From Streptomyces sp. NBC_01788 (lineage in GTDB: Bacteria > Actinomycetota > Actinomycetes > Streptomycetales > Streptomycetaceae): a stretch of DNA of 64,000 nucleotides. Shown piece after piece: positions 1-64,000 of the stretch. The stretch lies in assembly GCF_035917575.1 (NCBI RefSeq), contig NZ_CP109090.1, positions 3,100,001 to 3,164,000 of the forward strand, written 5' to 3'. The stretch's first letter is position 1; each line of letters opens with the position of its first letter. The position numbers and the translations under genes were made by a program. Under the pieces are notes generated by a model. That model did not search any database, was not told the origin of the DNA, and saw only the letters and a list, made by a program, of their open reading frames with translations.

Positions 1-1
1 G

Positions 2-454
2 ACAAGTTACGCCGAGGTGATGCGACGTCTCAGCCTGGACGTCAACGACACCAACCATCGACGCGTCCGACGTGCGGCAGCTCGACTCGGTCTTGATACA
101 AGCCACTTCAAACGCCGCTCGTGGGCTCGGTCGGAGCTCCCCGCACCTGCACCCATCGCTCATCGGGTGCTGATCGTCCTACCCTCCGACGCCGGGCGGA
201 CGAACAGGGCCCAACTCCACCGCGCACTGAACGAGATCGGCGTGCCTTACGCATGTGAGTCCTGCGGCAATGCCGGGGAGTGGCTGGGTCAACCGATCAC
301 TCTGCAGATCGACCACATCAACGGCGACTGGCGAGACAATCGCCGAAAGAATCTGCGGCACCTGTGCCCCAACTGCCACTCACTGACGGAGACGTGGTGT
401 CGTCAGAAGGGGAGGCCACCTCTCGCAGCGCAACAAGCTCGGCCCGTACACTGA
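2..454 (+). CDS. HNH endonuclease, 5' end cut by window edge
   Basis: The reading frame is open from base 2, so the true start probably lies outside the window. A GTG at 17 and an ATG at 20 are the first visible starts. The protein carries a Cys-x2-Cys pair (CESCG), then the HNH core LQIDHINGD, and a second Cys-x2-Cys ending in CPNCHS. This is the usual zinc-stabilised HNH nuclease layout. The N-terminal third (SYAEVMRRL, then basic helices) looks like a DNA-binding part. HNH proteins of this size are often phage- or mobile-element-derived. The target is unknown, and no partner methylase or terminase is visible. It ends 33 nt before a tRNA gene. Confidence 0.8.
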   Translation, partial: TSYAEVMRRLSLDVNDTNHRRVRRAAARLGLDTSHFKRRSWARSELPAPAPIAHRVLIVLPSDAGRTNRAQLHRALNEIGVPYACESCGNAGEWLGQPITLQIDHINGDWRDNRRKNLRHLCPNCHSLTETWCRQKGRPPLAAQQARPVH

Positions 455-487
455 ACGCTGCCGGTCGAGCGCGATGACCGTTTCTGA

Positions 488-571
488 GCGGCCGTGATGG
501 AATTGGCAGTCATGCTGGGTTTAGATCCCAGTGGGTTCACGCCCGTGTGGGTTCGAATCCCACCGGCCGCA
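488..571 (+). tRNA. tRNA-Leu (anticodon UAG)
   Basis: The acceptor arms GCGGCCG (488-494) and CGGCCGC (564-570) pair perfectly, with discriminator A at 571. The anticodon stem CTGGG/CCCAG encloses TTTAGAT, giving anticodon TAG, which reads CUA. The T arm GTGGGTTCGAATCCCAC is intact, and the long variable arm fits a class II leucine tRNA. No CCA is encoded. A strong terminator follows at 573. Confidence 0.93.
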
Positions 572-572
572 C

Positions 573-607
573 CGCCCCCGCCTTCAAATCGAAGGCGGGG
601 GCGTTTT
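573..607 (+). terminator. Rho-independent terminator of tRNA-Leu
   Basis: A perfect 13-bp stem (573-585 with 591-603) closes a 5-nt loop and is followed by TTTT. It lies directly after the tRNA and also sits between convergent genes, so it may act on rdgB from the other side as well. Confidence 0.88.
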
Positions 608-612
608 GCAAG

Positions 613-1215
613 TCAGCCCAGCAGCTCCCGCACCACCGGTACCAGCGCGCGGAACGCCTTGCCGCGGTGGCTGATCGCGTTCTTTTCCTCGGGGGACAGT
701 TCCGCACAGGTGCGGGTGTCGCCGTCGGGCTGGAGGATCGGGTCGTAGCCGAAGCCGTTCGTGCCCGCGGGCTCGTGGCGCAGGGTGCCGCGGAGTCGGC
801 CCTCCACCACCCGCTCCGTGCCGTCCGGCAGGGCGAGGGCCGCCGCGCAGGCGAAGTGGGCGGCGCGGTGGCCGTCGGCGATGTCGGAGAGCTGGGCCAG
901 GAGCAGGTCGAGGTTGGCCTTGTCGTCGCCGTGGCGGCCGGCCCAGCGGGCCGAGAAGATGCCGGGGGCGCCGCCGAGGACGTCGACGCAGAGGCCGGAG
1001 TCGTCCGCGACCGCGGGCAGCCCGGTGGCCTGTGCCAGGGCGTGGGCCTTCAGCAGGGCGTTCTCGGCGAAGGTGACGCCGGTCTCCTTGACGTCGGTGA
1101 CGTCCGGGTAGGCGTCGGTGCCCACGAGTTCGTGGGGCAGCCCGGAGTCGGCCAGGATCGCCCTGAGTTCGACGATCTTGCCGGCGTTGCGGGTGGCGAG
1201 GATCAAGCGGGTCAT
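613..1215 (-). CDS. rdgB: RdgB/HAM1 non-canonical purine NTP pyrophosphatase
   Basis: This 200-aa enzyme hydrolyses XTP, dITP and ITP to monophosphates, keeping deaminated purines out of nucleic acids. The sequence shows the family signatures: ATRNAGKIVEL at the N terminus, the acidic DDSGLCVD segment with GGAPGIFSARWAG, and FGYDPIL near residue 155. Length matches the family. The ATG at 1215 has an AGAGGAG ribosome site 9 nt upstream, placed inside the end of rph. The 14-nt gap argues for co-transcription with rph, a common actinobacterial pair. Confidence 0.96.
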   Translation of the reverse strand: MTRLILATRNAGKIVELRAILADSGLPHELVGTDAYPDVTDVKETGVTFAENALLKAHALAQATGLPAVADDSGLCVDVLGGAPGIFSARWAGRHGDDKANLDLLLAQLSDIADGHRAAHFACAAALALPDGTERVVEGRLRGTLRHEPAGTNGFGYDPILQPDGDTRTCAELSPEEKNAISHRGKAFRALVPVVRELLG

Positions 1216-1229
1216 GCGGGGCTGCTCCT

Positions 1230-1967
1230 CTACTTCGCCAGGGCCGTCTCGAGTGCCGTGCGCTGGATCGCCGTGAGGTCGGCGCAGCCGGCCACGGCGA
1301 GGTCGAGGAGGCTGTTCAGCTCCTCGCGGGCGAAGGGCTCGGCCTCCGCGGTGCCCTGGACCTCGACGAAGCGGCCGTCCCCGGTGCAGACGACGTTCAT
1401 GTCGGTCTCGGCGCGGACGTCCTCCTCGTAGCAGAGGTCGAGCAGCGGCACGCCGCCGACGATGCCGACGGAGACGGCGCTGACCGTGCCGGTGAGCGGC
1501 TGGCGGCCGGCCTTGATCAGCTTCTTGCCGCGGGCCCAGGTGACGGCGTCGGCCAGTGCCACGTAGGCGCCCGTGATGGCCGCGGTGCGGGTGCCGCCGT
1601 CGGCCTGGAGGACGTCGCAGTCCAGGACGATGGTGTTCTCGCCCAGTGCCTTGTAGTCGACGACCGAGCGCAGGGAGCGGCCGATGAGGCGGGAGATCTC
1701 ATGGGTGCGGCCGCCGATCCTGCCCTTGACCGATTCGCGGTCGCCGCGGGTGTTGGTGGCGCGCGGCAGCATGGAGTACTCGGCGGTGACCCAGCCCTCG
1801 CCGCTGCCCTTGCGCCAGCGCGGGACGCCTTCGGTGACGGAGGCGGTGCAGAAGACCTTGGTGTCGCCGAAGGAGACGAGGACGGAGCCCTCGGCGTGCT
1901 TGCTCCACCCGCGTTCGATGGTGACCGGGCGGAGTTGTTCGGGGGTGCGGCCGTCAATACGAGACAT
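1230..1967 (-). CDS. rph: Ribonuclease PH
   Basis: A 245-aa phosphorolytic 3'-to-5' exoribonuclease that trims tRNA 3' ends. The start [15 protein letters not shown], the ring motif [20 protein letters not shown], the phosphate-binding [15 protein letters not shown] and the terminal [10 protein letters not shown] segment are all present. It lies upstream of rdgB with a 14-nt gap, so the two are probably one transcript covering RNA processing and nucleotide-pool cleaning. No truncation or unusual residue is apparent. Confidence 0.97.
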
Positions 1968-2030
1968 GGCGTCGAGCGTAGTCCCCCACGCACATGGGGC
2001 TCCTCCCGCATCGGGAAGAGCCCCTCGAAG

Positions 2031-2058
2031 GTGAACCGCGGCGGGCCGCGGGGTTCAC
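2031..2058 (-). terminator. Hairpin overlapping the nagF stop codon
   Basis: GTGAACC (2031-2037) pairs with GGTTCAC (2052-2058), extended by GCGG with CCGC. The stem contains the TGA of nagF at 2055-2057. It probably separates nagF from rph; there is no clear T run. Confidence 0.6.
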
Positions 2059-2288
2059 ATCATGTCTTCGATCTCCGCGGCGATCGGGTCGGCGTCGGTG
2101 CCGATGACGACCTGGATGGCGGTGCCCATCTTGACGACGCCGTGGGCACCGGCGGCCTTGAGGGCGGCCTCGTCGACCAGGGAGGCGTCGTGCACTTCGG
2201 TGCGGAGTCGGGTGATGCAGCCCTCGATCTCGTCGATGTTCTGGATGCCGCCGAGCCCGGCGACGATCTTCTCAGCCTTGGTGGCCAT
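2055..2288 (-). CDS. nagF: N-acetylglucosamine PTS EIIB component
   Basis: A 77-aa phosphocarrier domain. EIIB passes phosphate from EIIA to the incoming sugar at the membrane EIIC. The phospho-cysteine is in the conserved EGCITRLR segment, and GVVKMGTAIQVVIG matches the EIIB fold. The start used is ATG at 2288 (MATKAEKIVAGLGG), with an AGGGAGAAGGAA ribosome site just upstream. It is transcribed divergently from the EIIC gene across a region holding three DasR-like operators, as expected for GlcNAc uptake genes in Streptomyces. The name follows that S. coelicolor arrangement from memory. Confidence 0.88.
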   Translation of the reverse strand: MATKAEKIVAGLGGIQNIDEIEGCITRLRTEVHDASLVDEAALKAAGAHGVVKMGTAIQVVIGTDADPIAAEIEDMM

Positions 2289-2404
2289 GTTCCTTCTCCC
2301 TGATCCGATCCGCTTTGTCGCAGTAACCCACACTTGGACCACCTTTGCGAGCGGCCGTGCTATGTGTGCAGAATGGTGCGCTCATGGCAGCGGAACCGTC
2401 GCCA

Positions 2405-2420
2405 ACTGGTCTACACCAGC
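2405..2420. promoter_or_regulatory. DasR-responsive element (dre), nagF side
   Basis: ACTGGTCTACACCAGC differs at only two positions from the near-palindromic DasR consensus ACTGGTCTAGACCAGT. It lies in the nagF/nagE2 divergent region, 117 nt upstream of nagF. DasR is a GntR-family repressor relieved by glucosamine-6-phosphate. Confidence 0.85.
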
Positions 2421-2550
2421 GTACGCGTGGATCATGCGCGCTCGACGCCCACCGCTCCCCCTCATCACGGACACAGACCTCGAATCCACACGGCGCGTAG
2501 TGGTTCGGTCGCGGAATCACGGGTTCCTTGGCCCCCTTCATCGTGCTACA

Positions 2551-2583
2551 ACAGGTCTACACCAGTGAGTGGTGTAGACCACC
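2551..2583. promoter_or_regulatory. Back-to-back pair of dre sites upstream of nagE2
   Basis: Two DasR-like 16-mers, ACAGGTCTACACCAGT (2551-2566) and AGTGGTGTAGACCACC (2568-2583), are one base apart. Together they create a perfect 11-bp inverted repeat (2554-2564 with 2570-2580). The pair ends 18 nt before the nagE2 ATG, so a bound dimer would block initiation, and the repeat could also fold in the leader RNA. Confidence 0.82.
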
Positions 2584-2601
2584 ACCCGATGGAGGACGTC
2601 A

Positions 2602-3858
2602 ATGACCACCGCCAGCGCGACACCGACGGCGGCACCCGCGAAGAAGCGGGGTTCCGGCCTGATCCAGGGCCTGCAGAAGGTCGGCCGCAGTCTTCAGCTG
2701 CCGATCGCCGTACTGCCTGCCGCGGGCATCATGGTCCGGCTCGGCCAGAAGGACATCTTCGGCGAGGACGGCCTCGGCTGGAACAAGGTCGCCGCCGTGT
2801 TCGACAACGCGGGCAGCGCGCTGACCACGGCGCTGCCGATCCTGTTCTGCATCGGTGTCGCCATCGGCTTCGCCAAGAAGTCCGACGGCTCGACCGCCCT
2901 GGCCGCGGTGGTGGGCTTCCTCGTCTACAGCAAGGTCCTCCAGGCCTTCCCTCTGACCGAGCAGCACATCGAGAAGGGGAAGATAGTCGAGGCCACCTAC
3001 AACGACCCAGGGGTGCTCGGCGGCATCATCATGGGTCTGCTCGCCGCCGTACTGTGGCAGCGGTTCCATCGCACGAAGCTGGTGGACTGGCTCGGCTTCT
3101 TCAACGGCCGCCGGCTGGTGCCGATCATCATGGCCTTCGTCGGCATCGTGGTGGGTGTCTTCTTCGCCCTGGTCTGGAAGCCGATCGGTACGGGCATCAG
3201 CAGCTTCGGCGAGTGGATGACCGGTCTCGGCGCGGGCGGGGCCGCCTTGTTCGGTGCGGTGAACCGCGGGCTGATCCCGGTGGGCATGCACCAGTTCGTG
3301 AACACGGTGGCCTGGTTCCAACTCGGTGAGTTCAAGAACTCCGCCGGCGAGGTCGTGCATGGCGACATCACCCGCTTCCTGGCCGGTGACCCGTCCGCCG
3401 GTCTGTTCCAGTCCGGCTTCTACCCGATCATGATGTTCGGTCTGCCGGCCGCCGCGCTCGCCATTGCGCACTGCGCCCGCCCCGAGCGCCGCAAGGTCGT
3501 GCTCGGCATGATGGTGTCCCTGGCCCTGACCTCGTTCGTCACCGGTGTCACCGAGCCGATCGAGTTCTCCTTCATGTTCATCGCGCCGGTCCTGTACGCG
3601 CTGCACGCCGTGCTCACCGCCGTGTCGATGGCGATCACCTGGGCCCTGGGCGTCCACGCGGGCTTCAACTTCTCCGCCGGCTTCATCGACTACGTGCTCG
3701 ACTGGCACCTGGCGACGAAACCCTGGCTGATCATCCCGATCGGCCTGGTCTTCGCGGCCATCTACTACGTGACCTTCCGGTTCGCGATCATCAGGTTCAA
3801 CCTCCCCACCCCGGGACGCGAACCCGAGGAGGAGACCGAGGAACTCACCAAGGCGTGA
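2602..3858 (+). CDS. nagE2: N-acetylglucosamine PTS permease EIIC
   Basis: A 418-aa integral membrane permease that imports and phosphorylates GlcNAc with EIIB. Hydrophobic spans run through the protein. Family landmarks are the N-terminal LQLPIAVLPAAGIM, NRGLIPVGMHQFVN in the middle, and GVTEPIEFSFMFIAPVLYA near residue 325. There is no fused EIIB or EIIA. The GGAGG at 2591-2595 lies 6 nt before the ATG. The divergent EIIB and the DasR-like operators support GlcNAc specificity. S. coelicolor, as I remember it, has two tandem EIIC genes here; only one is present in this window. Confidence 0.92.
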   Translation: MTTASATPTAAPAKKRGSGLIQGLQKVGRSLQLPIAVLPAAGIMVRLGQKDIFGEDGLGWNKVAAVFDNAGSALTTALPILFCIGVAIGFAKKSDGSTALAAVVGFLVYSKVLQAFPLTEQHIEKGKIVEATYNDPGVLGGIIMGLLAAVLWQRFHRTKLVDWLGFFNGRRLVPIIMAFVGIVVGVFFALVWKPIGTGISSFGEWMTGLGAGGAALFGAVNRGLIPVGMHQFVNTVAWFQLGEFKNSAGEVVHGDITRFLAGDPSAGLFQSGFYPIMMFGLPAAALAIAHCARPERRKVVLGMMVSLALTSFVTGVTEPIEFSFMFIAPVLYALHAVLTAVSMAITWALGVHAGFNFSAGFIDYVLDWHLATKPWLIIPIGLVFAAIYYVTFRFAIIRFNLPTPGREPEEETEELTKA

Positions 3859-3876
3859 GCCCGGCCACGGCATGAG

Positions 3877-3908
3877 AAGGCCCCCGGAGCCATGACTCCG
3901 GGGGCCTT
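3877..3908. terminator. Bidirectional terminator between nagE2 and the MBL gene
   Basis: A 13-bp perfect stem (3877-3889 with 3896-3908) with a 6-nt loop is followed by TTT on the plus strand and AAGG-flanked on the other. It lies between convergent genes. Confidence 0.85.
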
Positions 3909-3928
3909 TCGTTCGCTGGGCCAGGGGC

Positions 3929-4681
3929 CTAGAGGTCGTACGTCACTCCGGGCGCCGCGAGCTCCACCGGGCCGGCGTAGGCCGTGCGGGCGTCGGCGAG
4001 GTTGATCTGCGGGTCGGTCCACGGGGGGATGTGGGTGAGGACCAGGCGGCGGACTCCGGCGCGCGCGGCGGCCTCACCTGCCTCGCGGCCGTTGAGGTGC
4101 AGATCGGGGATGGTCTCCTTGCCGTCCGTGAAGGCGGCCTCGCACAGGAAGAGGTCGCTGTCCCGGGCGAGTTCCTCCAGCGCCTCGCTCACCCCGGTGT
4201 CCCCGGAGTACGTCAGCGCCCGCCCCCCGTGCTCGACGCGGATGGCGTAGGCCTCCACGGGGTGGGCCACCCGCTCGGTGTGCACGGTGAAGGGACCGAT
4301 CTCGAAGGTGCCGGGCTTGACCGTGTGGAAGTCGAAGACCTCGCTCATCGAGGAGGCGGTGGGGGTGTCGGCGTAGGCCGTGGTCAGCCGGTGCTCGGTG
4401 CCCTCGGGCCCGTACACGGGGATGGGCTCGCAGCGGCCTCCGTCGTACCGGTAGTAGCGCGCGACGAAGTAGCCGAGCATGTCGATGCAGTGGTCGGCGT
4501 GCAGATGACTCAGGAAGATGGCGTCGAGGTCGTAGAGACCGCAGTGGCGCTGCAGTTCGCCCAGGGCGCCGTTGCCCAGGTCGAGAAGCAGCCGGAAGCC
4601 GTCGGCCTCGACGAGGTAGCTCGAGCAGGCCGATTCCGCGGACGGGAACGACCCCGAGCAGCCGACGACGGTGAGCTTCAT
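3929..4681 (-). CDS. RNase Z-like metallo-beta-lactamase-fold hydrolase
   Basis: A 250-aa protein of the MBL fold. The HLHADHCIDM motif near residue 60 is the HxHxDH di-zinc signature. Later landmarks are TYSGDTGVSEAL and LTHIPPW near residues 160 and 215, which supply remaining metal ligands. Overall it resembles RNase Z and PhnP-type phosphodiesterases; the substrate cannot be told from sequence. It is monocistronic, converging on nagE2 across a terminator. The ATG at 4681 begins MKLTVVGCSGSFPS, typical for the family. Confidence 0.85.
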   Translation of the reverse strand: MKLTVVGCSGSFPSAESACSSYLVEADGFRLLLDLGNGALGELQRHCGLYDLDAIFLSHLHADHCIDMLGYFVARYYRYDGGRCEPIPVYGPEGTEHRLTTAYADTPTASSMSEVFDFHTVKPGTFEIGPFTVHTERVAHPVEAYAIRVEHGGRALTYSGDTGVSEALEELARDSDLFLCEAAFTDGKETIPDLHLNGREAGEAAARAGVRRLVLTHIPPWTDPQINLADARTAYAGPVELAAPGVTYDL

Positions 4682-4895
4682 GAAGCAGAAACCTCCGCTG
4701 GCGGGAAAACTTCAAAAAAGAGGAAGGTGACGGGGGTCGTGCGGTCCGTCGAGCGTAAGGCGGGATACGTCCGGTCGCTCCTCCGCCAAGGGCTGTTGTG
4801 GGCGAACTCACCTGTGGTGTCACCGGTTCGGCTGGACCTGGGGCTCAGGAGGAGCGCTCAAGGGCGCGCACCGAGGGTCGCGCGCCGGTAACGTC

Positions 4896-5354
4896 ATGGT
4901 TGTGGACACGTCCTGGTGGCTGGCGCTCGCGGCGGTGGTGCTGCTCGCTCTCGTCGCCACGCTCGTCGACGGCTGGGGGCGGGGCCGCCGGCCGCCTCGC
5001 GGGAGGTTGCGTCCCGGTCGCCCGGCGGGCCGCCGAGCCGCGGCGCGTCCGCACCCCGGGGAGATCTGGTGGGCCGGCATGCCCCACGGCGAGGGGCCGG
5101 GGGTGAAGGACCGGCCGTGTCTGGTGCTGGCGGTGCACGGCAAGCGCGCCCGGGTCGCGGAGATCACCAGCAGGTACCACGACAAGCGCTCCGGAGTGAT
5201 CCCACTGCCGCCGGGCTCGGTGGGGGACGCGCAGGGACGGACCAGTTTCGTGGAGACGGCCGAGGTCCGGGAGGTGCCGCTGTGGGACTTCCGCCGTCGG
5301 GTGGGCGTCGTGGACCCGGTGCTCTGGGACCAGGTGCGGTACCTGGCGGGCTGA
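4896..5354 (+). CDS. Membrane-anchored PemK/MazF-like protein, no antitoxin seen
   Basis: A 152-aa protein with an N-terminal membrane span (residues about 6-24), a short Arg/Gly/Pro linker, and a PemK/MazF-like barrel from PGEIWWAGMP onwards. KDRPCLVL, IPLPPGSVG and SFVETAEVREVP align with family positions where MazF toxins have PxxV, the catalytic Ser/Thr loop and the second strand. No small antitoxin ORF lies upstream: the preceding 214 nt hold nothing supported. It could be an orphan ribonuclease kept at the membrane, or a non-toxic PemK-fold protein. The 3' end faces a convergent lipoprotein gene. Confidence 0.72.
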   Translation: MVVDTSWWLALAAVVLLALVATLVDGWGRGRRPPRGRLRPGRPAGRRAAARPHPGEIWWAGMPHGEGPGVKDRPCLVLAVHGKRARVAEITSRYHDKRSGVIPLPPGSVGDAQGRTSFVETAEVREVPLWDFRRRVGVVDPVLWDQVRYLAG

Positions 5355-5374
5355 CGGGAACGCGCGCGGCCAAA

Positions 5375-5426
5375 CTGATCGGGACGGCCCGGCTGAACGG
5401 GACGCCCCGGCTGAACGGGACCGGCG
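5375..5426. repeat. 18-bp tandem repeat, about 3 units
   Basis: Units start at 5375 (CTGATCGGGACGGCCCGG), 5393 (CTGAACGGGACGCCCCGG) and 5411 (CTGAACGGGACCGG, partial). They lie between two convergent genes. No function is apparent. Confidence 0.7.
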
Positions 5427-5463
5427 CGCCGCTGCCGTGTCCGCGGGCCCCGGCGTACCGGGC

Positions 5464-5943
5464 TCATGGCTCCGTCACCCGCACGGTGACCGTCCACTGC
5501 CGGATGCCCTGGCACGCGGTCCGGCCGTGGCCCGCCGGGCACAGCGGGCGGGCGGAGGTCAGCCGGGCCGTTCCGGGCGTGACGGCGTCGAAGGCGGCGA
5601 CGGCGTCGCCCGGCAGGAGCGCGATGCCCGCGTTGGCGGCGCGCAGGGCGGTGCCGCCGGCCCTGACCGGTGTCCAGGGACGGTCCTCGGTGCCGTCGAG
5701 GGTGATCCGTACCTGTCCGCCGACGGCCAGGCAGAGGGTGCGTCCGGAGTCGGCGGCGGTGAGTTCGGCGCGGTCCGTGCAGGCGGGGGCGGAGGCGGGC
5801 GGGGAGGCCGGGCCGGCCGTCGGCCGGGAGGGGGCGCCGTCCTTGCCGGAGCCCGCGCCGTCGTGCCGCGCGCCGCAGCCGGCGAGGAGCAGGGTCGCCG
5901 CCGCGGCGGTGACGATGCCGGCGTGAAGCGTCGAACGGCGCAT
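5464..5943 (-). CDS. Secreted lipoprotein of unknown function
   Basis: A 159-aa predicted lipoprotein. Starting at ATG 5943 (MRRSTLHAG), it has a basic n-region, a hydrophobic stretch and the lipobox LLAGC, with Cys at about residue 23. A Ser/Pro/Ala-rich linker follows, then a compact domain of roughly 110 residues with four cysteines (ACTDR, TLCLA, PLCPAG, ACQGI), which could form two disulfides outside the cell. I do not recognise the domain. It is monocistronic and converges on the PemK-like gene. Confidence 0.78.
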   Translation of the reverse strand: MRRSTLHAGIVTAAAATLLLAGCGARHDGAGSGKDGAPSRPTAGPASPPASAPACTDRAELTAADSGRTLCLAVGGQVRITLDGTEDRPWTPVRAGGTALRAANAGIALLPGDAVAAFDAVTPGTARLTSARPLCPAGHGRTACQGIRQWTVTVRVTEP

Positions 5944-6065
5944 GGGGCGGCCGCCTTTCCGCTGAGCCCGGGACACCGATGCCGTGCCCTGTCCCTCTGC
6001 CAATGTGACGTACCCGTGTGACGTTTCTCCAGCACATCAGGATCCCGTCCCCCACGCACGCCGGA

Positions 6066-6091
6066 GCCCCGGCCGATTCGACGGCCGGGGC
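6066..6091 (-). terminator. Terminator downstream of cysM
   Basis: GCCCCGGCCG (6066-6075) pairs with CGGCCGGGGC (6082-6091) across a 6-nt loop, 27 nt after the cysM stop. No T tract is evident. Confidence 0.75.
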
Positions 6092-6117
6092 CCTGTCCGA
6101 ACGCCGAACGAGAGGTC

Positions 6118-7074
<957 letters not shown>

Positions 7075-7085
7075 TCAGCGGCCGA

Positions 7086-7373
7086 TCAGCGCATGCCGCC
7101 GGCCACGGCCGGCAGGATCGTCACGTTGTCGCCGTCGGCGAGCTTGGTGGAGATGCCGTCCAGGAAGCGCACGTCCTCGTCGTTGAGGTAGACGTTGACG
7201 AAGCGGCGCAGCTGCGCGCCGTTCGCCTCGTCGACGATGCGTGCCCGGATGCCCGGGTGCCGGGTCTCGAGGTCGGCGAAGAGCTCGGCGAGGGTCTCCC
7301 CGTTGCCGTCGACGGCCTTCTGGCCGTCGGTGTACTGGCGGAGGATGGTGGGGATGCGGACCTCGATGGCCAT
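7086..7373 (-). CDS. cysO: CysO/MoaD-like sulfur carrier with Gly-Gly-Met-Arg tail
   Basis: A 95-aa ubiquitin-fold sulfur carrier starting at ATG 7373 (MAIEVRIPTILRQY). The C terminus reads VTILPAVAGGMR. Sulfur carriers act through a C-terminal Gly-Gly that is adenylated and thiocarboxylated, so the extra Met-Arg must be removed first. Precedents are QbsE and HcyS, which are matured by a JAMM-type protease. The adjacent mec gene supplies a candidate protease. The 17-nt gap to cysM implies one transcript. Expression is probably controlled by the leader peptide at 7514-7609. Confidence 0.92.
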   Translation of the reverse strand: MAIEVRIPTILRQYTDGQKAVDGNGETLAELFADLETRHPGIRARIVDEANGAQLRRFVNVYLNDEDVRFLDGISTKLADGDNVTILPAVAGGMR

Positions 7374-7443
7374 GGTTGCGGGCTCCTGTCGGTAAGGATG
7401 TCGTCGGGGTGGGATCCCCCGGCTCGGACGCGGCCGGGCGCAC

Positions 7444-7480
7444 GATGGGTACCCCCAGGCTTTCGGCACTGGGGAGCGCC
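7444..7480. repeat. Dispersed palindromic element, copy 1
   Basis: GATGGGTACCCCCAGGC, then a variable loop and CTGGGGAGCGCC. It closely matches the copy at 8161-8200. Confidence 0.65.
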
Positions 7481-7513
7481 GCGGCCCTCACGGCCGTGCG
7501 GCGGCGCGGAACG
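7444..7513 (-). promoter_or_regulatory. Hairpins between leader peptide and cysO (possible attenuator)
   Basis: Read on the minus strand after the leader stop, there is a GC-rich imperfect stem (about 7476-7505, GCCGC arms with GCGGC) and then a stem of CCCCAG with CTGGGG (7451-7476). They lie between the leader peptide and the cysO start, where an attenuator would sit. The second hairpin belongs to a dispersed repeat family (see repeats), so its regulatory role is inference. Confidence 0.5.
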
Positions 7514-7609
7514 TCAACAGATGGCGCTGTTCAGCCTGCACAGGTCGACGTGCAGCCGCGCCACGAGCAGCATGCCCGGCGTCTTGTCGCTCACGTCGTG
7601 GAGAACCAT
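7514..7609 (-). CDS. Cysteine leader peptide upstream of cysO-cysM
   Basis: A 31-codon ORF (ATG at 7609, TGA at 7514-7516) contains RLHVDLCRLNSAIC at its C terminus, with the last codon before the stop being Cys. The motif R-x-H-V-D-L-C-R followed by S-A-I-C is a recurrent Streptomyces leader-peptide ending. Cysteine-responsive attenuation by short Cys-containing ORFs is known in mycobacteria. A shorter start at the internal ATG (residue 13) is possible, and neither start has a strong ribosome site. It lies about 140 nt before cysO. Translation should stall at the Cys codons when Cys-tRNA is short. Confidence 0.72.
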   Translation of the reverse strand: MVLHDVSDKTPGMLLVARLHVDLCRLNSAIC

Positions 7610-7697
7610 GCGGTCATCGTATCGATTCCCGGTGCGGGACCCGGAGTGCGATCTCGGAACTCGGACACTTTCCATCCACGTCACGAGACGTCCGCGC

Positions 7698-8120
7698 TCA
7701 GTACGCCTCCACCACCTTGACCTCCTCCTCCGTGACCTCGCCGTCGACGATGCGGAAGGAGCGGAACTGGAACTCGCCGAGCCCGTCGGTGTCGGCCGTG
7801 GAGACCAGGACGTAGTGCGCGCCGGGCTCGTTGGCGTAGTTGATGTCGGTGCGGGAGGGGTAGGCCTCGGTGGCGGTGTGCGAGTGGTAGACGATCACGG
7901 GCTCCTCGTCCCGGTCGTCCATCTCGCGGTAGAGCTTGAGCAGGTCCTGCGAGCCGAACTCGTAGAAGGTGGGCGAGCGGGCCGCGTTCACCATGGGGAC
8001 GAACCGCTCGGGCCGCCCGGATCCCTCGGGTCCGGCCACCACGCCGCACGCCTCGTCGGGGTGGTCCTTGCGGGCGTGGGCGACGATCTGGTCGTGGAGG
8101 GCCTGGGTAAGGGTCAGCAT
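7698..8120 (-). CDS. mec: JAMM/MPN+ metalloprotease (Mec)
   Basis: A 140-aa zinc peptidase. The JAMM signature is complete: Glu23 in DEACG and H79-x-H81-x7-S89-x2-D92. In mycobacteria, Mec releases cysteine from the CysO-cysteine adduct. Here CysO ends Gly-Gly-Met-Arg, so this enzyme might also trim that tail. It sits upstream of cysO-cysM in the same orientation, with the leader peptide between them. I used the ATG at 8120 (MLTLTQALHD); an in-frame ATG at 8132 would add four residues. Confidence 0.92.
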   Translation of the reverse strand: MLTLTQALHDQIVAHARKDHPDEACGVVAGPEGSGRPERFVPMVNAARSPTFYEFGSQDLLKLYREMDDRDEEPVIVYHSHTATEAYPSRTDINYANEPGAHYVLVSTADTDGLGEFQFRSFRIVDGEVTEEEVKVVEAY

Positions 8121-8160
8121 GGCGGCCAGCATAGACAGGCGAAGAAGAGCAGGGCCGCGC

Positions 8161-8200
8161 GATGGGGGTACCCCCAGGCGTCCGGCCCTGGGGGAGCGTC
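8161..8200. repeat. Dispersed palindromic element, copy 2
   Basis: GATGGGGGTACCCCCAGGC with CTGGGGGAGCGTC. GGGGGTACCCCC (8164-8175) is itself palindromic, and CCCCCAG (8171-8177) can instead pair with CTGGGGG (8188-8194), giving two alternative stems. Confidence 0.7.
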
Positions 8201-8224
8201 AGGCAGGGTGGTGGCGGGCGACGG

Positions 8225-8265
8225 GTGGGCCGTTCCGTACCGGAGTCCGGTACGGAACGGCCCAC
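8225..8265. terminator. Perfect 41-nt palindrome, probable permease terminator
   Basis: The 20-mer at 8225-8244 is exactly reverse-complemented at 8246-8265 with one central base. It lies 81 nt after the permease stop and before mec. It is long for a terminator; the lack of a T run leaves other roles open. Confidence 0.75.
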
Positions 8266-8346
8266 ATCGCGGACGTCTTGAGCGGCCGCGGGAGCGGGTT
8301 GGGGTCCTGCTCCCGCCGCGACGTCCGGTCATGGAGTTCCGCGGGG

Positions 8347-9765
8347 TCAGCCGACGTTCTCGAGCTGCTGCTCGCTGCGGTCGGCGACCTGCGGGTTGCG
8401 GTTCTTGAGGATCGCCCAGCCGATGGCCAGGGCGGCGGTCCACCCGGCCATCACGTACAGACAGACGCGGGAGTCGGCGTCGTACGCGATCAGGCAGGTG
8501 ACGAAGAGCAGGAACACGATGGCGACGTAGGAGCACTTGGAGCCGCCGGGGGCGGGGAAGGAGGAGGCGCGCAGCCGGCCCGCCTCGACTCCGCGGCGGT
8601 ACAGGACGTGGCTGATCAGGATCATCAGCCAGGTCCAGATGCCGGCGGCGGTGGCGACGGAGGTGACGTAGCCGAAGGCCTTCTCCGGGACGATGTAGTT
8701 CAGCACCACGCCGATGCCCATGAAGGCGACGGAGACGGTGATGCCGAGCGCCGGGGTCTTGGAGCTGGACAGGCGGCTGAAGAACCGGGGGGCCTCGCCG
8801 TTGTCGGCGAGGGTGCGCAGCATGCGGCCGGTGGAGTACATGCCGGAGTTGCAGGAGGACAGGGCGGCGGTGAGCACGACGAAGTTCACGATGCCCGCGC
8901 CGGCCGGGATGCCGATGACCGCGAACGCCTTCACGAAGGGGCTGACGCCCGGGGCGAACTCGGTCCACTTCACCACGCACAGAATGACGGTGAGGGCGCC
9001 GACGTAGAACAGGGCGATGCGCCAGGGCAGGGTGTTGATCGCCTTGGGGAGGGTCTTCTCCGGGTCCTCGGACTCGCCCGCGGTGACGCCGACCAGTTCG
9101 ACGGCGAGGTAGGCGAACATCACGCCCTGGAGGGTCATCAGGGAGGAACCGACGCCCTTGGGGAAGAAGCCGTCGAACGCCCAGAGGTTGCTGACGGCGG
9201 CGGTGTCGCCGGCGGCGCTGAAGCCGAAGGTGAGGACGCCGAGACCGATCACGATCATGCCGATGAGGGCGGTGACCTTGACCATCGAGAACCAGAACTC
9301 GATCTCGCCGAAGACCTTCACGGAGATCAGGTTGGCCACGAAGAGGACCACCAGGAACACCAGCGCGGTCACCCACTGCGGGACGGCGGGGAACCAGTAG
9401 TGGACGTAGATCGCGGCGGCCGTCAGCTCGGCCATTCCGGTCACCACCCACATCAGCCAGTACGTCCAGCCGGTGAAGAAGCCGAAGAACGGGCCGAGGA
9501 ACTCGCGGGAGTACTCCGCGAAGGAGCCCGAGACGGGGCGGTACAGCAGGAGCTCGCCGAGCGCCCGCATGATGAAGAAGATGATGAGGCCCGCGAGGGC
9601 GTACATGACGATGAGGCTGGGTCCGGCCTTGGCGATGTTCGCCCCCGCGCCCAGGAAGAGTCCGACGCCGATGGCGCCGCCGATGGCGATCATCTGGACC
9701 TGGCGGCTGCCGAGACCGCGCTCGTACCCCTCTTCGGGGGCTTCCGTGACCTGCTCTGAGGTCAT
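8347..9765 (-). CDS. Amino-acid permease, APC family
   Basis: A 472-aa transporter with about twelve membrane spans. Starting at ATG 9765, a 20-residue cytoplasmic lead (MTSEQVTEAPEEGYERGLGS) precedes the APC signature AIGGAIGVGLFLGAG, the consensus substrate-binding loop of span 1. ELVGVTAGESEDPEKTLPKAI is the typical APC loop after span 6. It resembles proline, GABA and D-serine permeases, but substrate cannot be fixed. A GGAGAAAGG ribosome site lies upstream. It is monocistronic, bounded by the palindrome at 8225 and a 435-nt upstream region with an inverted repeat. Confidence 0.9.
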   Translation of the reverse strand: MTSEQVTEAPEEGYERGLGSRQVQMIAIGGAIGVGLFLGAGANIAKAGPSLIVMYALAGLIIFFIMRALGELLLYRPVSGSFAEYSREFLGPFFGFFTGWTYWLMWVVTGMAELTAAAIYVHYWFPAVPQWVTALVFLVVLFVANLISVKVFGEIEFWFSMVKVTALIGMIVIGLGVLTFGFSAAGDTAAVSNLWAFDGFFPKGVGSSLMTLQGVMFAYLAVELVGVTAGESEDPEKTLPKAINTLPWRIALFYVGALTVILCVVKWTEFAPGVSPFVKAFAVIGIPAGAGIVNFVVLTAALSSCNSGMYSTGRMLRTLADNGEAPRFFSRLSSSKTPALGITVSVAFMGIGVVLNYIVPEKAFGYVTSVATAAGIWTWLMILISHVLYRRGVEAGRLRASSFPAPGGSKCSYVAIVFLLFVTCLIAYDADSRVCLYVMAGWTAALAIGWAILKNRNPQVADRSEQQLENVG

Positions 9766-10200
9766 GTGGTGTGCGCCTTTCTCCATGCCGACCCGGGCCC
9801 TAGTTCGGCCCCCGGATCGGGTTTCGATCCCCCCGGATTGATGGAGTGCGTGCCCGGGTCTCCCCGGATCCGCCGTGCCTGGCCGGCTGTTGCCGGCTCG
9901 GTGGCGCACCCGGCCGGACATGGGTGGTGTCCGCCGGGCGATCGTGAAGATTTATCACGGCCGCAACACTGATCGACGGGGAACTGTGTGATGCATCCCA
10001 CGGGGAGAAGCGGACGAAGCGCGCAGGGCGCACCCATACCCGGCCGTCGCAGTGACACGATCGTTATCCGGATTTGAGCGTCCTCTGAGCGAACGCGAAA
10101 TCCGGATATACCGGGGCGGATCACGGCATGCAGTCATGGCGCATGACTACGGCACGCGAGTGCTCGACCACGGGGCGCGAGGGTCGGGCCGCGGCGGAGG
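9766..10200. other. Long upstream region of the permease
   Basis: This 435-nt stretch has no convincing gene. It holds the inverted repeat described separately at 10065-10108 and presumably the permease promoter. It also receives the 3' end of the DUF2017 gene. Confidence 0.5.
10065..10108. promoter_or_regulatory. 11-bp inverted repeat containing two ATCCGGAT palindromes
   Basis: TATCCGGATTT (10065-10075) and AAATCCGGATA (10098-10108) are perfect reverse complements across 22 nt. Each arm contains the self-palindrome ATCCGGAT. The centre-to-centre distance is 33 nt, about three helical turns, which suits a pair of dimeric regulator sites. It lies 300 nt upstream of the permease start. Confidence 0.5.
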
Positions 10201-10809
10201 CTATGCCATGAGCGTGGTGACGAGGGTCTCCTGGAGGCCGCCCAGCCAGAGGTAGGCCATCACCATCGGCTTGCGCGGGTCCTCGTCCGGCAGCAGGTAG
10301 AAGTCGTCCGTGTCGTCCTCGTCGGTGATCTCCAGCCGGGCACCGATGGCGAGGCGCAGGTCGTTGAGCGCGCCGAGCCACCGCCGGGACTCGGCCGTCG
10401 TCAGTTCGAGGACCGCGAGACCCCCTTCACCGGGGGTGAGCGCGTTGAGCGAGTGGATCACCGCGAGGGCGTTCTCGCGCTTGCCGGCGCGCAGGTCGTT
10501 CTCGGTGTAGCGGCGGAACTCGGCGGAGTGGGCGCGCTGCTCGGCGGCCTCCCGCGGGTTGCCGTCGGTCTGCTCGGGGTCGCGGTAGGCGTCCGGGAAG
10601 AGCCGCTTGAGGACGGGGTCGGACGGCGGTTCGCTCGGGCCCTCGGCGAACAGCTGGGCGAGCGGGTCGGCGGGGACGTCGTCCTCGGCGGGGCCGGGGC
10701 CGATGAGCTCCAGGAGCTGCACCGCCAGTGAGCGGATGATGGAGATCTCGACGTCGTCGAGGGCGACGGACGCGCCGCCGCCGGGGAGCGGTTCGAAGGT
10801 TCCGGGCAT
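10201..10809 (-). CDS. DUF2017 family protein
   Basis: A 202-aa soluble, acidic protein. From MPGTFEPLPGGGASVALDD, the sequence matches the DUF2017 layout, with SIIRSLAVQLLELIG, RLFPDAYRDP and WLGALNDLRLAIGARLEI. It starts 12 nt after clpS. In actinobacteria a DUF2017 gene commonly follows clpS, which hints at a role with the Clp protease adaptor, though none has been shown as far as I know. No membrane span or catalytic motif is visible. Confidence 0.85.
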   Translation of the reverse strand: MPGTFEPLPGGGASVALDDVEISIIRSLAVQLLELIGPGPAEDDVPADPLAQLFAEGPSEPPSDPVLKRLFPDAYRDPEQTDGNPREAAEQRAHSAEFRRYTENDLRAGKRENALAVIHSLNALTPGEGGLAVLELTTAESRRWLGALNDLRLAIGARLEITDEDDTDDFYLLPDEDPRKPMVMAYLWLGGLQETLVTTLMA

Positions 10810-10820
10810 GGAGGCAGTCG

Positions 10821-11138
10821 CTACTTCCGGTCCTGCTGGAGGGTGGCCCACAGACCATAGCCGTGCATGGCCTGCACGTCCCGTTCCATCTCCTCACGGG
10901 TCCCGCTGGAGACGATCGCCCGGCCTTTGTGGTGGACGTCGAGCATGAGCTTGGTGGCCTTGTCCTTGGAGTAGCCGAAGTACGTCTGGAAGACGTACGT
11001 CACATAGCTCATGAGATTGACGGGGTCGTTGTGCACGATCGTCACCCAGGGCACGTCGGGTTCGGGTACGGCGAAGACCTCCTCCACCGACTCGGTCTTC
11101 TCGATCTCCATGGGCGCGGCTGCCGTCACAGGCCCCAT
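10821..11138 (-). CDS. clpS: ClpS adaptor for Clp protease
   Basis: A 105-aa adaptor that hands N-degron substrates to the ClpC/ClpP machine. The ClpS core is clear: [21 protein letters not shown] (quoted in part), the [13 protein letters not shown] helix-loop and the [16 protein letters not shown] end. The HNDPVN segment carries the conserved Asn-Asp pair for the alpha-amino group. I chose ATG 11138 ([14 protein letters not shown]); a start at the internal Met (11111) is possible. It is divergent from pncB and leads a two-gene unit with DUF2017. Confidence 0.94.
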
Positions 11139-11295
11139 GCTGCCACCCCGAGGGGGTACTCGCATAAACGGTGGGCCAAATCGTCAGTCTGACGAAATGG
11201 GGGTACGATTCTTCGCCAGGCATCATCCGGGGACCGCCCCCGGACCCCCGGCCGGGCGTCGGGGGCACCCGCACGACATGGCTAGGAGAGCTTCG

Positions 11296-12642
11296 GTGGG
11301 CGTTGCTGACCTTGGGCTGCCGGTGGACGTTCCCTCGACGGCTCTGTTCACCGATCACTACGAGCTGACGATGCTCCAGGCCGCGCTGAAGTCGGGGACG
11401 GCCGGGCGGCGCAGCGTGTTCGAGGTCTTCACCCGGCGGCTGCCCGACGGGCGCCGCTACGGGGTCGTGGGCGGTACCGGGCGGGTGCTGGACGCGGTGG
11501 AGAACTTCCGCTTCGACGCGGACGTCCTCAGGTTCCTGCGCGAGCGCCGGGTGGTGGACGAGCCGACCCTGGAGTGGCTCGCCGGCTACCGGTTCGGCGG
11601 GGACATCTGGGGCTACCCCGAGGGCGAGGTGTACTTCCCGGGCTCGCCGATCATGCGGGTGGAGGGGTCGTTCGGCGAGTGCGTGCTGCTGGAGACGGTG
11701 ATCCTGTCGATCCTCAACCACGACTCGGCGATCGCGGCCGCCGCCTCGCGGATGTCCTCGGCCGCCCAGGGCCGCCCGCTGATCGAGATGGGCGCCCGCC
11801 GCACCCATGAGCTGGCCGCGGTCGCCGCCTCGCGGGCCGCCTACCTCGGCGGCTTCACCTCCACCTCCGACCTGGCCGCCGGCTTCCGCTACAACATCCC
11901 GACCGTGGGCACCTCCGCGCACGCCTTCACCCTGCTGCACGACAGCGAGCGGGACGCCTTCCAGGCACAGGTCGACTCGCTCGGCCGGGACACCACGCTG
12001 CTGGTGGACACATACGACGTGGCCGAGGCGGTCCGTACGGCCGTCGAGATCGCCGGGCCCGAGCTGGGCTCGGTGCGCATCGACTCCGGCGACCTGCTGC
12101 TGGTCGCGCACCGGGTGCGGCAGCAGCTCGACGAGCTGGGCGCCCGTGACACGAGGATCATCGTCACCTCGGACCTGGACGAGTACGCCATCGCCTCGCT
12201 GGCGGCGGCGCCCGTGGACGCCTACGGCGTCGGCACCCAGCTGGTCACCGGCTCCGGGCACCCGACGGCGTCCATGGTCTACAAGCTGGTCGCGCGCGCC
12301 GGGAGCGGTGACGCCGGGGCGCCGCTGGTGCCGGTGGCGAAGAAGTCCACCGGCGGCAAGACCTCCATCGGCGGCCGCAAGTGGGCGGCGCGCCGACTGG
12401 ACGCGTACGGGGTCGCGGAGGCCGAGGTCGTGGGCACCGGTCCGGTGCCGGACGCGCTGGCCGGCCGGCAGCTCCTGGTGGAGCTGGTCAAGGGCGGCGA
12501 GGTGGTCGCCCGCGAGCCACTGGACGCGGCCCGGGAGCGGCACGCGGCCGCCCGTGCCAACCTGCCGCTGTCGGCGACCCAGCTGTCCAGAGGGGAACCC
12601 GTCCTTCCGACGGAGTACGTACACCGGGGCTCGGGTAGCTAG
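11296..12642 (+). CDS. pncB: Nicotinate phosphoribosyltransferase
   Basis: A 448-aa enzyme that joins nicotinate to PRPP, making NaMN in NAD salvage. Landmarks are ALFTDHYELTMLQAAL near the N terminus, the RIDSGDLLLVAHRVR segment, TSDLDEYAIASL and the GVGTQLVTG phosphate site. I start at GTG 11296 because AGGAG (11284-11288) lies 7 nt before it; an in-frame ATG at 11278 would leave that site inside the gene. Its neighbour pncA makes nicotinate, so the two form a salvage route from nicotinamide. Confidence 0.95.
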   Translation: MGVADLGLPVDVPSTALFTDHYELTMLQAALKSGTAGRRSVFEVFTRRLPDGRRYGVVGGTGRVLDAVENFRFDADVLRFLRERRVVDEPTLEWLAGYRFGGDIWGYPEGEVYFPGSPIMRVEGSFGECVLLETVILSILNHDSAIAAAASRMSSAAQGRPLIEMGARRTHELAAVAASRAAYLGGFTSTSDLAAGFRYNIPTVGTSAHAFTLLHDSERDAFQAQVDSLGRDTTLLVDTYDVAEAVRTAVEIAGPELGSVRIDSGDLLLVAHRVRQQLDELGARDTRIIVTSDLDEYAIASLAAAPVDAYGVGTQLVTGSGHPTASMVYKLVARAGSGDAGAPLVPVAKKSTGGKTSIGGRKWAARRLDAYGVAEAEVVGTGPVPDALAGRQLLVELVKGGEVVAREPLDAARERHAAARANLPLSATQLSRGEPVLPTEYVHRGSGS

Positions 12643-12661
12643 GGGGTGTCTGACACCCCCT
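12641..12661 (+). terminator. Palindrome overlapping the pncB stop
   Basis: AGGGGGTGTC (12641-12650) and GACACCCCCT (12652-12661) pair perfectly around one base. The pncB TAG runs into it. No T tract follows, so it may weaken rather than end transcription into pncA. Confidence 0.65.
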
Positions 12662-12796
12662 GAAGCACGTGCCCCCGCTTCGGTACCCCCCGAAAGGTCC
12701 CCTCCCGTCCCAGTGGCGAAGTTCCCGGGCCCATGGCCTCACGACCGGACCCGTGCCTTCTCCGCCCACCGATCCGACAGCCGAAGGACACCGCCC

Positions 12797-13384
12797 ATGC
12801 GTCGCGCCTTGATCGTCGTCGATGTGCAGAACGACTTCTGCGAGGGGGGCAGCCTCGCGGTGGCCGGGGGCGCCGACGTCGCCGCCGCCGTCACCGAGCT
12901 CATCGGGCAGGCCCCCGCGGGCTACCGGCACGTGGTGGCGACCCGGGACCACCACATCGCGCCCGGCGGCCACTTCGCCGACAACCCCGACTTCGTCCGC
13001 TCCTGGCCGGCGCACTGTGTCGCGGGCACCGAGGGTGTGGGCTTCCATCCGAACTTCGCCCCCGCCGTCGCCTCGGGAGCCGTAGACGCGGTCTTCGACA
13101 AGGGCGCGTACTCGGCGGCCTACAGCGGCTTCGAGGGCACCGACGAGAACGGCGAGCCGCTGGCCGACTGGCTCAGGGCCCGGCAGATCGACGAGGTGGA
13201 CGTGGTCGGAATCGCCACGGACCACTGTGTCCGCGCCACCGCCCTGGACGCCGTGAAGGAGGGCTTCCGCACCCAGGTCCTCCTTGACCTCACGGCCGGG
13301 GTCTCCCGGTCCACCACGGACCGGGCCCTGGAGGACCTGCGTCAGGCAGGCGTGACCCTCACCGGCAAACCGGTGGTCGCCTAG
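12797..13384 (+). CDS. pncA: Nicotinamidase
   Basis: A 195-aa isochorismatase-fold amidase converting nicotinamide to nicotinate. The catalytic triad is visible as Asp9 (VVDVQNDF), Lys102 (FDKGAYS) and Cys144 (TDHCVRAT). The metal site is Asp51, His53 and His59 in RDHHIAPGGHF. It lies 154 nt after pncB in the same direction, past a palindrome, so the genes may share a promoter or be separately expressed. The ATG at 12797 has GAAGGA upstream. Members of this family also activate pyrazinamide. Confidence 0.95.
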   Translation: MRRALIVVDVQNDFCEGGSLAVAGGADVAAAVTELIGQAPAGYRHVVATRDHHIAPGGHFADNPDFVRSWPAHCVAGTEGVGFHPNFAPAVASGAVDAVFDKGAYSAAYSGFEGTDENGEPLADWLRARQIDEVDVVGIATDHCVRATALDAVKEGFRTQVLLDLTAGVSRSTTDRALEDLRQAGVTLTGKPVVA

Positions 13385-13403
13385 GCCTGTCCGGGGACGG
13401 CCG

Positions 13404-13742
13404 TCACGAGGGCTGGTGGTGGGCCGGGGGTCTGCGCAGCAGGGCTCTGATCGGGTGCCACAGTTCCGGGGCGCCGACGGTGTCGCCGGGGGACGTGCGC
13501 CATATCAGGCCGTCGGGGTGGTGCAGGACCGCGGTGACCTCGTCCGGGGTCGGCGGGGCCGCGTTGCCCCGCAGGTAGACCGCGCGCAGGCCCAGGTTGC
13601 GCAGCCGGGTCAGGGCCCGGGCGCGGTTCTGCGCGTGGACGAGCACGCGCACGCCGCCGGTGCCGTCGACGGCGGGGCTGGGCAGGTTCAGCGCCACCAC
13701 CACGGTGCCGTTCGGCAGCTTGCAGAAACCTCCTGCGGCCAT
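13404..13742 (-). CDS. Conserved hypothetical protein
   Basis: A 112-aa soluble protein starting MAAGGFCKLPNGTVV. It has alternating strand-helix character (VRVLVHAQNRARALTRLRNLGLRAVYL) but no membrane span, signal peptide or motif that I recognise. The central segment resembles a ferredoxin-like or IGPS-like small fold only loosely. It converges on pncA with a 19-nt gap, and is separated from the M6 protease gene by a terminator. Confidence 0.65.
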   Translation of the reverse strand: MAAGGFCKLPNGTVVVALNLPSPAVDGTGGVRVLVHAQNRARALTRLRNLGLRAVYLRGNAAPPTPDEVTAVLHHPDGLIWRTSPGDTVGAPELWHPIRALLRRPPAHHQPS

Positions 13743-13803
13743 GCGGTCACTTCCCCGTTCCGGTCGGTGTCAATAAGCGGGTCACAGGACGCACCTAAAC
13801 ACG

Positions 13804-13838
13804 ATCGGCGGCAACCCGCCAGGGGGGTTGCCGCCGAT
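13804..13838 (-). terminator. Terminator of the M6 protease gene
   Basis: ATCGGCGGCAACCC (13804-13817) pairs perfectly with GGGTTGCCGCCGAT (13825-13838), giving a 14-bp stem with a 7-nt loop 26 nt past the protease stop. Confidence 0.85.
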
Positions 13839-13864
13839 ACGTGCTTGACCTGCGCAGACGCCGA

Positions 13865-16213
13865 TTACTTCAGCGCGCCGCCGACCTCGAGCTCGATCGT
13901 GGAGCCGTCCTTGGCCTCCTTGGTGATCTTGATCTTGGTGTTGGTGTCAGTGATCTTGACACCGCCGGCCGGGTTCGCCGGGTCGTAGTAGGTGTTGGTG
14001 CGGTCGTTGAAGACCGACACCCCCTTCGACGACTTGATCTTCGTCGCGACGCCCGCCTTGTGCAGCGTGATGCCGTCCGTGCCGTACAGGCTGAACGTCG
14101 AGTCGTAGGTCTGGATGCGGTTGCGCATCAGCGTGCCGTCGGACCACCGCAGCGCGTCCGGGTGCGAGTCGACCGGGAGGATCCGGCCGACACCCGGGTG
14201 CTTGCTGGTGTTGTTGTCGGCCTGGGAGGTGTCCCACTTCCAGATCAGCAGACCGTTCTGGTACGCGTAGTGCTCCACCCAGTCCGGACGGTCGGCGAAG
14301 CCGAAGTTGTACGGGCCGGTCTCCAGCGTGGTGTCGTACGACGCGTACTGGCGGTTCTCGGCTATGTAGTACTGCTTGTAGTCCTTGCTGAAGGACGCGC
14401 CGATGCGGGAGAAGCCGTTCGCCGTCCACGCCGGGTCCGCGGTCTCGGCGTCGTCCGCGAAGACCACCGAGCCGTCAGCGGTCAGCGTGATCCGGTCGGC
14501 CGTGAAGCCCTTCAGCGCCACTCCGCCGTCGGTCTGGTAGCGGAAGCGGAGCAGGACCTTCTGGCCCGCGTAGGCGTCCAGGGAGTACGACAGCTTCTTC
14601 CAGCCGTCGACCGAGCCGTGCAGGGCCGGGTTGCCGCTGCCGTCGCGCGGGATCGGCTGCCCGTTCACCGTGCCGTCCAGGGCGGTGTAGTTGGCGCCGC
14701 CGTCGGTGGAGACCTCGGTGTAGAGGAAGTCGTAGTTGGCCTCGATGTCGTACCAGCCGTCGAGCGTGAGGGCGGCCGACGTCTTGCCGGTGAGGTCCAC
14801 GGACCGGGTCAGCGTGTTCTTCAGGTTGTTGGCGCTGCCGCTCCACCACTGCATGGCACCCTGGGCCGGAGTGACGATCGTGGTGGTGACCGCCTTGTCG
14901 GGCAGGGAGACCACCACGGCCTGCCGGTGCTTGGTGTTGTACTCGGACAGACCCAGCTTGTGCGCGGAGCTCACGCCCGCCTTGGCGACGTCGTAGTTCA
15001 GCCAGCCGAGCTGGAGCTTGTCCCAGGCGTTCATGTCGCCGGGCAGGTCGCCGATGGCTTCCTTGCCGCGGCCGAGCCAGGAACCGGAGGACATCAGCGT
15101 CCAGAAGCCGGTGGAGTTCTCGCCGCCGGCCGTGTCGTACTCGTCCGGCAGGCCGAGGTCGTGGCCGTACTCGTGCGCGTAGACGCCCAGGCCGCCGTTC
15201 TCCGGCTGGATGGTGTAGTCGCCGACCCAGATGCCGGTGTTGCCGATCTGCGCGCCGCCGAGCTTGTTGTACTCGGGGCCGGTGGCGCCGGCGTCCGTGC
15301 CGAAGGCGTACCAGCGGTGGGCCCAGATCGCGTCGGTGCCCTGGGCGCCGCCGCCGGCGGACTCGTCCTCACCGGCGTGCACGATCTGGAAGTGGTCGAT
15401 GTAGCCGTCGGGCTCGTTGAAGTTGCCGTCGCCGTTGTAGTCGTAGCGGTCCCACTGGTCGTACTGGGCCAGGTCCGCCTTGATCTGGGCGTCGGTCCGG
15501 CCGGCCGCCTTCTGCTGCGCGACCCAGGCGTTCACACCGTCGCTGACGATGTTCCACACGCTCGGGCAGTTGGTGGAGCCGCACGCGTTGTTGCCGTAAC
15601 GGGCCTCGTTCCAGGGCACCTTGACCCAGTCGGAGACCGTGCCGTCGACCGAGTAACGGCCCGAGGACTGGGTCTCGTAGTACTTCTTCACCGACTCGGT
15701 GTTCTTGGCGGTGCCGAAGTACAGGTCCTGGAAGTGCTTCTGGTTGTAGTCCTTCTGCCAGGCCGTGGAGTTGTCCTTCTTGCGGTCCGGCGCGGCGATC
15801 TCGTTGTGCAGCGGACCGGGGGTGCCGCCGAACTTCGGGTCCGCCTTGTCGCCGAACTCGACCAGGATGGTGAAGATCTTGTCGGTCTTCTCCCGGCCCA
15901 GCTCGACGTACTTGGTGTCGCCCTTCTTGCCCTTGAGCTCGACGACCTTGGAGCCCTTGCGGTCCTGCACCTTGGCCTTGCCGGCGATGACCTGGCTCAG
16001 GGCCTCCTGGCGCTGGGCCTTCTGCGTCTTGCTCAGCGGGCCGTCCAGGTCGTGCGAGTGCTGCGCCACCGGCTGCGGGTCGTGCCGGTTCACGGAGGCG
16101 GAGTCGGCCGTCGTCGCGGCCTCCGCCACGGCGAACGTCGAGAACGTGGCGGTGGCCGCCGCGAGCGCGACACCGATCGCGGTCGTTCTGAACGTCCAGC
16201 GTCTACTGGTCAC
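13865..16213 (-). CDS. Secreted immune inhibitor A-type M6 metalloprotease
   Basis: A 782-aa secreted zinc protease. A basic n-region and hydrophobic core (residues 4-32) end near AVAEAAT, followed by a propeptide of roughly 80 residues. The zinc motif is H347-E-Y-G-H351 with the downstream Glu/Asp in LPDEYD. A Ca-binding-like DYNGDGNFNEPDG precedes it. The C-terminal half is the beta-rich immune-inhibitor-A region. I start at GTG 16213 because GGAGG lies 7 nt upstream. It is monocistronic. Such proteases usually digest extracellular proteins during nutrient limitation. Confidence 0.93.
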   Translation of the reverse strand: MTSRRWTFRTTAIGVALAAATATFSTFAVAEAATTADSASVNRHDPQPVAQHSHDLDGPLSKTQKAQRQEALSQVIAGKAKVQDRKGSKVVELKGKKGDTKYVELGREKTDKIFTILVEFGDKADPKFGGTPGPLHNEIAAPDRKKDNSTAWQKDYNQKHFQDLYFGTAKNTESVKKYYETQSSGRYSVDGTVSDWVKVPWNEARYGNNACGSTNCPSVWNIVSDGVNAWVAQQKAAGRTDAQIKADLAQYDQWDRYDYNGDGNFNEPDGYIDHFQIVHAGEDESAGGGAQGTDAIWAHRWYAFGTDAGATGPEYNKLGGAQIGNTGIWVGDYTIQPENGGLGVYAHEYGHDLGLPDEYDTAGGENSTGFWTLMSSGSWLGRGKEAIGDLPGDMNAWDKLQLGWLNYDVAKAGVSSAHKLGLSEYNTKHRQAVVVSLPDKAVTTTIVTPAQGAMQWWSGSANNLKNTLTRSVDLTGKTSAALTLDGWYDIEANYDFLYTEVSTDGGANYTALDGTVNGQPIPRDGSGNPALHGSVDGWKKLSYSLDAYAGQKVLLRFRYQTDGGVALKGFTADRITLTADGSVVFADDAETADPAWTANGFSRIGASFSKDYKQYYIAENRQYASYDTTLETGPYNFGFADRPDWVEHYAYQNGLLIWKWDTSQADNNTSKHPGVGRILPVDSHPDALRWSDGTLMRNRIQTYDSTFSLYGTDGITLHKAGVATKIKSSKGVSVFNDRTNTYYDPANPAGGVKITDTNTKIKITKEAKDGSTIELEVGGALK

Positions 16214-16676
16214 TTGTGGTCCTCCCGTACCGCGTCCGTGCGCGCGCAAGGGGGATCACGGACCATGGGAAGGTCCGCGCGCGATGGACGGGGTGTAGTC
16301 AAGTGACGTCATTCGACTAGACGTTCGTAAGAAAAAACAGTCTTGACTTGAACCCGTCAAACATATTATGCAAGGCGGGCGATCGTTCCGCGGACCCGGA
16401 CGAGCCAGGGCCGAACGGCCCCTGTGGGCGCGTACACCCGTCCACTGGGTGGACGGCATGACTCCGTGCGCCCCCCGTGCACCGGCACCAGGGGTTAGGT
16501 CGCGCTTACCAGCGGTTCCTCTCGGGCACACAGGCGAATAGAGTCGATTGACGGACCGCCAGGAAACCGGTGGGAAGCCAGGCCGACACCCGCGTCACAC
16601 CTGCAGATGCCTGTCCGCACCCTCCCCCGCAGCGAGAGGCACGGGGGGAGACCCCCACTTCCGAGGACCGATTGCC
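16214..16676. other. Promoter region of the M6 protease
   Basis: This 463-nt stretch has no supported gene. It includes an unusually AT-rich island at about 16320-16375, with the inverted pair TTGAC and GTCAA, presumably the protease promoter or operator. It also includes a reversed dispersed palindromic element at 16618-16660. Confidence 0.5.
16618..16660. repeat. Dispersed palindromic element, reversed copy
   Basis: On the minus strand this reads GGGGGTCTCCCCCCGTGCC, then a loop and GCGGGGGAGGGTGC. The end segments match the copy at 46646. It lies directly upstream of the small membrane-protein gene. Confidence 0.55.
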
Positions 16677-16985
16677 ATGCCTCGTCCGACCGCCGCACAG
16701 CTCGCCTACGGTTCCTGCACCGTGATCCTCTCGACGCTCGCCATGCTGCTGCTGTCCCGGACGAGTTCGGGCCCGGGGATCGTGGTCATCGCCCTCGCGG
16801 CACTCGCGCTGGGGCTCCTGGTCGCCATGACGGTGCCGATGCCGAAGGCACGCGCGACCGAGTCGGCCGGCGCCCGGAAGACCGACGGCCGGCAGGCGCG
16901 ATCGCAGGCACGGGCTCGGGCGCGGGCGCACCGGGAACCCGTCCCGGCCGGAGTCGAGCCGGTACGGGGGCCTACGGCTCCCTGA
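16677..16985 (+). CDS. Small two-span membrane protein
   Basis: A 102-aa protein starting MPRPTAAQLAYG. Two hydrophobic segments (about residues 10-25 and 32-50) form a helical hairpin. A positively charged, Arg/Ala-rich cytoplasmic tail follows (RSQARARARAHREP). No motif is recognised. It converges on the RDD gene with a 24-nt gap. The ribosome site (GAGGAC) is modest. Confidence 0.62.
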   Translation: MPRPTAAQLAYGSCTVILSTLAMLLLSRTSSGPGIVVIALAALALGLLVAMTVPMPKARATESAGARKTDGRQARSQARARARAHREPVPAGVEPVRGPTAP

Positions 16986-17009
16986 CCTCCCCGGCGCCCG
17001 GAGGCGAGG

Positions 17010-17804
17010 TCAACCGGTGCTGACCACCACCGTCTTGGCCGCCTTGTCGTGCAGTCCCTGCTTGTAGGGGCGGTCGAAGAAGCTCCAGCCGCCGCTGATC
17101 GCCAGCCACAGGCAGGCGCAGCAGAACCAGAACGGGATCCAGAGCACCGCCGCGCGCGCCAGCGCGGTCGGGACGGACGGGGTGGAGCCGTCGTCGAGGT
17201 TGGCCACGCGCATGCCCAGCCACTTCTTGCCCAGGGTCTGCCCGTACCGGGAGATCATGAAGGTGTCGTAGGCCATGTAGAGCACGAGGCCGACCGCCGA
17301 CTGCGCCACGGACTTGCCGACCTGTACGTTCCCGGAGTTGACCGCGTACTCGTTGACCCGCAGGCCCCAGGTGACGAGGGTGACGACGATGCCGACCAGG
17401 ACCAGGTCGATGATCCGGGCGAGGGTGCGTTTGCCGCTGTCGGCGAGCGGGGGCATACCGGCGAGCGGGTCACCGCCGTAGGGACCGCCGCCGTAACCGC
17501 CGCCCTGGGGGCCGCCTCCGTAGGGACCGTCTCCGTATCCGCCACCCTGCGGGCCGTAGGGGCCACCGCCGCGCTGCTGCCCACCGCCGTACGGCCCACC
17601 GCCGGGAGGCGGCTGCTCGCCGGGGGGCGGGGGTTGCTCGCCGGGAGGCGGGGGCATGCCTGCCGACGGGTCGCCGTAGTACGGGCCGCCACCGGACTTT
17701 CCCTCACCCTGACCGCCGCCCCACGCGCCGTCGCCGTGGGGTGGTCGCCGTCCTCCGGGGGAAGGGGGCCGCTGTCCGGAGCCGGGGGGCGGTTCGGTGC
17801 TCAT
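17010..17804 (-). CDS. RDD-family membrane protein with Pro/Gly-rich N terminus
   Basis: A 264-aa protein. The first 125 residues are low-complexity Pro, Gly and Tyr (GGGPYGG-type repeats) and presumably disordered and cytoplasmic. The RDD domain follows, with RIIDLVLVGIVV as the Arg-Asp-containing first span, GQTLGKKWLGMRV as the conserved loop, and two more spans ending in RPYKQGLHDKAAKTVVV. RDD proteins have been linked to ion transport in some bacteria; function here is unknown. A second RDD gene lies just upstream, but a strong terminator separates the two. Confidence 0.85.
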   Translation of the reverse strand: MSTEPPPGSGQRPPSPGGRRPPHGDGAWGGGQGEGKSGGGPYYGDPSAGMPPPPGEQPPPPGEQPPPGGGPYGGGQQRGGGPYGPQGGGYGDGPYGGGPQGGGYGGGPYGGDPLAGMPPLADSGKRTLARIIDLVLVGIVVTLVTWGLRVNEYAVNSGNVQVGKSVAQSAVGLVLYMAYDTFMISRYGQTLGKKWLGMRVANLDDGSTPSVPTALARAAVLWIPFWFCCACLWLAISGGWSFFDRPYKQGLHDKAAKTVVVSTG

Positions 17805-17877
17805 GCGCCGAGTGGATCGCGGCCCCGGCGGCCTCGCATCCGGTGCGCGGCCGTACGGATGAGCAGGGAATCCACGG

Positions 17878-17919
17878 GACCGGCCCGGCGGGGTCGGAGT
17901 CGCCCCCGCCGGGCCGGTC
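17878..17919 (-). terminator. Terminator of the large RDD gene
   Basis: GACCGGCCCGGCGGGG (17878-17893) pairs perfectly with CCCCGCCGGGCCGGTC (17904-17919), a 16-bp stem 5 nt past the stop codon. Confidence 0.85.
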
Positions 17920-17924
17920 AGCCC

Positions 17925-20111
17925 TCAGCCCGCCACGAACGTGTGCGCCGCCTTGTCGTGCCAGCACTGGCGCCACGGACGGTCGAACAGGCACCACGCC
18001 ATGCCCACGAGGCCGATACCGAGCAGCCCCGGGACGCCCCAGACCAGCCAGCGGCGCAGGGCCGGGCCGAACGACGGGGGCTCGTGGCCCTCGATGTCCC
18101 GCACCTCCAGTCCGCACAGCTTCTTGCCCAGGGTGCGGCCCCACTTGGCGGTGGGCAGCACCTCGTAGACGACGCCGACCAGCAGCAGGACCGCGAGGAC
18201 GACGGCGAGGTACGTCCCCGTGGTGCCGTCCAGGAGCCAGACCGTCACCGTGCGGCCGGACAGCTTGGCCTCGTCGATCTTGCCGTTGACGTGGTCGATC
18301 GCCTTGGTGCCCAGCGGTACGGCGGCCAAGGCGGTGACGCCCCCGAGGACGACGGAGTCGACGAGCCGGGCGGCCAGCCTCTTGCCGAGCCCTGCGGGCC
18401 GGGCCGCCGCCTGCCGTCGCGCCGCCGCCTGGAACGGGTCCTCGACCGGCGGCTTCCAAGGCGCGCCGGGCTGCTGCTCACCCGACCCGGCGAGCCGGTG
18501 CACCTGCTGCGCCCAGGACGACTGACCTCCACCGGAACCACTGGACATCGGCGACACACCGGGACCCGACGCACCGGGCGGGCCCGACGCGGCCCCCGCT
18601 GACGCGACCGAGGCAGAAGCGGAGGCACCCCCTAGCCCCTGCGCGGCGGCACCACCCGGCCGGGACCCGGCCTGCCCCGGCCGCTGACCCGAGGCGGCAC
18701 CCGGCCAGGAACCGGCCTCGCCCGCTCCCTGCGCGGAAGCAGCACCCGGCCGGAGCCCGACCTGCTCCGACGCCTGACCCGAGGCAGCACCCGGCCAGGA
18801 ACCGGCCTCGCCCGCTCCCTGCGCGGAAGCAGCACCCGGCCGGAGCCCGACCTGCCCCGACGCCTGACCAGAGGCAGCACCCGGCCAGGAACCGGCCTCG
18901 CCCGCTCCCTGCGCGGAAGCAGCACCCGGCCGGAGCCCGACCTGCCCCGACGCCTGACCAGAGGCAGCACCCGACCAGGAACCGGCCTCGCCCGCTCCCT
19001 GCGCGGAAGCAGCACCCGGCCGGAGCCCGACCTGCCCCGACGCCTGACCAGAGGCAGCACCCGACCAGGAACCGGCCTCGCCCGCTCCCTGCGCGGAAGC
19101 AGCACCCGGCCGGAGCCCGACCTGCCCCGACGCCTGACCAGAGGCAGCACCCGACCAGGAACCGGCCTGAGCCGGCCCCTCCGAACCAGCGGCACCCGAC
19201 GGGGGGCCAACCTGGCCCGGCGCCTGGGCCGAGGCAGCACCCGGCTGCGATCCGGCCTGCTCCGGCGCCTGACCACCCGAGGCGGCGCCCGGCCAGGGAC
19301 CGGCCTGGCCCGCCCCCTGCGCGGAAGCGGTACCCGGCGGAGGTTCGAACCGGCCCGGCGTCCGGGCCGAGGCGGCGGCCGGCCGGGGATCGGCCTCGCC
19401 CGGTGCTTGCGCGGCGGCCGCCCGCGCGGCGGCGGCCTTCCCGGCCCCGAAACCGGGGCCGCCGGTACCGCTCGCGGCGGGAGCCCCGGCGGGCCCGGCG
19501 CCGCCGGACGGGACCCCGGGCGCGGGCGCGCCCTGTCCGGGGACGCCCGGCGCGCCTGCCGCCGGGTTCCGGGGAGGCACCGTTCGGAAGGTCACCGTGC
19601 CCTCGTCGACGGGCGCGCCCGGGCCCGGAACCCCGGGAGCGGGGTCACCCGGGGTCCCCGCGGCGTCCCCCGTCGTAGGCCGTCGGAAGACGAACGTGCC
19701 GTCGGGGTGGCCGGTGTCAGCAGCATGGGCCGTGGGGTCCGTCGTGTGGGCGAGCCTCGGGTCGGCCGGGGCCGGGGCGCCCCAGGAGACGCGGTGGTCC
19801 TGCTCGCCGAAGCCGGACTGCCGGTTGCGGTCGGCGCCCCACGACGACGCCGGTTCTGACCCGCCTCCCCGCGGTGCCGCGACGGGGTCCTCGTCGAAGA
19901 AGTGCGGCCCCGTCTCCTCGACCGCCAAGGCCGCCGCGGAGCCCGCGCCGGGCGGCGGGCCGAGCGGCTCGCCGTCGGCCGGCGCCGGGCGGCTGGTGCC
20001 CGGCACCCAGGCGGCGCCGTTCCAGTACCGGACGTAGCCAGGGATGGACGGGTCCGGGTAGTAGCCCTCGCGGGGCCTGTCGTCACCGGGTGCCGGGGTT
20101 GGGGCGCTCAT
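17925..20111 (-). CDS. DUF2510-RDD membrane protein with 30-residue repeats
   Basis: A 728-aa protein from ATG 20111 (MSAPTPAPGD). The N terminus has a DUF2510-type segment (GYYPDPSIPGYVRYWNGAAWV, shown in part), a short Trp-rich module. A long Ala/Gly/Pro/Gln linker fills the middle and contains five near-identical 30-aa repeats. The last 170 residues are an RDD domain: GLGKRLAARLVDSVVLGG, GRTLGKKLCGLEV and RPWRQCWHDKAAHTFV. The RDD core is conserved while the linker length must be free to vary. Role unknown; it probably tethers a cytoplasmic tail to the membrane. Confidence 0.85.
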   Translation of the reverse strand: MSAPTPAPGDDRPREGYYPDPSIPGYVRYWNGAAWVPGTSRPAPADGEPLGPPPGAGSAAALAVEETGPHFFDEDPVAAPRGGGSEPASSWGADRNRQSGFGEQDHRVSWGAPAPADPRLAHTTDPTAHAADTGHPDGTFVFRRPTTGDAAGTPGDPAPGVPGPGAPVDEGTVTFRTVPPRNPAAGAPGVPGQGAPAPGVPSGGAGPAGAPAASGTGGPGFGAGKAAAARAAAAQAPGEADPRPAAASARTPGRFEPPPGTASAQGAGQAGPWPGAASGGQAPEQAGSQPGAASAQAPGQVGPPSGAAGSEGPAQAGSWSGAASGQASGQVGLRPGAASAQGAGEAGSWSGAASGQASGQVGLRPGAASAQGAGEAGSWSGAASGQASGQVGLRPGAASAQGAGEAGSWPGAASGQASGQVGLRPGAASAQGAGEAGSWPGAASGQASEQVGLRPGAASAQGAGEAGSWPGAASGQRPGQAGSRPGGAAAQGLGGASASASVASAGAASGPPGASGPGVSPMSSGSGGGQSSWAQQVHRLAGSGEQQPGAPWKPPVEDPFQAAARRQAAARPAGLGKRLAARLVDSVVLGGVTALAAVPLGTKAIDHVNGKIDEAKLSGRTVTVWLLDGTTGTYLAVVLAVLLLVGVVYEVLPTAKWGRTLGKKLCGLEVRDIEGHEPPSFGPALRRWLVWGVPGLLGIGLVGMAWCLFDRPWRQCWHDKAAHTFVAG
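18704..19169. repeat. 90-bp coding minisatellite, about 5 units
   Basis: The 20-mer CCCGCTCCCTGCGCGGAAGC recurs at 18721, 18811, 18901, 18991 and 19081, exactly 90 bp apart. The flanks also repeat with only a few substitutions. The unit encodes 30 residues of the RDD-protein linker, so changes in copy number keep the frame. Confidence 0.95.
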
Positions 20112-20297
20112 GTCCGTCGTCCCGTATCTGCTCGGGGGCCGTATTGGGGGCCTCCACATCTATCAGACCGAGGCAGGCGACACGTCCGGTCCGGCCCGAC
20201 CCACTCCTTTCCGGGCAACCTCGTACACCTGCTTCACGATCACGCGACATTCGGATCGAAAAAGTTCGGGTGACTCGCGTAATGCCCGGTGTCCGGC

Positions 20298-20352
20298 GCC
20301 CTCTCCCTTCACACGGGCCCACCGAGAGGCCCGTGTGAAGAGAGGAGAGGGC
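20298..20352 (+). promoter_or_regulatory. Hairpin sequestering the ssgG ribosome binding site
   Basis: An inner 12-bp stem, TTCACACGGGCC (20308-20319) with GGCCCGTGTGAA (20328-20339), is continued by an outer 9-bp stem, GCCCTCTCC (20298-20306) with GGAGAGGGC (20344-20352). The right outer strand holds the GGAG/GAGAGG ribosome site just before ATG 20355. Upstream there is only a divergent gene, so it is not an ordinary terminator. Confidence 0.7.
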
Positions 20353-20354
20353 CC

Positions 20355-20768
20355 ATGCGGCACACCGTGGTCGAGCGCGAACTGGAACTGAGAATGATCG
20401 TGTCGCCCGAGTACGACGTCCCCGTCCCGGCGCGGCTCGCCTACCGCACCGACGACCCCTACGCCGTGCACGTCGTCTTCCACGTCGACTCCGAGCACCC
20501 CGTGCACTGGACGTTCGCGCGGGACCTGCTCGTGGAGGGGGTGTTCCGGCCGTGCGGGGACGGCGACGTGCGGGTGTGGCCGTCGAAGGCGCTGGGCCGC
20601 AGCGTGGTCCTGCTGGCGCTGAGCGCGCCCGACGGCGAGGCCCTGCTGGAGGCGACCGCCGCGCAGGTGGCGGCCTGGCTGGAGCGCACGCTGCGCCTGG
20701 TGCCGCCGGGCAGCGAGGGCGAGCAGCTCGGCATCGACGACGAGCTGGCCGGCCTGCTCGCCCAGTGA
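20355..20768 (+). CDS. ssgG: SsgA-like sporulation/cell-division protein
   Basis: A 137-aa SALP-family protein, found only in morphologically complex actinobacteria. The family pattern is plain: LRMIVSPEYDVPVPARLAYRT (in part), DPYAVHVVFH, WTFARDLLVEGV and DGDVRVWPSKALGRSVVLLALS. SALPs steer septum placement and peptidoglycan remodelling in sporogenic hyphae. The symbol rests on family plus remembered S. coelicolor gene order (ssgG is SCO2924 there), not on a tree. Its start is embedded behind a hairpin. It converges on the FAD-oxidase gene with an 11-nt gap. Confidence 0.85.
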   Translation: MRHTVVERELELRMIVSPEYDVPVPARLAYRTDDPYAVHVVFHVDSEHPVHWTFARDLLVEGVFRPCGDGDVRVWPSKALGRSVVLLALSAPDGEALLEATAAQVAAWLERTLRLVPPGSEGEQLGIDDELAGLLAQ

Positions 20769-20779
20769 ACGCGCGTGCG

Positions 20780-22183
20780 TCAGAACAGCTTGCCGGGGTT
20801 GAGGATGCCCAGCGGGTCGAAGGCGTGTTTGATCGCCCGCTGCATCTCGACCCCGACCGGCCCGATCTCGCGCGCCAGCCACTCCTTCTTCAGTACGCCC
20901 ACGCCGTGTTCACCGGTGATGGTGCCGCCGAGTTCGAGGCCGAGGGCCATGATCTCGTCGAAGGACTCGCGGGCGCGCCGCGACTCGTCGGGGTCCTGCG
21001 CGTCGAAGCAGACGGTCGGGTGGGTGTTGCCGTCGCCCGCGTGCGCGCAGACACCGATGGTGAGCTGGTACTTCTCGGCGATCCGTTCGATGCCTTCGAG
21101 CATCTCGCCGAGCCGGGAGCGGGGCACGCACACGTCGTCGATCATCGTCGTGCCCTTGACGGCCTCCAGCGCGGTGAGCGACAGCCGCCGCGCCTGCAGC
21201 AGCATCTCGGACTCGGCGGCGTCGTCGGCGGGGACGACCTGGGTGGCGCCGGCCGCCTCGCACAGCTCGGCGACCGCGGCGAGGTCGGCGGCCGGGTCCG
21301 GGGTGTCGAAGGCGGCCAGCAGCAGCGCCTCGGTCGTCTCCGGCAGGCCCATGTGGGCAAGGTCGTTGACGGCCTTCACCGTCGTACGGTCCATGAGCTC
21401 CAGCAGGGAGGGCACATGCCCTCCCGTCATGATCCGGCACACGGCGTCGCAGGCGGCGGCCGCGGAGGCGAACTCGGCGGCCAGTACGAGCTGCTGCGGC
21501 GGCTGCGGCTTGAGCGCAAGGACGGCCCGTACGACGATGCCGAGCGAGCCCTCGGAGCCGACGAACAAACGGGTCAGGTCGTATCCGGCGACGCCCTTGG
21601 CGGTGCGGCGGCCGGTGGACATCAACCGCCCGTCGGCGAGAACGACGTCCAGGCCGAGCACGTACTCGGCGGTGACCCCGTACTTCACGCAGCACAGACC
21701 GCCGGAGGCGGTGCCGATGTTGCCGCCGATGGTGCACATCTCCCAGCTGGAGGGGTCCGGCGGGTAGTACAGGCCGTGCTCGTTCACCGCGCGGGAGAGC
21801 GCCGCGTTGACGACGCCCGGTTCGACGACCGCGATCCGGTCGACCGGGCTGATCTCCAGGACGCGGTCCATTCTGGTCAGGGACAGCACGATGCAGCCCT
21901 CGGAGGCGTTGGCCGCGCCGGACAGGCCGGTGCGTGCGCCCTGCGGCACGACCGGAACCCTCAGTTCGGTGGCGGTGCGCATGATGTGCTGGACCTGCTC
22001 CACCGTGCGCGGCAGGACGACGACGGCCGGGACGCCGGAGGGGCAGAAGCTCGCCATGTCGTTGGCGTAGGAGGCCGTGACATCGGGATCGATGAGGACT
22101 GCCTCGGCCGGAAGGCCCGCCAGGAGCCGATCGGTGAGGAGGTTGCCCTGTACTTCTTCAGGTGCGGCTTCAATGCGGCTCAC
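20780..22183 (-). CDS. GlcD-type FAD-linked oxidase
   Basis: A 467-aa flavoprotein of the vanillyl-alcohol-oxidase/PCMH family. The FAD site includes VVPQGARTGLSGAANA, TIGGNIGTASGG and VGSEGSLGIV. The C-terminal FAD-oxidase domain ends ITGEHGVGVLKK and DPLGILNPGKLF. It is most like glycolate or D-lactate dehydrogenase subunit GlcD; the acceptor is unknown. I start at GTG 22183, which is 8 nt after GAGG; the GTG at 22189 is too close to it. No glcE or glcF partner is nearby, so it probably works alone. Confidence 0.9.
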   Translation of the reverse strand: MSRIEAAPEEVQGNLLTDRLLAGLPAEAVLIDPDVTASYANDMASFCPSGVPAVVVLPRTVEQVQHIMRTATELRVPVVPQGARTGLSGAANASEGCIVLSLTRMDRVLEISPVDRIAVVEPGVVNAALSRAVNEHGLYYPPDPSSWEMCTIGGNIGTASGGLCCVKYGVTAEYVLGLDVVLADGRLMSTGRRTAKGVAGYDLTRLFVGSEGSLGIVVRAVLALKPQPPQQLVLAAEFASAAAACDAVCRIMTGGHVPSLLELMDRTTVKAVNDLAHMGLPETTEALLLAAFDTPDPAADLAAVAELCEAAGATQVVPADDAAESEMLLQARRLSLTALEAVKGTTMIDDVCVPRSRLGEMLEGIERIAEKYQLTIGVCAHAGDGNTHPTVCFDAQDPDESRRARESFDEIMALGLELGGTITGEHGVGVLKKEWLAREIGPVGVEMQRAIKHAFDPLGILNPGKLF

Positions 22184-22282
22184 GATCACAGCCTCGCACC
22201 CGCGGCCATCGGTGTGAACCCCGTCGGCCCCGCCCCTCGGCCTGCCGGGTGACGGCCGCCGTCCTGACGCACAGTGTGCGCC

Positions 22283-22660
22283 ATGGAGAACCCTCAGCCG
22301 AGCCCGGACACGTCCGTGACCAGCGACCCGCGGCGGTGCCTGTCCCGCCGGGTGCGCCGGGTGCTCCTCACCCTGCTCGTGGCGGCTGGCGCGCTCGGCA
22401 CGGTGTGGCTGATGCTGCCGGCGCAGCGGGACGGGACGAGGGCGCCCGGGCCGCCCCGGCCGCCGGTTCCGGCCCCCGGGGTGGCACCGGCCGTGGTGGA
22501 TGCCGGGGTGCCGGCCTCGCTGCCCGGTCCGACGGCGCTGATCATTCAGCGGCAACGGCACCTGCGGGCGCGCCCGTCGGACGCCGGGGCGTGGGCCGTG
22601 CTCGGGGCCGCCCACGTCGAGCGGGGGCGGCGCGCGGCGGGTGTCGCCCCGGCCCGGTGA
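22283..22660 (+). CDS. Short membrane protein with one TPR-like segment, possibly truncated
   Basis: A 125-aa protein starting MENPQPSPDTS. One membrane span (about residues 27-46) is followed by a Pro/Ala/Val-rich linker, then LRARPSDAGAWAVLGAAHVERGR, which looks like the first helices of a tetratricopeptide unit before the frame ends. Longer Streptomyces proteins of this design continue with several TPR units. Here only 12 residues follow, and a GC-rich terminator begins at 22674. It may be a natural remnant of a longer gene. Confidence that it is translated is moderate. Confidence 0.55.
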   Translation: MENPQPSPDTSVTSDPRRCLSRRVRRVLLTLLVAAGALGTVWLMLPAQRDGTRAPGPPRPPVPAPGVAPAVVDAGVPASLPGPTALIIQRQRHLRARPSDAGAWAVLGAAHVERGRRAAGVAPAR

Positions 22661-22673
22661 GCACCGCGACGCG

Positions 22674-22708
22674 GCCCGCCCGCCGCGCGGGTGTCGCGGC
22701 GGGCGGGC
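22674..22708. terminator. Bidirectional terminator before hppD end
   Basis: A 14-bp perfect stem (22674-22687 with 22695-22708) around a 7-nt loop lies between the converging TPR-like gene and hppD. Confidence 0.8.
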
Positions 22709-22753
22709 GGACGGGATGCCGGGAGCGCGGCGGACGGGCTCGCGGCGGCGGGC

Positions 22754-23965
<1,212 letters not shown>

Positions 23966-24025
23966 TCAGCGGAAGCAGGGAGCCTTCGGGCTTTCTGTAC
24001 AGGATGACCATCAGGGAGGCGGAAC

Positions 24026-24496
24026 GTGGCGATCGATCATCTGGACGGCCGCATCATCGTGCTGCTGGCGCGTGAGCCGCGCATCGGCGTGCTGGAGATG
24101 TCGCGGCGGCTGGGGGTGGCGCGGGGGACGGTCCAGGCGCGTCTCGACCGCCTCCAGGTGCGCGGGGTGATCCGCGGTTTCGGCCCGGAGGTGGACCCGG
24201 CGGCGCTCGGCTATCCGGTGACGGCGTTCGCGACGCTGGAGATCCGCCAGGGGCAGGGGGCGGACGTACGGGCGCATCTGGCGGCCGTGCCGGAGGTGCT
24301 GGAACTGCACACCACCACCGGCTCGGGGGACATGCTGTGCCGGCTGGTGGCCCGGTCGAACGCCGACCTCCAGCGGGTGATCGACCGGGTGGTGGACTTC
24401 GAGGGCATCGACCGGGCGTCGACGGCGATCGTGATGGAGAACCCGGTGCCGCTGCGGATCATCCCGCTCGTGGAGCAGGCCGCGTCGGAGGAGTGA
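24026..24496 (+). CDS. Lrp/AsnC-family transcriptional regulator
   Basis: A 156-aa regulator beginning at GTG 24026, with a GGGAGGCGG ribosome site. Residues 1-55 form the winged HTH (LDGRIIVLLAREPRIGVLEMSRRLGVARGTVQARLDRL, in part), and the rest is a RAM/AsnC ligand domain with GSGDMLCRLVARS. It is divergent from hppD, so it probably controls tyrosine degradation; the effector is likely an amino acid or aromatic ketoacid. The intergenic gap is 123 nt and contains GCAAT-type repeats that could be Lrp contacts. Confidence 0.9.
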   Translation: MAIDHLDGRIIVLLAREPRIGVLEMSRRLGVARGTVQARLDRLQVRGVIRGFGPEVDPAALGYPVTAFATLEIRQGQGADVRAHLAAVPEVLELHTTTGSGDMLCRLVARSNADLQRVIDRVVDFEGIDRASTAIVMENPVPLRIIPLVEQAASEE

Positions 24497-24503
24497 GACC
24501 GAG

Positions 24504-24551
24504 TTACAAAGAACCCGTTGCAAAGCTCTCTTTGCAACGCTATCTTTGCAT
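24504..24551. promoter_or_regulatory. Symmetric four-half-site operator of the ArsR-like gene
   Basis: TTACAAAG (24504), TTGCAAAG (24518), CTTTGCAA (24530) and CTTTGCAT (24544) are arranged 8-6-8-4-8-6-8, mirror-symmetric about the centre. The central pair is a perfect inverted repeat. The array ends 2 nt before the ATG at 24554, so the mRNA may be leaderless and autoregulated. Confidence 0.75.
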
Positions 24552-24553
24552 GC

Positions 24554-25138
24554 ATGGACGAGCCCCCGGACCCTCAGGTCCGCCCTCTCGACGCCCGCTC
24601 GCTGCGCGGTCTGGCGCACCCGCTGCGCATGCGGCTGCTGACCACGCTGCGACATGGCGGGCCGGCCACCGCATCCCAACTCGCCGCGAAACTTGGCGAG
24701 TCCAGCGGAGCCACCAGTTACCACCTGCGCCAGCTCGCCGCGCACGGCTTCGTCGAGGACGCGCCCGAGCACGGCAAGGGACGGGAGCGCTGGTGGCGGG
24801 CGGCCCACGGAGGGGTCAGCTTCGACGAGACGCTGTTGAAGGACCCCGACCCCCAAGTGCGCGGCGCCGCCGACCTGTTCCTGCACGAACTCGCCAACCA
24901 GCGCACGCAGGAGCTGTCGACCTGGCTCGGCACCAGGCACGACTGGTCCGAGGCCTGGACCCGCGCCTCGGACATGAGCGACTGGACCCTGCGCCTGACG
25001 CCCGAACTCGCCCTCGGCCTCATCGGGAAGATGCACGAACTCCTGGAGAGCTACCGGGCCCTGGCCCCCGAGGACGGCACCCCGGACACCGAGATGGTGC
25101 GCGTCCACACGCACGTCTTCCCCAACCGCACGGACTGA
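24554..25138 (+). CDS. ArsR-like winged-helix regulator
   Basis: A 194-aa protein starting MDEPPDPQVRPLDARSLRG. Residues 14-75 form the winged helix (LAHPLRMRLLTTLRHGGPATASQLAAKLGESSGATSYHLRQL, in part) with the YHLRQL recognition helix typical of ArsR/HTH_20 proteins. No metal-binding cysteines are visible, so the signal is probably not a metal. The remaining 115 residues are a helical dimerisation or ligand region. It is preceded by a symmetric four-box operator and followed 11 nt later by a small ORF in the same direction. Confidence 0.88.
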   Translation: MDEPPDPQVRPLDARSLRGLAHPLRMRLLTTLRHGGPATASQLAAKLGESSGATSYHLRQLAAHGFVEDAPEHGKGRERWWRAAHGGVSFDETLLKDPDPQVRGAADLFLHELANQRTQELSTWLGTRHDWSEAWTRASDMSDWTLRLTPELALGLIGKMHELLESYRALAPEDGTPDTEMVRVHTHVFPNRTD

Positions 25139-25149
25139 GAGGTCATCCC

Positions 25150-25329
25150 ATGCATCCCGAGATCCACCTCGCACTGCACCGCACCCGCGCCGCCGAACTC
25201 CAGGCCGAGGCGCACCGCCCGGCCGCCCCGGCCGACGCACCCGGCGCCCTGCGCACCCGGCTGGGCTGGACCCTCGTGGAACTCGGCCTGCGCCTGGCCG
25301 CGGGGCCGAGGCCGGCCCCGGCTCTCTAG
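25150..25329 (+). CDS. Small protein downstream of the ArsR-like regulator
   Basis: A 59-aa protein (MHPEIHLALHRTRAAELQAEA) that starts 11 nt after the regulator with a GAGAGG ribosome site. It is an amphipathic, Ala/Arg/Leu-rich helix followed by a Pro/Ala linker and a C-terminal helix. No cysteines or motif are recognised. Short proteins of this type often trail Streptomyces HTH regulators; the function is unknown. Confidence 0.65.
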   Translation: MHPEIHLALHRTRAAELQAEAHRPAAPADAPGALRTRLGWTLVELGLRLAAGPRPAPAL

Positions 25330-25349
25330 GGGGCGATGGAAAAGCGGCT

Positions 25350-26141
25350 CTAGCAGCTGGGGACCTTGTCCAGGCCCTTCTCCATGACGACCAGGGCGTC
25401 GACCGCGCCCTTGAGGGTGGTCACCGGGACCAGGCGCAGCCCCTTGGGCAGTTCGGCCTTCGCGTCGGCGCACTCGGCCCTCGGGACCAGGAAGACGGTG
25501 GCGCCGTCCCGGTGGGCGGCCTGGGTCTTGAGGGCCACACCGCCGACCGCGCCGACCGTGCCGTCGGCGTTGATGGTGCCCGTACCGGCGATGGTGCGGC
25601 CGCCGGTGAGGTCACCGCCGTTGCCGTCGCCGTGCAGCTTGTCGATGATGCCGAGGGAGAACAGCAGGCCCGCGCTGGGGCCGCCGACGTCGGCGAGCTT
25701 CAGCGTGACCCTGACCTTCATGTCGCTGACGCCGAGGTACCTCAGGGCGGCCCGGGTGGCCGCGTCCTGGGACTGCCTCATCTGCTGCGCGTTGTGCTGC
25801 TCGATCTCCTTGACGCTGTTGCCGCTCGGGTAGACCGCGTCACGCGGCATGACCGCCCGGTCGGTGGCGAACCAGCCGTCGATCACGTCCCCCAGCGAGA
25901 CGTGCGCGTCCGGGCCGGTGGCCTCGATGGTCGTCATCCGGAGCTGCCCGCTGGTCGTGCGGGTGGGCGCTCCGGAGATGGTGATGACCTGGGTGCCCTT
26001 GTTCTCCCCCAGCACGTTCGCCGTCATCCCGGGCTGCGCCACCGAGAACGGCAGCGGCGCGAGCACCGCCGTGGCGATCAGGGCCGCGACGGGCAGCGCA
26101 CAGACGGCGAGGGCCTGGGAGCGTGTGAGACGAGAGAGCAC
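25350..26141 (-). CDS. Lon-like (S16) membrane protease
   Basis: A 263-aa protein starting at GTG 26141. One N-terminal span (residues 10-30) anchors it outside or at the membrane. The C-terminal half is a Lon-type proteolytic domain with Ser156 in GGPSAGLLFSLG and Lys205 in GVALKTQAAHRDGA, the expected Ser-Lys dyad. The PDZ domain of the related YlbL proteins is missing or much reduced. It may process exported or membrane proteins. It is monocistronic, with no strong ribosome site. Confidence 0.85.
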   Translation of the reverse strand: MLSRLTRSQALAVCALPVAALIATAVLAPLPFSVAQPGMTANVLGENKGTQVITISGAPTRTTSGQLRMTTIEATGPDAHVSLGDVIDGWFATDRAVMPRDAVYPSGNSVKEIEQHNAQQMRQSQDAATRAALRYLGVSDMKVRVTLKLADVGGPSAGLLFSLGIIDKLHGDGNGGDLTGGRTIAGTGTINADGTVGAVGGVALKTQAAHRDGATVFLVPRAECADAKAELPKGLRLVPVTTLKGAVDALVVMEKGLDKVPSC

Positions 26142-26287
26142 GGGATCAATCTATCCCCCGCACGAGATCCGGCCAGCGGGCGACCGCTCCCCCACGAGCG
26201 CTCCCCCGCGACCCCTTCGACGACCGCTCCGACGACCGCTCCGCCGCGACCGTGAGGAGCCGTGCCGCACAGGCCCAGGGGCGGCGG

Positions 26288-26929
26288 TCAGCGCAGGGCC
26301 TCCGCCACCTCGCGGGCCGCGTGGACGACCCGGGGTCCGACCCGTTCCGGTACGGCGTCCGCCAGCATGACGACCCCGACGCTGCCCTCCAGGCCGGTCA
26401 CGCCGAGCAGGGGTGCCGCCGCACCGCAGGCACCGGCCTCCAGCTCGCCGTGGGTCAGGGTGTAGCCGGGTTCCGCGGCCGGCCGGCGGCGGGCCTCGAG
26501 GATCGCCTTGCCCGCGGCGCCCCGCTCCAGGGTGTGCCGGAAACCGGCCCGGTAGGCCACGTGGTACTCGGTCCACGTCGGTTCGACCACGGCGACGGCC
26601 AGCGCCTCCGCGCCGTCCACCAGCGTCAGATGCGCGGTCGCCCCGATGTCCTCGGCCAGCGACCGCAGCGCCGGCAGCGCCGCCTCCCGTACCAGCGGAT
26701 GCACCTGGCGGCCCAGCCGCAGCACTCCCAGCCCGACCCGGGCGCGGCCGCCCAGATCGCGGCGGACGAGCATGTGCTGCTCCAGGGTGGCGAGCAGCCG
26801 GTACACCACGGTCCGGTTGACGCCCAGTCTGATCGACAGCTCGGTGACGGTCAGCCCGTGGTCCGTCTCGGCCAGCAGTTTGAGGACCCTCAGTCCCCGG
26901 TCGAGCGTCTGGGAGGTCTCCGCGGTCAC
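26288..26929 (-). CDS. IclR-family transcriptional regulator
   Basis: A 213-aa regulator. Residues 5-55 are the HTH (LDRGLRVLKLLAETDHGLTVTELSIRLGVNRTVVYRLLATL, in part), followed by the IclR effector domain (GATAHLTLVDGAEALAVAVVEP). I use GTG 26929 because AAGGAG lies 8 nt upstream and covers an earlier GTG at 26938. Effector and target are unknown: neither neighbour is a catabolic operon, so it may control genes elsewhere. It is transcribed toward the Lon-like gene. Confidence 0.87.
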   Translation of the reverse strand: MTAETSQTLDRGLRVLKLLAETDHGLTVTELSIRLGVNRTVVYRLLATLEQHMLVRRDLGGRARVGLGVLRLGRQVHPLVREAALPALRSLAEDIGATAHLTLVDGAEALAVAVVEPTWTEYHVAYRAGFRHTLERGAAGKAILEARRRPAAEPGYTLTHGELEAGACGAAAPLLGVTGLEGSVGVVMLADAVPERVGPRVVHAAREVAEALR

Positions 26930-27249
26930 GACGCCCACTCCTTAGTGGTGAGGTCGGCGGCCCTCTCCGCGTCGCGCGCGTCACCGGGTCCCGTCGGTGA
27001 CGCGCAGCGGAGGCCCCCGATCGGCCGACGGTCCGGGCCGCCCGGACTGAAGTCGCTTCACGGCTGCGCTCCGTGGCGGCTCTGCCACGGTGCGTCGGCG
27101 TAGCCGGACATTAGCGAAGGAGTTCGCTGAGCGGAAGCCTCCGTCCAGAATCCGGTCACCGACCGGTAGGAAGTGCGGAGTTCATCCCGATATGCACTCG
27201 CGGTGGTGCCGGGGGGCCACGCATCAGGAACGCGCGGCCGCACCCCGGG
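26930..27249. other. Spacer between helicase and IclR genes
   Basis: This 320-nt stretch holds no convincing gene. It has the inverted repeat CCGTGGC/GCCACGG (27071-27077 with 27084-27090), which may end helicase transcription, and the IclR promoter. Confidence 0.45.
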
Positions 27250-29049
27250 TCACTTCATCCGTGTCGCCCACTCCTGCACCTTGGCGATGCGCTGGCGCAG
27301 CTGCCCCGGCGTCGCCTCGGCGCTGGGCGGACCACCGCACACCCGGCGCAGCTCGGTGTGGACGACCCCGTGCGGCTTGCCGCTCTGGTGGACGTACGCG
27401 CCGACCATCGTGTTGAGCTGCCGGCGCAGCTCCATCAGCTCCTTGTGGGTCACCACCGGCCGCCGGTCGGCGGGCAGTTCGAGCAGGTCGGCCTCGGTGT
27501 CGGGCCGCTTGCGGCTGTGCGCGATCTGCCGGGCCTGCCGCTTCTGGAGCAGCATCTGCACCTGCTCGGGTTCGAGCAGGCCCGGGATGCCGAGGTAGTC
27601 CTGCTCCTCGTCGCTGCCCGGGTGTGCCTGCATGCCGAACTCGGCGCCGTCGTAGAGGACCCGGTCGAAGACGGCGTCGGACTCCAGCGCCTCGAAGGGC
27701 AGCATGTCCTGCTCGCCGGTGTCCTCGTCCTGCTCCCGGTTCGCCTCGTCCATCTCCTTCTCGGACTCGGCGTACGGGTCCTCCTCGCCGTCCTTCTTCG
27801 GCTTGTCGAGGGCGTGGTCGCGCTCGACCTCCATCTCGTTGGCGAAGGTCAGCAGGTCCGGGACGGTCGGCAGGAAGACGGAGGCGGTCTCGCCGCGCCT
27901 GCGGGACCGTACGAAACGGCCGACGGCCTGGGCGAAGAAGAGCGGGGTGGAGATCGTGGTGGCGTACACGCCGACCGCGAGCCGGGGTACGTCGACGCCC
28001 TCGGAGACCATGCGGACGGCGACCATCCAGCGGTCCTCGCTGCCGCTGAAGTCGTCGATCCGCTGGGAGGCGCCGGCGTCGTCGGACAGGACGAGCGTCG
28101 CGCTGCTGCCCGTGATCTCGCGGATCAGCTTGGCGTAGGCGCGGGCGGATTCCTGGTCGGAGGCGATGACCAGGGCGCCGGCGTCCGGGATGGCCTTGCG
28201 GACCTCGGTCAGCCGCTGGTCGGCGGCGCGCAGCACGGCCGGCATCCACTCGCCGCGCGCGTCGAGCGCGGTGCGCCAGGCCTGGCTGACGGCGTCCTTG
28301 GTCATCGGCTCGCCGAGCCTGGCCTCGATCTCGTCGCCCGCCTTCGTGCGCCAGCGCATGTTGCCGCTGTAGGAGAGGAAGATGACGGGCCGGACGACGC
28401 CGTCGGAGAGGGCGGAGCCGTAGCCGTAGGTGTAGTCGGCGGAGGAACGCCGGATGCCGGCCGAGTCCTCCTCGTACGTGACGAACGGGATGGGGTTGGT
28501 GTCCGAGCGGAACGGCGTACCGGTGAGGGCGAGGCGGCGGGTCGCTGGCTCGAAGGCCTCCAGGCACGCCTCGCCCCACGACTTGGAGTCGCCGGCGTGG
28601 TGGATCTCGTCGAGGATGACGAGGGTCTTGCGCTGCTCGACGCGGTTGCGGTGCAGCATGGGGCGTACGCCGACGCCCGCGTACGTCACGGCGACGCCGT
28701 GGTACGACTTGCCGAGCGGGCCCGCGCTGTACTCCGGGTCGAGCTTGATGCCTATCCGCGCGGCGGCCTCGGCCCACTGCTTCTTCAGGTGCTCGGTCGG
28801 CGCGACCACGGTCACCTGCTGGACGACGTGGTGGTGCAGCAGCCAGGAGGCCAGCGTCAGCGCGAAGGTCGTCTTTCCGGCGCCGGGGGTGGCCACCGCC
28901 AGGAAGTCGCGGGGCTGGTTCTGGACGTACTTCTCCAACGCCCCCTGCTGCCAGGCACGCAGCTTCCCGGCCGTACCCCAGGGGGCGCGACCGGGAAAGG
29001 CGGGCGAGAGATGGTGGGAGTGGGACGAGCTGGCGGCGGTAGTAGTCAC
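27250..29049 (-). CDS. DEAD/DEAH-box superfamily 2 helicase
   Basis: A 599-aa helicase. Walker A is ATPGAGKT (53-60) and Walker B is the DEIHH near residue 150. Then come LALTGTPFRSD (motif III), VVASD-like motif IV, VSEGVDVPRLAVGVYATT (motif V) and QAVGRFVRSRRRG (motif VI). An acidic linker of about 60 residues and a C-terminal helical region (QARQIAHSRKRPD) follow. It looks like a nucleic-acid-dependent ATPase, but the substrate is unknown. It is monocistronic and precedes an MFS gene in the same direction. Confidence 0.9.
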   Translation of the reverse strand: MTTTAASSSHSHHLSPAFPGRAPWGTAGKLRAWQQGALEKYVQNQPRDFLAVATPGAGKTTFALTLASWLLHHHVVQQVTVVAPTEHLKKQWAEAAARIGIKLDPEYSAGPLGKSYHGVAVTYAGVGVRPMLHRNRVEQRKTLVILDEIHHAGDSKSWGEACLEAFEPATRRLALTGTPFRSDTNPIPFVTYEEDSAGIRRSSADYTYGYGSALSDGVVRPVIFLSYSGNMRWRTKAGDEIEARLGEPMTKDAVSQAWRTALDARGEWMPAVLRAADQRLTEVRKAIPDAGALVIASDQESARAYAKLIREITGSSATLVLSDDAGASQRIDDFSGSEDRWMVAVRMVSEGVDVPRLAVGVYATTISTPLFFAQAVGRFVRSRRRGETASVFLPTVPDLLTFANEMEVERDHALDKPKKDGEEDPYAESEKEMDEANREQDEDTGEQDMLPFEALESDAVFDRVLYDGAEFGMQAHPGSDEEQDYLGIPGLLEPEQVQMLLQKRQARQIAHSRKRPDTEADLLELPADRRPVVTHKELMELRRQLNTMVGAYVHQSGKPHGVVHTELRRVCGGPPSAEATPGQLRQRIAKVQEWATRMK

Positions 29050-29204
29050 GGTCTCCGGTTCGCTGTGCTGGGGGTCTCGGCTACGTATGACGACCGGGCC
29101 ACCCTACCGGTGCCCCCACCCGGCACTCAGGGCAACAACGCCACATCCGGCGCGGGTGCGACAGGCGTCACAGATCAGCGAGCGAAGCGCGGCAGCACAC
29201 GGTG

Positions 29205-30677
29205 TCACCGGGGCTCTGTCCGCAGCCGCCGTGTCACCCACGCTCCCGTCAGGGCCACCGCCGCCATCGGGAGGAAGACCACCGCGAACGCCGCCGGGTG
29301 GGAGGCGGAGGCCGTGGTGGCGGTGGTGTGGGCCACCGTGCCGCCGCCCAGCGCGGCGAAGGCGGCGCCGCCCGCGGCGAGCAGGACGACGTTGGAGAGG
29401 GCGTCGGAGATCTGCAGGGCCGCGGAGTTGGTGCCGGCCTCCTCGGGTGCCGACAGCCGCAGCAGCAGCACGCTGGTGGAGGCGATGACCAGGCCCATGC
29501 CGAAGCAGCCGAAGGCCCAGGCGACGGCGACCGTCCAGACCGGGACGGCGGCGATCAGCACACTGGGCGCGGCGGCGATGGCCGCGGCCACCAGCACCAT
29601 CCCGATGGTCATCAGCCGCTCCCGGTACGGCGCCATCCGCGGCTGCGACTGCACCCACGAGCCCAGCGCCCAGGTGACCCCGCCGGCCGCGAGGGAGAAC
29701 CCGGCCAGCGTCGGGGACAGCCCCCGCTGAGTGACGAGCATCAGCGGCACGAAGGACTCGGCGGCGATGAAGGAGCCCGCCGCGACCCCGCGCAGCAGCA
29801 CGACGGACGGCAGCCCGCGCGCCGCCCGGTACGTGCCGCGCGGCAGCAGCCCCCGCACGGCCGGGACCAGCAGCGCGGCCCCGGCCGCTCCGGGCAGCAG
29901 CGACAGCCAGCGCAGGTCCTGGGCCGCGTACTGGAGCAGCCCGGCGCCCAGGGAGATGCCGAGGGCGAGCCGGATGCGGCGCAGGTCGAAGGAGGACTGC
30001 TCGGCGCTCTCCCCGGCGCCCTCGCCCACCGGACCGCCTGCCCGTCGCCGTATCTGCGGCAGGGCGATGGCCAGCGGGAACACCACGAGCACCGGAATGC
30101 CGACGAAGACCCAGCGCCAGCCCAGATGCTCGGTCACCGCGCCCGAGGCGAGCGGGCCGACGATCGACGGGACCACCCAGGCCGCCGCGAACGCCGCCAT
30201 GATCGACGGGCGCAGCCGCTCGGGGTAGGCCCGCCCGACGACGACGTACAGGGCGACGATCACCAGGCCGCCGCCGAGCCCCTGCACGGCGCGCCCGGCG
30301 ATGAACACCCACATCGTGCTCGCCGTCCCGGCCAGCAGCAGCCCGGCCACGAACGAACCGATCCCCGCGGTCAGCGGGGCCAGGGGACCGCGCCGGTCCG
30401 ACCACTGTCCGGAAAGCACCATCCCGAACAGGCTGGTGGTGAAGAACCCCGAGAACGCGAACGCGTACAGCGACACCCCGTCCAGCTCCCGCGCCGCCAC
30501 GGGCATGGCCGTGCCGACGGCGGTCGCCTCGAAGGCGATCAGCAGGACGACGGAGACGATCCCGATGCTCAGCGCCCGGTGGTCGCGGCTCAGCACGGTG
30601 CCGGCCGGCACGTCGTGGGGACCGGATCTGTCGGAGATGTCGGCGACCTCAGCGTCGCGCGGTTCCAGGGCGCTCAT
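29205..30677 (-). CDS. MFS transporter, DHA2-like drug exporter
   Basis: A 490-aa transporter with about fourteen spans starting MSALEPRDAEV. GQWSDRRGPLAPLTAG is motif A between spans 2 and 3, and GRAVQGLGGGLVIVALYVVVG is the span-4 signature of drug:proton antiporters. There is no TetR-type regulator next to it, so the substrate and control are open. The start is ATG 30677 with no close ribosome site. The gene probably has its own promoter in the 217-nt gap to tRNA-Cys. Confidence 0.88.
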   Translation of the reverse strand: MSALEPRDAEVADISDRSGPHDVPAGTVLSRDHRALSIGIVSVVLLIAFEATAVGTAMPVAARELDGVSLYAFAFSGFFTTSLFGMVLSGQWSDRRGPLAPLTAGIGSFVAGLLLAGTASTMWVFIAGRAVQGLGGGLVIVALYVVVGRAYPERLRPSIMAAFAAAWVVPSIVGPLASGAVTEHLGWRWVFVGIPVLVVFPLAIALPQIRRRAGGPVGEGAGESAEQSSFDLRRIRLALGISLGAGLLQYAAQDLRWLSLLPGAAGAALLVPAVRGLLPRGTYRAARGLPSVVLLRGVAAGSFIAAESFVPLMLVTQRGLSPTLAGFSLAAGGVTWALGSWVQSQPRMAPYRERLMTIGMVLVAAAIAAAPSVLIAAVPVWTVAVAWAFGCFGMGLVIASTSVLLLRLSAPEEAGTNSAALQISDALSNVVLLAAGGAAFAALGGGTVAHTTATTASASHPAAFAVVFLPMAAVALTGAWVTRRLRTEPR

Positions 30678-30894
30678 GGTCGCCAGAGTAAGGTGCGCAG
30701 CCTGCTTTGGCCCCTGTCGGGAGTACCCTCACGGCCGGGACCTTGGTCGTACGACCACCGTCCGAGCCCTCGTTCATGAACGCCGCATGGCAGTCGCGTT
30801 GCGGCCCCCGCCCTGCCCTTGAGCCCCGGTCGCCTGCGCCCTACGGTCGATTTCACCGATTCCGGGCCGGCGAAGCCCCTTTCGCCCCCGACAC

Positions 30895-30966
30895 GGCCGT
30901 GTGCCCGAATGGTTCAGGGACTCGCCTGCAAAGCGAGTTACGCGGGTTCGATTCCCGCCACGGCCT
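30895..30966 (+). tRNA. tRNA-Cys (anticodon GCA)
   Basis: Acceptor GGCCGTG (30895-30901) pairs with CACGGCC (30959-30965), discriminator T. The anticodon stem CTCGC/GCGAG encloses CTGCAAA, giving GCA. The T arm GCGGGTTCGATTCCCGC is intact. No CCA is encoded. The 3' end is 1 nt from the stop of a convergent SUKH-like gene. Confidence 0.93.
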
Positions 30967-30967
30967 C

Positions 30968-31570
30968 TCAGTGGGCGTGGGAGATCCGCCGGCGGCGCAG
31001 GAGCCAGAGGGTGAAGGCGAGGGTGGAGACGTCCTTGGTGAGGGGGGCCGGCGCGGATTCGGGGCCGGTCCAGGTGAGGACCTCGCCGGTGGTGCCGTCG
31101 ACCAGCAGGCTGCTGCCGTCGGCGAAGCGGCCGAGGCGTATCAACTGGTGGGCGCGGGCGGGGAGTTCGTCGGGCCAGAAGTCGTCGGGGCACTCATCGG
31201 CGCAGAACTCGGCGAGCGTCGGCAGGGGCACGTCGGTGTCGGACTGGAGGAGTACGCCGTCCTCGGGCAGACCCGTGTCGCGCAGGAAGCGGCGGGTGGG
31301 CTCGTGGGTGAGAGTGGCGGGAAAGTCGACGTCCTCGTAGCGCGCGATCCCGCCGCGGCCGAACTCACGGTGCAGCAGGTGGGCGCGCAGGTCGAGGGTG
31401 AGTCCGGAGGCCGTGCCGGGCCTGACGGCCGGAACCGCCGGGCGGACGCGGGCCGCCGGGCGGTCGGGAGCCGCCATCGGCCGGAACGCGAACTCGCCGT
31501 AGGAACGGCGCAGTTCGCGGGCCCTCTCGGGCAGGGTGATCACCCTGACAACGGTGTCGGTCATGCTCAT
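30968..31570 (-). CDS. SUKH-4-like immunity protein, beside tRNA-Cys
   Basis: A 200-aa soluble protein. The C-terminal part has HQLIRLGRFADGSSLLVDGTTGEVLTW, matching the pattern of SUKH-type immunity proteins, and RRFLRDTGLPEDG fits the N-terminal SUKH helix. Such proteins neutralise polymorphic toxins, but no toxin gene is next to it. It could be an orphan immunity gene or a domesticated regulator. The gene ends 1 nt from tRNA-Cys, in the opposite direction. The start is either ATG 31570 or 31564. Confidence 0.68.
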   Translation of the reverse strand: MSMTDTVVRVITLPERARELRRSYGEFAFRPMAAPDRPAARVRPAVPAVRPGTASGLTLDLRAHLLHREFGRGGIARYEDVDFPATLTHEPTRRFLRDTGLPEDGVLLQSDTDVPLPTLAEFCADECPDDFWPDELPARAHQLIRLGRFADGSSLLVDGTTGEVLTWTGPESAPAPLTKDVSTLAFTLWLLRRRRISHAH

Positions 31571-31715
31571 CGTTCCCCCGTGCGGTTCAGTTCAGGTGCC
31601 GGGGCGGACCGCGTCCCGGGCTGGTTCGGGTCCGGGCGCTCCGTCTCGGGCGCCGGCCCTCGTCACCACTGCCCGAAGACTACGCCCACTCACTGACAAC
31701 GTCCCAAAACGGAAG

Positions 31716-31737
31716 ACGCCGGGCGGCCGCCCGGCGT
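31716..31737 (-). terminator. Terminator of the molybdenum hydroxylase operon
   Basis: ACGCCGGGCGG (31716-31726) and CCGCCCGGCGT (31727-31737) form a perfect palindrome. On the minus strand it is followed by CTTCCGTTTT, 36 nt past the operon's last stop. Confidence 0.82.
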
Positions 31738-31773
31738 TCCTTTCCAGCCTGTCTCACCGCGGGCGGACGCCCC

Positions 31774-34077
31774 TCACTGCGCGGTCACCACTGCGGCCTG
31801 CGGCCGGATCGGCAGCCGGTTGACCGGACGGCCCGTGGCGGCGCGTACCGCGGAGGCGACGGCCGCGGGCGAGGTCACCACCGGTACCGCGCTGACCGCC
31901 TTGGCGCCGAAGGGGGCGACGACATCCCGCTCCTCGACCAGTTTCACGATCCGGATGTCCGGCGCGTCCAGGGCGGTGGGCAGGGCGTAGCCGGTGAGGT
32001 CGGGGTGGCGGACCAGCCCGCGCGGGGTGCGCAGGTTCTCGGTGAGGGCGATGCCCACGCCCTGGGTGACGCCCCCCTCGATCCGGGCGGCGAGCTGGGC
32101 CGGGTTGAGCACCCGGCCCACGTCCTGGGCGAGGGCCATCTCCACGACCCGTACCGAGCCCAGCTCGATGTCCACGTCCACCACCGCGCGCACGGCGCAG
32201 AAGGCCAGGCCCACGAAGGCGTCGCCCTGGCCCGCACCGTCCAGCGGCTCGGTGGGGTGCGGGCGGCATTGCGCGGTAGCCCACAGTTCCTTGCCGTCCA
32301 GCGCCTCCGTGACCGTGGTGGACAGCACGCCGTCGTACGACGTGATCTTGCCGTCGGTGATCTGGAGCAGCTCGGTGGACATGCCGAACTTGTGGGCGAG
32401 GGGCTGGAGGAGCTGGGTGCGGACCATCTTGGCCGCGCGTTCCACGGCGCCGCCCGACACCCAGGTGTGGCGGCCCCGGCAGCCGGCGCCGGCCGGCGGC
32501 TGGTCGGTGTCGACCGCGGCCACGTGCACCTCGTCGATGCCGAGGGTCTCCTGGACGATCTGCCGGGCGAGCGTCGTGAAGCCCTGGCCGGACTCCACCG
32601 CCGCGCACAGCACCGTCGCCACGCCGCCCTGCACCCGTACGGTCGCCGTGGAGACCTCGTCGGCGCCCTCGGCGCCGAGCATGTGCACCATGCCCAGGCC
32701 GTAGCCCACGCCCCGGCGCACCGCGCCCGGTTCGCCCGCTCCCTCCAGGCCGCCGGGCAGCAGCCACTCCTCCTCGGGGACGTCCTTGGGCAGCGGCGGC
32801 AGCGGGTGGTCCCGTACCGCCTGGAGCAGTTCGGCGACCGGGGCCGGGCACGTCACCGTCTGGCCGGTCGGCAGTACGTCGCCGGTCGCCATGACGTTAC
32901 GCAGGCGCACCTCGGCCGGGTCCAGGCCGAGCTTCTTGGCCAGCTTGTCCATCTGCGCCTCGTAGGCGGCGCACACCTGCATCGCGCCCTCGCCGCGGAC
33001 GTGCCCGGACGGCGGGTTGTTGGTGCGTACGGCCCAGCCCTCGATGAAGGCGTTCGGGACGACGTAGGGGCCGCAGGCGAAGGAAACGGCGGCGGCGAGG
33101 GCCTCGGAGGAGGTGTCGGCGTAGGCGCCCGCGTCCAGCAGGATCTGCGCCTCGACCTTGACCAACGTGCCCTCGGCGTCGGCGTGGTGACGGTAGCGCA
33201 GCAGCGTGGGATGGCGGTGCGGGTGCCCCAGGAAGGACTCCTCGCGGGTCGCGGTGAGCTTCACCGGACAGCCGGTCTTCAGCGCCAGCAGGCCGAGCGG
33301 GAGCTGGAAGCCCTGGTCCTCACGGTCGGCCGTGGCGCCGGGCACGCCGGTGACGACGATCTTGACGCGATCGGGTTCCAGGCCGTAGCAGGCGGCGAGC
33401 GCGTCGCGGTCGGTGTGCGGGTCGGTGGAGGCCAGGTACAGCTCCACGCCGCCGTCGGGGCGGGGCACCGCGAGGCCGGCCTCGGCGCCGATGGGGGCCG
33501 GGTCCTGGCGGCCGATGCGGTACAGGCCCTCGACGACGACCTCGCCGGCCGCCTCCGGGTCGCCGTGGCGCAGCGGGATGTGCCGGATCAGATTGCCGTC
33601 GGGGTGCAGCGGCTCGGCCTCGAAGGCCTGTTCGGGATCGGTCACCGGGTCGAGCACCTCGTACTCGACGATGACGGCGGCGGCGGCCATGCGGGCGGTG
33701 TCCGGGTGGTCGGCGGCCACGGCCGCGATGGGCTCGCCGTGGTGGCGCACGACCTCGGAGGCGAACACCGGGCGGTCGGGCGTGCCGCGGCCGTGGACCT
33801 TGCGGCCCGGGACGTCCTCGTGGGTGACGACGGCCCGGACGCCGGGCATCTCGCGCGCGTGTGCCGTGTCGATGGACACGATGCGCGCGTGCGGGTGCGG
33901 CGAGCGCAGCACGGCGGCCCACAGCAGGCCCTCGGCCCACAGGTCGGCCGCGTACGGGAAGGTGCCCTCCGTCTTGGCGCGGGCGTCGGCGGCGGGCAGT
34001 GAGGAGCCGAGACCGTGCGGCAGCGGTTCGGGTGCCGGGGCGGTCTCCGCGGCGGCGGTGGCGGCTTCGTTGCTCAC
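31774..34077 (-). CDS. Molybdenum hydroxylase large subunit, catalytic Glu apparently absent
   Basis: A 767-aa molybdopterin-binding subunit of the xanthine dehydrogenase/CO dehydrogenase family, starting at GTG 34077 with a 4-nt overlap of the Fe-S gene. AADLWAEGLLWAAVLRSPHPHARI and HHGEPIAAVAADH are typical of its N-terminal domain, and GAGQGDAFVGLAFCAVRAVVDV of the C-terminal one. Where the family has KGVGEPPL with the catalytic Glu, I read FGAKAVSAVPVV, so Glu seems to be Ala. The FRGFGGPQ loop reads VRGEGAMQ. It may act on an unusual substrate or be inactive. Confidence 0.88.
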   Translation of the reverse strand: MSNEAATAAAETAPAPEPLPHGLGSSLPAADARAKTEGTFPYAADLWAEGLLWAAVLRSPHPHARIVSIDTAHAREMPGVRAVVTHEDVPGRKVHGRGTPDRPVFASEVVRHHGEPIAAVAADHPDTARMAAAAVIVEYEVLDPVTDPEQAFEAEPLHPDGNLIRHIPLRHGDPEAAGEVVVEGLYRIGRQDPAPIGAEAGLAVPRPDGGVELYLASTDPHTDRDALAACYGLEPDRVKIVVTGVPGATADREDQGFQLPLGLLALKTGCPVKLTATREESFLGHPHRHPTLLRYRHHADAEGTLVKVEAQILLDAGAYADTSSEALAAAVSFACGPYVVPNAFIEGWAVRTNNPPSGHVRGEGAMQVCAAYEAQMDKLAKKLGLDPAEVRLRNVMATGDVLPTGQTVTCPAPVAELLQAVRDHPLPPLPKDVPEEEWLLPGGLEGAGEPGAVRRGVGYGLGMVHMLGAEGADEVSTATVRVQGGVATVLCAAVESGQGFTTLARQIVQETLGIDEVHVAAVDTDQPPAGAGCRGRHTWVSGGAVERAAKMVRTQLLQPLAHKFGMSTELLQITDGKITSYDGVLSTTVTEALDGKELWATAQCRPHPTEPLDGAGQGDAFVGLAFCAVRAVVDVDIELGSVRVVEMALAQDVGRVLNPAQLAARIEGGVTQGVGIALTENLRTPRGLVRHPDLTGYALPTALDAPDIRIVKLVEERDVVAPFGAKAVSAVPVVTSPAAVASAVRAATGRPVNRLPIRPQAAVVTAQ

Positions 34078-36149
34078 GCCTGGCCTCCGTCCTGGCCGTA
34101 GGGGTCGTGCGGTGCCGGGGTGTCGAACGCGGAGGGGTGGACGCCGCCGGCGCCCGGACCCGCCTGGTGCGGGATCCGCGGCTCGTCGGCGTCCTGCTCG
34201 GCCTCGCCCGCCGCGGAGTGCGCCTCCCGTTCGGTGACGACCTCCTTGACGGCCTGGAGGACGCCGCGGTAGCCCGTGCAGCGGCACAGGTTGCCGCACA
34301 GCGCCTGGCGGGTCTCCAGCTCCGTCGGGTCCGGGTTGCCCTCCAGCAGGTCGTGCACGGTCATCGCCATGCCGGGCACGCAGAAGCCGCACTGCACCGC
34401 GCCGCACCGGGCGAGCGCCCGCTGCACGTCCGAGGGCTGACCGTCCACGGCCAGTCCCTCGACCGTGCGCACCTCGCTGCTCGCCGCGGTGACCGCGGGC
34501 ACCAGGCAGGAGGCGACCAGGCGTCCGTCGACCTGCACGTTGCAGGCGCCGCACTCGCCCTGCGAGCAGCCGTCCTTGGCGCCCGCTAGCCCGAGCCGCT
34601 CGCGCAGCACGTACAGCAGCGACTCGCCGATCCAGGCGTCGGTGACGGGCCGGTCCGCGCCGTTGACGCGCAGCACGTACGAGGCGAGCGGGTGCTCGTC
34701 CTGCGGGGCCGCGGAAGGCGGGTCGTCCTGGGTGGCGGCGTCCGCGTCGTCGGGGGTCGTGGAGCCGGAGTCCGTGGCGGGCTCCTCGGCGGCCCCGGAG
34801 GGCGGTTGGGCGTCCTCGGCCGGACCGGGCCGCGCGGGGCGCCCGGTGGGCCCCTCGGTGGCCTTGACGGGCCCTCGGCCGTCCTCGCCCGCGCCGGAAG
34901 CCGGGGAGTCCGCGCCGGACTCCGCCGGAGGCTCGGGCCGGGACGACGAGTCCTGAGCGCCTCGCTCCGCGCGGAGTTGGGCCTCCCGCGCCGCTGGGGC
35001 GCCGCTGCCGTGCCGTTGGGCGGCGTCCGCGCCGGGTCCGGTCACGGCCGGCGGCAACGGTCCGGCCGAGGCGGCCTGCGGCCCGGATTCCCGGGCCGCG
35101 CGCCCGCCCTCCGCCGGACGGCCGTCCAGGCTGCCCGCGCCCGACGCCGACGCGCCGACCGCGGTGGCGCCGTACATGCCTTCCGGCGTCCCGGCACCGT
35201 GCCCGCCCCCGCCGGGCCGTCCGGCCGGGAAGGCACCCCCGGTCGGGCCGCCCGCGGCGGGAGCCCCCGGCATCCGCCCGTCTCCGCGCGTGCCGTCCGC
35301 CGCGGCCCCGTAGGCCGCTTCAGCCGCCTCGGCACCAGGCCCGCCGCCGCCCGGACGCCGCGCGTCCGTGGGCGCACCGTCCGCCCCGGCGCCGTGCGCG
35401 CCGGCCGGGTAGGAGCCTCCGGTCGGGCCGCCCGCGGCGGGAGCCCCGGGCATCCGCCCGTCTCCGCGCGTGTCGTACGCCGCTTCGGCCGGGCCCGCAC
35501 CGGGTCCGCCCGGGAATCCGGCGTCGGCCGGGCCGTTCTCGTAGGGGCCGGGGGTCCCGGAATCGGGGCGGGGGCGGGTCCAGGCCTGGCCGACCTCCTC
35601 CGTGGCCCAGGGGGCGGCAGCGCCGCCGGGGAGGGTGGACGGAGGCGTGCCGCCCCACTGCTGGACCAGCGACGACGTGGTGAACTCGCCTGATTCGTCC
35701 GGGATGTCACCCCCGGCGACGGGGATCGACCACTGCCCGGTCACATCCTGCCCGGAGCCGGGCGGGACCTGGCCCGTCCGGCCCTCGTCGAAGTGCCACT
35801 GCTGGGTGGCCTCCGGGCGGTAGGTGAACCGGTCGTCCGCGCCCGCATCCTGCGGCACCGCGTTGGGGTCGGGCCACTGGGCGCCCTGCGCGGGTGCGCC
35901 CGGCGCGGCCCAACCGCCGGGCGCCGCCGGGTCGGTGCCGTCCGCCGGGGCGGGCGTGACCGCTATCTGCGGCGGCACGTAGCCGTGGCCGGGCGCCGCG
36001 AGCGGGCTGTGGGCGGCGAGGAGGGCGTCGATGCCACCCTCGGGCAGCTTCACGAACGCGGTGGCGCCGTCGTCGTACTCGCCCTGCGGGAGCGGGTCCC
36101 ATCGGCCGCCGCTGCCCGGCGCGCCCTCCGCGTGCTGGTCGTCGGTCAC
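34074..36149 (-). CDS. [2Fe-2S] subunit with a 487-residue disordered N terminus
   Basis: A 691-aa protein, where the usual subunit is about 160-170 aa. The conserved domain starts near residue 488 (LASYVLRVNG) and carries both clusters: CSQGECGAC with a further Cys, and CGAVQCGFC with CGNLCRCTG. Everything before it is Gly/Pro/Ala/Glu-rich low complexity with repeats, presumably disordered. Start is GTG 36149, overlapping the FAD gene by 4 nt, with a GGGGAGGG site upstream. It passes electrons from the Mo centre to FAD. The function of the extension is unknown. Confidence 0.9.
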   Translation of the reverse strand: MTDDQHAEGAPGSGGRWDPLPQGEYDDGATAFVKLPEGGIDALLAAHSPLAAPGHGYVPPQIAVTPAPADGTDPAAPGGWAAPGAPAQGAQWPDPNAVPQDAGADDRFTYRPEATQQWHFDEGRTGQVPPGSGQDVTGQWSIPVAGGDIPDESGEFTTSSLVQQWGGTPPSTLPGGAAAPWATEEVGQAWTRPRPDSGTPGPYENGPADAGFPGGPGAGPAEAAYDTRGDGRMPGAPAAGGPTGGSYPAGAHGAGADGAPTDARRPGGGGPGAEAAEAAYGAAADGTRGDGRMPGAPAAGGPTGGAFPAGRPGGGGHGAGTPEGMYGATAVGASASGAGSLDGRPAEGGRAARESGPQAASAGPLPPAVTGPGADAAQRHGSGAPAAREAQLRAERGAQDSSSRPEPPAESGADSPASGAGEDGRGPVKATEGPTGRPARPGPAEDAQPPSGAAEEPATDSGSTTPDDADAATQDDPPSAAPQDEHPLASYVLRVNGADRPVTDAWIGESLLYVLRERLGLAGAKDGCSQGECGACNVQVDGRLVASCLVPAVTAASSEVRTVEGLAVDGQPSDVQRALARCGAVQCGFCVPGMAMTVHDLLEGNPDPTELETRQALCGNLCRCTGYRGVLQAVKEVVTEREAHSAAGEAEQDADEPRIPHQAGPGAGGVHPSAFDTPAPHDPYGQDGGQA
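35221..35478. repeat. Direct repeat of about 78 bp, 180 bp apart, inside the Fe-S gene
   Basis: The segment 35221-35298 recurs at 35401-35478 with a few substitutions. Both contain GGTCGGGCCGCCCGCGGCGG (35241 and 35421). It encodes repeated MPGAPAAGGPTGG-type stretches of the disordered extension. Confidence 0.9.
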
Positions 36150-37039
36150 GACAGCGCCCTCCCCAGTGCTCGTCGGGCCAGCGCGGCGACGGTGCGCCGC
36201 AGGTGCAGTACGGCGGGCGGAAGCTGCTGCACGGAGCCGTCCTCGGCCGGGACCGGATCGGGGATGCAGGCAGCGGCCACGTACTCGCCGAAGGCGTTCT
36301 GCGCCTCCGGGACGATCACGCGACCGGCGTCCCAGTCTATGAGCTGGGCCACCCAGTGCTCGGCGTCCAGCGGCCGCAGCGGCATCGGCGCTATGGCGCC
36401 CACCGCGCACCGCACCCCGCGCCGGGCGGGGTCGAGGACCAGCGCCACGGACGCGACCGCGCGGCCCGGTCCGGTACGGCCGGTCGCCTTGAGGAAGACC
36501 TGGGGCGCGTGCAGCAGCGGCACGCGCACGAAGCCGATGAGCTCGCCCGCGCGGAGCATCTCCACGCCGGCCAGCAGGTGCGACACCGGGATCTCCCGGC
36601 GGGCTCCGCCCGGGCCCGCGATGATCAGGGTCGCCTCCAGGGCGGCCAGCACCGGCAGCGCGTCCCCGGTGGGGGCGGCGGAGGCGATGTTGCCGCCCAG
36701 GGTGCCCGCGTTGCGGATGTGCGGCGGGCCCGCGGCGCGCGCGGCGGCGGCCAGCGCCGGGATCAGGGCGGCGAAGTCGGGGCGCCCCATGCGCGCGTGG
36801 GTGAGTCCGGCGCCGAGCAGCGCGTGGCCGTCCTGGTACTGCCAGCCGCGGATCTCGCTGATCCGGCCGAGCCCGACCAGCGCGGTGGGCCTGAGCTGCC
36901 CGGAGTTGACGGCGGTCATGAGGTCGGTACCGCCGGCCACGGGCACCGCCGCGGGCATGGCGGTGAGTGCCGCCACCGCCTCGTTCAGTGTCGTGGGCAG
37001 CGTGACGGCCTGCGCCGCCTGAGGTGCGTGCGTGGTCAA
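36146..37039 (-). CDS. Molybdenum hydroxylase FAD-binding subunit
   Basis: A 297-aa medium subunit. It has the two FAD motifs of the family: VPVAGGTDLMTAVNSG near residue 35 and NAGTLGGNIASAAPTGDALP near residue 115. It accepts electrons from the Fe-S subunit. I start at TTG 37039 (reading LTTHAPQAAQAVTL), because the family begins at this point and GGGAAGGGG lies upstream; a GTG at 37129 would add 30 residues without homology. It is the first gene of a three-gene unit whose members overlap by 4 nt, which implies translational coupling. Confidence 0.9.
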   Translation of the reverse strand: MTTHAPQAAQAVTLPTTLNEAVAALTAMPAAVPVAGGTDLMTAVNSGQLRPTALVGLGRISEIRGWQYQDGHALLGAGLTHARMGRPDFAALIPALAAAARAAGPPHIRNAGTLGGNIASAAPTGDALPVLAALEATLIIAGPGGARREIPVSHLLAGVEMLRAGELIGFVRVPLLHAPQVFLKATGRTGPGRAVASVALVLDPARRGVRCAVGAIAPMPLRPLDAEHWVAQLIDWDAGRVIVPEAQNAFGEYVAAACIPDPVPAEDGSVQQLPPAVLHLRRTVAALARRALGRALS

Positions 37040-37354
37040 AACCGGCTGCCCCTTCCCGCTGCCCCCGCTGGTCCCACCTGTGCTGCCGTACGGTACGTGC
37101 TGACAGGCCGGACGTGGCAACTCTGGCACATCTTCGCAGGGCCCGAAGACAGGGGTCCGCTAGGTGGCATTCGCCCACCTCATCGAGGACATGGGCCGAT
37201 TTGGCACGCCATCACCGGTGCGAGCGAATTCCCACTCTTCGCTGACTCTTGCGGACTTTTTCCGCCACCTGTTCGAGACGGCGGAACCGGCGAGCGGGGC
37301 CGCGGGCGGAACCGATCACCCCGCCGCCCCCGCCGCCCCCGCGCACCCCGGCGG
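37040..37354. other. Upstream region of the molybdenum hydroxylase operon
   Basis: This 315-nt region presumably carries the operon promoter. A plus-strand ORF (37164-37472) covers part of it but overlaps the hexosaminidase 3' end and is not supported. No operator was recognised. Confidence 0.4.
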
Positions 37355-39022
37355 CTACCTCGACGGCGGAGGGCCCTCCAGAGGCCGCCCGAGGACGCCG
37401 GGGCGCCGCTGCCACGGGCGCGGCCCGGTGGGCGGCCGGTACCCGACTCCCAGGGCGTCCAGACGCCCGTAGTGGGCGGTCATCCGCCGCTCGAAATCCG
37501 CGAAGTCCCGTTCCGCAGGGGCGGGCAGGGCGCTCCAGGCGACCTCGGCGAACGCGGCCAGCCTGGGGAAGGCCTGGTAGTCCACGCGTGCCTGATCCTC
37601 CATCACCTCGGTCCACACGTTGGCCTGCGTGCCCAGCACATGGCGGGCCTGCGCCTCGTCCAGTTCCGGAGGGACCGGCTCGAACCGGTAGACGTCCTCC
37701 AGGGTGCGCACGTAGCCGATCGGCACCGGCTCGTCCTCGCCCGGGGCCTGGCGGTGGTCCAGGTACACCTGCTGCTCGGGGCACATGACGACGTCGTGGC
37801 CGGCCCGTGCGGCCGCGATCCCGCCCGCGTACCCGCGCCAGGACGACACCGCGGCCCCCGACGCCAGGCCGCCCTCCAGGATCTCGTCCCAGCCGATCAT
37901 CCTGCGCCCGCGCGCGGCGAGCCAGGCGTCGAAGTGGCCGATGAACCAGGACTGGAGCGCGTCCTCATCGGCCAGCCCGAGTTCCGCGATCCGCGTCTGC
38001 GCGGCCGGGGAGGCCCGCCACTGCTCCTTGGGGCACTCGTCGCCGCCGACGTGGAAGAAACTTGAGAACGCCGCGAAACCCGCGGATCCGGTGGAGGCCA
38101 CGGCGTCCGCGGGGAACAGTTCGAGCAGTTCCTCGAAGACGCCCTCGTAGAAGCGCAGGGTGGCGTCGGTGGGGGCGAGGACGTTCGGGTTGACCCCCCA
38201 GTCGTCCCAGACGGTGAGGGCGGAGGTGTCGACGACGTCGGTGTTGCCGAGTTCCGGGTAGGCGGCGATGGCGGCCTGCGAGTGCCCGGGCACGTCGATC
38301 TCGGGGACGACGGCGATGTGCCGTTCGGCGGCGTACGCGACGATCTCGCGGATGTCGTCCTGGGTGTAGTGGCCGCCGTGCGGTCTGTCGTCCCACAGCG
38401 GGGACGCCCGGTGGCCGAATCTCGTCCGCGCCCGCCAGGAACCGACCTCCGTCAGCCTCGGGTACCGCTTGATCTCGACACGCCAGCCCTGGTCGTCCGT
38501 CAGGTGGAAGTGCAGCACGTTGAGTTTGTGCGCGGCCATCAGGTCGAGGTAGCGCAGGACGCCGTCCTTCGGCATGAAGTGGCGGGCCACGTCGAGCATC
38601 AGGCCGCGCCAGCGGAAGCGGGGGGCGTCCTCGATCACCCCCGCCGGGACCGCGTGGGCGGCGTCCGACCGTACGGGGGCGCGCCGGAAGGCGTCGGGGC
38701 CGAGCAGCTGGCGCAGAGTCTGCGCACCCCAGAAGACCCCGGCCGGGGAGCCGCCGCGGATCTCGACGCCCCGCCCGGGCACGGCGGCGAGCCGGTACGC
38801 CTCGGGCTCCAGGGTGTCGTCCAGGCGCAGCCGTACGGAGTCCGGGTCGTCCTCGGCGCCGGGCGCAAGGGGCAGGACGAGGGCCGTGCCGAGCGTGCCA
38901 CGCAGCCAGCGTTCGGTGCCGCCGGTGCCCTCGGCGGCCCACAGGGTGGTGCCCCGGTCGAGGGGGACGGCGCGGTCCGGGGAGCCGGCCGCGGCGCGCG
39001 GGGCCGGAATCACGTCGGTCAT
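37355..39022 (-). CDS. GH20 beta-N-acetylhexosaminidase
   Basis: A 555-aa exo-glycosidase that removes terminal GlcNAc/GalNAc, as in chitobiose or peptidoglycan fragments. The catalytic pair is Asp328-Glu329 in HVGGDECP. HFHLTDDQGWRVEIKRYPRL (in part) and EIDVPGHSQAAIAAYPEL are classic GH20 segments. There is no signal peptide, so it may act in the cytoplasm or by an unusual export route. A 13-residue loop (DAVASTGSAGFAAF) sits just before the catalytic motif. Start is ATG 39022. It fits with the nearby GlcNAc uptake genes, but no dre site is seen upstream. Confidence 0.93.
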   Translation of the reverse strand: MTDVIPAPRAAAGSPDRAVPLDRGTTLWAAEGTGGTERWLRGTLGTALVLPLAPGAEDDPDSVRLRLDDTLEPEAYRLAAVPGRGVEIRGGSPAGVFWGAQTLRQLLGPDAFRRAPVRSDAAHAVPAGVIEDAPRFRWRGLMLDVARHFMPKDGVLRYLDLMAAHKLNVLHFHLTDDQGWRVEIKRYPRLTEVGSWRARTRFGHRASPLWDDRPHGGHYTQDDIREIVAYAAERHIAVVPEIDVPGHSQAAIAAYPELGNTDVVDTSALTVWDDWGVNPNVLAPTDATLRFYEGVFEELLELFPADAVASTGSAGFAAFSSFFHVGGDECPKEQWRASPAAQTRIAELGLADEDALQSWFIGHFDAWLAARGRRMIGWDEILEGGLASGAAVSSWRGYAGGIAAARAGHDVVMCPEQQVYLDHRQAPGEDEPVPIGYVRTLEDVYRFEPVPPELDEAQARHVLGTQANVWTEVMEDQARVDYQAFPRLAAFAEVAWSALPAPAERDFADFERRMTAHYGRLDALGVGYRPPTGPRPWQRRPGVLGRPLEGPPPSR

Positions 39023-39162
39023 GCCCCCATGGGTAGCGCCGGCCGCGACGCGGCGCAACGGGCGTTGCACATGGTGCACGGGCCCGGCGACGGCACGGGC
39101 CCCCGGGGCGCGCCGGAGCGTGCCTCGGGGGCCCTGAGAGTCTCTGCCGAGCGGGGAGCCGG

Positions 39163-39444
39163 TTACTTCTTCTTGTCGTCGCCGCCTTCGCCGCCGCCTG
39201 TCATGGATTCGTAGATCTCTTTGCACATCGGGCAGACGGGGTACTTCTTCGGGTCGCGGCCAGGCACCCACACCTTGCCGCACAGCGCCACGACGGGCGT
39301 ACCGTCGAGGGCGCTCGCCATGATCTTGTCCTTCTGGACGTAGTGGGCGAAGCGCTCGTGGTCGCCGTCGCCGTGGGACACCTGCGGCGTCGGCTCGACG
39401 AGGGTCCCCGTACCAGTGCCGCGCTCGGGCTCGAGAGTGCTCAT
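39163..39444 (-). CDS. DUF3039 small zinc-ribbon-like protein
   Basis: A 93-aa protein (MSTLEPERGTGTGTL). It has the DUF3039 core: ERFAHYVQKDKIMASALDG, PVVALCGKVW and YPVCPMCKEIYE, with Cys-x2-Cys suggesting a zinc site together with an earlier Cys. The C-terminal tail is Gly/Asp/Lys. It is conserved in actinobacteria and its role is unknown. It precedes the YqgE gene in reverse order with a 28-nt gap, so the two may share a transcript. Confidence 0.85.
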   Translation of the reverse strand: MSTLEPERGTGTGTLVEPTPQVSHGDGDHERFAHYVQKDKIMASALDGTPVVALCGKVWVPGRDPKKYPVCPMCKEIYESMTGGGEGGDDKKK

Positions 39445-39472
39445 ACCGCAAGGGTACTGAAGGCCCCGGGCA

Positions 39473-40042
39473 TCAGTTGAGCGAAGGGTCGTCCGGATAT
39501 GTGGCGACCATCGCCAGTTCGCTGCGCTGGCGGCGCAGCACCTCGCGCCAGAGCCTCTCGGGGGCGGGGCAGGACACGTCGCCGGGTTCCGACTCGACGA
39601 CGTACCAGGCTCCTTCCTCCAGCTCGTCCTCCAGCTGGCCGGGGCCCCAGCCGGCGTATCCGGCGAAGATCCGCAGCGAGCCGAGGGCGGAGGCCAGCAG
39701 CTCGGGAGGTGCCTCCAGGTCGACGAGACCGATCGCGCCGTGCACCCGGCGCCAGCCCAGCGGGGCGCCCTCGCCGGAGCCTCCGGGGATGACGGCGACG
39801 CCGAGTGCGGAGTCCAGGGACACCGGGCCGCCCTGGAAGACGACGCCGGGTTCCCCGGCGAGGTCAGCCCAGCCCTCCAGGATGTCGCCCACGTCCACCG
39901 GCGTGGGACGGTTGAGGACGACACCGAGGGAGCCCTCCTCGTCGTGGTCGAGAAGGAGCACCACCGCGCGGTCGAAGTTCGGGTCCGCCAGGGCGGGCGT
40001 GGCCACGAGCAGCCGCCCTGTGAGCGAGGACACCTCGGTCAT
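39473..40042 (-). CDS. YqgE/AlgH family protein (UPF0301)
   Basis: A 189-aa protein starting MTEVSSLTGRLLVATPALADPNF. The family features are FDRAVVLLLDHDEEGSLGVVLNRPTPV, VFQGGPVSLDSALGV and FAGYAGWGPGQLEDELEEGAWYV (each in part). Homologues in other phyla are unlinked to a firm function. It is likely co-transcribed with DUF3039. ATG 40042 is chosen; an in-frame ATG at 40051 (MSGMTEV) is also possible. It diverges from murA. Confidence 0.9.
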   Translation of the reverse strand: MTEVSSLTGRLLVATPALADPNFDRAVVLLLDHDEEGSLGVVLNRPTPVDVGDILEGWADLAGEPGVVFQGGPVSLDSALGVAVIPGGSGEGAPLGWRRVHGAIGLVDLEAPPELLASALGSLRIFAGYAGWGPGQLEDELEEGAWYVVESEPGDVSCPAPERLWREVLRRQRSELAMVATYPDDPSLN

Positions 40043-40317
40043 GCCAGACATGATCCCGCATCTTCCCTTCGCATGGGGAGCCAATCCGGCTACGGGGGTG
40101 AGCGCAGCTCACGGGACACGGAAGCGTCACCGGCGCACGGCGGGGGCGGTGACCGCACGTGCCCGGCGCTCAACGGCGCGTGTCGGTGCGGGATCATGAG
40201 CCAACCCCGGGTGCCACGGGCTTTCTGCAGGGGGGCGCACGGCGACTACCCTGTCTCTCCGGCCCCCTCCGCAGTGATCGGCCGGCCACCTGCCCACCTC
40301 ATCGGAACGCGAGATAC

Positions 40318-41664
40318 ATGACCGTCAACGGCACTGACGACGTACTGCTTGTCCATGGCGGAACCCCGCTGGAGGGCGAGATCCGAGTCCGCGGTGCGAA
40401 GAACCTCGTACCGAAGGCCATGGTCGCCGCCCTGCTGGGCGGTGAACCAAGTCGCCTGCGCAACGTTCCGGACATCCGTGACGTGCGTGTCGTGCGCGGT
40501 CTGCTGCAACTGCACGGCGTGACGGTCCGTCCGGGTGACGAACCGGGTGAGCTGGTGCTCGACCCGACCCGGGTGGAGAGCGCCAACGTCGCCGACATCG
40601 ACGCCCACGCGGGCTCCTCGCGCATTCCGATCCTGTTCTGCGGGCCGCTGCTGCACCGGCTGGGACACGCGTTCATCCCCGGCTTGGGCGGCTGCGACAT
40701 CGGCGGCCGGCCCATCGACTTCCACTTCGACGTGCTGCGGCAGTTCGGCGCGGTCATCGAGAAGCGGGCCGACGGGCAGTACCTGGAGGCCCCGCAGCGG
40801 CTGCGCGGCACGAAGATCCGGCTGCCGTACCCGTCCGTCGGCGCGACCGAGCAGGTGCTGCTGACGGCCGTGCTGGCCGAGGGTGTCACCGAGCTGTCCA
40901 ACGCGGCCGTGGAGCCGGAGATCGAGGACCTGATCTGCGTTCTGCAGAAGATGGGCGCGATCATCGCGATGGACACCGACCGGACGATCCGGATCACGGG
41001 AGTGGAGAAGCTCGGCGGCTACGACCACCGAGCGCTTTCGGACAGGCTGGAGGCCGCGTCCTGGGCGTCGGCGGCGCTGGCGACCGAGGGCGACATCTAC
41101 GTCCGCGGCGCGCAGCAGCGGTCGATGATGACCTTCCTGAACACCTACCGGAAGGTGGGCGGCGCGTTCCGGATCGACGACGAGGGCATCCGCTTCTGGC
41201 ACCCGGGCAGCCAGCTGAAGTCCATAGCGCTGGAGACGGACGTGCACCCCGGTTTCCAGACGGACTGGCAGCAGCCGCTGGTGGTGGCCCTGACCCAGGC
41301 CACGGGCCTGTCGATCATCCACGAGACGGTGTACGAGTCGCGTCTGGGCTTCACCTCCGCGCTCAACCAGATGGGCGCGCACATCCAGCTCTACCGCGAG
41401 TGCCTGGGCGGCTCCGACTGCCGCTTCGGCCAGCGCAACTTCCTGCACTCCGCGGTGGTGTCGGGGCCGACCCGGCTCCAGGGCGCCGACCTGGTCATCC
41501 CGGACCTGCGCGGCGGCTTCTCCTACCTGATCGCGGCCCTGGCCGCCCAGGGCACGTCCCGCGTCCACGGCATCGACCTGATCAACCGCGGCTACGAGAA
41601 CTTCATGGAGAAGCTCGTGGAGCTCGGCGCCAAGGTGGAACTCCCGGGCCAGGCCCTCGGCTGA
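40318..41664 (+). CDS. murA: UDP-N-acetylglucosamine 1-carboxyvinyltransferase
   Basis: A 448-aa enzyme that adds enolpyruvate to UDP-GlcNAc, the first committed step of peptidoglycan synthesis. The N-terminal GAKNLVPKAMVAALL holds the Lys-Asn active site. The fosfomycin-target Cys126 is in GLGGCDIGGRP, so it is of the cysteine, sensitive type rather than the Asp type of mycobacteria. Its C terminus has DLVIPDLRGGFSYLIAALAAQG. It is monocistronic and ends at a strong terminator. Confidence 0.95.
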   Translation: MTVNGTDDVLLVHGGTPLEGEIRVRGAKNLVPKAMVAALLGGEPSRLRNVPDIRDVRVVRGLLQLHGVTVRPGDEPGELVLDPTRVESANVADIDAHAGSSRIPILFCGPLLHRLGHAFIPGLGGCDIGGRPIDFHFDVLRQFGAVIEKRADGQYLEAPQRLRGTKIRLPYPSVGATEQVLLTAVLAEGVTELSNAAVEPEIEDLICVLQKMGAIIAMDTDRTIRITGVEKLGGYDHRALSDRLEAASWASAALATEGDIYVRGAQQRSMMTFLNTYRKVGGAFRIDDEGIRFWHPGSQLKSIALETDVHPGFQTDWQQPLVVALTQATGLSIIHETVYESRLGFTSALNQMGAHIQLYRECLGGSDCRFGQRNFLHSAVVSGPTRLQGADLVIPDLRGGFSYLIAALAAQGTSRVHGIDLINRGYENFMEKLVELGAKVELPGQALG

Positions 41665-41729
41665 CCGGGGCTCCCGGCCGGGCCCCGGATGATCCGGTCG
41701 GCCCGGCGGGCGCCCGGGAGCGCGTACGA

Positions 41730-41765
41730 CAGTGGGGCGGCCCCTGGTGAGGGGCCGCCCCACTG
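41730..41765 (+). terminator. Terminator of murA
   Basis: CAGTGGGGCGGCCCCT (41730-41745) pairs perfectly with AGGGGCCGCCCCACTG (41750-41765) around GGTG, a 16-bp stem. Likely active on both strands. Confidence 0.9.
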
Positions 41766-41797
41766 GCGTTCGGTGGCCTGGAAGGACCGGCCTACAG

Positions 41798-41830
41798 CGT
41801 CTCGTGCGCCGTCCCGCGGCGCACGAGACG
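41798..41830 (-). terminator. Terminator of the HU gene
   Basis: CGTCTCGTGCGCC (41798-41810) pairs with GGCGCACGAGACG (41818-41830), a 13-bp stem lying 6 nt past the HU stop. Confidence 0.85.
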
Positions 41831-41836
41831 GCTGGG

Positions 41837-42118
41837 TCACTTGCCCTTGGCCGCTTCCTTGAGCTTGCTGCCCGCGGAGACCTTCACGCTGTAGCCGGCG
41901 GGGATCTGGATCGGCTCGCCGGTCTGCGGGTTGCGAGCGGTGCGAGCGGCACGGTGGGTGCGCTCGAAGGTCAGGAAACCAGGGATGGTGACCTTCTCGT
42001 CCCCCTTGGAGACGATGTCGCCGACGACGTCGGCGAACGCGGCCAGCACGGCGTCGGCGTCCTTGCGGGTCACCTCGGCACGGTCGGCCAGCGCGGCCAC
42101 CAGCTCACTGCGGTTCAT
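41837..42118 (-). CDS. hupA: HU family nucleoid protein
   Basis: A 93-aa DNA-bending protein. The HU pattern is complete: MNRSELVAALADRAEVTRKDA, FADVVGDIVSKGDEKVTIPGFLTF, then the beta-arm TARNPQTGEPIQIPAGYSVKVSAGSKL (in part). No Lys-rich HupS-type tail follows, so it is the short, HupA-type protein. GGGAG lies 7 nt before ATG 42118. It is monocistronic. Confidence 0.95.
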   Translation of the reverse strand: MNRSELVAALADRAEVTRKDADAVLAAFADVVGDIVSKGDEKVTIPGFLTFERTHRAARTARNPQTGEPIQIPAGYSVKVSAGSKLKEAAKGK

Positions 42119-42385
42119 GTTCTTACTCCCGTGTTCTTCTTGCCGTTGCGGCGAGGCCGCATGTTGGGCACAGCGAAGCCGATGCTGCCAGGGTCCTCGG
42201 TGAGTCCCCGGACCCGGGTCCGTCGCCGAACCCTCGCGCCCAGGGAGGCATCCTGCCCCCACCTGCGGCGCGAATGCCAATCCGGCACCCATAGGAGTCG
42301 TGAGAACACCCTTGGGAGTCACACGAAGAGATGCCCGAGCATGGCCGTCACGATAAGGCTCCGCCGGCGGCGGGGTGCTTCGCGA

Positions 42386-42405
42386 CGCGCCGGTTTCCCG
42401 GCGCG
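42386..42405 (-). terminator. Terminator of the malic enzyme gene
   Basis: CGCGCCGG (42386-42393) pairs with CCGGCGCG (42398-42405) around TTTC, 10 nt past the malic enzyme stop. Confidence 0.65.
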
Positions 42406-42415
42406 GTGGCAATCA

Positions 42416-43831
42416 TCACGCCGTCGCCGCCGTCTTCGCGGCCGCCTCCCGGACCGCTCCGGCCACCGCGCCGGCGACCTTGTCGTTGAAGACGCTCGGA
42501 ATGATGTAGTTCGGGTTCAGCTCGTCCCCGGTGACCACGTCGGCCAGGGCCTGCGCGGCGGCCAACATCATCTCCGTGTTGACGGTACGGGACTGCGCGT
42601 CCAGCAGGCCGCGGAAGACACCCGGGAAGACCAGCACGTTGTTGATCTGGTTGGGGAAGTCGGAGCGGCCGGTGGCCACAACTGCCGCTGTCTGACGGGC
42701 GATTGCCGGCTCCACCTCGGGGTCGGGGTTCGCGAGCGCGAACACGATCGCGCCCTCCGCCATGGCGGCCACGTCGTCGCCGTCGAGCACGTTGGGCGCC
42801 GAGACGCCGATGAAGACGTCCGCGTCGCGCACGGCCTCCTTCAGAGTGCCGGTCAGGCACTCCGGGTTGGTGTTGTCCGCGATCCAGCGCAGCGGGGAGT
42901 CCGGGGCGGCGCCGACGAGGTCCTCACGGCCGGCGTGCACCACGCCGTGGATGTCGGCGACGACGGCGTTCTTCACGCCCGCGGCGAGCAGCAGGCGCAG
43001 GATCGCCGTACCGGCGGCGCCGGCGCCGGACATCACCACGCGCACGCTGTCGATCGACTTGCCGACCACGCGCAGCGCGTTGGTCAGCGAGGCGAGCACG
43101 ACGATCGCGGTGCCGTGCTGGTCGTCGTGGAAGACGGGGATGTCGAGGGCCTCGCGCAGCCGGGCCTCGATCTCGAAGCAGCGGGGCGCGGAGATGTCCT
43201 CCAGGTTGATGCCGGCGAAGCCGGGGGCGATCGCCTTGACGATTTCGACGATCGCGTCGCTGTCCTGGGTGTCCAGGCAGATCGGCCAGGCGTCGATGCC
43301 GGCGAAGCGCTTGAAGAGGGCCGCCTTGCCCTCCATGACCGGCAGGGCGGCCTTGGGGCCGATGTTGCCCAGGCCGAGGACGGCCGAGCCGTCCGTCACG
43401 ACCGCAACGGAGTTGCGCTTGATGGTCAGGCGCCGGGCGTCCTCCGGGTTCTCCGCGATCGCCATGCACACGCGGGCCACACCGGGGGTGTAGACCATGG
43501 ACAGGTCGTCACGGTTGCGGATGGGGTGCTTGGACGCCATCTCGATCTTGCCGCCGAGGTGCATGAGGAACGTACGGTCCGAGACCTTGCCCAGCGTGAC
43601 GCCCTCGATGCCACGCAGCTTCTCGACGATCTCCTCGGCGTGGGCCGTCGAGGTGGCCGCGATGGTGACGTCGATACGGAGCCGCTCGTGGCCCGAAGCG
43701 GTGACGTCGAGGCCGGTCACCGAGCCTCCGGAGGACTCCACGGCCGTGGTGAGCTGCGATACGGCGGTTCCGCCCGCCGGCACCTCCAGACGGATGGTCA
43801 TCGAGTAGGAGACGCTGGGCGCCGTTGCCAT
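42416..43831 (-). CDS. NAD(P)-dependent malic enzyme with N-terminal ACT domain
   Basis: A 471-aa enzyme that decarboxylates malate to pyruvate. Residues 8-80 are an ACT-type regulatory domain (YSMTIRLEVPAGGTAVSQLTTAVES), rare in other lineages but usual in Streptomyces. YTPGVARVCMAIAENP, KRNSVAVVTDGSAVLGLGNIGP and FHDDQHGTAIVVLASL are the catalytic and dinucleotide-binding segments. The preferred cofactor cannot be assigned. An AGAGGAAG site lies before ATG 43831. It is monocistronic, followed by a hairpin. Confidence 0.94.
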   Translation of the reverse strand: MATAPSVSYSMTIRLEVPAGGTAVSQLTTAVESSGGSVTGLDVTASGHERLRIDVTIAATSTAHAEEIVEKLRGIEGVTLGKVSDRTFLMHLGGKIEMASKHPIRNRDDLSMVYTPGVARVCMAIAENPEDARRLTIKRNSVAVVTDGSAVLGLGNIGPKAALPVMEGKAALFKRFAGIDAWPICLDTQDSDAIVEIVKAIAPGFAGINLEDISAPRCFEIEARLREALDIPVFHDDQHGTAIVVLASLTNALRVVGKSIDSVRVVMSGAGAAGTAILRLLLAAGVKNAVVADIHGVVHAGREDLVGAAPDSPLRWIADNTNPECLTGTLKEAVRDADVFIGVSAPNVLDGDDVAAMAEGAIVFALANPDPEVEPAIARQTAAVVATGRSDFPNQINNVLVFPGVFRGLLDAQSRTVNTEMMLAAAQALADVVTGDELNPNYIIPSVFNDKVAGAVAGAVREAAAKTAATA

Positions 43832-44208
43832 GGCCGACTTCCTCTGCTTTCACCGTGTCGCGAAGTTCTGCCGTCCGATCGTCGCACCTACCCCTGAGTA
43901 CGTGGTAGTCGCCCCGGGTTGCGGACGTAGTGTTCACCGGGAGGTGTCGATTTCGGAAACGGAATTTCACCATACGAGAAGTGTCGCGGTGGCGAAAGAT
44001 GCGGGAGCGACAAAAGAGGTCCACGTCACACCGTGACGTGGACCTCTCGGAGGCTTGTATGACACCGACCCGCCATGCTCGCCTCGCGGCAAGTGGTCGC
44101 TCGTAGCGACAAAGGTTGGGCCCGGGGGCTTGGATCGGGCCGGTGCCGTATCCAGGCTAACAAACGGATCCCCGGTGGCCATTCCCGTCGCCGAGGTTCA
44201 CCCGTTGT
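43832..44208. other. Spacer between HelD-like and malic enzyme genes
   Basis: The 377-nt region holds the malic enzyme promoter and the HelD terminator at 44015. Small ORFs here lack ribosome sites, similarity and codon bias; none is supported. Confidence 0.5.
44015..44047 (-). terminator. Terminator of the HelD-like gene
   Basis: AGAGGTCCACGTCAC (44015-44029) pairs perfectly with GTGACGTGGACCTCT (44033-44047) with a 3-nt loop; TTTTGTCGC follows on the minus strand. Confidence 0.9.
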
Positions 44209-46530
44209 TCAGTCCCTCAGCAGATCCGGCACCCCGGCCCCGTCCGGCTCGTCCCGCTCCGCGGAGACCACCGTGAGCTGCTGGGTGGCCCTGGTCAGGG
44301 CCACGTACAGGACCCGCAGGCCGGCCGGGGACTCGTCCGCGATCTCCGCGGGCGAGACGACGATCGTCGCGTCGTACTCCAGGCCCTTGGCCTCCAGGCT
44401 GCCGAGCGCCACCACCCGGTCACCCAGCCCGGCCAGCCAGCGCCTGGCCTCCTCACGCCGGTTCATGGCGACGACCACGCCGACCGTGCCGTCCACCAGG
44501 TCGAGGAGCCGCTCCGCCTCCGCCCGCACGCTCTTCTCCAGCGAGCCCCGGACGACGGCGAAGCGCGGCTCCACCCCGGTGGAGCGCACGGCCGTCGGCG
44601 CGGTGGAGCCCGGCATGGCCAGGGCGAGGACCTTCGAGGCCAGCTCGGCGATCTCGGCCGGGTTGCGGTAGTTCACGGTCAGCTCGAAGCGCCGGCGCGG
44701 CCGGGTGCCCAGGGCCTCGTCGCGGGCCTCGGCCGCCTCGTCCGGGTCGGACCAGGAGGACTGGGCGGGGTCCCCCACGACCGTCCAGGTGGCGTGCCGG
44801 CCGCGGCGGCCGACCATCCGCCACTGCATGGGCGTGAGGTCCTGCGCCTCGTCCACGATGACGTGCGCGTACTCGGTGCGCTCCTGCGCGAGGCGTTCCG
44901 CCCGCTCCCACTGCGACTCCTCGCGCACCGGCATCAGCTCCTCCAGACCGCTGAGCTGGTCCAGCGGATCCAGCTCACGCTTCCGGCGCGGGCGGGCCGG
45001 GGTGCCGAGGATCGCCTGGAGCTCGTCGAGCAGGGCGATGTCGTGCACCGAGTGGCCGCCGCGCCGCAGCGAGCGGGCCACCCGGCGCACCTCCCCCGGG
45101 TTGAGGATCCGGCGCGCCCAGCGGCCCAGGCGCCGCTCGTCGGCCATGGCGGCGAGCACCGCCGTCGGGGCCAGCTCCGGCCACCAGGCGTCGAGGAAGG
45201 CGGCGAAGGAGTCCTCACCGGTGACGTCCTCGTCGAAGGAGGAGCGCAGCTCGGCGGCGAGTTCCGGGTCGGTGTGCCGGCCGGCGGCGCCCGACTTCCC
45301 CCACAGGGCGTCAAGCAGCAGCTTGCGGGCGCGCGGGCGCAGCAGGTTCACCGGCGCGGTGCCGCCGAGGGCGGTGCGCCGGATGTGGTCGAGTTCCCCG
45401 GCCTCCAGCTCCAGCCGGCGGCCGAACGCGACGACCCGCAGCCGGTCCGGGGTGCCGTTGGACTCCAGCGCGCCCCGCGCCGCCTTGCGCAGCACCTTCA
45501 GCATCCGGTACGAGCCCTTGGCCCGGGCCACCGACGGGGAGTCGTACAGCGTCGCCTCGGCGCCGTCGACGAGCGAGCCGATCGCCCGGACGGCGACCTG
45601 GCCCTCCTCGCCGAGCGAGGGCAGCACGCCCTCGGTGTAGGCCACGAGCAGCGGCGTCGGGGAGACGATCAGGATGCCGCCCGCGTAGCGGCGGCGGTCC
45701 TGGTAGAGCAGGTAGGCCGCCCGGTGCAGGGCGACCGCCGTCTTCCCCGTCCCGGGGCCGCCCTCGACGTACGTCACCGAGGCGGCGGGGGCGCGGATGA
45801 CCAGGTCCTGCTCGGCCTGGATGGAGGAGACGATGTCCCGCATGGTGTGGCCGCGGGACCGGCCGAGCGCGGCCATCAGCGCGCCGTCGCCGATCGCGGG
45901 CAGCTCGTGGCCGTCGAGGTACGCCCTCAGCTCGGGACGCATCAGATCGTCCTCGACGCCGAGCACGCGCCGCCCCTTGGAACGGATGACGCGCCGGCGC
46001 ACGACCCGGCCGGGGTCGACCGGGGTGGAGCGGTAGAAGGGGGCGGCGGCCGGTGCCCGCCAGTCGATGACCAGCGGGGAGTAGTCCTCGTCGAGGACGC
46101 CGATACGGCCGATGTGCAGGGTCTCGGCGATGTCCGCCGTGCCGTCCTCGCGGACCACGCCCTCGGCCGGCTCCACCGCCGTGTACGCGCCGTCCGGCCC
46201 CTTCCTGCCGTCCTTGCCGAGCAGCAGGTCGACCCGGCCGAAGAGGAAGTCCTCGAACTCGTTGTTCAGCCGGTTGAGGTGGATGCCCGCCCGGAACACC
46301 TGCGCGTCGCGCTCGGCCAGCGCGCCGGGTGTGCCCACCTGGCCGCGCTGGGCCGCGTCACGCATGAGGAACTCGGCCTCGTGGATCTTCTCCTCGAGGC
46401 GGCGGTACACCCGGTCCAGGTGCTGCTGTTCCACACTGATCTCACGGTCCCGTACGGAGTCGTGCGCCGCTTCGTGCGCTGCGCCGTGGACCGATCCGAC
46501 CGCGGAATCCTGTTGAGCCTGTGCGGCCAC
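44209..46530 (-). CDS. HelD-like superfamily 1 helicase
   Basis: A 773-aa UvrD-like ATPase. An N-terminal coiled coil (EISVEQQHLDRVYRRLEEKIHEAEF) precedes the HelD core FGRVDLLLG...IGRIGV...VIDWRAPAAAPFYR. Walker A is GGPGTGKTAVALHRA near residue 258, and the end has GLRVLYVALTRATQQL. HelD proteins bind RNA polymerase and recycle it from stalled complexes, and a relative gives rifampicin tolerance in Streptomyces. Whether this one does is inferred. It begins at GTG 46530 with AAGGGGG upstream. It is monocistronic. Confidence 0.9.
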   Translation of the reverse strand: MAAQAQQDSAVGSVHGAAHEAAHDSVRDREISVEQQHLDRVYRRLEEKIHEAEFLMRDAAQRGQVGTPGALAERDAQVFRAGIHLNRLNNEFEDFLFGRVDLLLGKDGRKGPDGAYTAVEPAEGVVREDGTADIAETLHIGRIGVLDEDYSPLVIDWRAPAAAPFYRSTPVDPGRVVRRRVIRSKGRRVLGVEDDLMRPELRAYLDGHELPAIGDGALMAALGRSRGHTMRDIVSSIQAEQDLVIRAPAASVTYVEGGPGTGKTAVALHRAAYLLYQDRRRYAGGILIVSPTPLLVAYTEGVLPSLGEEGQVAVRAIGSLVDGAEATLYDSPSVARAKGSYRMLKVLRKAARGALESNGTPDRLRVVAFGRRLELEAGELDHIRRTALGGTAPVNLLRPRARKLLLDALWGKSGAAGRHTDPELAAELRSSFDEDVTGEDSFAAFLDAWWPELAPTAVLAAMADERRLGRWARRILNPGEVRRVARSLRRGGHSVHDIALLDELQAILGTPARPRRKRELDPLDQLSGLEELMPVREESQWERAERLAQERTEYAHVIVDEAQDLTPMQWRMVGRRGRHATWTVVGDPAQSSWSDPDEAAEARDEALGTRPRRRFELTVNYRNPAEIAELASKVLALAMPGSTAPTAVRSTGVEPRFAVVRGSLEKSVRAEAERLLDLVDGTVGVVVAMNRREEARRWLAGLGDRVVALGSLEAKGLEYDATIVVSPAEIADESPAGLRVLYVALTRATQQLTVVSAERDEPDGAGVPDLLRD

Positions 46531-46645
46531 CGGGCCCCCTTCTGACGTGCTGGGCAGCCGTCAACCGTACGCGAAAGGGGGCCCTGGGCGGAAGCTGGCG
46601 CGGCAGGTGACGTTTGCCCGTGAAGAAGCGGCGTCCGGTGCGTGC

Positions 46646-46683
46646 TCTGGGGGTCCCCCCTGCTCGAAGAGCTTGGGGGAGTG
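46646..46683. repeat. Dispersed palindromic element, copy 4
   Basis: CTGGGGGTCCCCCCTGCTCG, then AAGAGCTTGGGGGAGTG. Arms GGGGGT/CCCCCC and TGCTCGAAGAGC form nested palindromes. It lies between the HelD and rsuA genes. The other copies are at 7444, 8161 and 16618. Confidence 0.7.
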
Positions 46684-46722
46684 CCGGGCGTTGCTACGGG
46701 GCGAACGTTGCCTGTCGCGGCA

Positions 46723-47535
46723 CTAGGAGGTGGGTACCTCGACGAGTTGCTTCCCGTCGAAGGTCATCACCTCGAAGTGATCGATCTGGTTCGGCTCCAG
46801 GGCCGCGCCGCCACGGACGTAGAGGGGGTTCTTGGCCTGCTCCGTCTTGGCGTTCGGGACGCCGTAGCCCCACTCCGGGACGGACCAGGACGTGACCGTC
46901 TCACGTTCACCGTTCTTGCCGACGGCGATGAGCGAGCACTTCTGCGAGCCAGTGACGTTGCTCAGCTCGAGAACGGCGTTCGTGCCCCAGTCCTTCTTCT
47001 CCACGGCGACCGTCGCGGTGACCTTCGTCGCCGGGTCCGTCGCCGTGACCTTCTCGGGCATCGACGCGAACGCGGACTGCGCGGTACTCGCGCCCGCCGT
47101 GGTGTTGTCGCCGCCGCCCGAGCCGCTCGCCGCGAACACGGCCAGCGGGCTGCCGATGATCAGCGCCGCCGCCGCGGCGACCATGTAGAAGCCGCGCCTG
47201 CGCTTCTGGGCACGGCGCTCGGCGACCTCGTCGACGAGCTTCTCCACCAGGCGTGGGCTCGGCTTGGCCGAAAGGGACTCCCCGACCGCGGGTGTGCCGG
47301 AGCCCGGCAGGTCCGCCAGTGCGGCGAACATCGGCTCCATGCCGGCCAGTTCGTCGAGTTGCTGGGCGCACCACTCGCAGCCGGCGAGATGCGCCTCGAA
47401 AGCGGTTGCCTCGGCGTCGTCAAGAATTCCGAGGGCGTAGGCGCCGACGGTCTCGTGCTCGTTCGGAGCCGGGGTTCCCTGCATGGCCCCAGACATACCC
47501 GCACCACCCGTTCCGAATCCCCCGTACACGCTCAT
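46723..47535 (-). CDS. rsuA: Membrane anti-sigma factor (zinc anti-sigma, RsuA-like)
   Basis: A 270-aa regulator. The N-terminal ZAS domain has HETVGAYALGILDDAE with CEWCAQQL, giving the His-x3-Cys-x2-Cys zinc signature. One membrane span (about residues 119-138) follows, and an external C-terminal domain of roughly 125 residues resembles the anti-sigma-K type (SCSLIAVGKNGERETVTSW). It overlaps sigU by 1 nt (TGATG). It should hold sigU inactive until an envelope signal. The symbol follows the S. coelicolor SCO2953-SCO2954 pair from memory. Confidence 0.88.
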   Translation of the reverse strand: MSVYGGFGTGGAGMSGAMQGTPAPNEHETVGAYALGILDDAEATAFEAHLAGCEWCAQQLDELAGMEPMFAALADLPGSGTPAVGESLSAKPSPRLVEKLVDEVAERRAQKRRRGFYMVAAAAALIIGSPLAVFAASGSGGGDNTTAGASTAQSAFASMPEKVTATDPATKVTATVAVEKKDWGTNAVLELSNVTGSQKCSLIAVGKNGERETVTSWSVPEWGYGVPNAKTEQAKNPLYVRGGAALEPNQIDHFEVMTFDGKQLVEVPTS

Positions 47536-48110
47536 CACGCCGTCACCCCCCGCTCCTCCAGCGCCAGCTTCATCGACCGCAGGGCGTAGAACACCCGTGA
47601 GCGGACGGTGCCGCTGGGTATGCCCAGCGTCTCGGCCGCCTCGTTGACGGTACGCCCCTTGAAGTACGTCTCGACGAGCACCTCCCGGTGGGCCGGGGTC
47701 AGGTCGTCGAGCGCGTCCGACAGCGTCATCAGCCACAGCGCCTTGTCGATCTCGTCCTCCGCGGGGATGACCTCCAGCGGCGACGGATCGACCTCCTGCG
47801 GCCGGGCCTGCCGGCTGCGGTGGCCGTCGATGACGATGCGTCGGGCGACCGTCACCAGCCAGGGGCGTACCGAACCGGTGGCCCGATTGAGCTGACCGGC
47901 GTTCTTCCAGGCACGGATGAGCGTCTCCTGCACCACGTCCTCGGCACGCTGCCGGTCGCCGGCGACCAGCCGGAGGACATACGCGAGGAGAGGACCGGCG
48001 TGCTCGCGATAGAGCGCACGCATCAACTCCTCATCAGGTTCCGAGGACTGGGACATGCGATGTCGGGCCCTCGCTCCACGTTCATTGGCCACGGCCGCAT
48101 CCTTGCGCAC
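47535..48110 (-). CDS. sigU: ECF sigma factor, SigU-like
   Basis: A 191-aa ECF sigma factor. Region 2 is ALYREHAGPLLAYVLRLVAGDRQRAEDVVQETLIRAWK (in part), and region 4 is LPAHREVLVETYFKGRTVNEAAETLGIPSGTVRSRVFYALRSM (in part). I start at GTG 48110, since GGAGG lies 5 nt upstream; ATG 48056 (MSQSSEPDEEL) is an alternative. It is coupled to rsuA. SigU overproduction in S. coelicolor blocks development, so a link to differentiation is plausible. Its own promoter cannot be identified here. Confidence 0.88.
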   Translation of the reverse strand: MRKDAAVANERGARARHRMSQSSEPDEELMRALYREHAGPLLAYVLRLVAGDRQRAEDVVQETLIRAWKNAGQLNRATGSVRPWLVTVARRIVIDGHRSRQARPQEVDPSPLEVIPAEDEIDKALWLMTLSDALDDLTPAHREVLVETYFKGRTVNEAAETLGIPSGTVRSRVFYALRSMKLALEERGVTA

Positions 48111-48399
48111 GCCCACCTCCGGTGTCCGGGGCTTCCCCCCAGTCGTTCGCTCGACGACGGGTACGGATCAGGGGTGCGGGGTGTTCAAAACAGGCCGACG
48201 GTTTTCTGTCGGGTGACGTGACGAGGGAGGACATGGGCGCACATTCCCCCCGCCCGGTCTTCACATTTCCGACACAGATTTGAAGACGGGCGCGCTGCCC
48301 GCACCCGAAGCGGGCCAAACAATGTGTTACGCAAATCACTTCGGCACGGAACGCCCACAACCGTCAAATGGGATCCGGGAGTTGTCGCTCATGCTTTCT

Positions 48400-48993
48400 C
48401 TAGGTCCTTGAAAGCGCGGCGCGTCGGCGGTGGCGGGCCACCCGTTCGCGGTTCCCGCAGACCTCGCTGGAGCACCAGCGCCTCCGGCGTCCCCGGGACG
48501 TATCCAGGTACACGATCGGGCAGTTGTCGCCCTCGCACTGACGCAGGGCCGCCAGGGCCACGGGGTCGGTGAGCAGTTCCACGGCGTCGCGGGCGACGGC
48601 CGCGAGCAGGGCGGCGCACTCGGGCGGCCCGGCCAACTCGCGTACGAGGGTCCCGTCTTCGCCGCGCACGGCGCGGGGTGCGGGTGGTGCCGTACGGGCG
48701 ACGTCGTTGACGCGGGCGAGCGCGAGGTCGTAGGCCCGCGTCTCCTGACCGAGATATCCACGCACCAACTCGCTCATGTCCCACCGCAGTTCCCGGAACC
48801 CTGCAAGCCAGGGCGCGTCGGCGTGCGCCAGCGGACAGCCGGCCGGAACCAGCCCCGAGCCGGTGATCCACGCGCGCAGGGGAGGGAGGGAGTCGAGCCG
48901 TTCCACGGGGTGGGTGGTGGAGAGGAGATCCAGGCAGACCCGCCCGGCGTCGAACCTCAGCTCGTACGGGACCGTGGCCGCAGCCAGTGCCAT
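48400..48993 (-). CDS. CGNR zinc-finger protein
   Basis: A 197-aa protein. The C-terminal CGNR motif, CEGDNCPIVYLDTSRGRRRRWCSSEVCGNRERV, carries Cys-x4-Cys and Cys-x4-Cys zinc ligands and basic residues for DNA contact. The N-terminal ABATE-like domain (FDAGRVCLDLLSTTHPVERLDSLPPLRAWI) may bind a ligand. ATG 48993 (MALAAATVPYELRF) is the chosen start. Members are probable stress-linked regulators. It is monocistronic. Confidence 0.85.
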   Translation of the reverse strand: MALAAATVPYELRFDAGRVCLDLLSTTHPVERLDSLPPLRAWITGSGLVPAGCPLAHADAPWLAGFRELRWDMSELVRGYLGQETRAYDLALARVNDVARTAPPAPRAVRGEDGTLVRELAGPPECAALLAAVARDAVELLTDPVALAALRQCEGDNCPIVYLDTSRGRRRRWCSSEVCGNRERVARHRRRAALSRT

Positions 48994-49128
48994 GTGCGTG
49001 TCACCGCCTAGGCTCACCCCGGCCGGCAGCCTCACCGGGGCATCGTCGGAGGCCGGAAATCCGTTCCCTCCCACAGTGCCCGCCCACCGTCCGGACCGGT
49101 AGCCCCCGGGCGGCGCGGGGGCGGCTGC

Positions 49129-49848
49129 CTACTGCGGGGGATAAGGCCCGTTGCCGTAGGGCCCTTGGCCGTACGGGCCCTGGCTGTAAGGGCCTTGGTC
49201 GTAGGGACCCTGCCCGTACGCCCCTTGTCCGTACACCCCCTGCCCATACGGTCCGGCCTGCCATGCCGGCCCCGGCCGGTACCGCACCCTCCCGCGCTCC
49301 TCCTTCACCGGCACGAACCCGGCGGCCTGGAGCACTGCCACGGCCCTGGCGTGGCGCCGCCTCAGGGACAGGAAACCGCCGGCGGAGGCGACCAGGAAGA
49401 TGACCCACAGCACCCCGATGATGAGGAGGAAGAGCCCGTCCCCCGGGGCCTGCACCGCGCAGTAGGCGCACCCGAAGGTCGCGATCACGCCGACGAGCGC
49501 CATGGCTATCTGGTCGCTGTCGCCCGACATGTCGACGTTGATGCGCGCCGTCATCACCTCGAACGCGGCCGGCACGAGCGGCGGCAGCGACACCCCGTCC
49601 GCGGCGTTCGGATACCGCGCCCAGTTCTGCGCGGCCCGCGCCTGGGCCTGCGGGCTGGGGTCGGGCGCGAGGACCAGCAGCATCTTGTTGTCGCGCACGC
49701 GCTCGGCATGCACGTACTCGTACCCGAACTGCTCCGCGAGGCAGGCGAGTCCGGCGGCCTTCGCCACGGACGACTTGCTGAGGCGCAGCTCCACGCGCTG
49801 CCCCTGCCGCACCTGCTCGAGCACCTTCCGAACCCGCCACCTGTTCAC
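49129..49848 (-). CDS. Membrane protein with Gly-Pro-Tyr-rich tail
   Basis: A 239-aa protein starting at GTG 49848. Residues 1-95 form a soluble domain (ELRLSKSSVAKAAGLACLAEQFGYEYVHAERVRDNK, in part). Two spans follow (about 113-130 and 138-160). The tail of about 45 residues repeats GPYGQG-type units nine times and is presumably disordered. No function known. It is the last gene of a three-gene run with a secreted protein and a lipoprotein (36-nt gap and 13-nt overlap). Confidence 0.75.
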   Translation of the reverse strand: MNRWRVRKVLEQVRQGQRVELRLSKSSVAKAAGLACLAEQFGYEYVHAERVRDNKMLLVLAPDPSPQAQARAAQNWARYPNAADGVSLPPLVPAAFEVMTARINVDMSGDSDQIAMALVGVIATFGCAYCAVQAPGDGLFLLIIGVLWVIFLVASAGGFLSLRRRHARAVAVLQAAGFVPVKEERGRVRYRPGPAWQAGPYGQGVYGQGAYGQGPYDQGPYSQGPYGQGPYGNGPYPPQ

Positions 49849-49884
49849 CGCGGCGCCCCCCTGTTTCGGTTGTCCGACTCCTGC

Positions 49885-50916
49885 TCAGCGGTTCACGGCC
49901 TGGATCTCCTGCACCATGACGTCCTGGGTGGCGCCGAAGGTTCCCTCGGGCAGCTCCCCGCCCGCAACGCCGGTACCCGTCCAGTGAATCTTCCAGGTGA
50001 TGGTGGCTCTCAACCGGTACGAGCCGTCGCCGGACGACCGCAGGTACTTCACCCCGCAGGGCGGCGTCCGGTCGGCCTTCCCCTTGGCGTACGCCTCACC
50101 GATACGGTCACCGACGATCTCGCAGACGCCCGACGCGGGGTAGGTCTCGGCGTCCGCCGTACCGGGGTCGATCCTCAACGAGACCGGCTCGGCGGTGGTC
50201 GTCGCGGAAATCCCCAGCACCGGCACGGAAGCCGTCACGGAGACCGGCCGGAACCGCGCCCCGTCCAGCCACGCCCAGGTAGGCAGATTCACCTTCGTCG
50301 CCCCCGCCGGCGCGAGTGTCACCTCGGTACCGGGGACACGGATCTCGTTGTAGGCGAGTTCCGCGAGGATGCGCGGCGTCACCGCGTTCTCGATGTTCGC
50401 GGGTGGAGCGGCGCCCTGGTCGACCCAGAAGATCGGCTCTTCGCACTTGTCCCAACCCGGCGGGAAGTCCTTGTTGACGTACGAGTCCCACCAATAGCCC
50501 TTGCCGGCCTTGTCCTTGTTGAAGTCCTTGTACGGGTGGCCGTCGACGTAGCGGTCTCGCTGCGCGGCGTCCCACTCGTACCCGGTGGACTCGGCCTCCC
50601 AGATCGGCTCCAGGTACTTCTGCAGTTGCTCCGGCGTGTACTTCGGGGCATACCAGCAGGCGGGCGGCGTCCAGGACGAAACCGGGGCGACCGGTCCCGC
50701 GGAACGGCCGGTGCCGTTCTTGGAACGATCGAAGACAACGCCACCGGCGGTCGCGGAAACGGTCCCATCGTCAGTGGCGTTGCCCTGCTGTTCCGTCTGA
50801 CCCACGTTTCCGGCACCACCGCGGCCGCCCGCGTGGGCGGTTTCTGGAATGAGCAACGCGAGGCCCACAAGAGAGACGACGGTCGTGGACCTGGCCAACT
50901 TGGCTACGGCTGGCAC
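49885..50916 (-). CDS. Secreted protein of unknown function
   Basis: A 343-aa exported protein from GTG 50916. A signal peptide runs to AHAGG (cleavage near residue 29). A disordered N-terminal stretch follows, then a domain with WDAAQRDRYVDGHPYKDF, PPGWDKCEEPIFW and NLPTWAWLDGARF. Four cysteines could form disulfides. I do not recognise the domain. Its start lies within the last 13 nt of the upstream lipoprotein gene, so the two are translationally coupled and may form an exported pair. Confidence 0.78.
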   Translation of the reverse strand: MPAVAKLARSTTVVSLVGLALLIPETAHAGGRGGAGNVGQTEQQGNATDDGTVSATAGGVVFDRSKNGTGRSAGPVAPVSSWTPPACWYAPKYTPEQLQKYLEPIWEAESTGYEWDAAQRDRYVDGHPYKDFNKDKAGKGYWWDSYVNKDFPPGWDKCEEPIFWVDQGAAPPANIENAVTPRILAELAYNEIRVPGTEVTLAPAGATKVNLPTWAWLDGARFRPVSVTASVPVLGISATTTAEPVSLRIDPGTADAETYPASGVCEIVGDRIGEAYAKGKADRTPPCGVKYLRSSGDGSYRLRATITWKIHWTGTGVAGGELPEGTFGATQDVMVQEIQAVNR

Positions 50917-51557
50917 GCCTTGTCCCCCCGGTTCGAGACGACGTCAGTGGTCTGCCAGACACCTTCGGAGTTCTTGCTGAGTTTGGCGTGGTACAGCACA
51001 TAGCTGTCCGAGGTGGTCGGCGTGTTCTCCACCTTGCCGGTCTTCCGGCTCTTCAGAAAGGACTTGCTCTCGTCGGAACAGTAAGTGACGTAAGCCTCGC
51101 TGCTTCCTGAGAGTGTCACTGCACGATCGAAGTACCGGGTTGTGCCGATCCAGGTGTCGTTCTTGTCGATGTATCCCTGCACATAGGTGATGGCCTTGTT
51201 CAGGGCCTTCCCCTCGTTGTAGAAGCCGAGAGCCTTGGTTCCAGTACTGGCCTCGAAGATCGCCGCATCCATGGAGTTGACGCTGAGGGCGCTGTCCGCC
51301 AGAACCGCGTCCTTCAGCGCGTCACCCGTCTTCTGGTCCTCGAAAACGTTCTTGGCGTCGGCCGGGAAGGTGATCTCCGGTCGGCTGCCGGAGGCCGAGG
51401 CGCTCACGCTCGGCGAAGCCGATGTCCCCGTGTCCGCGCCTGCGATCTTGTCGTTGGCCTTCGCGTCGCCGTCACCCCCGCCGCAACCGGCGAGGAGCAG
51501 GACGGCCGTCGTGCCGGCGACGGCTGTGGTGAGCAGGCGAGTTGGGCGGCGGATCAC
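50904..51557 (-). CDS. Lipoprotein coupled to the secreted protein
   Basis: A 217-aa lipoprotein starting at GTG 51557 (VIRRPTRLLTTAVAG), with GGGAG 6 nt upstream. Lipobox LLAGCGGG lies near residue 26. An acidic Ser/Ala linker is followed by a domain that may be NTF2-like (YVQGYIDKNDTWIGTTRYFDRAVTLSG, YHAKLSKNSEGVWQTTDVVSNRG). It sits first in the envelope trio, overlapping the next gene by 13 nt. Function unknown. Confidence 0.78.
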   Translation of the reverse strand: MIRRPTRLLTTAVAGTTAVLLLAGCGGGDGDAKANDKIAGADTGTSASPSVSASASGSRPEITFPADAKNVFEDQKTGDALKDAVLADSALSVNSMDAAIFEASTGTKALGFYNEGKALNKAITYVQGYIDKNDTWIGTTRYFDRAVTLSGSSEAYVTYCSDESKSFLKSRKTGKVENTPTTSDSYVLYHAKLSKNSEGVWQTTDVVSNRGDKACQP

Positions 51558-51640
51558 AGCAGGCTCCCGGTGAGGCAGGTGGGCAGGGCGAAACAGCCGA
51601 CACGCTACCGAGACCCCCACAACCGCACCAGCGCGACGCT

Positions 51641-51680
51641 CACGGCTCACCGGCCCCGTGGGCGGGGGCGGTGAGCCGTG
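51641..51680 (-). terminator. Terminator of the MauE/Tat/Cys-rich unit
   Basis: CACGGCTCACCG (51641-51652) pairs perfectly with CGGTGAGCCGTG (51669-51680), 12 bp, 11 nt past the MauE-like gene stop. Confidence 0.85.
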
Positions 51681-51691
51681 GGGGCGGTGCG

Positions 51692-52594
51692 TCAGCCGAG
51701 GGTCGGCAGGGATCTGCGGGGCGGGACCGCGCGCAGCAGAGTCGCTGCCAGTGACTCGCCGGTGTGCGCGTCGATGTAGTTGACGCGGACCGCCGGGTCG
51801 CCAGGGGTGTCCCGGCCGGCCGTGGCGTCCAGGGCGAAGACCACCGACACCGGCCGCGCGTTCTCCCCCGCGCCGTACACACCCGAGTACAGCAGGATCC
51901 GCCAGCCGTCCTCCTCCCAGTGGTCCAGCAGACCCGACCGGACCACCGGGAAGGCGGTCTGCCAGGCGAGGGAGTTCTCCAGCAGTTCCACGCTGGCGGC
52001 GACCGGCACCCGGTCCCCCGGCTCGCTGCCGAAGAGCGGATGCCCGAAGACACGCAGCCTCAGCCGGCGCAGCGGCAGCAGCCACCACCGGTCGAGATCG
52101 ACCGACAGCGCCACCAGGACGGCCGCGGCCAGGGTCACGAACACCACTGAGCCACCGGGCCGTTCGGTGAGCGCGGACCACCAGGAGCCGTGCGCCACCG
52201 CCGCCGTCGCCCCGCCCACGAGCACCAGCGCGGCGCGCGCGAACGCACGCCAGGTGATCGGGGTGTCCTCGTTCGCCGTGCAGCCGCAGGAGGACTCCGG
52301 TGCCAGCGCCCGGCCGTAGCCGAGATAGCCGAGGAACCCCGCCCCGAGGACGGCCGTCGCCGCGCCCGGCACCGGGCTCGTCGGCACGGCCAGCAGCCCT
52401 GCCGCGAGCAGGAGTTCCACGGCGCCGGTGCCGCGCAGCACCACCGCCGCCCGCTCGCTGCTGCGCAGCATCCGGGCCAGCGCCGTCTTCGGTGCCTGGC
52501 GCACGGTGTCCCGGTCGAAGAGCTTGACCGAGCCGGTCCACCCCAGCAGGCCCGCGAGGACCAGCGGTACGAGGCCCGTTGTCAGTGAGAGCAT
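51692..52594 (-). CDS. MauE-like (DoxX/redox-associated) membrane protein
   Basis: A 300-aa protein with about five spans in the first 170 residues. It has the MauE hallmark Cys103-Gly-Cys105 (ESSCGCTAN) after span 3, and the phenylalanine-rich DLDRWW segment after the last span. A soluble C-terminal region of roughly 115 residues follows. MauE is needed for disulfide formation in the cysteine-rich methylamine dehydrogenase light chain. Two gene neighbours upstream code for an exported and a cysteine-rich protein, so a maturation role is plausible. Its ATG 52594 has a GAGAAGGGGAGG site. Confidence 0.82.
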   Translation of the reverse strand: MLSLTTGLVPLVLAGLLGWTGSVKLFDRDTVRQAPKTALARMLRSSERAAVVLRGTGAVELLLAAGLLAVPTSPVPGAATAVLGAGFLGYLGYGRALAPESSCGCTANEDTPITWRAFARAALVLVGGATAAVAHGSWWSALTERPGGSVVFVTLAAAVLVALSVDLDRWWLLPLRRLRLRVFGHPLFGSEPGDRVPVAASVELLENSLAWQTAFPVVRSGLLDHWEEDGWRILLYSGVYGAGENARPVSVVFALDATAGRDTPGDPAVRVNYIDAHTGESLAATLLRAVPPRRSLPTLG

Positions 52595-52636
52595 CCTTCC
52601 CTCCCCTTCTCCTCTTCTCCTCCTCGGATCAGGCCG

Positions 52637-53257
52637 TCAGTGCCCGACGGAGATACGGACGACGTCCACCGAGTTGTCGGACGGCCGCCACGCCCCGAGC
52701 ACCTGGGCGCTCTGCCCGATGCGCAGCCGGGACAGGTCCGAGGTGAGCGCACGGCCCGCGTACGAGGCGTTCGTCGTGTCCTGGTGGACGTGGCCGACGA
52801 GCTCGTGCTGCCCGTGGGAGAGGTGCACCCGGTTCTTCGCGATGCCGCGGATCGTGGTGTCAAGGTTCACGATGTTCACCCACACCGCGTCGGCCGCGAC
52901 GGTGCCGTCCGGCATCGGAACGCCCCGCGCGTACAGTCCGTCGCCGATCTCGATGTCGGCGGCGGTGGTCGGCCGGACCTTCCAGACGCTGGTGACGTTG
53001 GTCATCTGGACCCGGGAGTGGTCTCCGTAGGATCCCGCGACCTCCAGGACGCTGCCGGTGATGCCGGTGATCCGGCCCTCCACGAAGGCCGACTTGGGGA
53101 CCGCCGGGTCGAGCGACGGCTCGGCGGCGAAAGCCGCGTCGGCGTCGAAGCCGCCGAGGGCGGACGCGCCGACGATGGTGGCGCCGCTGAGCGCGGCCGT
53201 GGTGAGGAAGCGCCGGCGGCCCAGGCCGCCGCCGTCGCCCTTCTGACGGTAGGTCAT
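52637..53257 (-). CDS. Tat-exported protein with DUF5666-like domain
   Basis: A 206-aa protein. MTYRQKGDGGGLGRRRFLTTAALSG holds a twin-arginine motif at residues 14-17, and the cleavage site is near AFAAEP (about 43-47). The mature part has repeated small beta-units such as VEGRITGITGSVLEVAG and DIEIGDGLYARGVPMPDGTVAAD, like DUF5666 domains. It starts 13 nt after the Cys-rich gene and 42 nt before the MauE-like gene, all in one direction. It may carry the signal-less Cys-rich protein through the Tat system. Confidence 0.8.
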   Translation of the reverse strand: MTYRQKGDGGGLGRRRFLTTAALSGATIVGASALGGFDADAAFAAEPSLDPAVPKSAFVEGRITGITGSVLEVAGSYGDHSRVQMTNVTSVWKVRPTTAADIEIGDGLYARGVPMPDGTVAADAVWVNIVNLDTTIRGIAKNRVHLSHGQHELVGHVHQDTTNASYAGRALTSDLSRLRIGQSAQVLGAWRPSDNSVDVVRISVGH

Positions 53258-53270
53258 GACGAACTCCCCC

Positions 53271-53693
53271 TCACTCGTAGATGTAGACCGGCAGCTTGCC
53301 GGAGCTGAGATTGCCGATCGCCGAGAAGGCGGCCGGGGTCAGGTCCAGGACGCGGTTGGTGCGGCAGGCGCCGTTGCAGCAGGTGGCCTCGCCGCACCAG
53401 TCCTTGGTGCGCGGTCCGCAGTCGGTGATCGTGATGCAGACGGTGGCGCCGGAGCACTGGTGCCTGATGTTCATCACCGCACCGCAGCCGCGTCTGGGGA
53501 TGTTCTCGCCGCACAGGTCGGGCCGGGTGATGTTCCAGCATGCCTGTGACGCGTTGGGCCAGGCGCCGTGATTCGCGCTGGACTGGCAGTTGCCGCAGGC
53601 GCCGCCGCCCGCGCTGCCGCACGGACCCCAGGAGGATCCGCAACAGAACCAGCTCGTTTCACCGGCCCATAGGCTGGTCGATCCGCAAGCCAT
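53271..53693 (-). CDS. Cys-rich double-psi-beta-barrel protein without signal peptide
   Basis: A 140-aa protein containing 16 cysteines. Start ATG 53693 (MACGSTSLWAG) is preceded by GGGAG with 8-nt spacing; longer in-frame starts at 53726 and 53747 lack one. Residues 85-130 match the RlpA/barwin double-psi barrel: VCITITDCGPR, RVLDLTPAAFSAI, then LSSGKLPVYI. The first 60 residues are Gly/Cys/Trp-rich. There is no signal peptide, so export by riding with the Tat partner next door is my inference. I know of no characterised protein like it. Confidence 0.72.
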   Translation of the reverse strand: MACGSTSLWAGETSWFCCGSSWGPCGSAGGGACGNCQSSANHGAWPNASQACWNITRPDLCGENIPRRGCGAVMNIRHQCSGATVCITITDCGPRTKDWCGEATCCNGACRTNRVLDLTPAAFSAIGNLSSGKLPVYIYE

Positions 53694-53859
53694 CGTGCCG
53701 TCTCCCTTAGTCGCTGAATGACGCATCTCGATTTTTGACGCGTGCATGACAATTTCAGTGCGAGGGTTGTGCGCACAAAGCACCCCCATGATGCGCCCGT
53801 CTACGCGCGTTGGCCAGAGTCCGGCGGCACTCCGACGGCTCCGTGCCCGGCAGAAGAAC

Positions 53860-53890
53860 GGTGCCCCGCGCCCGAAGGACGCGGGGCACC
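53860..53890 (-). terminator. Terminator of the mat operon
   Basis: GGTGCCCCGCG (53860-53870) pairs perfectly with CGCGGGGCACC (53880-53890) with a 9-nt loop, 4 nt past the acyltransferase stop. Confidence 0.85.
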
Positions 53891-53894
53891 CGGC

Positions 53895-55292
53895 TCAGTG
53901 GGCCCTCGCCGCCCGCTTCTTCTTCGCCCCGTTCGGCCACAGCCGCGGCTTGCGCTTCGCCGCCAGGTCCTCGACCCAGCCGACGCCGAGTATCGCGAGC
54001 GCGATCAGCGGCCAGACGAGTACGAACTGCCAGAGGAGCGCCGTCGAGTCCAGCCACGAGGTGGCCGTGTCGCTCTGCATGAAGGGCAGGTCGTAGGCCC
54101 GGTCGAGGATCGGCACCGTCGCCATGATGAGCAGGTTGTGCCAGAGGTAGATCGTCACCGCCCGGTTGTTGGAGAGGGTGATGAGCTTGTCCCACTTGGC
54201 CAGCCGGCCGGGCAGCGTCTGCCACGACGGGGAGTACTGCAACAGGATCACCACGATGCCGAACGACCACGTCGCCTGGGCGAGCGGGATGTCGTTCAGG
54301 TCCCAGCCGTCGGGGCCGAGGTGACCGGACGCCCACCACAGGCCGAACGCCATCAGCGCGGCCGCGCCGGACACCGCCGCGTAGCGCGGGACCTGCTTCA
54401 GCATGCCGTTGTTGTGGGCGAAGCCGAGCACCCAGCAACTGCCGTACACGGCGAAGTCCTCGACCGCGTTGCCGGTCTCGCCGGGGATGGTGACCAGCCC
54501 GGTACCGACCACGGCGGTGAGCGCCAGCGGGAACAGCAGGGTCGCCCACGGCACCCGGCGGAACGCCCACAGCAGCAGCGGGGACGCGACCACGAACCAT
54601 AGATAGGCCCGCAGGTACCAGAGCGGACCCGCCGCCTGGTCCGCCCAGGTGTTCTCCAGCCACCCGGACTCGGAGCCGATGCTCAGGGGGTAGGGCGGGG
54701 CGCCGATCGGCACCAGGTAGTTGAACACGCTGACCGGGCCCCAGAAGTGGCCCCCGAGGTCCGGGTCCTTCCCCGGACTCCAGCCCTGCACGAACAGCAG
54801 GCCGAGCATCAGCGCGCTGAACACCCACAGCGGGGGCAGCAGCCTGCGCACCCTGCTCTTGATCACGGACAGGGCGGGCCGGTTGAGCGAGCGCGCCATG
54901 AGCGAGCCCGCCAGCGCGAACATCACACCCATGGACGGGAAGAGGACCGACAGCCAGGCCCAGCCGAAGAGGTGGTACGCCACCACACGCACCAGGGCGA
55001 TGGAACGCAGCAGGTCCAGATAGCGGTCACGGCCGGGGACCGCCGGCTTCTTCTCCGCCCCGGCCGCGCCGGCCGCGTCGGCCCCACCGGTCGAGTCGGC
55101 GCCGGTGGTGTCCGCCGCAACCGCCCCGTTCACCGCGTCTGCCGTCTTCTGGGCGGGGATACTCACCTCGCCCGCACGGTCGTACGGCCACCCGGTGGGT
55201 GCCGGGGAGCCGTGGACGGGGTCCGGGCCCGGCGTTCCGGGTATGCCCGGCGGCGGCGTGCCGTCCGCCGTCCCGTACTCGTGTGCCGTCAT
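53895..55292 (-). CDS. Membrane acyltransferase 3, third gene of the mat operon
   Basis: A 465-aa protein with about ten spans. After a 90-residue disordered lead, the acyltransferase-3 pattern appears: RDRYLDLLRSIALVRVVAYHLFGW, with the catalytic His as in R-x10-H. It overlaps matB by 4 nt (ATGA), so it is coupled to a poly-GlcNAc synthase. An O-acetyl- or succinyl-transferase for the polymer, analogous to IcaC, is a reasonable guess; export of the polymer is another. The gene ends at a strong terminator. Confidence 0.86.
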   Translation of the reverse strand: MTAHEYGTADGTPPPGIPGTPGPDPVHGSPAPTGWPYDRAGEVSIPAQKTADAVNGAVAADTTGADSTGGADAAGAAGAEKKPAVPGRDRYLDLLRSIALVRVVAYHLFGWAWLSVLFPSMGVMFALAGSLMARSLNRPALSVIKSRVRRLLPPLWVFSALMLGLLFVQGWSPGKDPDLGGHFWGPVSVFNYLVPIGAPPYPLSIGSESGWLENTWADQAAGPLWYLRAYLWFVVASPLLLWAFRRVPWATLLFPLALTAVVGTGLVTIPGETGNAVEDFAVYGSCWVLGFAHNNGMLKQVPRYAAVSGAAALMAFGLWWASGHLGPDGWDLNDIPLAQATWSFGIVVILLQYSPSWQTLPGRLAKWDKLITLSNNRAVTIYLWHNLLIMATVPILDRAYDLPFMQSDTATSWLDSTALLWQFVLVWPLIALAILGVGWVEDLAAKRKPRLWPNGAKKKRAARAH

Positions 55293-57517
55293 CCGACGGG
55301 CCTCCGTTCACTGCCGCTGTCCGCCGTCCGCTGTTGCGGGATCGAGCCCGGCGCCTCCACCACGCCGGTGCGCCGCAGCTTCTGCCAGCGCAGCCGGCCG
55401 CCGGTGAGCGCCGTCATCCAGGACCGGAGCAGGACCACGTACATGAGTTGCCGATAGAGGATCTGCTGGAGCGGCAGCGAGACGAGGTGGCTCATCCGCT
55501 CGCGGTCCAGCCGGAAGGCGTACGCCGCGCAGATCGCCTGCACCGCCAGTACGCCGAGCCAGGCGCCGACGGTCTTCTCCGTGGGCCCGAACACCAGCCC
55601 GTACAGCAGGAAGACGTCGATCAGCGGGGCCAGCAGCGGGGCCACCACCATGAACAGGGAGACGAACGGCAGTCCCACGCGGCCGAAGCGGCCCGAGGGT
55701 CCCCGCTCCACGACGGCCCGGCGGTGCTTCCAGATCGCCTGCATGGTGCCGTACGACCAGCGGTAGCGCTGGGACCACAGCTGCTGCACGGACTCCGGGG
55801 CCTCGGTCCAGGCGCGGGCGTTCTCCGCGTACACCACCCGCCAGCCGTCCCGGTGCAGCGCCATGGTGACGTCGGTGTCCTCGGCGAGCGTGTCCTCGCT
55901 CATGCCTCCGACCCGCTCCAGCGCGGTGCGCCGGAAGGCGCCGACGGCTCCGGGAATGGTCGGCATGCAGCCGAGCATGTCGTACATCCGCCGGTCGAGG
56001 TTGAAGCCCATCACGTACTCGATGTGCTGCCAGGCCCCGATGAGCGAGTCCTTGTTGCCCACCTTGGCGTTGCCGGCGACCGCGCCGACCTTCGGGTCGG
56101 CGAAGGGCTGCACCAGCTCGCGGACGGTGGACGGCTCGAAGACGGTGTCCCCGTCCATCATCACGACGATGTCGTGACGGGCGTTCGCCAGACCGCGGTT
56201 GAGGGCGGCCGGCTTGCCCGCGTTGAGCTGCCGGACGACCCGCACCCCGGGCAGGTCCAGGTCCTCGACGATGCGGGCCGTGCCGTCGCTGGAGCCGTCG
56301 TCGATGACGAGCACCTCGATGGGGTGGTCGCCGACGACGAGGGAACGCACTGTGTTCTCGATGCACTTGGCCTCGTTGTACGCCGGGACCAGGACCGTCA
56401 CCGGCTCGGTGATCGGCCCGTCGGGCCCCCAGCGGAAGTTCTTCCGGCGCACCCGGCGGGCGTGCACGACGGAGAGCAGCAGCATCAGGCCGAAGCGGGC
56501 CAGGACGAGCGAGCCGATGACCGCGAGGCCGACGACCAGCACTCCGGTGATCTCGTCCGATGCCTGCACGAGGAAGACCCACGCCCGGCCCTTCCACAGC
56601 TCCGCGCCGGTGACCGGGGTGTGCGCGCTGGGCGCGCCGAGTGCCTCGGTCAGGTTCTGGAACTTGTAGCCCTTGGCCTGGAGTTCGGGCAGGAGCCGCC
56701 CGAGCGCCTCGACGGTCTGGTGCCGGTCGCCACCGGAGTCGTGCATCAGGACGATGGCGCCGTCGCCGTGCTTCGGGGTGGCGTTGCGGATGATCTCGTC
56801 GACACCCGGCTTCTGCCAGTCCTCGGTGTCGATGTTGTTGAGGACCGTGAGGTATCCGCGGGAGCCGACGTACTGGGTGACCGGCCAGGACGCGTTGTCC
56901 ATCGCGTCGGCGAAGGACGAGTACGGCGGCCGGAACAGCGACGTGCGGATGCCGGCGGCGCCCTCCAGTGCCATCTGGTTCTGGGAGAGCTGCCAGTCGA
57001 TGCCGCTGTGCGACTTGTACGACAGGTCGGGGTGGTTGAAGGTGTGCAGCCCGATCTCGTGGCCCTCGCGCACGATCCGCTTGACCAGGTCCGGGTACTG
57101 CGAGGCCATGGTGCCGGTGATGAAGAACACCGCGTGCGCGTGGTGCTGCTTGAGCACGTCGAGCACCTGCGGGGTCCACTTGGGGTCGGGTCCGTCGTCG
57201 AAGGTGAGGACGACCCGCTGCCTGGGCACGCTCATGCTGGCGGCCTTGCCGCTGCGGGTGTCGATGACCGGGCCGCCCTCGAGGATCTTGTCGGGCACCT
57301 TGTCGGTGGCCGCCTCGGGTCTGATGCGGTAGTCGGCGAGGATCTCGCTGTGCACGTAGCCGCGCAGCATCAGCATCGCGGTCATCGCGACCAGCAGCAT
57401 GACGGGGAGCACCCAGCGCATGGGCAGCCGTCGGCGTCGCAGGTTGACGTGTGCCGGGGCACGCTGGGGTCGCCCGTCGCCTCTGCTGGAGCGGCGACGG
57501 TTGGAACGGGAGGCCAT
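55289..57517 (-). CDS. matB: Bifunctional polysaccharide deacetylase/glycosyltransferase (MatB)
   Basis: A 742-aa two-domain membrane protein. After an N-terminal span (about 32-48), residues 80-275 are a NodB-type deacetylase (VVLTFDDGPDPKWTPQVLDVL, HTFNHPDLS). Then GT2 with VTVLVPAYNEAKCIENTV, VMMDGDTVFEPST, EDTDVTMALHRDGWRV and QRYRWSYG, the QxxRW motif, plus C-terminal spans. This is the MatB architecture known to make the poly-beta-1,6-GlcNAc matrix that clumps mycelia. It overlaps both neighbours, so synthesis, deacetylation and modification genes are coupled. Confidence 0.92.
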   Translation of the reverse strand: MASRSNRRRSSRGDGRPQRAPAHVNLRRRRLPMRWVLPVMLLVAMTAMLMLRGYVHSEILADYRIRPEAATDKVPDKILEGGPVIDTRSGKAASMSVPRQRVVLTFDDGPDPKWTPQVLDVLKQHHAHAVFFITGTMASQYPDLVKRIVREGHEIGLHTFNHPDLSYKSHSGIDWQLSQNQMALEGAAGIRTSLFRPPYSSFADAMDNASWPVTQYVGSRGYLTVLNNIDTEDWQKPGVDEIIRNATPKHGDGAIVLMHDSGGDRHQTVEALGRLLPELQAKGYKFQNLTEALGAPSAHTPVTGAELWKGRAWVFLVQASDEITGVLVVGLAVIGSLVLARFGLMLLLSVVHARRVRRKNFRWGPDGPITEPVTVLVPAYNEAKCIENTVRSLVVGDHPIEVLVIDDGSSDGTARIVEDLDLPGVRVVRQLNAGKPAALNRGLANARHDIVVMMDGDTVFEPSTVRELVQPFADPKVGAVAGNAKVGNKDSLIGAWQHIEYVMGFNLDRRMYDMLGCMPTIPGAVGAFRRTALERVGGMSEDTLAEDTDVTMALHRDGWRVVYAENARAWTEAPESVQQLWSQRYRWSYGTMQAIWKHRRAVVERGPSGRFGRVGLPFVSLFMVVAPLLAPLIDVFLLYGLVFGPTEKTVGAWLGVLAVQAICAAYAFRLDRERMSHLVSLPLQQILYRQLMYVVLLRSWMTALTGGRLRWQKLRRTGVVEAPGSIPQQRTADSGSERRPVG

Positions 57518-58857
57518 CAGAGGACGTTCTCCGGAGAGTGGTCGGGTGTGGCGCCGGGCCGGTCGGCGGCGGCCGGGACGGTGGACGCGACAGGGTGCGC
57601 GGTGGCGGCTCCCCCTGCGTTGTTGTTGGTGGCAGCGCCGTTGTCACCCGGGTCGGCGCTGCCGGAGCTGCTCGGCTTCGGGTCGGGCGGGTTCGGCCCG
57701 GTCGACGGCGTCTTGGTGTCCGGGGGCAAGCCGTTGCCGCCGGTGTCGACGGGCGCGGGCGGTCCGTCCGGGGCCTTCTTCGTGCTGGTCGCGGACGGCG
57801 TGGGCCTGCTCGACGCGGTGGGCGTACCGCTGGGCACGGCCGGGGCTCCCGGTACGACGGTGGATCCCGCGGGCGGGCTCACACCGGCGCTCGGGGCGAC
57901 GGGGGCCGAAGGGCCGGTACCGGCCTCGGGCGCGGCGCTGGTGTCCGCGGACGGGCTGCTGGACTCCGACTGCCGCGGCGACTCCTTGACCTTGCTCGCC
58001 GGCTGGTCGTCGGCTCCCGGGACCGGGACCGGCACCCAGGGGGCGGCCGCGTTGCCGGACAGCAGGGTGACGACGATGACGACCGCGTAGACCGCGCAGG
58101 CGAGGCCGATGGCCATGCCGAGGCGGCGGAAGCGGCGGCTGCGGCGGCCGGACTCGTCGACGAAGACGGGCCGGTCGGCCTCCTTGCCGGCGGGGCCGGC
58201 GGATCCGAGGGTGCCGCCCGGCCGCACGCTCACGGCGTCGAGCTGCACGGTGACCTCGTGCGGGTCGTGGGTCTCCCACGGGTCCTCGACCTGGACCCGC
58301 AGGGGGCCGGTGCCCGTGGGGCCGGTGCCGAGGGGGCCGAGCGGCTGCGTGCCCGGGCCGCCTACCCGGCCCTCGGGTGCCGCGGAGTCCGGCGTTCCGG
58401 GCAGTACCCGGGTCTCCGCCGCGGCCGCCGCTCCGGGCAGCATCTGCGTCTGGGCGGCCGCCGCGGGGTCGGCCGTCAGCCGGGAGTCCGTCGTCGGCCC
58501 CGGCCCGGGCAGTAGCTGCGTCTCCGCCGCCGGGGCCGGTTCGGCGGGGTGGCCCTTGTCGAACCAGGAACCCGCCCCCGCGCCCGGGCCCTCGCCGGGC
58601 CCCCGCGGGTGTCTGTGCACACCACCGCCGGAACCGGCCGGACCGGTCGCGGGCCAGGCGGTATCCGGCCATATGCCCTGGCCATCGAGTTCCGGGGCCA
58701 CTCCCGGAAGATGGCCTGTTTCCGGTTCCGTGCCGAGGGCGTCGCCGGATATGAGCGACGCGCCCGGGTCCGCGGCCCCACCCCCCTCCCGGCCGCCCCC
58801 GGATGAGAATCCGGAGCCGTTCGGTTGGGCATGATCTGGCCATTTGTCGACGCGCAC
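57517..58857 (-). CDS. matA: MatA-like membrane protein with disordered flanks
   Basis: A 446-aa protein from GTG 58857, with GGGGGG 6 nt upstream. A long Gly/Pro/Ala region (about 240 residues, with repeats such as ETQLLPG and TRVLPG) precedes a single span near residues 268-288. Another Ser/Pro-rich tail follows. No catalytic motif is seen. The symbol follows position and design in the S. coelicolor matAB locus, where matA is needed for mycelial aggregation. It overlaps matB by 1 nt (TGATG). Confidence 0.8.
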   Translation of the reverse strand: MRVDKWPDHAQPNGSGFSSGGGREGGGAADPGASLISGDALGTEPETGHLPGVAPELDGQGIWPDTAWPATGPAGSGGGVHRHPRGPGEGPGAGAGSWFDKGHPAEPAPAAETQLLPGPGPTTDSRLTADPAAAAQTQMLPGAAAAAETRVLPGTPDSAAPEGRVGGPGTQPLGPLGTGPTGTGPLRVQVEDPWETHDPHEVTVQLDAVSVRPGGTLGSAGPAGKEADRPVFVDESGRRSRRFRRLGMAIGLACAVYAVVIVVTLLSGNAAAPWVPVPVPGADDQPASKVKESPRQSESSSPSADTSAAPEAGTGPSAPVAPSAGVSPPAGSTVVPGAPAVPSGTPTASSRPTPSATSTKKAPDGPPAPVDTGGNGLPPDTKTPSTGPNPPDPKPSSSGSADPGDNGAATNNNAGGAATAHPVASTVPAAADRPGATPDHSPENVL

Positions 58858-59005
58858 GTGCTTCCCCCCAGGGGCATGACTTCCAGAATCCGGGCCTACG
58901 CACTGTCGTCGGACCAGGGCCCCCACCCGGCCCAAGCGTCCCCTTTACCACGGTGCGCCCGGGTCCCCGAATGTATCGCATGTGGCCATGTCATGGAGAT
59001 GGGTC

Positions 59006-60007
59006 TCACATGTGCGCAGCCATCACGGTCGCGTCCATGGCCGGAATCCATCCCTCCGCCGGCCTGCGCAACCAATCTTCCTCGTGCGCCAGTTCGGTAG
59101 CAGAACGTCTGAGCGCATCCAATCCGGGGTGAATCAGCCCTTTACGCCACACCAGTGATACCGGCGACAAAGGAACAGGGTCGACAAGCGGCCGCAGAAC
59201 CGTCTGGGGCATCGCCGGGAAGTCGACCACGGCGAGAATCGGATTCCGGTACTTGGCCATGATCCGCCGGAACTCGGCCACACCGATCGCGAGGGGAGCG
59301 GGCGGCGCGACGTCGATGCCGCGCCCCTCGAACAGCTCACGCGCGAGGCCGGTCCACTCCGGCGTGCGGGGATTGCCCGCCCCCGCGTACACGGTCTCCC
59401 CGGCGAGGGCGTCGAGGGGCACCTGCTCCAGGTCCGCGAGCCGGTGCCCCTCGGGCAGGATGACGGCCATCGGCTCGTACCGCACGGGCTGGTGCAGCAG
59501 TCCCCGCCGGAGCGCGGGATCGAGCCCGGCGAACCGCCCGAACGACGCGTCGAGCCGGCCGGCCAGCATCTCGGCGGCGGCGCCGGTCAGACCGCTCTCG
59601 AAGCGGGTCATCAGCTCCAGGTGCGGGACCCGGGAACGCGCCCGGTCCAGCACCCGTTCCCCGAGCAGCCCCGGGCTGTTGACGTCGACGAGCAGCGGCC
59701 GCTCCGGCTCACCTCGGCCGAAGGCGTCGAGCAGCGCCCGCTGCGCCTGGAGCACGTGACGGGCGTACGGCAGCAGCCGGGTGCCCTCCGCGGTCAACGC
59801 GACCTGCCGGGTGGTCCGCACGAACAGCACGGCGCCCAACTCCCGTTCCAGCCGCCGGATGTCCCGGCTGAGGGCCTGCTGCGCGACGTACAGCCGCGCG
59901 GCGGCGCGCGTGAAGTGCAGCTCCTCGGCTACGGCGACGAAGGCGCGCAGCAGTCGGGGGGCGATCTCCTCGGCGGAGAGGTACGGCGGTCCGGGTTCGG
60001 CAGGCAT
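59006..60007 (-). CDS. LysR-family regulator
   Basis: A 333-aa regulator. The HTH (LLRAFVAVAEELHFTRAAARLYVAQQALSRDIRRLERELG, in part) is followed by a substrate-binding domain with LPEGHRLADLEQVPLDALAGE. It is divergent from an MFS exporter with an 83-nt gap, the standard LysR arrangement, so it likely controls that gene. The 3' end sits 148 nt from matA. Confidence 0.9.
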   Translation of the reverse strand: MPAEPGPPYLSAEEIAPRLLRAFVAVAEELHFTRAAARLYVAQQALSRDIRRLERELGAVLFVRTTRQVALTAEGTRLLPYARHVLQAQRALLDAFGRGEPERPLLVDVNSPGLLGERVLDRARSRVPHLELMTRFESGLTGAAAEMLAGRLDASFGRFAGLDPALRRGLLHQPVRYEPMAVILPEGHRLADLEQVPLDALAGETVYAGAGNPRTPEWTGLARELFEGRGIDVAPPAPLAIGVAEFRRIMAKYRNPILAVVDFPAMPQTVLRPLVDPVPLSPVSLVWRKGLIHPGLDALRRSATELAHEEDWLRRPAEGWIPAMDATVMAAHM

Positions 60008-60090
60008 CGGCAGAACTTACAACGCGGGTGCGTCAATCGCACCCGATCAGGTGTTGGACCGCAGGTCAGTGCGCGGGCGACGGTGACGGC

Positions 60091-61320
60091 ATGCCGAAAC
60101 CTCCCGCCCCGGCCGCCGCCGTGGAAGGCCGTGCCTCCCTCTTCGGTCCCTACCGCCGCCTGTTCGCCCTGCCCGGTACCCGTGCCTTCACCGCCGGGAA
60201 CCTGATGGCCCGGCTGCCGTCGGGCATGTTCGGCGTGAGCGCGGTCGTCATGATCGCCGGTACGCGCGGCTCGTACGCGCTGGCCGGCGCCGTCACCGCC
60301 ACCGGCCTCGCGGCGACGGCGGTGACCGCCCCCTGGGTCGCCCGGCTGGTGGACCGGTACGGGCAGGCCCGGATCGCCGTGCCCGCCACCGTCTGCGCGG
60401 TCCTGGGCAGCCTGGCCCTCCTGCTCTGCGTGCACTACGACGCTCCCGACTGGACCCTGTTCGCCGCGTACGCCGCCACCGCGACCACCCCCAACACCGG
60501 GGGCATGTCCCGCGCCCGCTGGGCGCATCTGCTGAAGTCCTCCCCGGAGGACCTGCACACCGCCATCTCCTTCGAACAGGCCGCGGACGAGCTGTGCTTC
60601 ATGCTCGGCCCGGTCCTCGCGGCCTTTCTCACCGGCACGTTCTTCCCGGAGGCCGGCACGCTGGTCGGCGCCGTACTGCTGCTGACCGGCATCCTCCTGT
60701 TCACCGCCCAGCGCTCGACCGAGCCGCCGCCGAGTCCCCGCACTCTCGCACGGGCCCCACTGCGTGCCCCCGGTATGCCGGCCCAGCTCGCCGTGTGCCT
60801 CGCCATGGGCGCCGTGTTCGGTGCGATGGAGGTCGTCACGGTGGCGTTCGCGGACGAGCGGGGCCATCGTTCGGTGGCGGGTGTGGCACTCGGCCTCCAG
60901 GCGGCCGGTTCGTGTGTGGCCGGGCTGGTCTACGGGGCCCTGCGCCCGGCGGGCCCCGCCGGACGGCGACTGCCCTGGTGCGTGGCGGCGATGACGGCCC
61001 TCATGACCCTGCCACTGCTGGCCGCCGCCCTGACCGGCTCCCTGCTCGCCCTGTCCGTGGCGCTGCTCATCGCCGGTACGGCGACAGCGCCCACCATGGT
61101 CACCAATATGACCCTGGTCCAGCAGCGCTCCCCCGAGGGCCGCCTCAACGAGGGCATGACCCTCGCGGTGACCGGCCTGCTCGGCGGCATCGCCTGCGGC
61201 AGCGCGACCGGCGGCTGGATGGTCGAACACGTCTCGGCGACGGCGGGCTACGCGGTCCCGGTGACGGCGGCGGCGGTCACGCTGCTGATCTCAGTGAGCG
61301 GCGTACGCGAGGAAGTCTGA
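60091..61320 (+). CDS. MFS transporter
   Basis: A 409-aa transporter with about twelve spans. APWVARLVDRYGQARIAVPA is a motif-A-like loop, and the protein keeps short loops throughout. ATG 60091 (MPKPPAPAAAVEGRASLF). Divergent from the LysR gene; the substrate is likely the regulator's ligand but cannot be told. Its last 30 nt overlap a convergent DUF397 gene (61291-61473). Confidence 0.87.
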   Translation: MPKPPAPAAAVEGRASLFGPYRRLFALPGTRAFTAGNLMARLPSGMFGVSAVVMIAGTRGSYALAGAVTATGLAATAVTAPWVARLVDRYGQARIAVPATVCAVLGSLALLLCVHYDAPDWTLFAAYAATATTPNTGGMSRARWAHLLKSSPEDLHTAISFEQAADELCFMLGPVLAAFLTGTFFPEAGTLVGAVLLLTGILLFTAQRSTEPPPSPRTLARAPLRAPGMPAQLAVCLAMGAVFGAMEVVTVAFADERGHRSVAGVALGLQAAGSCVAGLVYGALRPAGPAGRRLPWCVAAMTALMTLPLLAAALTGSLLALSVALLIAGTATAPTMVTNMTLVQQRSPEGRLNEGMTLAVTGLLGGIACGSATGGWMVEHVSATAGYAVPVTAAAVTLLISVSGVREEV

Positions 61321-61473
61321 CCAGGTGTCGGCGTTCACCGCGAAGCGCGGGCTGTCGACGCCGAGCTTGGAATCGCGGACGTGGATGGTGCGGGGGGTGG
61401 CGGCGACTTCGACGCAGGCGCTGCCTTCGGAGTCGCTATAACTCGACTTGAACCATGACAGTTCGTCGCTCAC
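61291..61473 (-). CDS. DUF397 small protein
   Basis: A 60-aa protein with the DUF397 consensus: WFKSSYSDSEGSACVEVA, IHVRDSKLG and FAVNADTWSDFLAYA. These small proteins pair with XRE/DUF5753 regulators in the WhiJ-type systems. It starts at GTG 61473, overlapping the XRE gene stop by 4 nt. Its 3' end overlaps the MFS gene on the other strand by 30 nt. Confidence 0.92.
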   Translation of the reverse strand: MSDELSWFKSSYSDSEGSACVEVAATPRTIHVRDSKLGVDSPRFAVNADTWSDFLAYAAH

Positions 61474-62288
61474 AGCTCCTCCGCCACCTTCCTGGTGAAC
61501 TGGGCAGACTCCTCCACACTAAGCGCCTGCATGCGGATCATGCCATAGCGCTGAGTCAAAGTACTGAGCTTGTTTCCGTCAGAGTAGAGGGCCCCCGTCG
61601 ACTGCCCGTCGACAAAGGCGTAGCGCTCGTGCTCGGCGGTCTCCACCAGCACCATCGGCCCGCTGAGCGCCGCCGTGGGCGCGGTACAGAACGGGAGTAC
61701 CTGGATCGACAGGTGGCGCCGCTTGCCGAGTTCCAGCAGGTACTGGCACTGCTTGCGCATGACGTCCCGGCCGCCGACGACCGAGCGCAACGCGGCCTCG
61801 TGAACCACGAAGCTGAAGTGCGTGGGCGGTTTGCTGGTCAGCTTCTCCTGCCGCTTCAGTCGCGCCGCGACCCGCTCGTCCACCGTCTCCTCGTCCAGAG
61901 GAGGACAGTTGCTGCTGATCAGCGCTCGCGCGTACTCCGGAGTCTGGAGCAGACCGGGAATCAACAGGGGCTCGTACCACTGGACGGTGATCGCCTCGGC
62001 CTCCACCAGCACGTACTGCTGCGTACGTTGGGGGAACGGCTCGGGTTTCAAGAACTCGTGCGCGGCCGACAACTTGCCTCGCGCTCCGCACAGTTGATCC
62101 GCGATCTGCAACAATCTCAGCGTAGGGCGCCGCCGCCCGCACTCCATCGACTTGACGTACTCGTAGTCGTAGCCGGCCTCTTCCGCCAGGGCCTGCCGAG
62201 TGACCTGGGCCTCCTCCCGCCACAACTTGATCTGCCCACCGCAGTAACGCCAGTTCTGCTGCGCCTGCTGGGACTCCCCCGTAGCCAC
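61470..62288 (-). CDS. XRE-family regulator with DUF5753 (WhiJ-like)
   Basis: A 272-aa protein. Residues 18-70 are the HTH (IKLWREEAQVTRQALAEEAGYDYEYVKSMECGRRRPTLRLL, in part). The rest is DUF5753 (ITVQWYEPLLIPGLLQTPEYARALI, DERVAARLKRQEKL). In Streptomyces such genes occur in families with DUF397 and anti-sigma-like ATPase partners that influence development. Here all three are adjacent. Start at GTG/ATG region 62288 follows a divergent ATPase gene by 138 nt. Confidence 0.92.
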   Translation of the reverse strand: MATGESQQAQQNWRYCGGQIKLWREEAQVTRQALAEEAGYDYEYVKSMECGRRRPTLRLLQIADQLCGARGKLSAAHEFLKPEPFPQRTQQYVLVEAEAITVQWYEPLLIPGLLQTPEYARALISSNCPPLDEETVDERVAARLKRQEKLTSKPPTHFSFVVHEAALRSVVGGRDVMRKQCQYLLELGKRRHLSIQVLPFCTAPTAALSGPMVLVETAEHERYAFVDGQSTGALYSDGNKLSTLTQRYGMIRMQALSVEESAQFTRKVAEEL

Positions 62289-62425
62289 GCGCCTTCACCC
62301 GCCTTCCGTCACCGCACCGTGTACAGCCACGCTGCGTACCCGACCCGCTACTGCCGAGGCTAGGCGCAGGCCACCACCCTTATCCCACCGAACGACGGAG
62401 AATCACACGCAAGGAACCAGCCCGT

Positions 62426-62872
62426 ATGCCGACACCGCACCGCTCACCCACCGCGCTCCCCCAGGACATCGAGTTCCGTTTCCCCCGCGACGCGCGGAGT
62501 GTGGGACGGGCCAGGCTGCTCCTGCGCGAACAGGCAGCGTCGTGGAAAGTGCCCGACGACGTGACGGAGACGGCGGTGCTCCTGCTCAGCGAGCTGATGA
62601 CGAACGCCTACCGCCACGCGAAGGCGCCCGGCAGGGAGATCCGGGCGCGCTGCGTACGGAGCGAGGAGGGCCGCCTGCGCGTCTCGGTCACGGACGCCAA
62701 CGACACGCTGCCGACGCCCCGGGAGGCGTCACCGGAGGACGAGTCGGGCCGGGGCCTGGCGCTGGTGGAGGCACTGGCGGACGACTGGGGCGCGGAACAC
62801 CGGCCGGGCGGCATCGGCAAGACGGTCTGGTTCGAGCTCGAACTCGATGCGGAAGCAAGGGCAGAGAGGTGA
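62426..62872 (+). CDS. HATPase_c anti-sigma-like ATP-binding protein
   Basis: A 148-aa GHKL-fold protein of the RsbW/SpoIIAB type. ELMTNAYRHAKAPG holds the N-box Asn, DESGRGLALVEALADDWG the G1 box and GGIGKTVWFELEL the end. It is divergent from the XRE/DUF397 pair, making the full three-member WhiJ-like locus. It might bind an anti-anti-sigma partner or the XRE regulator; no such partner is in view. Confidence 0.9.
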   Translation: MPTPHRSPTALPQDIEFRFPRDARSVGRARLLLREQAASWKVPDDVTETAVLLLSELMTNAYRHAKAPGREIRARCVRSEEGRLRVSVTDANDTLPTPREASPEDESGRGLALVEALADDWGAEHRPGGIGKTVWFELELDAEARAER

Positions 62873-62962
62873 CGTCACTGCCGGTCGACGTCGGCTTCAC
62901 GCTGCTCTTCCTTGTCCGCCGCGCACGTTGCCGCCGACGTTCCCATTCTGGGCCTGCGGCTG

Positions 62963-63133
62963 TCACCCTCTGCTCTTCCTCCGCTCCCTCATTCTGGTGC
63001 CGACATAAGCGCCGGATCCGATGGAAGCCAGCGTCATCACAGCCTGACTCGGAAGGCCACCACCGAGCAGCAGGGCCAGAGCGCCTCCCACAGCCAGGAC
63101 GCCTACGAAGATGAGCAGATCAGAAAGTTTCAT
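62963..63133 (-). CDS. Small two-span membrane protein
   Basis: A 56-aa protein (MKLSDLLIFVGVLAV). Two hydrophobic segments (about 5-20 and 28-45) form a hairpin with a basic C terminus RMRERRKSRG. The ATG at 63133 has AGAGGA immediately upstream. It lies beside the IS end and might be a cut-off neighbour or a short native gene. Confidence 0.5.
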   Translation of the reverse strand: MKLSDLLIFVGVLAVGGALALLLGGGLPSQAVMTLASIGSGAYVGTRMRERRKSRG

Positions 63134-63208
63134 CGTTCCTCTGTAGCCGTCCGCGATGCCTCGGTCGACTTTGAACCCCATCAGGACTCTGCTGCGTAAT
63201 TCGGTTAC

Positions 63209-64000
63209 TCAGGCTGCGAGTTGGTGGCTGAGGCGGGTGAGTCTGCTGGTCCGAGGGCTGAGCGCCGTGTGGCCGGGGTTCCAGTGGGCGTCGAGTCGGA
63301 TGACGTTGAGGGCAGTGGCGGAGAAGGCGTGCTGGAGGCGGACCTTGGGCAGTCCGCGGTAGCGGGCCCGGCGGAGGCCGGTGACGTCGAGGGCCTGGTT
63401 GATGGTGCCCTCGATCCCAGCGCGGAGTGTGTACTTGTCCTTCCAGGTCTTCGTGATCTGCTCAGTTCGCGCTCTGGCCAGGGTCTCGTGGAGTTCTTGC
63501 GGCCGGAGGCTGAGGATGCGGGTGCCACGCGCGGAGGTGGTGCACTCGTCCTGGACGGGGCATGCGTGGCAGTCGGTGGGGGCGAACTGGACGACGATGG
63601 CGTCGCGGCCGTGCTGCCGGACGGGGAACCAGCCGGTGCTGGTGCGGCCCTGCGGGCAGCGGGCCTGGCGGGCCTTCCAATCGATACGGAAGGCGCTCTT
63701 CTGGAAGCCGGCGTCGGCCTTGGCCTGCGGTGAGTGGTCGAGGAGGGCCGGGGTGACCATGGTGATGCCGCGGCCGGCGGCGTCGTGGATCAGGTCGGCG
63801 GACGGGTAGCCGGCGTCGAGGTAGTGCTCGCCCGGCGTGAGGTCGCGGTCGGCGAGGTTTTGCTGGACGGGCCCGGTGGCCTTGACGTCTGGGACGCTTG
63901 CCTCAGTGGTGTAGACGTCCGTGATCAGCCGCAACGGCAGCACTTCGGCTTCGGCTTCGGCTTCGGCTTCGGCTTCGGCTTCGGCTTCGGCTTCGGCTTC
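63209..64000 (-). CDS. IS1182-like transposase, N terminus outside window
   Basis: The visible 264 codons cover the C-terminal DDE part. LPLRLITDVYTTEASVPDVKATGPV, DRDLTPGEHYLDAGYPSADLI, the Cys cluster CPQGRTSTGW with CHACPVQDEC, and RAGIEGTINQALDVTGLRRARYRGLPKV are family features. The frame is open to the edge. Immediately upstream in frame is an (Glu-Ala)n stretch from a GAAGCC repeat, where relatives have a TGYKVHLTET-type segment; this may be an expansion or a disrupted copy. Stop is at 63209. Confidence 0.78.
   Translation of the reverse strand, partial: EAEAEAEAEAEAEAEAEAEVLPLRLITDVYTTEASVPDVKATGPVQQNLADRDLTPGEHYLDAGYPSADLIHDAAGRGITMVTPALLDHSPQAKADAGFQKSAFRIDWKARQARCPQGRTSTGWFPVRQHGRDAIVVQFAPTDCHACPVQDECTTSARGTRILSLRPQELHETLARARTEQITKTWKDKYTLRAGIEGTINQALDVTGLRRARYRGLPKVRLQHAFSATALNVIRLDAHWNPGHTALSPRTSRLTRLSHQLAA
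63943..64000. repeat. Hexanucleotide microsatellite (CTTCGG)n
   Basis: About ten units of CTTCGG run from 63943 to the window edge and continue beyond it. Read on the minus strand they encode alternating Glu-Ala in the transposase frame, so expansion by whole units keeps the frame. Confidence 0.95.

Follow-up and report, generated by a model that had tools for sequence, protein, structure and literature searches.

Organization of the three-gene cassette

The window analysed here is a 64,000-nucleotide stretch of the Streptomyces sp. NBC_01788 genome (contig NZ_CP109090.1, positions 3,100,001 to 3,164,000). It contains three co-directional genes encoding a cysteine-rich protein, which we designate CysR, a Tat-signal protein and a MauE-family membrane protein (Table 1). 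CysR and the Tat gene are separated by 13 nt, and the Tat and MauE genes by 42 nt. A preliminary description of the locus had reported this arrangement, and all three genes were found on the minus strand with the positions and spacing it gave.

The same description placed the unit between two strong terminators. Both hairpins fold strongly: the 69-nt piece 51632-51700, which contains the hairpin behind the MauE gene, has a folding energy of -43.8 kcal/mol (z -5.39), and the 51-nt piece 53850-53900 one of -34.9 kcal/mol (z -4.81). The upstream hairpin was listed by a terminator scan, which returned 2 terminator-like sites overall against 1.6 expected. The downstream hairpin lacks a T-run and is absent from that list. 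Since the listed hairpin lies upstream of CysR, past the acyltransferase gene, the cassette promoter region is probably 53694-53859; no sigma-70-like promoter was found in the scan.

Just upstream of the cassette lie an acyltransferase gene and a gene for a polysaccharide deacetylase/GT2 (chitin-synthase-like) fusion (53895-57517, minus strand); both are retained in one locus only, L022. Elsewhere in the window are an HTH and DUF5753 regulator (61470-62288) and, close to the window end, a DDE transposase (PF13751/PF01609, 63209-63943).

Table 1 Features of the cassette and its borders (window coordinates)
Feature	Position	Strand	Remarks
MauE-family membrane protein gene	51692..52594	-	300 aa, third in order
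Tat-signal protein gene	52637..53257	-	206 aa, second in order
CysR gene	53271..53693	-	140 aa, first in order, 16 Cys
Hairpin directly after MauE stop	51641..51680	-	likely unit end; no T-run
Conserved upstream element TTGTCATGCACGCGTCA (TTGTCATGCAC..GTCA)	53736..53752	-	two GTCA half-sites 11 nt apart
Intrinsic terminator-like hairpin 3' of acyltransferase gene	53860..53890	-	upstream limit of unit; T-tailed
Acyltransferase gene upstream of cassette	53895-55292	-	

Counting the window, 35 of 37 Streptomycetaceae-type upstream regions contain TGTCATG, a part of the upstream element, at a distance of 33-106 nt from CysR, and none of the 12 other loci has it; mononucleotide shuffles gave a mean of 0.15. 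A second GTCA-like half-site lies 11 nt beyond it in 19 to 27 of the 37, depending on the pattern used. The upstream sequences are related, so the conservation of TGTCATG partly reflects ancestry. The 11-nt repeat spacing suggests a putative regulator site, and the element is possibly an operator or part of a promoter.

Distribution and linkage of the three genes

A scan of a contig collection with CysR gave 52 loci, of which 48 were full-length or nearly so (L007-L054) and four were weak barrel matches (L055-L058). Tat and MauE genes follow CysR in identical order in all 48 full-length or near-full-length loci, the MauE gene of one (L028) being cut by the contig end, and neither partner accompanies the four weak matches. 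CysR and Tat are separated by a median of 13 nt, and by no more than 40 nt in 47 of the 48 loci; between Tat and MauE the distance stays within 60 nt in 41 loci and reaches 162 nt at its largest.

In a draw of 150 genomes from the genus, with part of the candidates scored per genome, separate searches with the CysR, Tat and MauE profiles each matched the same 12 genomes, the window's included; in one of these (G074) MauE runs to the contig end. The Tat profile matched one extra genome (G068), where the match covers only the signal region at model positions 4-51. At the level of the order, CysR was present in 11 of 293 genomes, and the ten loci other than the window carried the Tat gene in 10/10 and the MauE gene in 9/10, L074 being a short locus. 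An even draw across the phylum yielded CysR in 1 of 396 genomes. Hosts include Streptomyces, Actinacidiphila, Streptantibioticus, Peterkaempfera, Amycolatopsis, Actinophytocola, Labedaea, Candidatus Stackebrandtia, Actinoallomurus, Hamadaea and Catellatospora, and all three genes are present in Nonomuraea gerenzanensis. The unit is thus patchy among scattered soil actinobacteria, yet its parts travel together.

The preliminary description had set a CysR gene usually found without the other two against its own reading; instead, all 48 loci and all 12 genus genomes carry the three genes. This co-occurrence, together with the agreement of three profiles on the same 12 of 150 genomes, links the genes beyond chance, and they almost certainly form a functional unit. 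Distance correlations among CysR, Tat and MauE (0.94-0.96) show co-inheritance only. The surroundings of the unit are mostly unrelated from locus to locus: no flanking gene family recurred in more than seven of 49 loci within flanks of up to 6 kb, as surveyed with a rough gene caller whose own yield was 22 for CysR and 44 each for Tat and MauE.

CysR is very probably an expansin-type barrel

CysR matches the double-psi barrel family DPBB_1 (PF03330) with an E-value of 1.6e-7 and 31.9 bits, against a Pfam gathering score of 28.8, and the match recurs in all 42 aligned members (E<=0.1). Across these 42 sequences 14 cysteines are invariant, out of 16 in the window protein, as are D91 and D117. 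The AF2 model of CysR (best pLDDT 83.3) was closest to expansin, loosenin and kiwellin in a structure search (Foldseek/VIA). All three are extracellular proteins. D117 pairs with residue 78 of the Clavibacter expansin at weak E-values (0.058 and 0.28), a residue that is Asp in 4jcw and Asn in 4js7, the D78N entry. The residue before the WFCC motif is Ser or Thr in 53/53 sequences and is equated, by motif only, with expansin Thr12, the partner of the Asp.

Two features of the bacterial expansin EXLX1 are thus found in CysR, namely the D1 double-psi barrel fold and the active-site Asp (Asp82 of BsEXLX1). The second domain (D2/CBM63) is absent from this single-domain, 140-aa protein, and the curated EXLX1 model scores 14.4 bits, far under its cut-off of 100. 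No match to the methylamine dehydrogenase light chain was found in Pfam and NCBIfam scans. We consider it very probable that CysR is an expansin-type barrel, and it is probably a polysaccharide-binding, disulfide-rich protein.

No hydrophobic stretch, and no recognisable signal, was found in the first 35 residues of CysR at any of 48 loci: the 12-residue mean reached 0.25 to 0.92 there, against at least 1.53 in the Tat signals. The secretion signal that loosenins and cerato-platanins carry themselves is accordingly missing from CysR at these loci. Regarding start sites, a stop codon lies fewer than 15 codons upstream in 11 of the 48; an alternative start within 45 codons exists in 31, with a hydrophobic extension possible in three (L012, L051 and L052). 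By eye, the four weak DPBB relatives (L055-L058) all have an N-terminal hydrophobic or lipoprotein stretch. The domain match and these hydrophobicity values bear out the earlier picture of a signal-less, 140-aa protein with 16 cysteines and a double-psi core; the likeness of that core to expansin and loosenin had gone unrecognised.

The Tat-signal partner resembles a carrier

The window Tat protein carries RRRFLT followed by AFA/AE, and has no cysteine. The TatP pattern, as quoted in PMC2758597, is satisfied by 52 of 53 Tat proteins, the exception (L045) having a start picked too far upstream, and AxA falls within residues 29-60 in 50 of the 53. The middle gene was thus rightly described as encoding a Tat-signal protein, even as the NCBIfam Tat-signal model scores the window protein at 13.0 bits, under its cut-off of 16.7. 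One TatC is present in the host genome.

Modelled on a relative, the mature part shows two successive regions that match S1, cold-shock, CusF and PriB domains, which we take to identify the protein as tandem OB folds. DUF5666 is weakly matched by 29 of 42 aligned members (E<=0.1, best 5.9e-5) and not by the window protein. In the model that gave these domain matches, of CysR and the Tat protein joined by read-through, the mature Tat part has a pLDDT of about 87-94; no confident interface was found in this model (pTM 0.47), which was built on a shallow alignment of 42 rows, six of them fused. Tat partners contain 0 or 1 cysteine, none conserved, which makes them look more like carriers or scaffolds than redox partners.

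The MauE-family protein and its CGC motif

The third protein matches PF07291 with an E-value of 1.2e-12 and 48.6 bits, against a gathering score of 27, and so do all 41 aligned members (window plus 40 loci, E<=0.001). Its sole invariant cysteines are C103 and C105 in the motif SSCGC (41/41), in line with the MauE-like protein with Cys-Gly-Cys first described. About 165 of its residues lie beyond the Pfam domain. No other protein of the host genome matches PF07291; two VKOR matches, which could oxidise exported proteins, are present.

Among 28 other MauE loci, CxC lies in the match frame of 23; it is missing from the weak matches L104 and L105, and no clear frame was obtained for L083, L098 and L099. 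Other actinobacterial MauE proteins (L077-L102) have CGCFG, CRCFG or CGCGG motifs, and their neighbourhoods might include further MauE clients.

Mean K+R counts along the cassette MauE are 5.7 (loop 1), 0.2, 3.1 (CGC loop), 1.0 and 5.4 (after the last helix), and mean D+E counts over the same five stretches are 1.3, 0.3, 2.1, 1.0 and 3.3, with loop limits set by eye and some helices left unresolved by the hydropathy scan. By the positive-inside rule, this bias points to a cytoplasmic CGC loop, a weak prediction from sequence. A cytoplasmic CGC would fit oxidation before export rather than after it.

Proposed function and alternative explanations

With moderate confidence, and by analogy, we propose that the cassette is a Tat hitchhiker co-export unit in which MauE would serve as the CysR thiol oxidase. 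The preliminary description had suggested that the Tat partner carries CysR out and that MauE helps to oxidise it, an interpretation that is partly supported here; the place of oxidation relative to export may have to be reversed. In this proposal, CysR would fold in the cytoplasm and bind the Tat-signal OB-fold protein there; the Tat protein would take the signal-less CysR out of the cell as a hitchhiker, in the way MelC1 does with MelC2; the MauE CGC pair would make or shuffle CysR disulfides, giving a stable exported protein; and exported CysR would act, without cleavage, on the cell wall or some other polysaccharide. The distribution of cysteines, with 14 invariant in CysR, 0-1 in the Tat protein and two invariant in MauE, favours this reading. 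It is probable that CysR ends up outside the cell; by analogy, it is fairly likely that the Tat protein is its carrier and reasonably plausible that MauE oxidises it. That this oxidation takes place at the cytoplasmic face prior to export is somewhat doubtful. The most specific version, in which MauE, with CGC cytoplasmic, builds up to seven CysR disulfides and thereby licenses Tat transport via the OB-fold carrier, is offered tentatively and is rather unlikely to hold in full.

Reported results bear on the order of these steps. In the excerpt from PMC6708511, export of an scFv by E. coli Tat failed when no disulfides were formed in the cytoplasm, a dependence that would give the redox enzyme of the cassette a purpose. 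A requirement for disulfides first is not universal: secretion of the Burkholderia FAD-GDH complex does not need them, and a title in the reference list of PMC6708511 reports export without prior disulfides. In the part of PMC7794033 consulted here, a role of MauE in disulfide formation is described as speculated.

An alternative is that CysR remains cytoplasmic and binds a metal or cluster in its barrel, with the Tat protein and MauE acting on another target or exporting only a regulatory partner. CysR has no recognisable signal, the MauE CGC is predicted on the cytoplasmic side, and the sequence offers C33-x-x-C36 and CC-x-x-x-C as potential metal ligands. Since its nearest folds are extracellular proteins, its four weak DPBB relatives have export or membrane signals by eye, and the gene is strictly linked to one for a Tat-signal protein, we regard cytoplasmic retention as unlikely. 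Alternatively, CysR might be carried by Tat in reduced form and acquire its disulfides outside from general VKOR/Dsb enzymes, leaving MauE to reduce or isomerise disulfides or to serve the Tat partner. The two VKOR matches in the genome are compatible with this, and the CGC motif resembles disulfide-isomerase mimics. The strict linkage to CysR of MauE, the genome's sole PF07291 match, and a Tat protein with no conserved cysteine to serve make such outside oxidation decidedly unlikely.

A RiPP-like cluster, with CysR as the modified precursor and MauE as the modifying enzyme in the way decRiPPter proposed, has a parallel in the mauE homologues that, according to the excerpt from PMC7794033, adjoin predicted precursors containing eight or more cysteines. 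The products scanned there are shorter than 100 aa, whereas CysR has 140 aa and models as a folded barrel, and no flank gene family, be it of peptidases, transporters or regulators, was found in more than seven of 49 loci (flanks up to 6 kb; some genes missed by the caller). This explanation is very improbable, and we retain co-export on a Tat carrier with MauE as oxidase as the preferred reading.

How disulfide-rich proteins pass the folding-proofreading Tat channel is an open question, and in this cassette cargo, carrier and redox enzyme appear evolutionarily fixed in one small unit that could be transferred entire to a laboratory Streptomyces. If the preferred reading is true, MauE would gain a simple client outside methylamine dehydrogenase, and CysR would represent a signal-less, expansin-like exported class missed by secretome lists based on signal peptides. 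Oxidation followed by export, if true, would parallel in nature the engineered combination of cytoplasmic disulfide formation (CyDisCo) with Tat.

Comparison with known systems

Searches of the open-licence PMC literature found nothing for MauE together with twin-arginine and cysteine-rich, for DoxX with MauE or for DUF5666 with Tat. For MauE with Streptomyces, PMC7794033 was the only clearly relevant paper among the matches listed, going by title and start of abstract; it was again among the matches listed for MauE with both MauD and disulfide, and for MauE with both cysteine and actinobacteria. The three-gene unit looks like an undescribed secretion arrangement, and it shares parts with several known systems.

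As in the decRiPPter families, of which three mauE families are reported in the excerpt from PMC7794033, mauE adjoins a small Cys-rich gene in Streptomyces; the precursors there are under 100 aa and no Tat partner is named in the excerpt, a distinction drawn from the description in section 7 only, and one of these families may yet correspond to the cassette. As in methylamine dehydrogenase maturation, a MauE domain with CxC stands beside a Cys-rich protein (PMC7794033, in part); in contrast, the cassette has no match to the dehydrogenase light chain, and its MauE is about 165 residues longer than the domain. With microbial expansins and loosenins CysR shares the double-psi barrel, an invariant Asp in the expansin position and perhaps, by motif only, Ser/Thr at the probable Thr12 position (compared with the excerpt from PMC9888185), and differs from them in having 14 invariant cysteines and neither a second domain nor a signal peptide.

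Burkholderia FAD-GDH resembles the cassette in that a small Tat-signal gamma subunit is the presumed carrier of a subunit lacking a signal and the complex contains disulfides (PMC6719666, in part). Its cargo is a flavoenzyme, its inter-subunit disulfide uses a cysteine of the Tat partner, whereas the cassette Tat partner has no conserved cysteine, and its secretion does not depend on the disulfides (same excerpt). Like the cassette, MelC1/MelC2 of the Streptomyces tyrosinase has adjacent genes, a cargo without signal peptide and a Tat signal on the partner (PMC2758597, in part). There, the partner is a copper helper of the enzyme and is encoded first, whereas the cassette encodes its cargo, a 14-Cys barrel, ahead of the partner and has a further gene, for a membrane redox protein, fixed to the pair.
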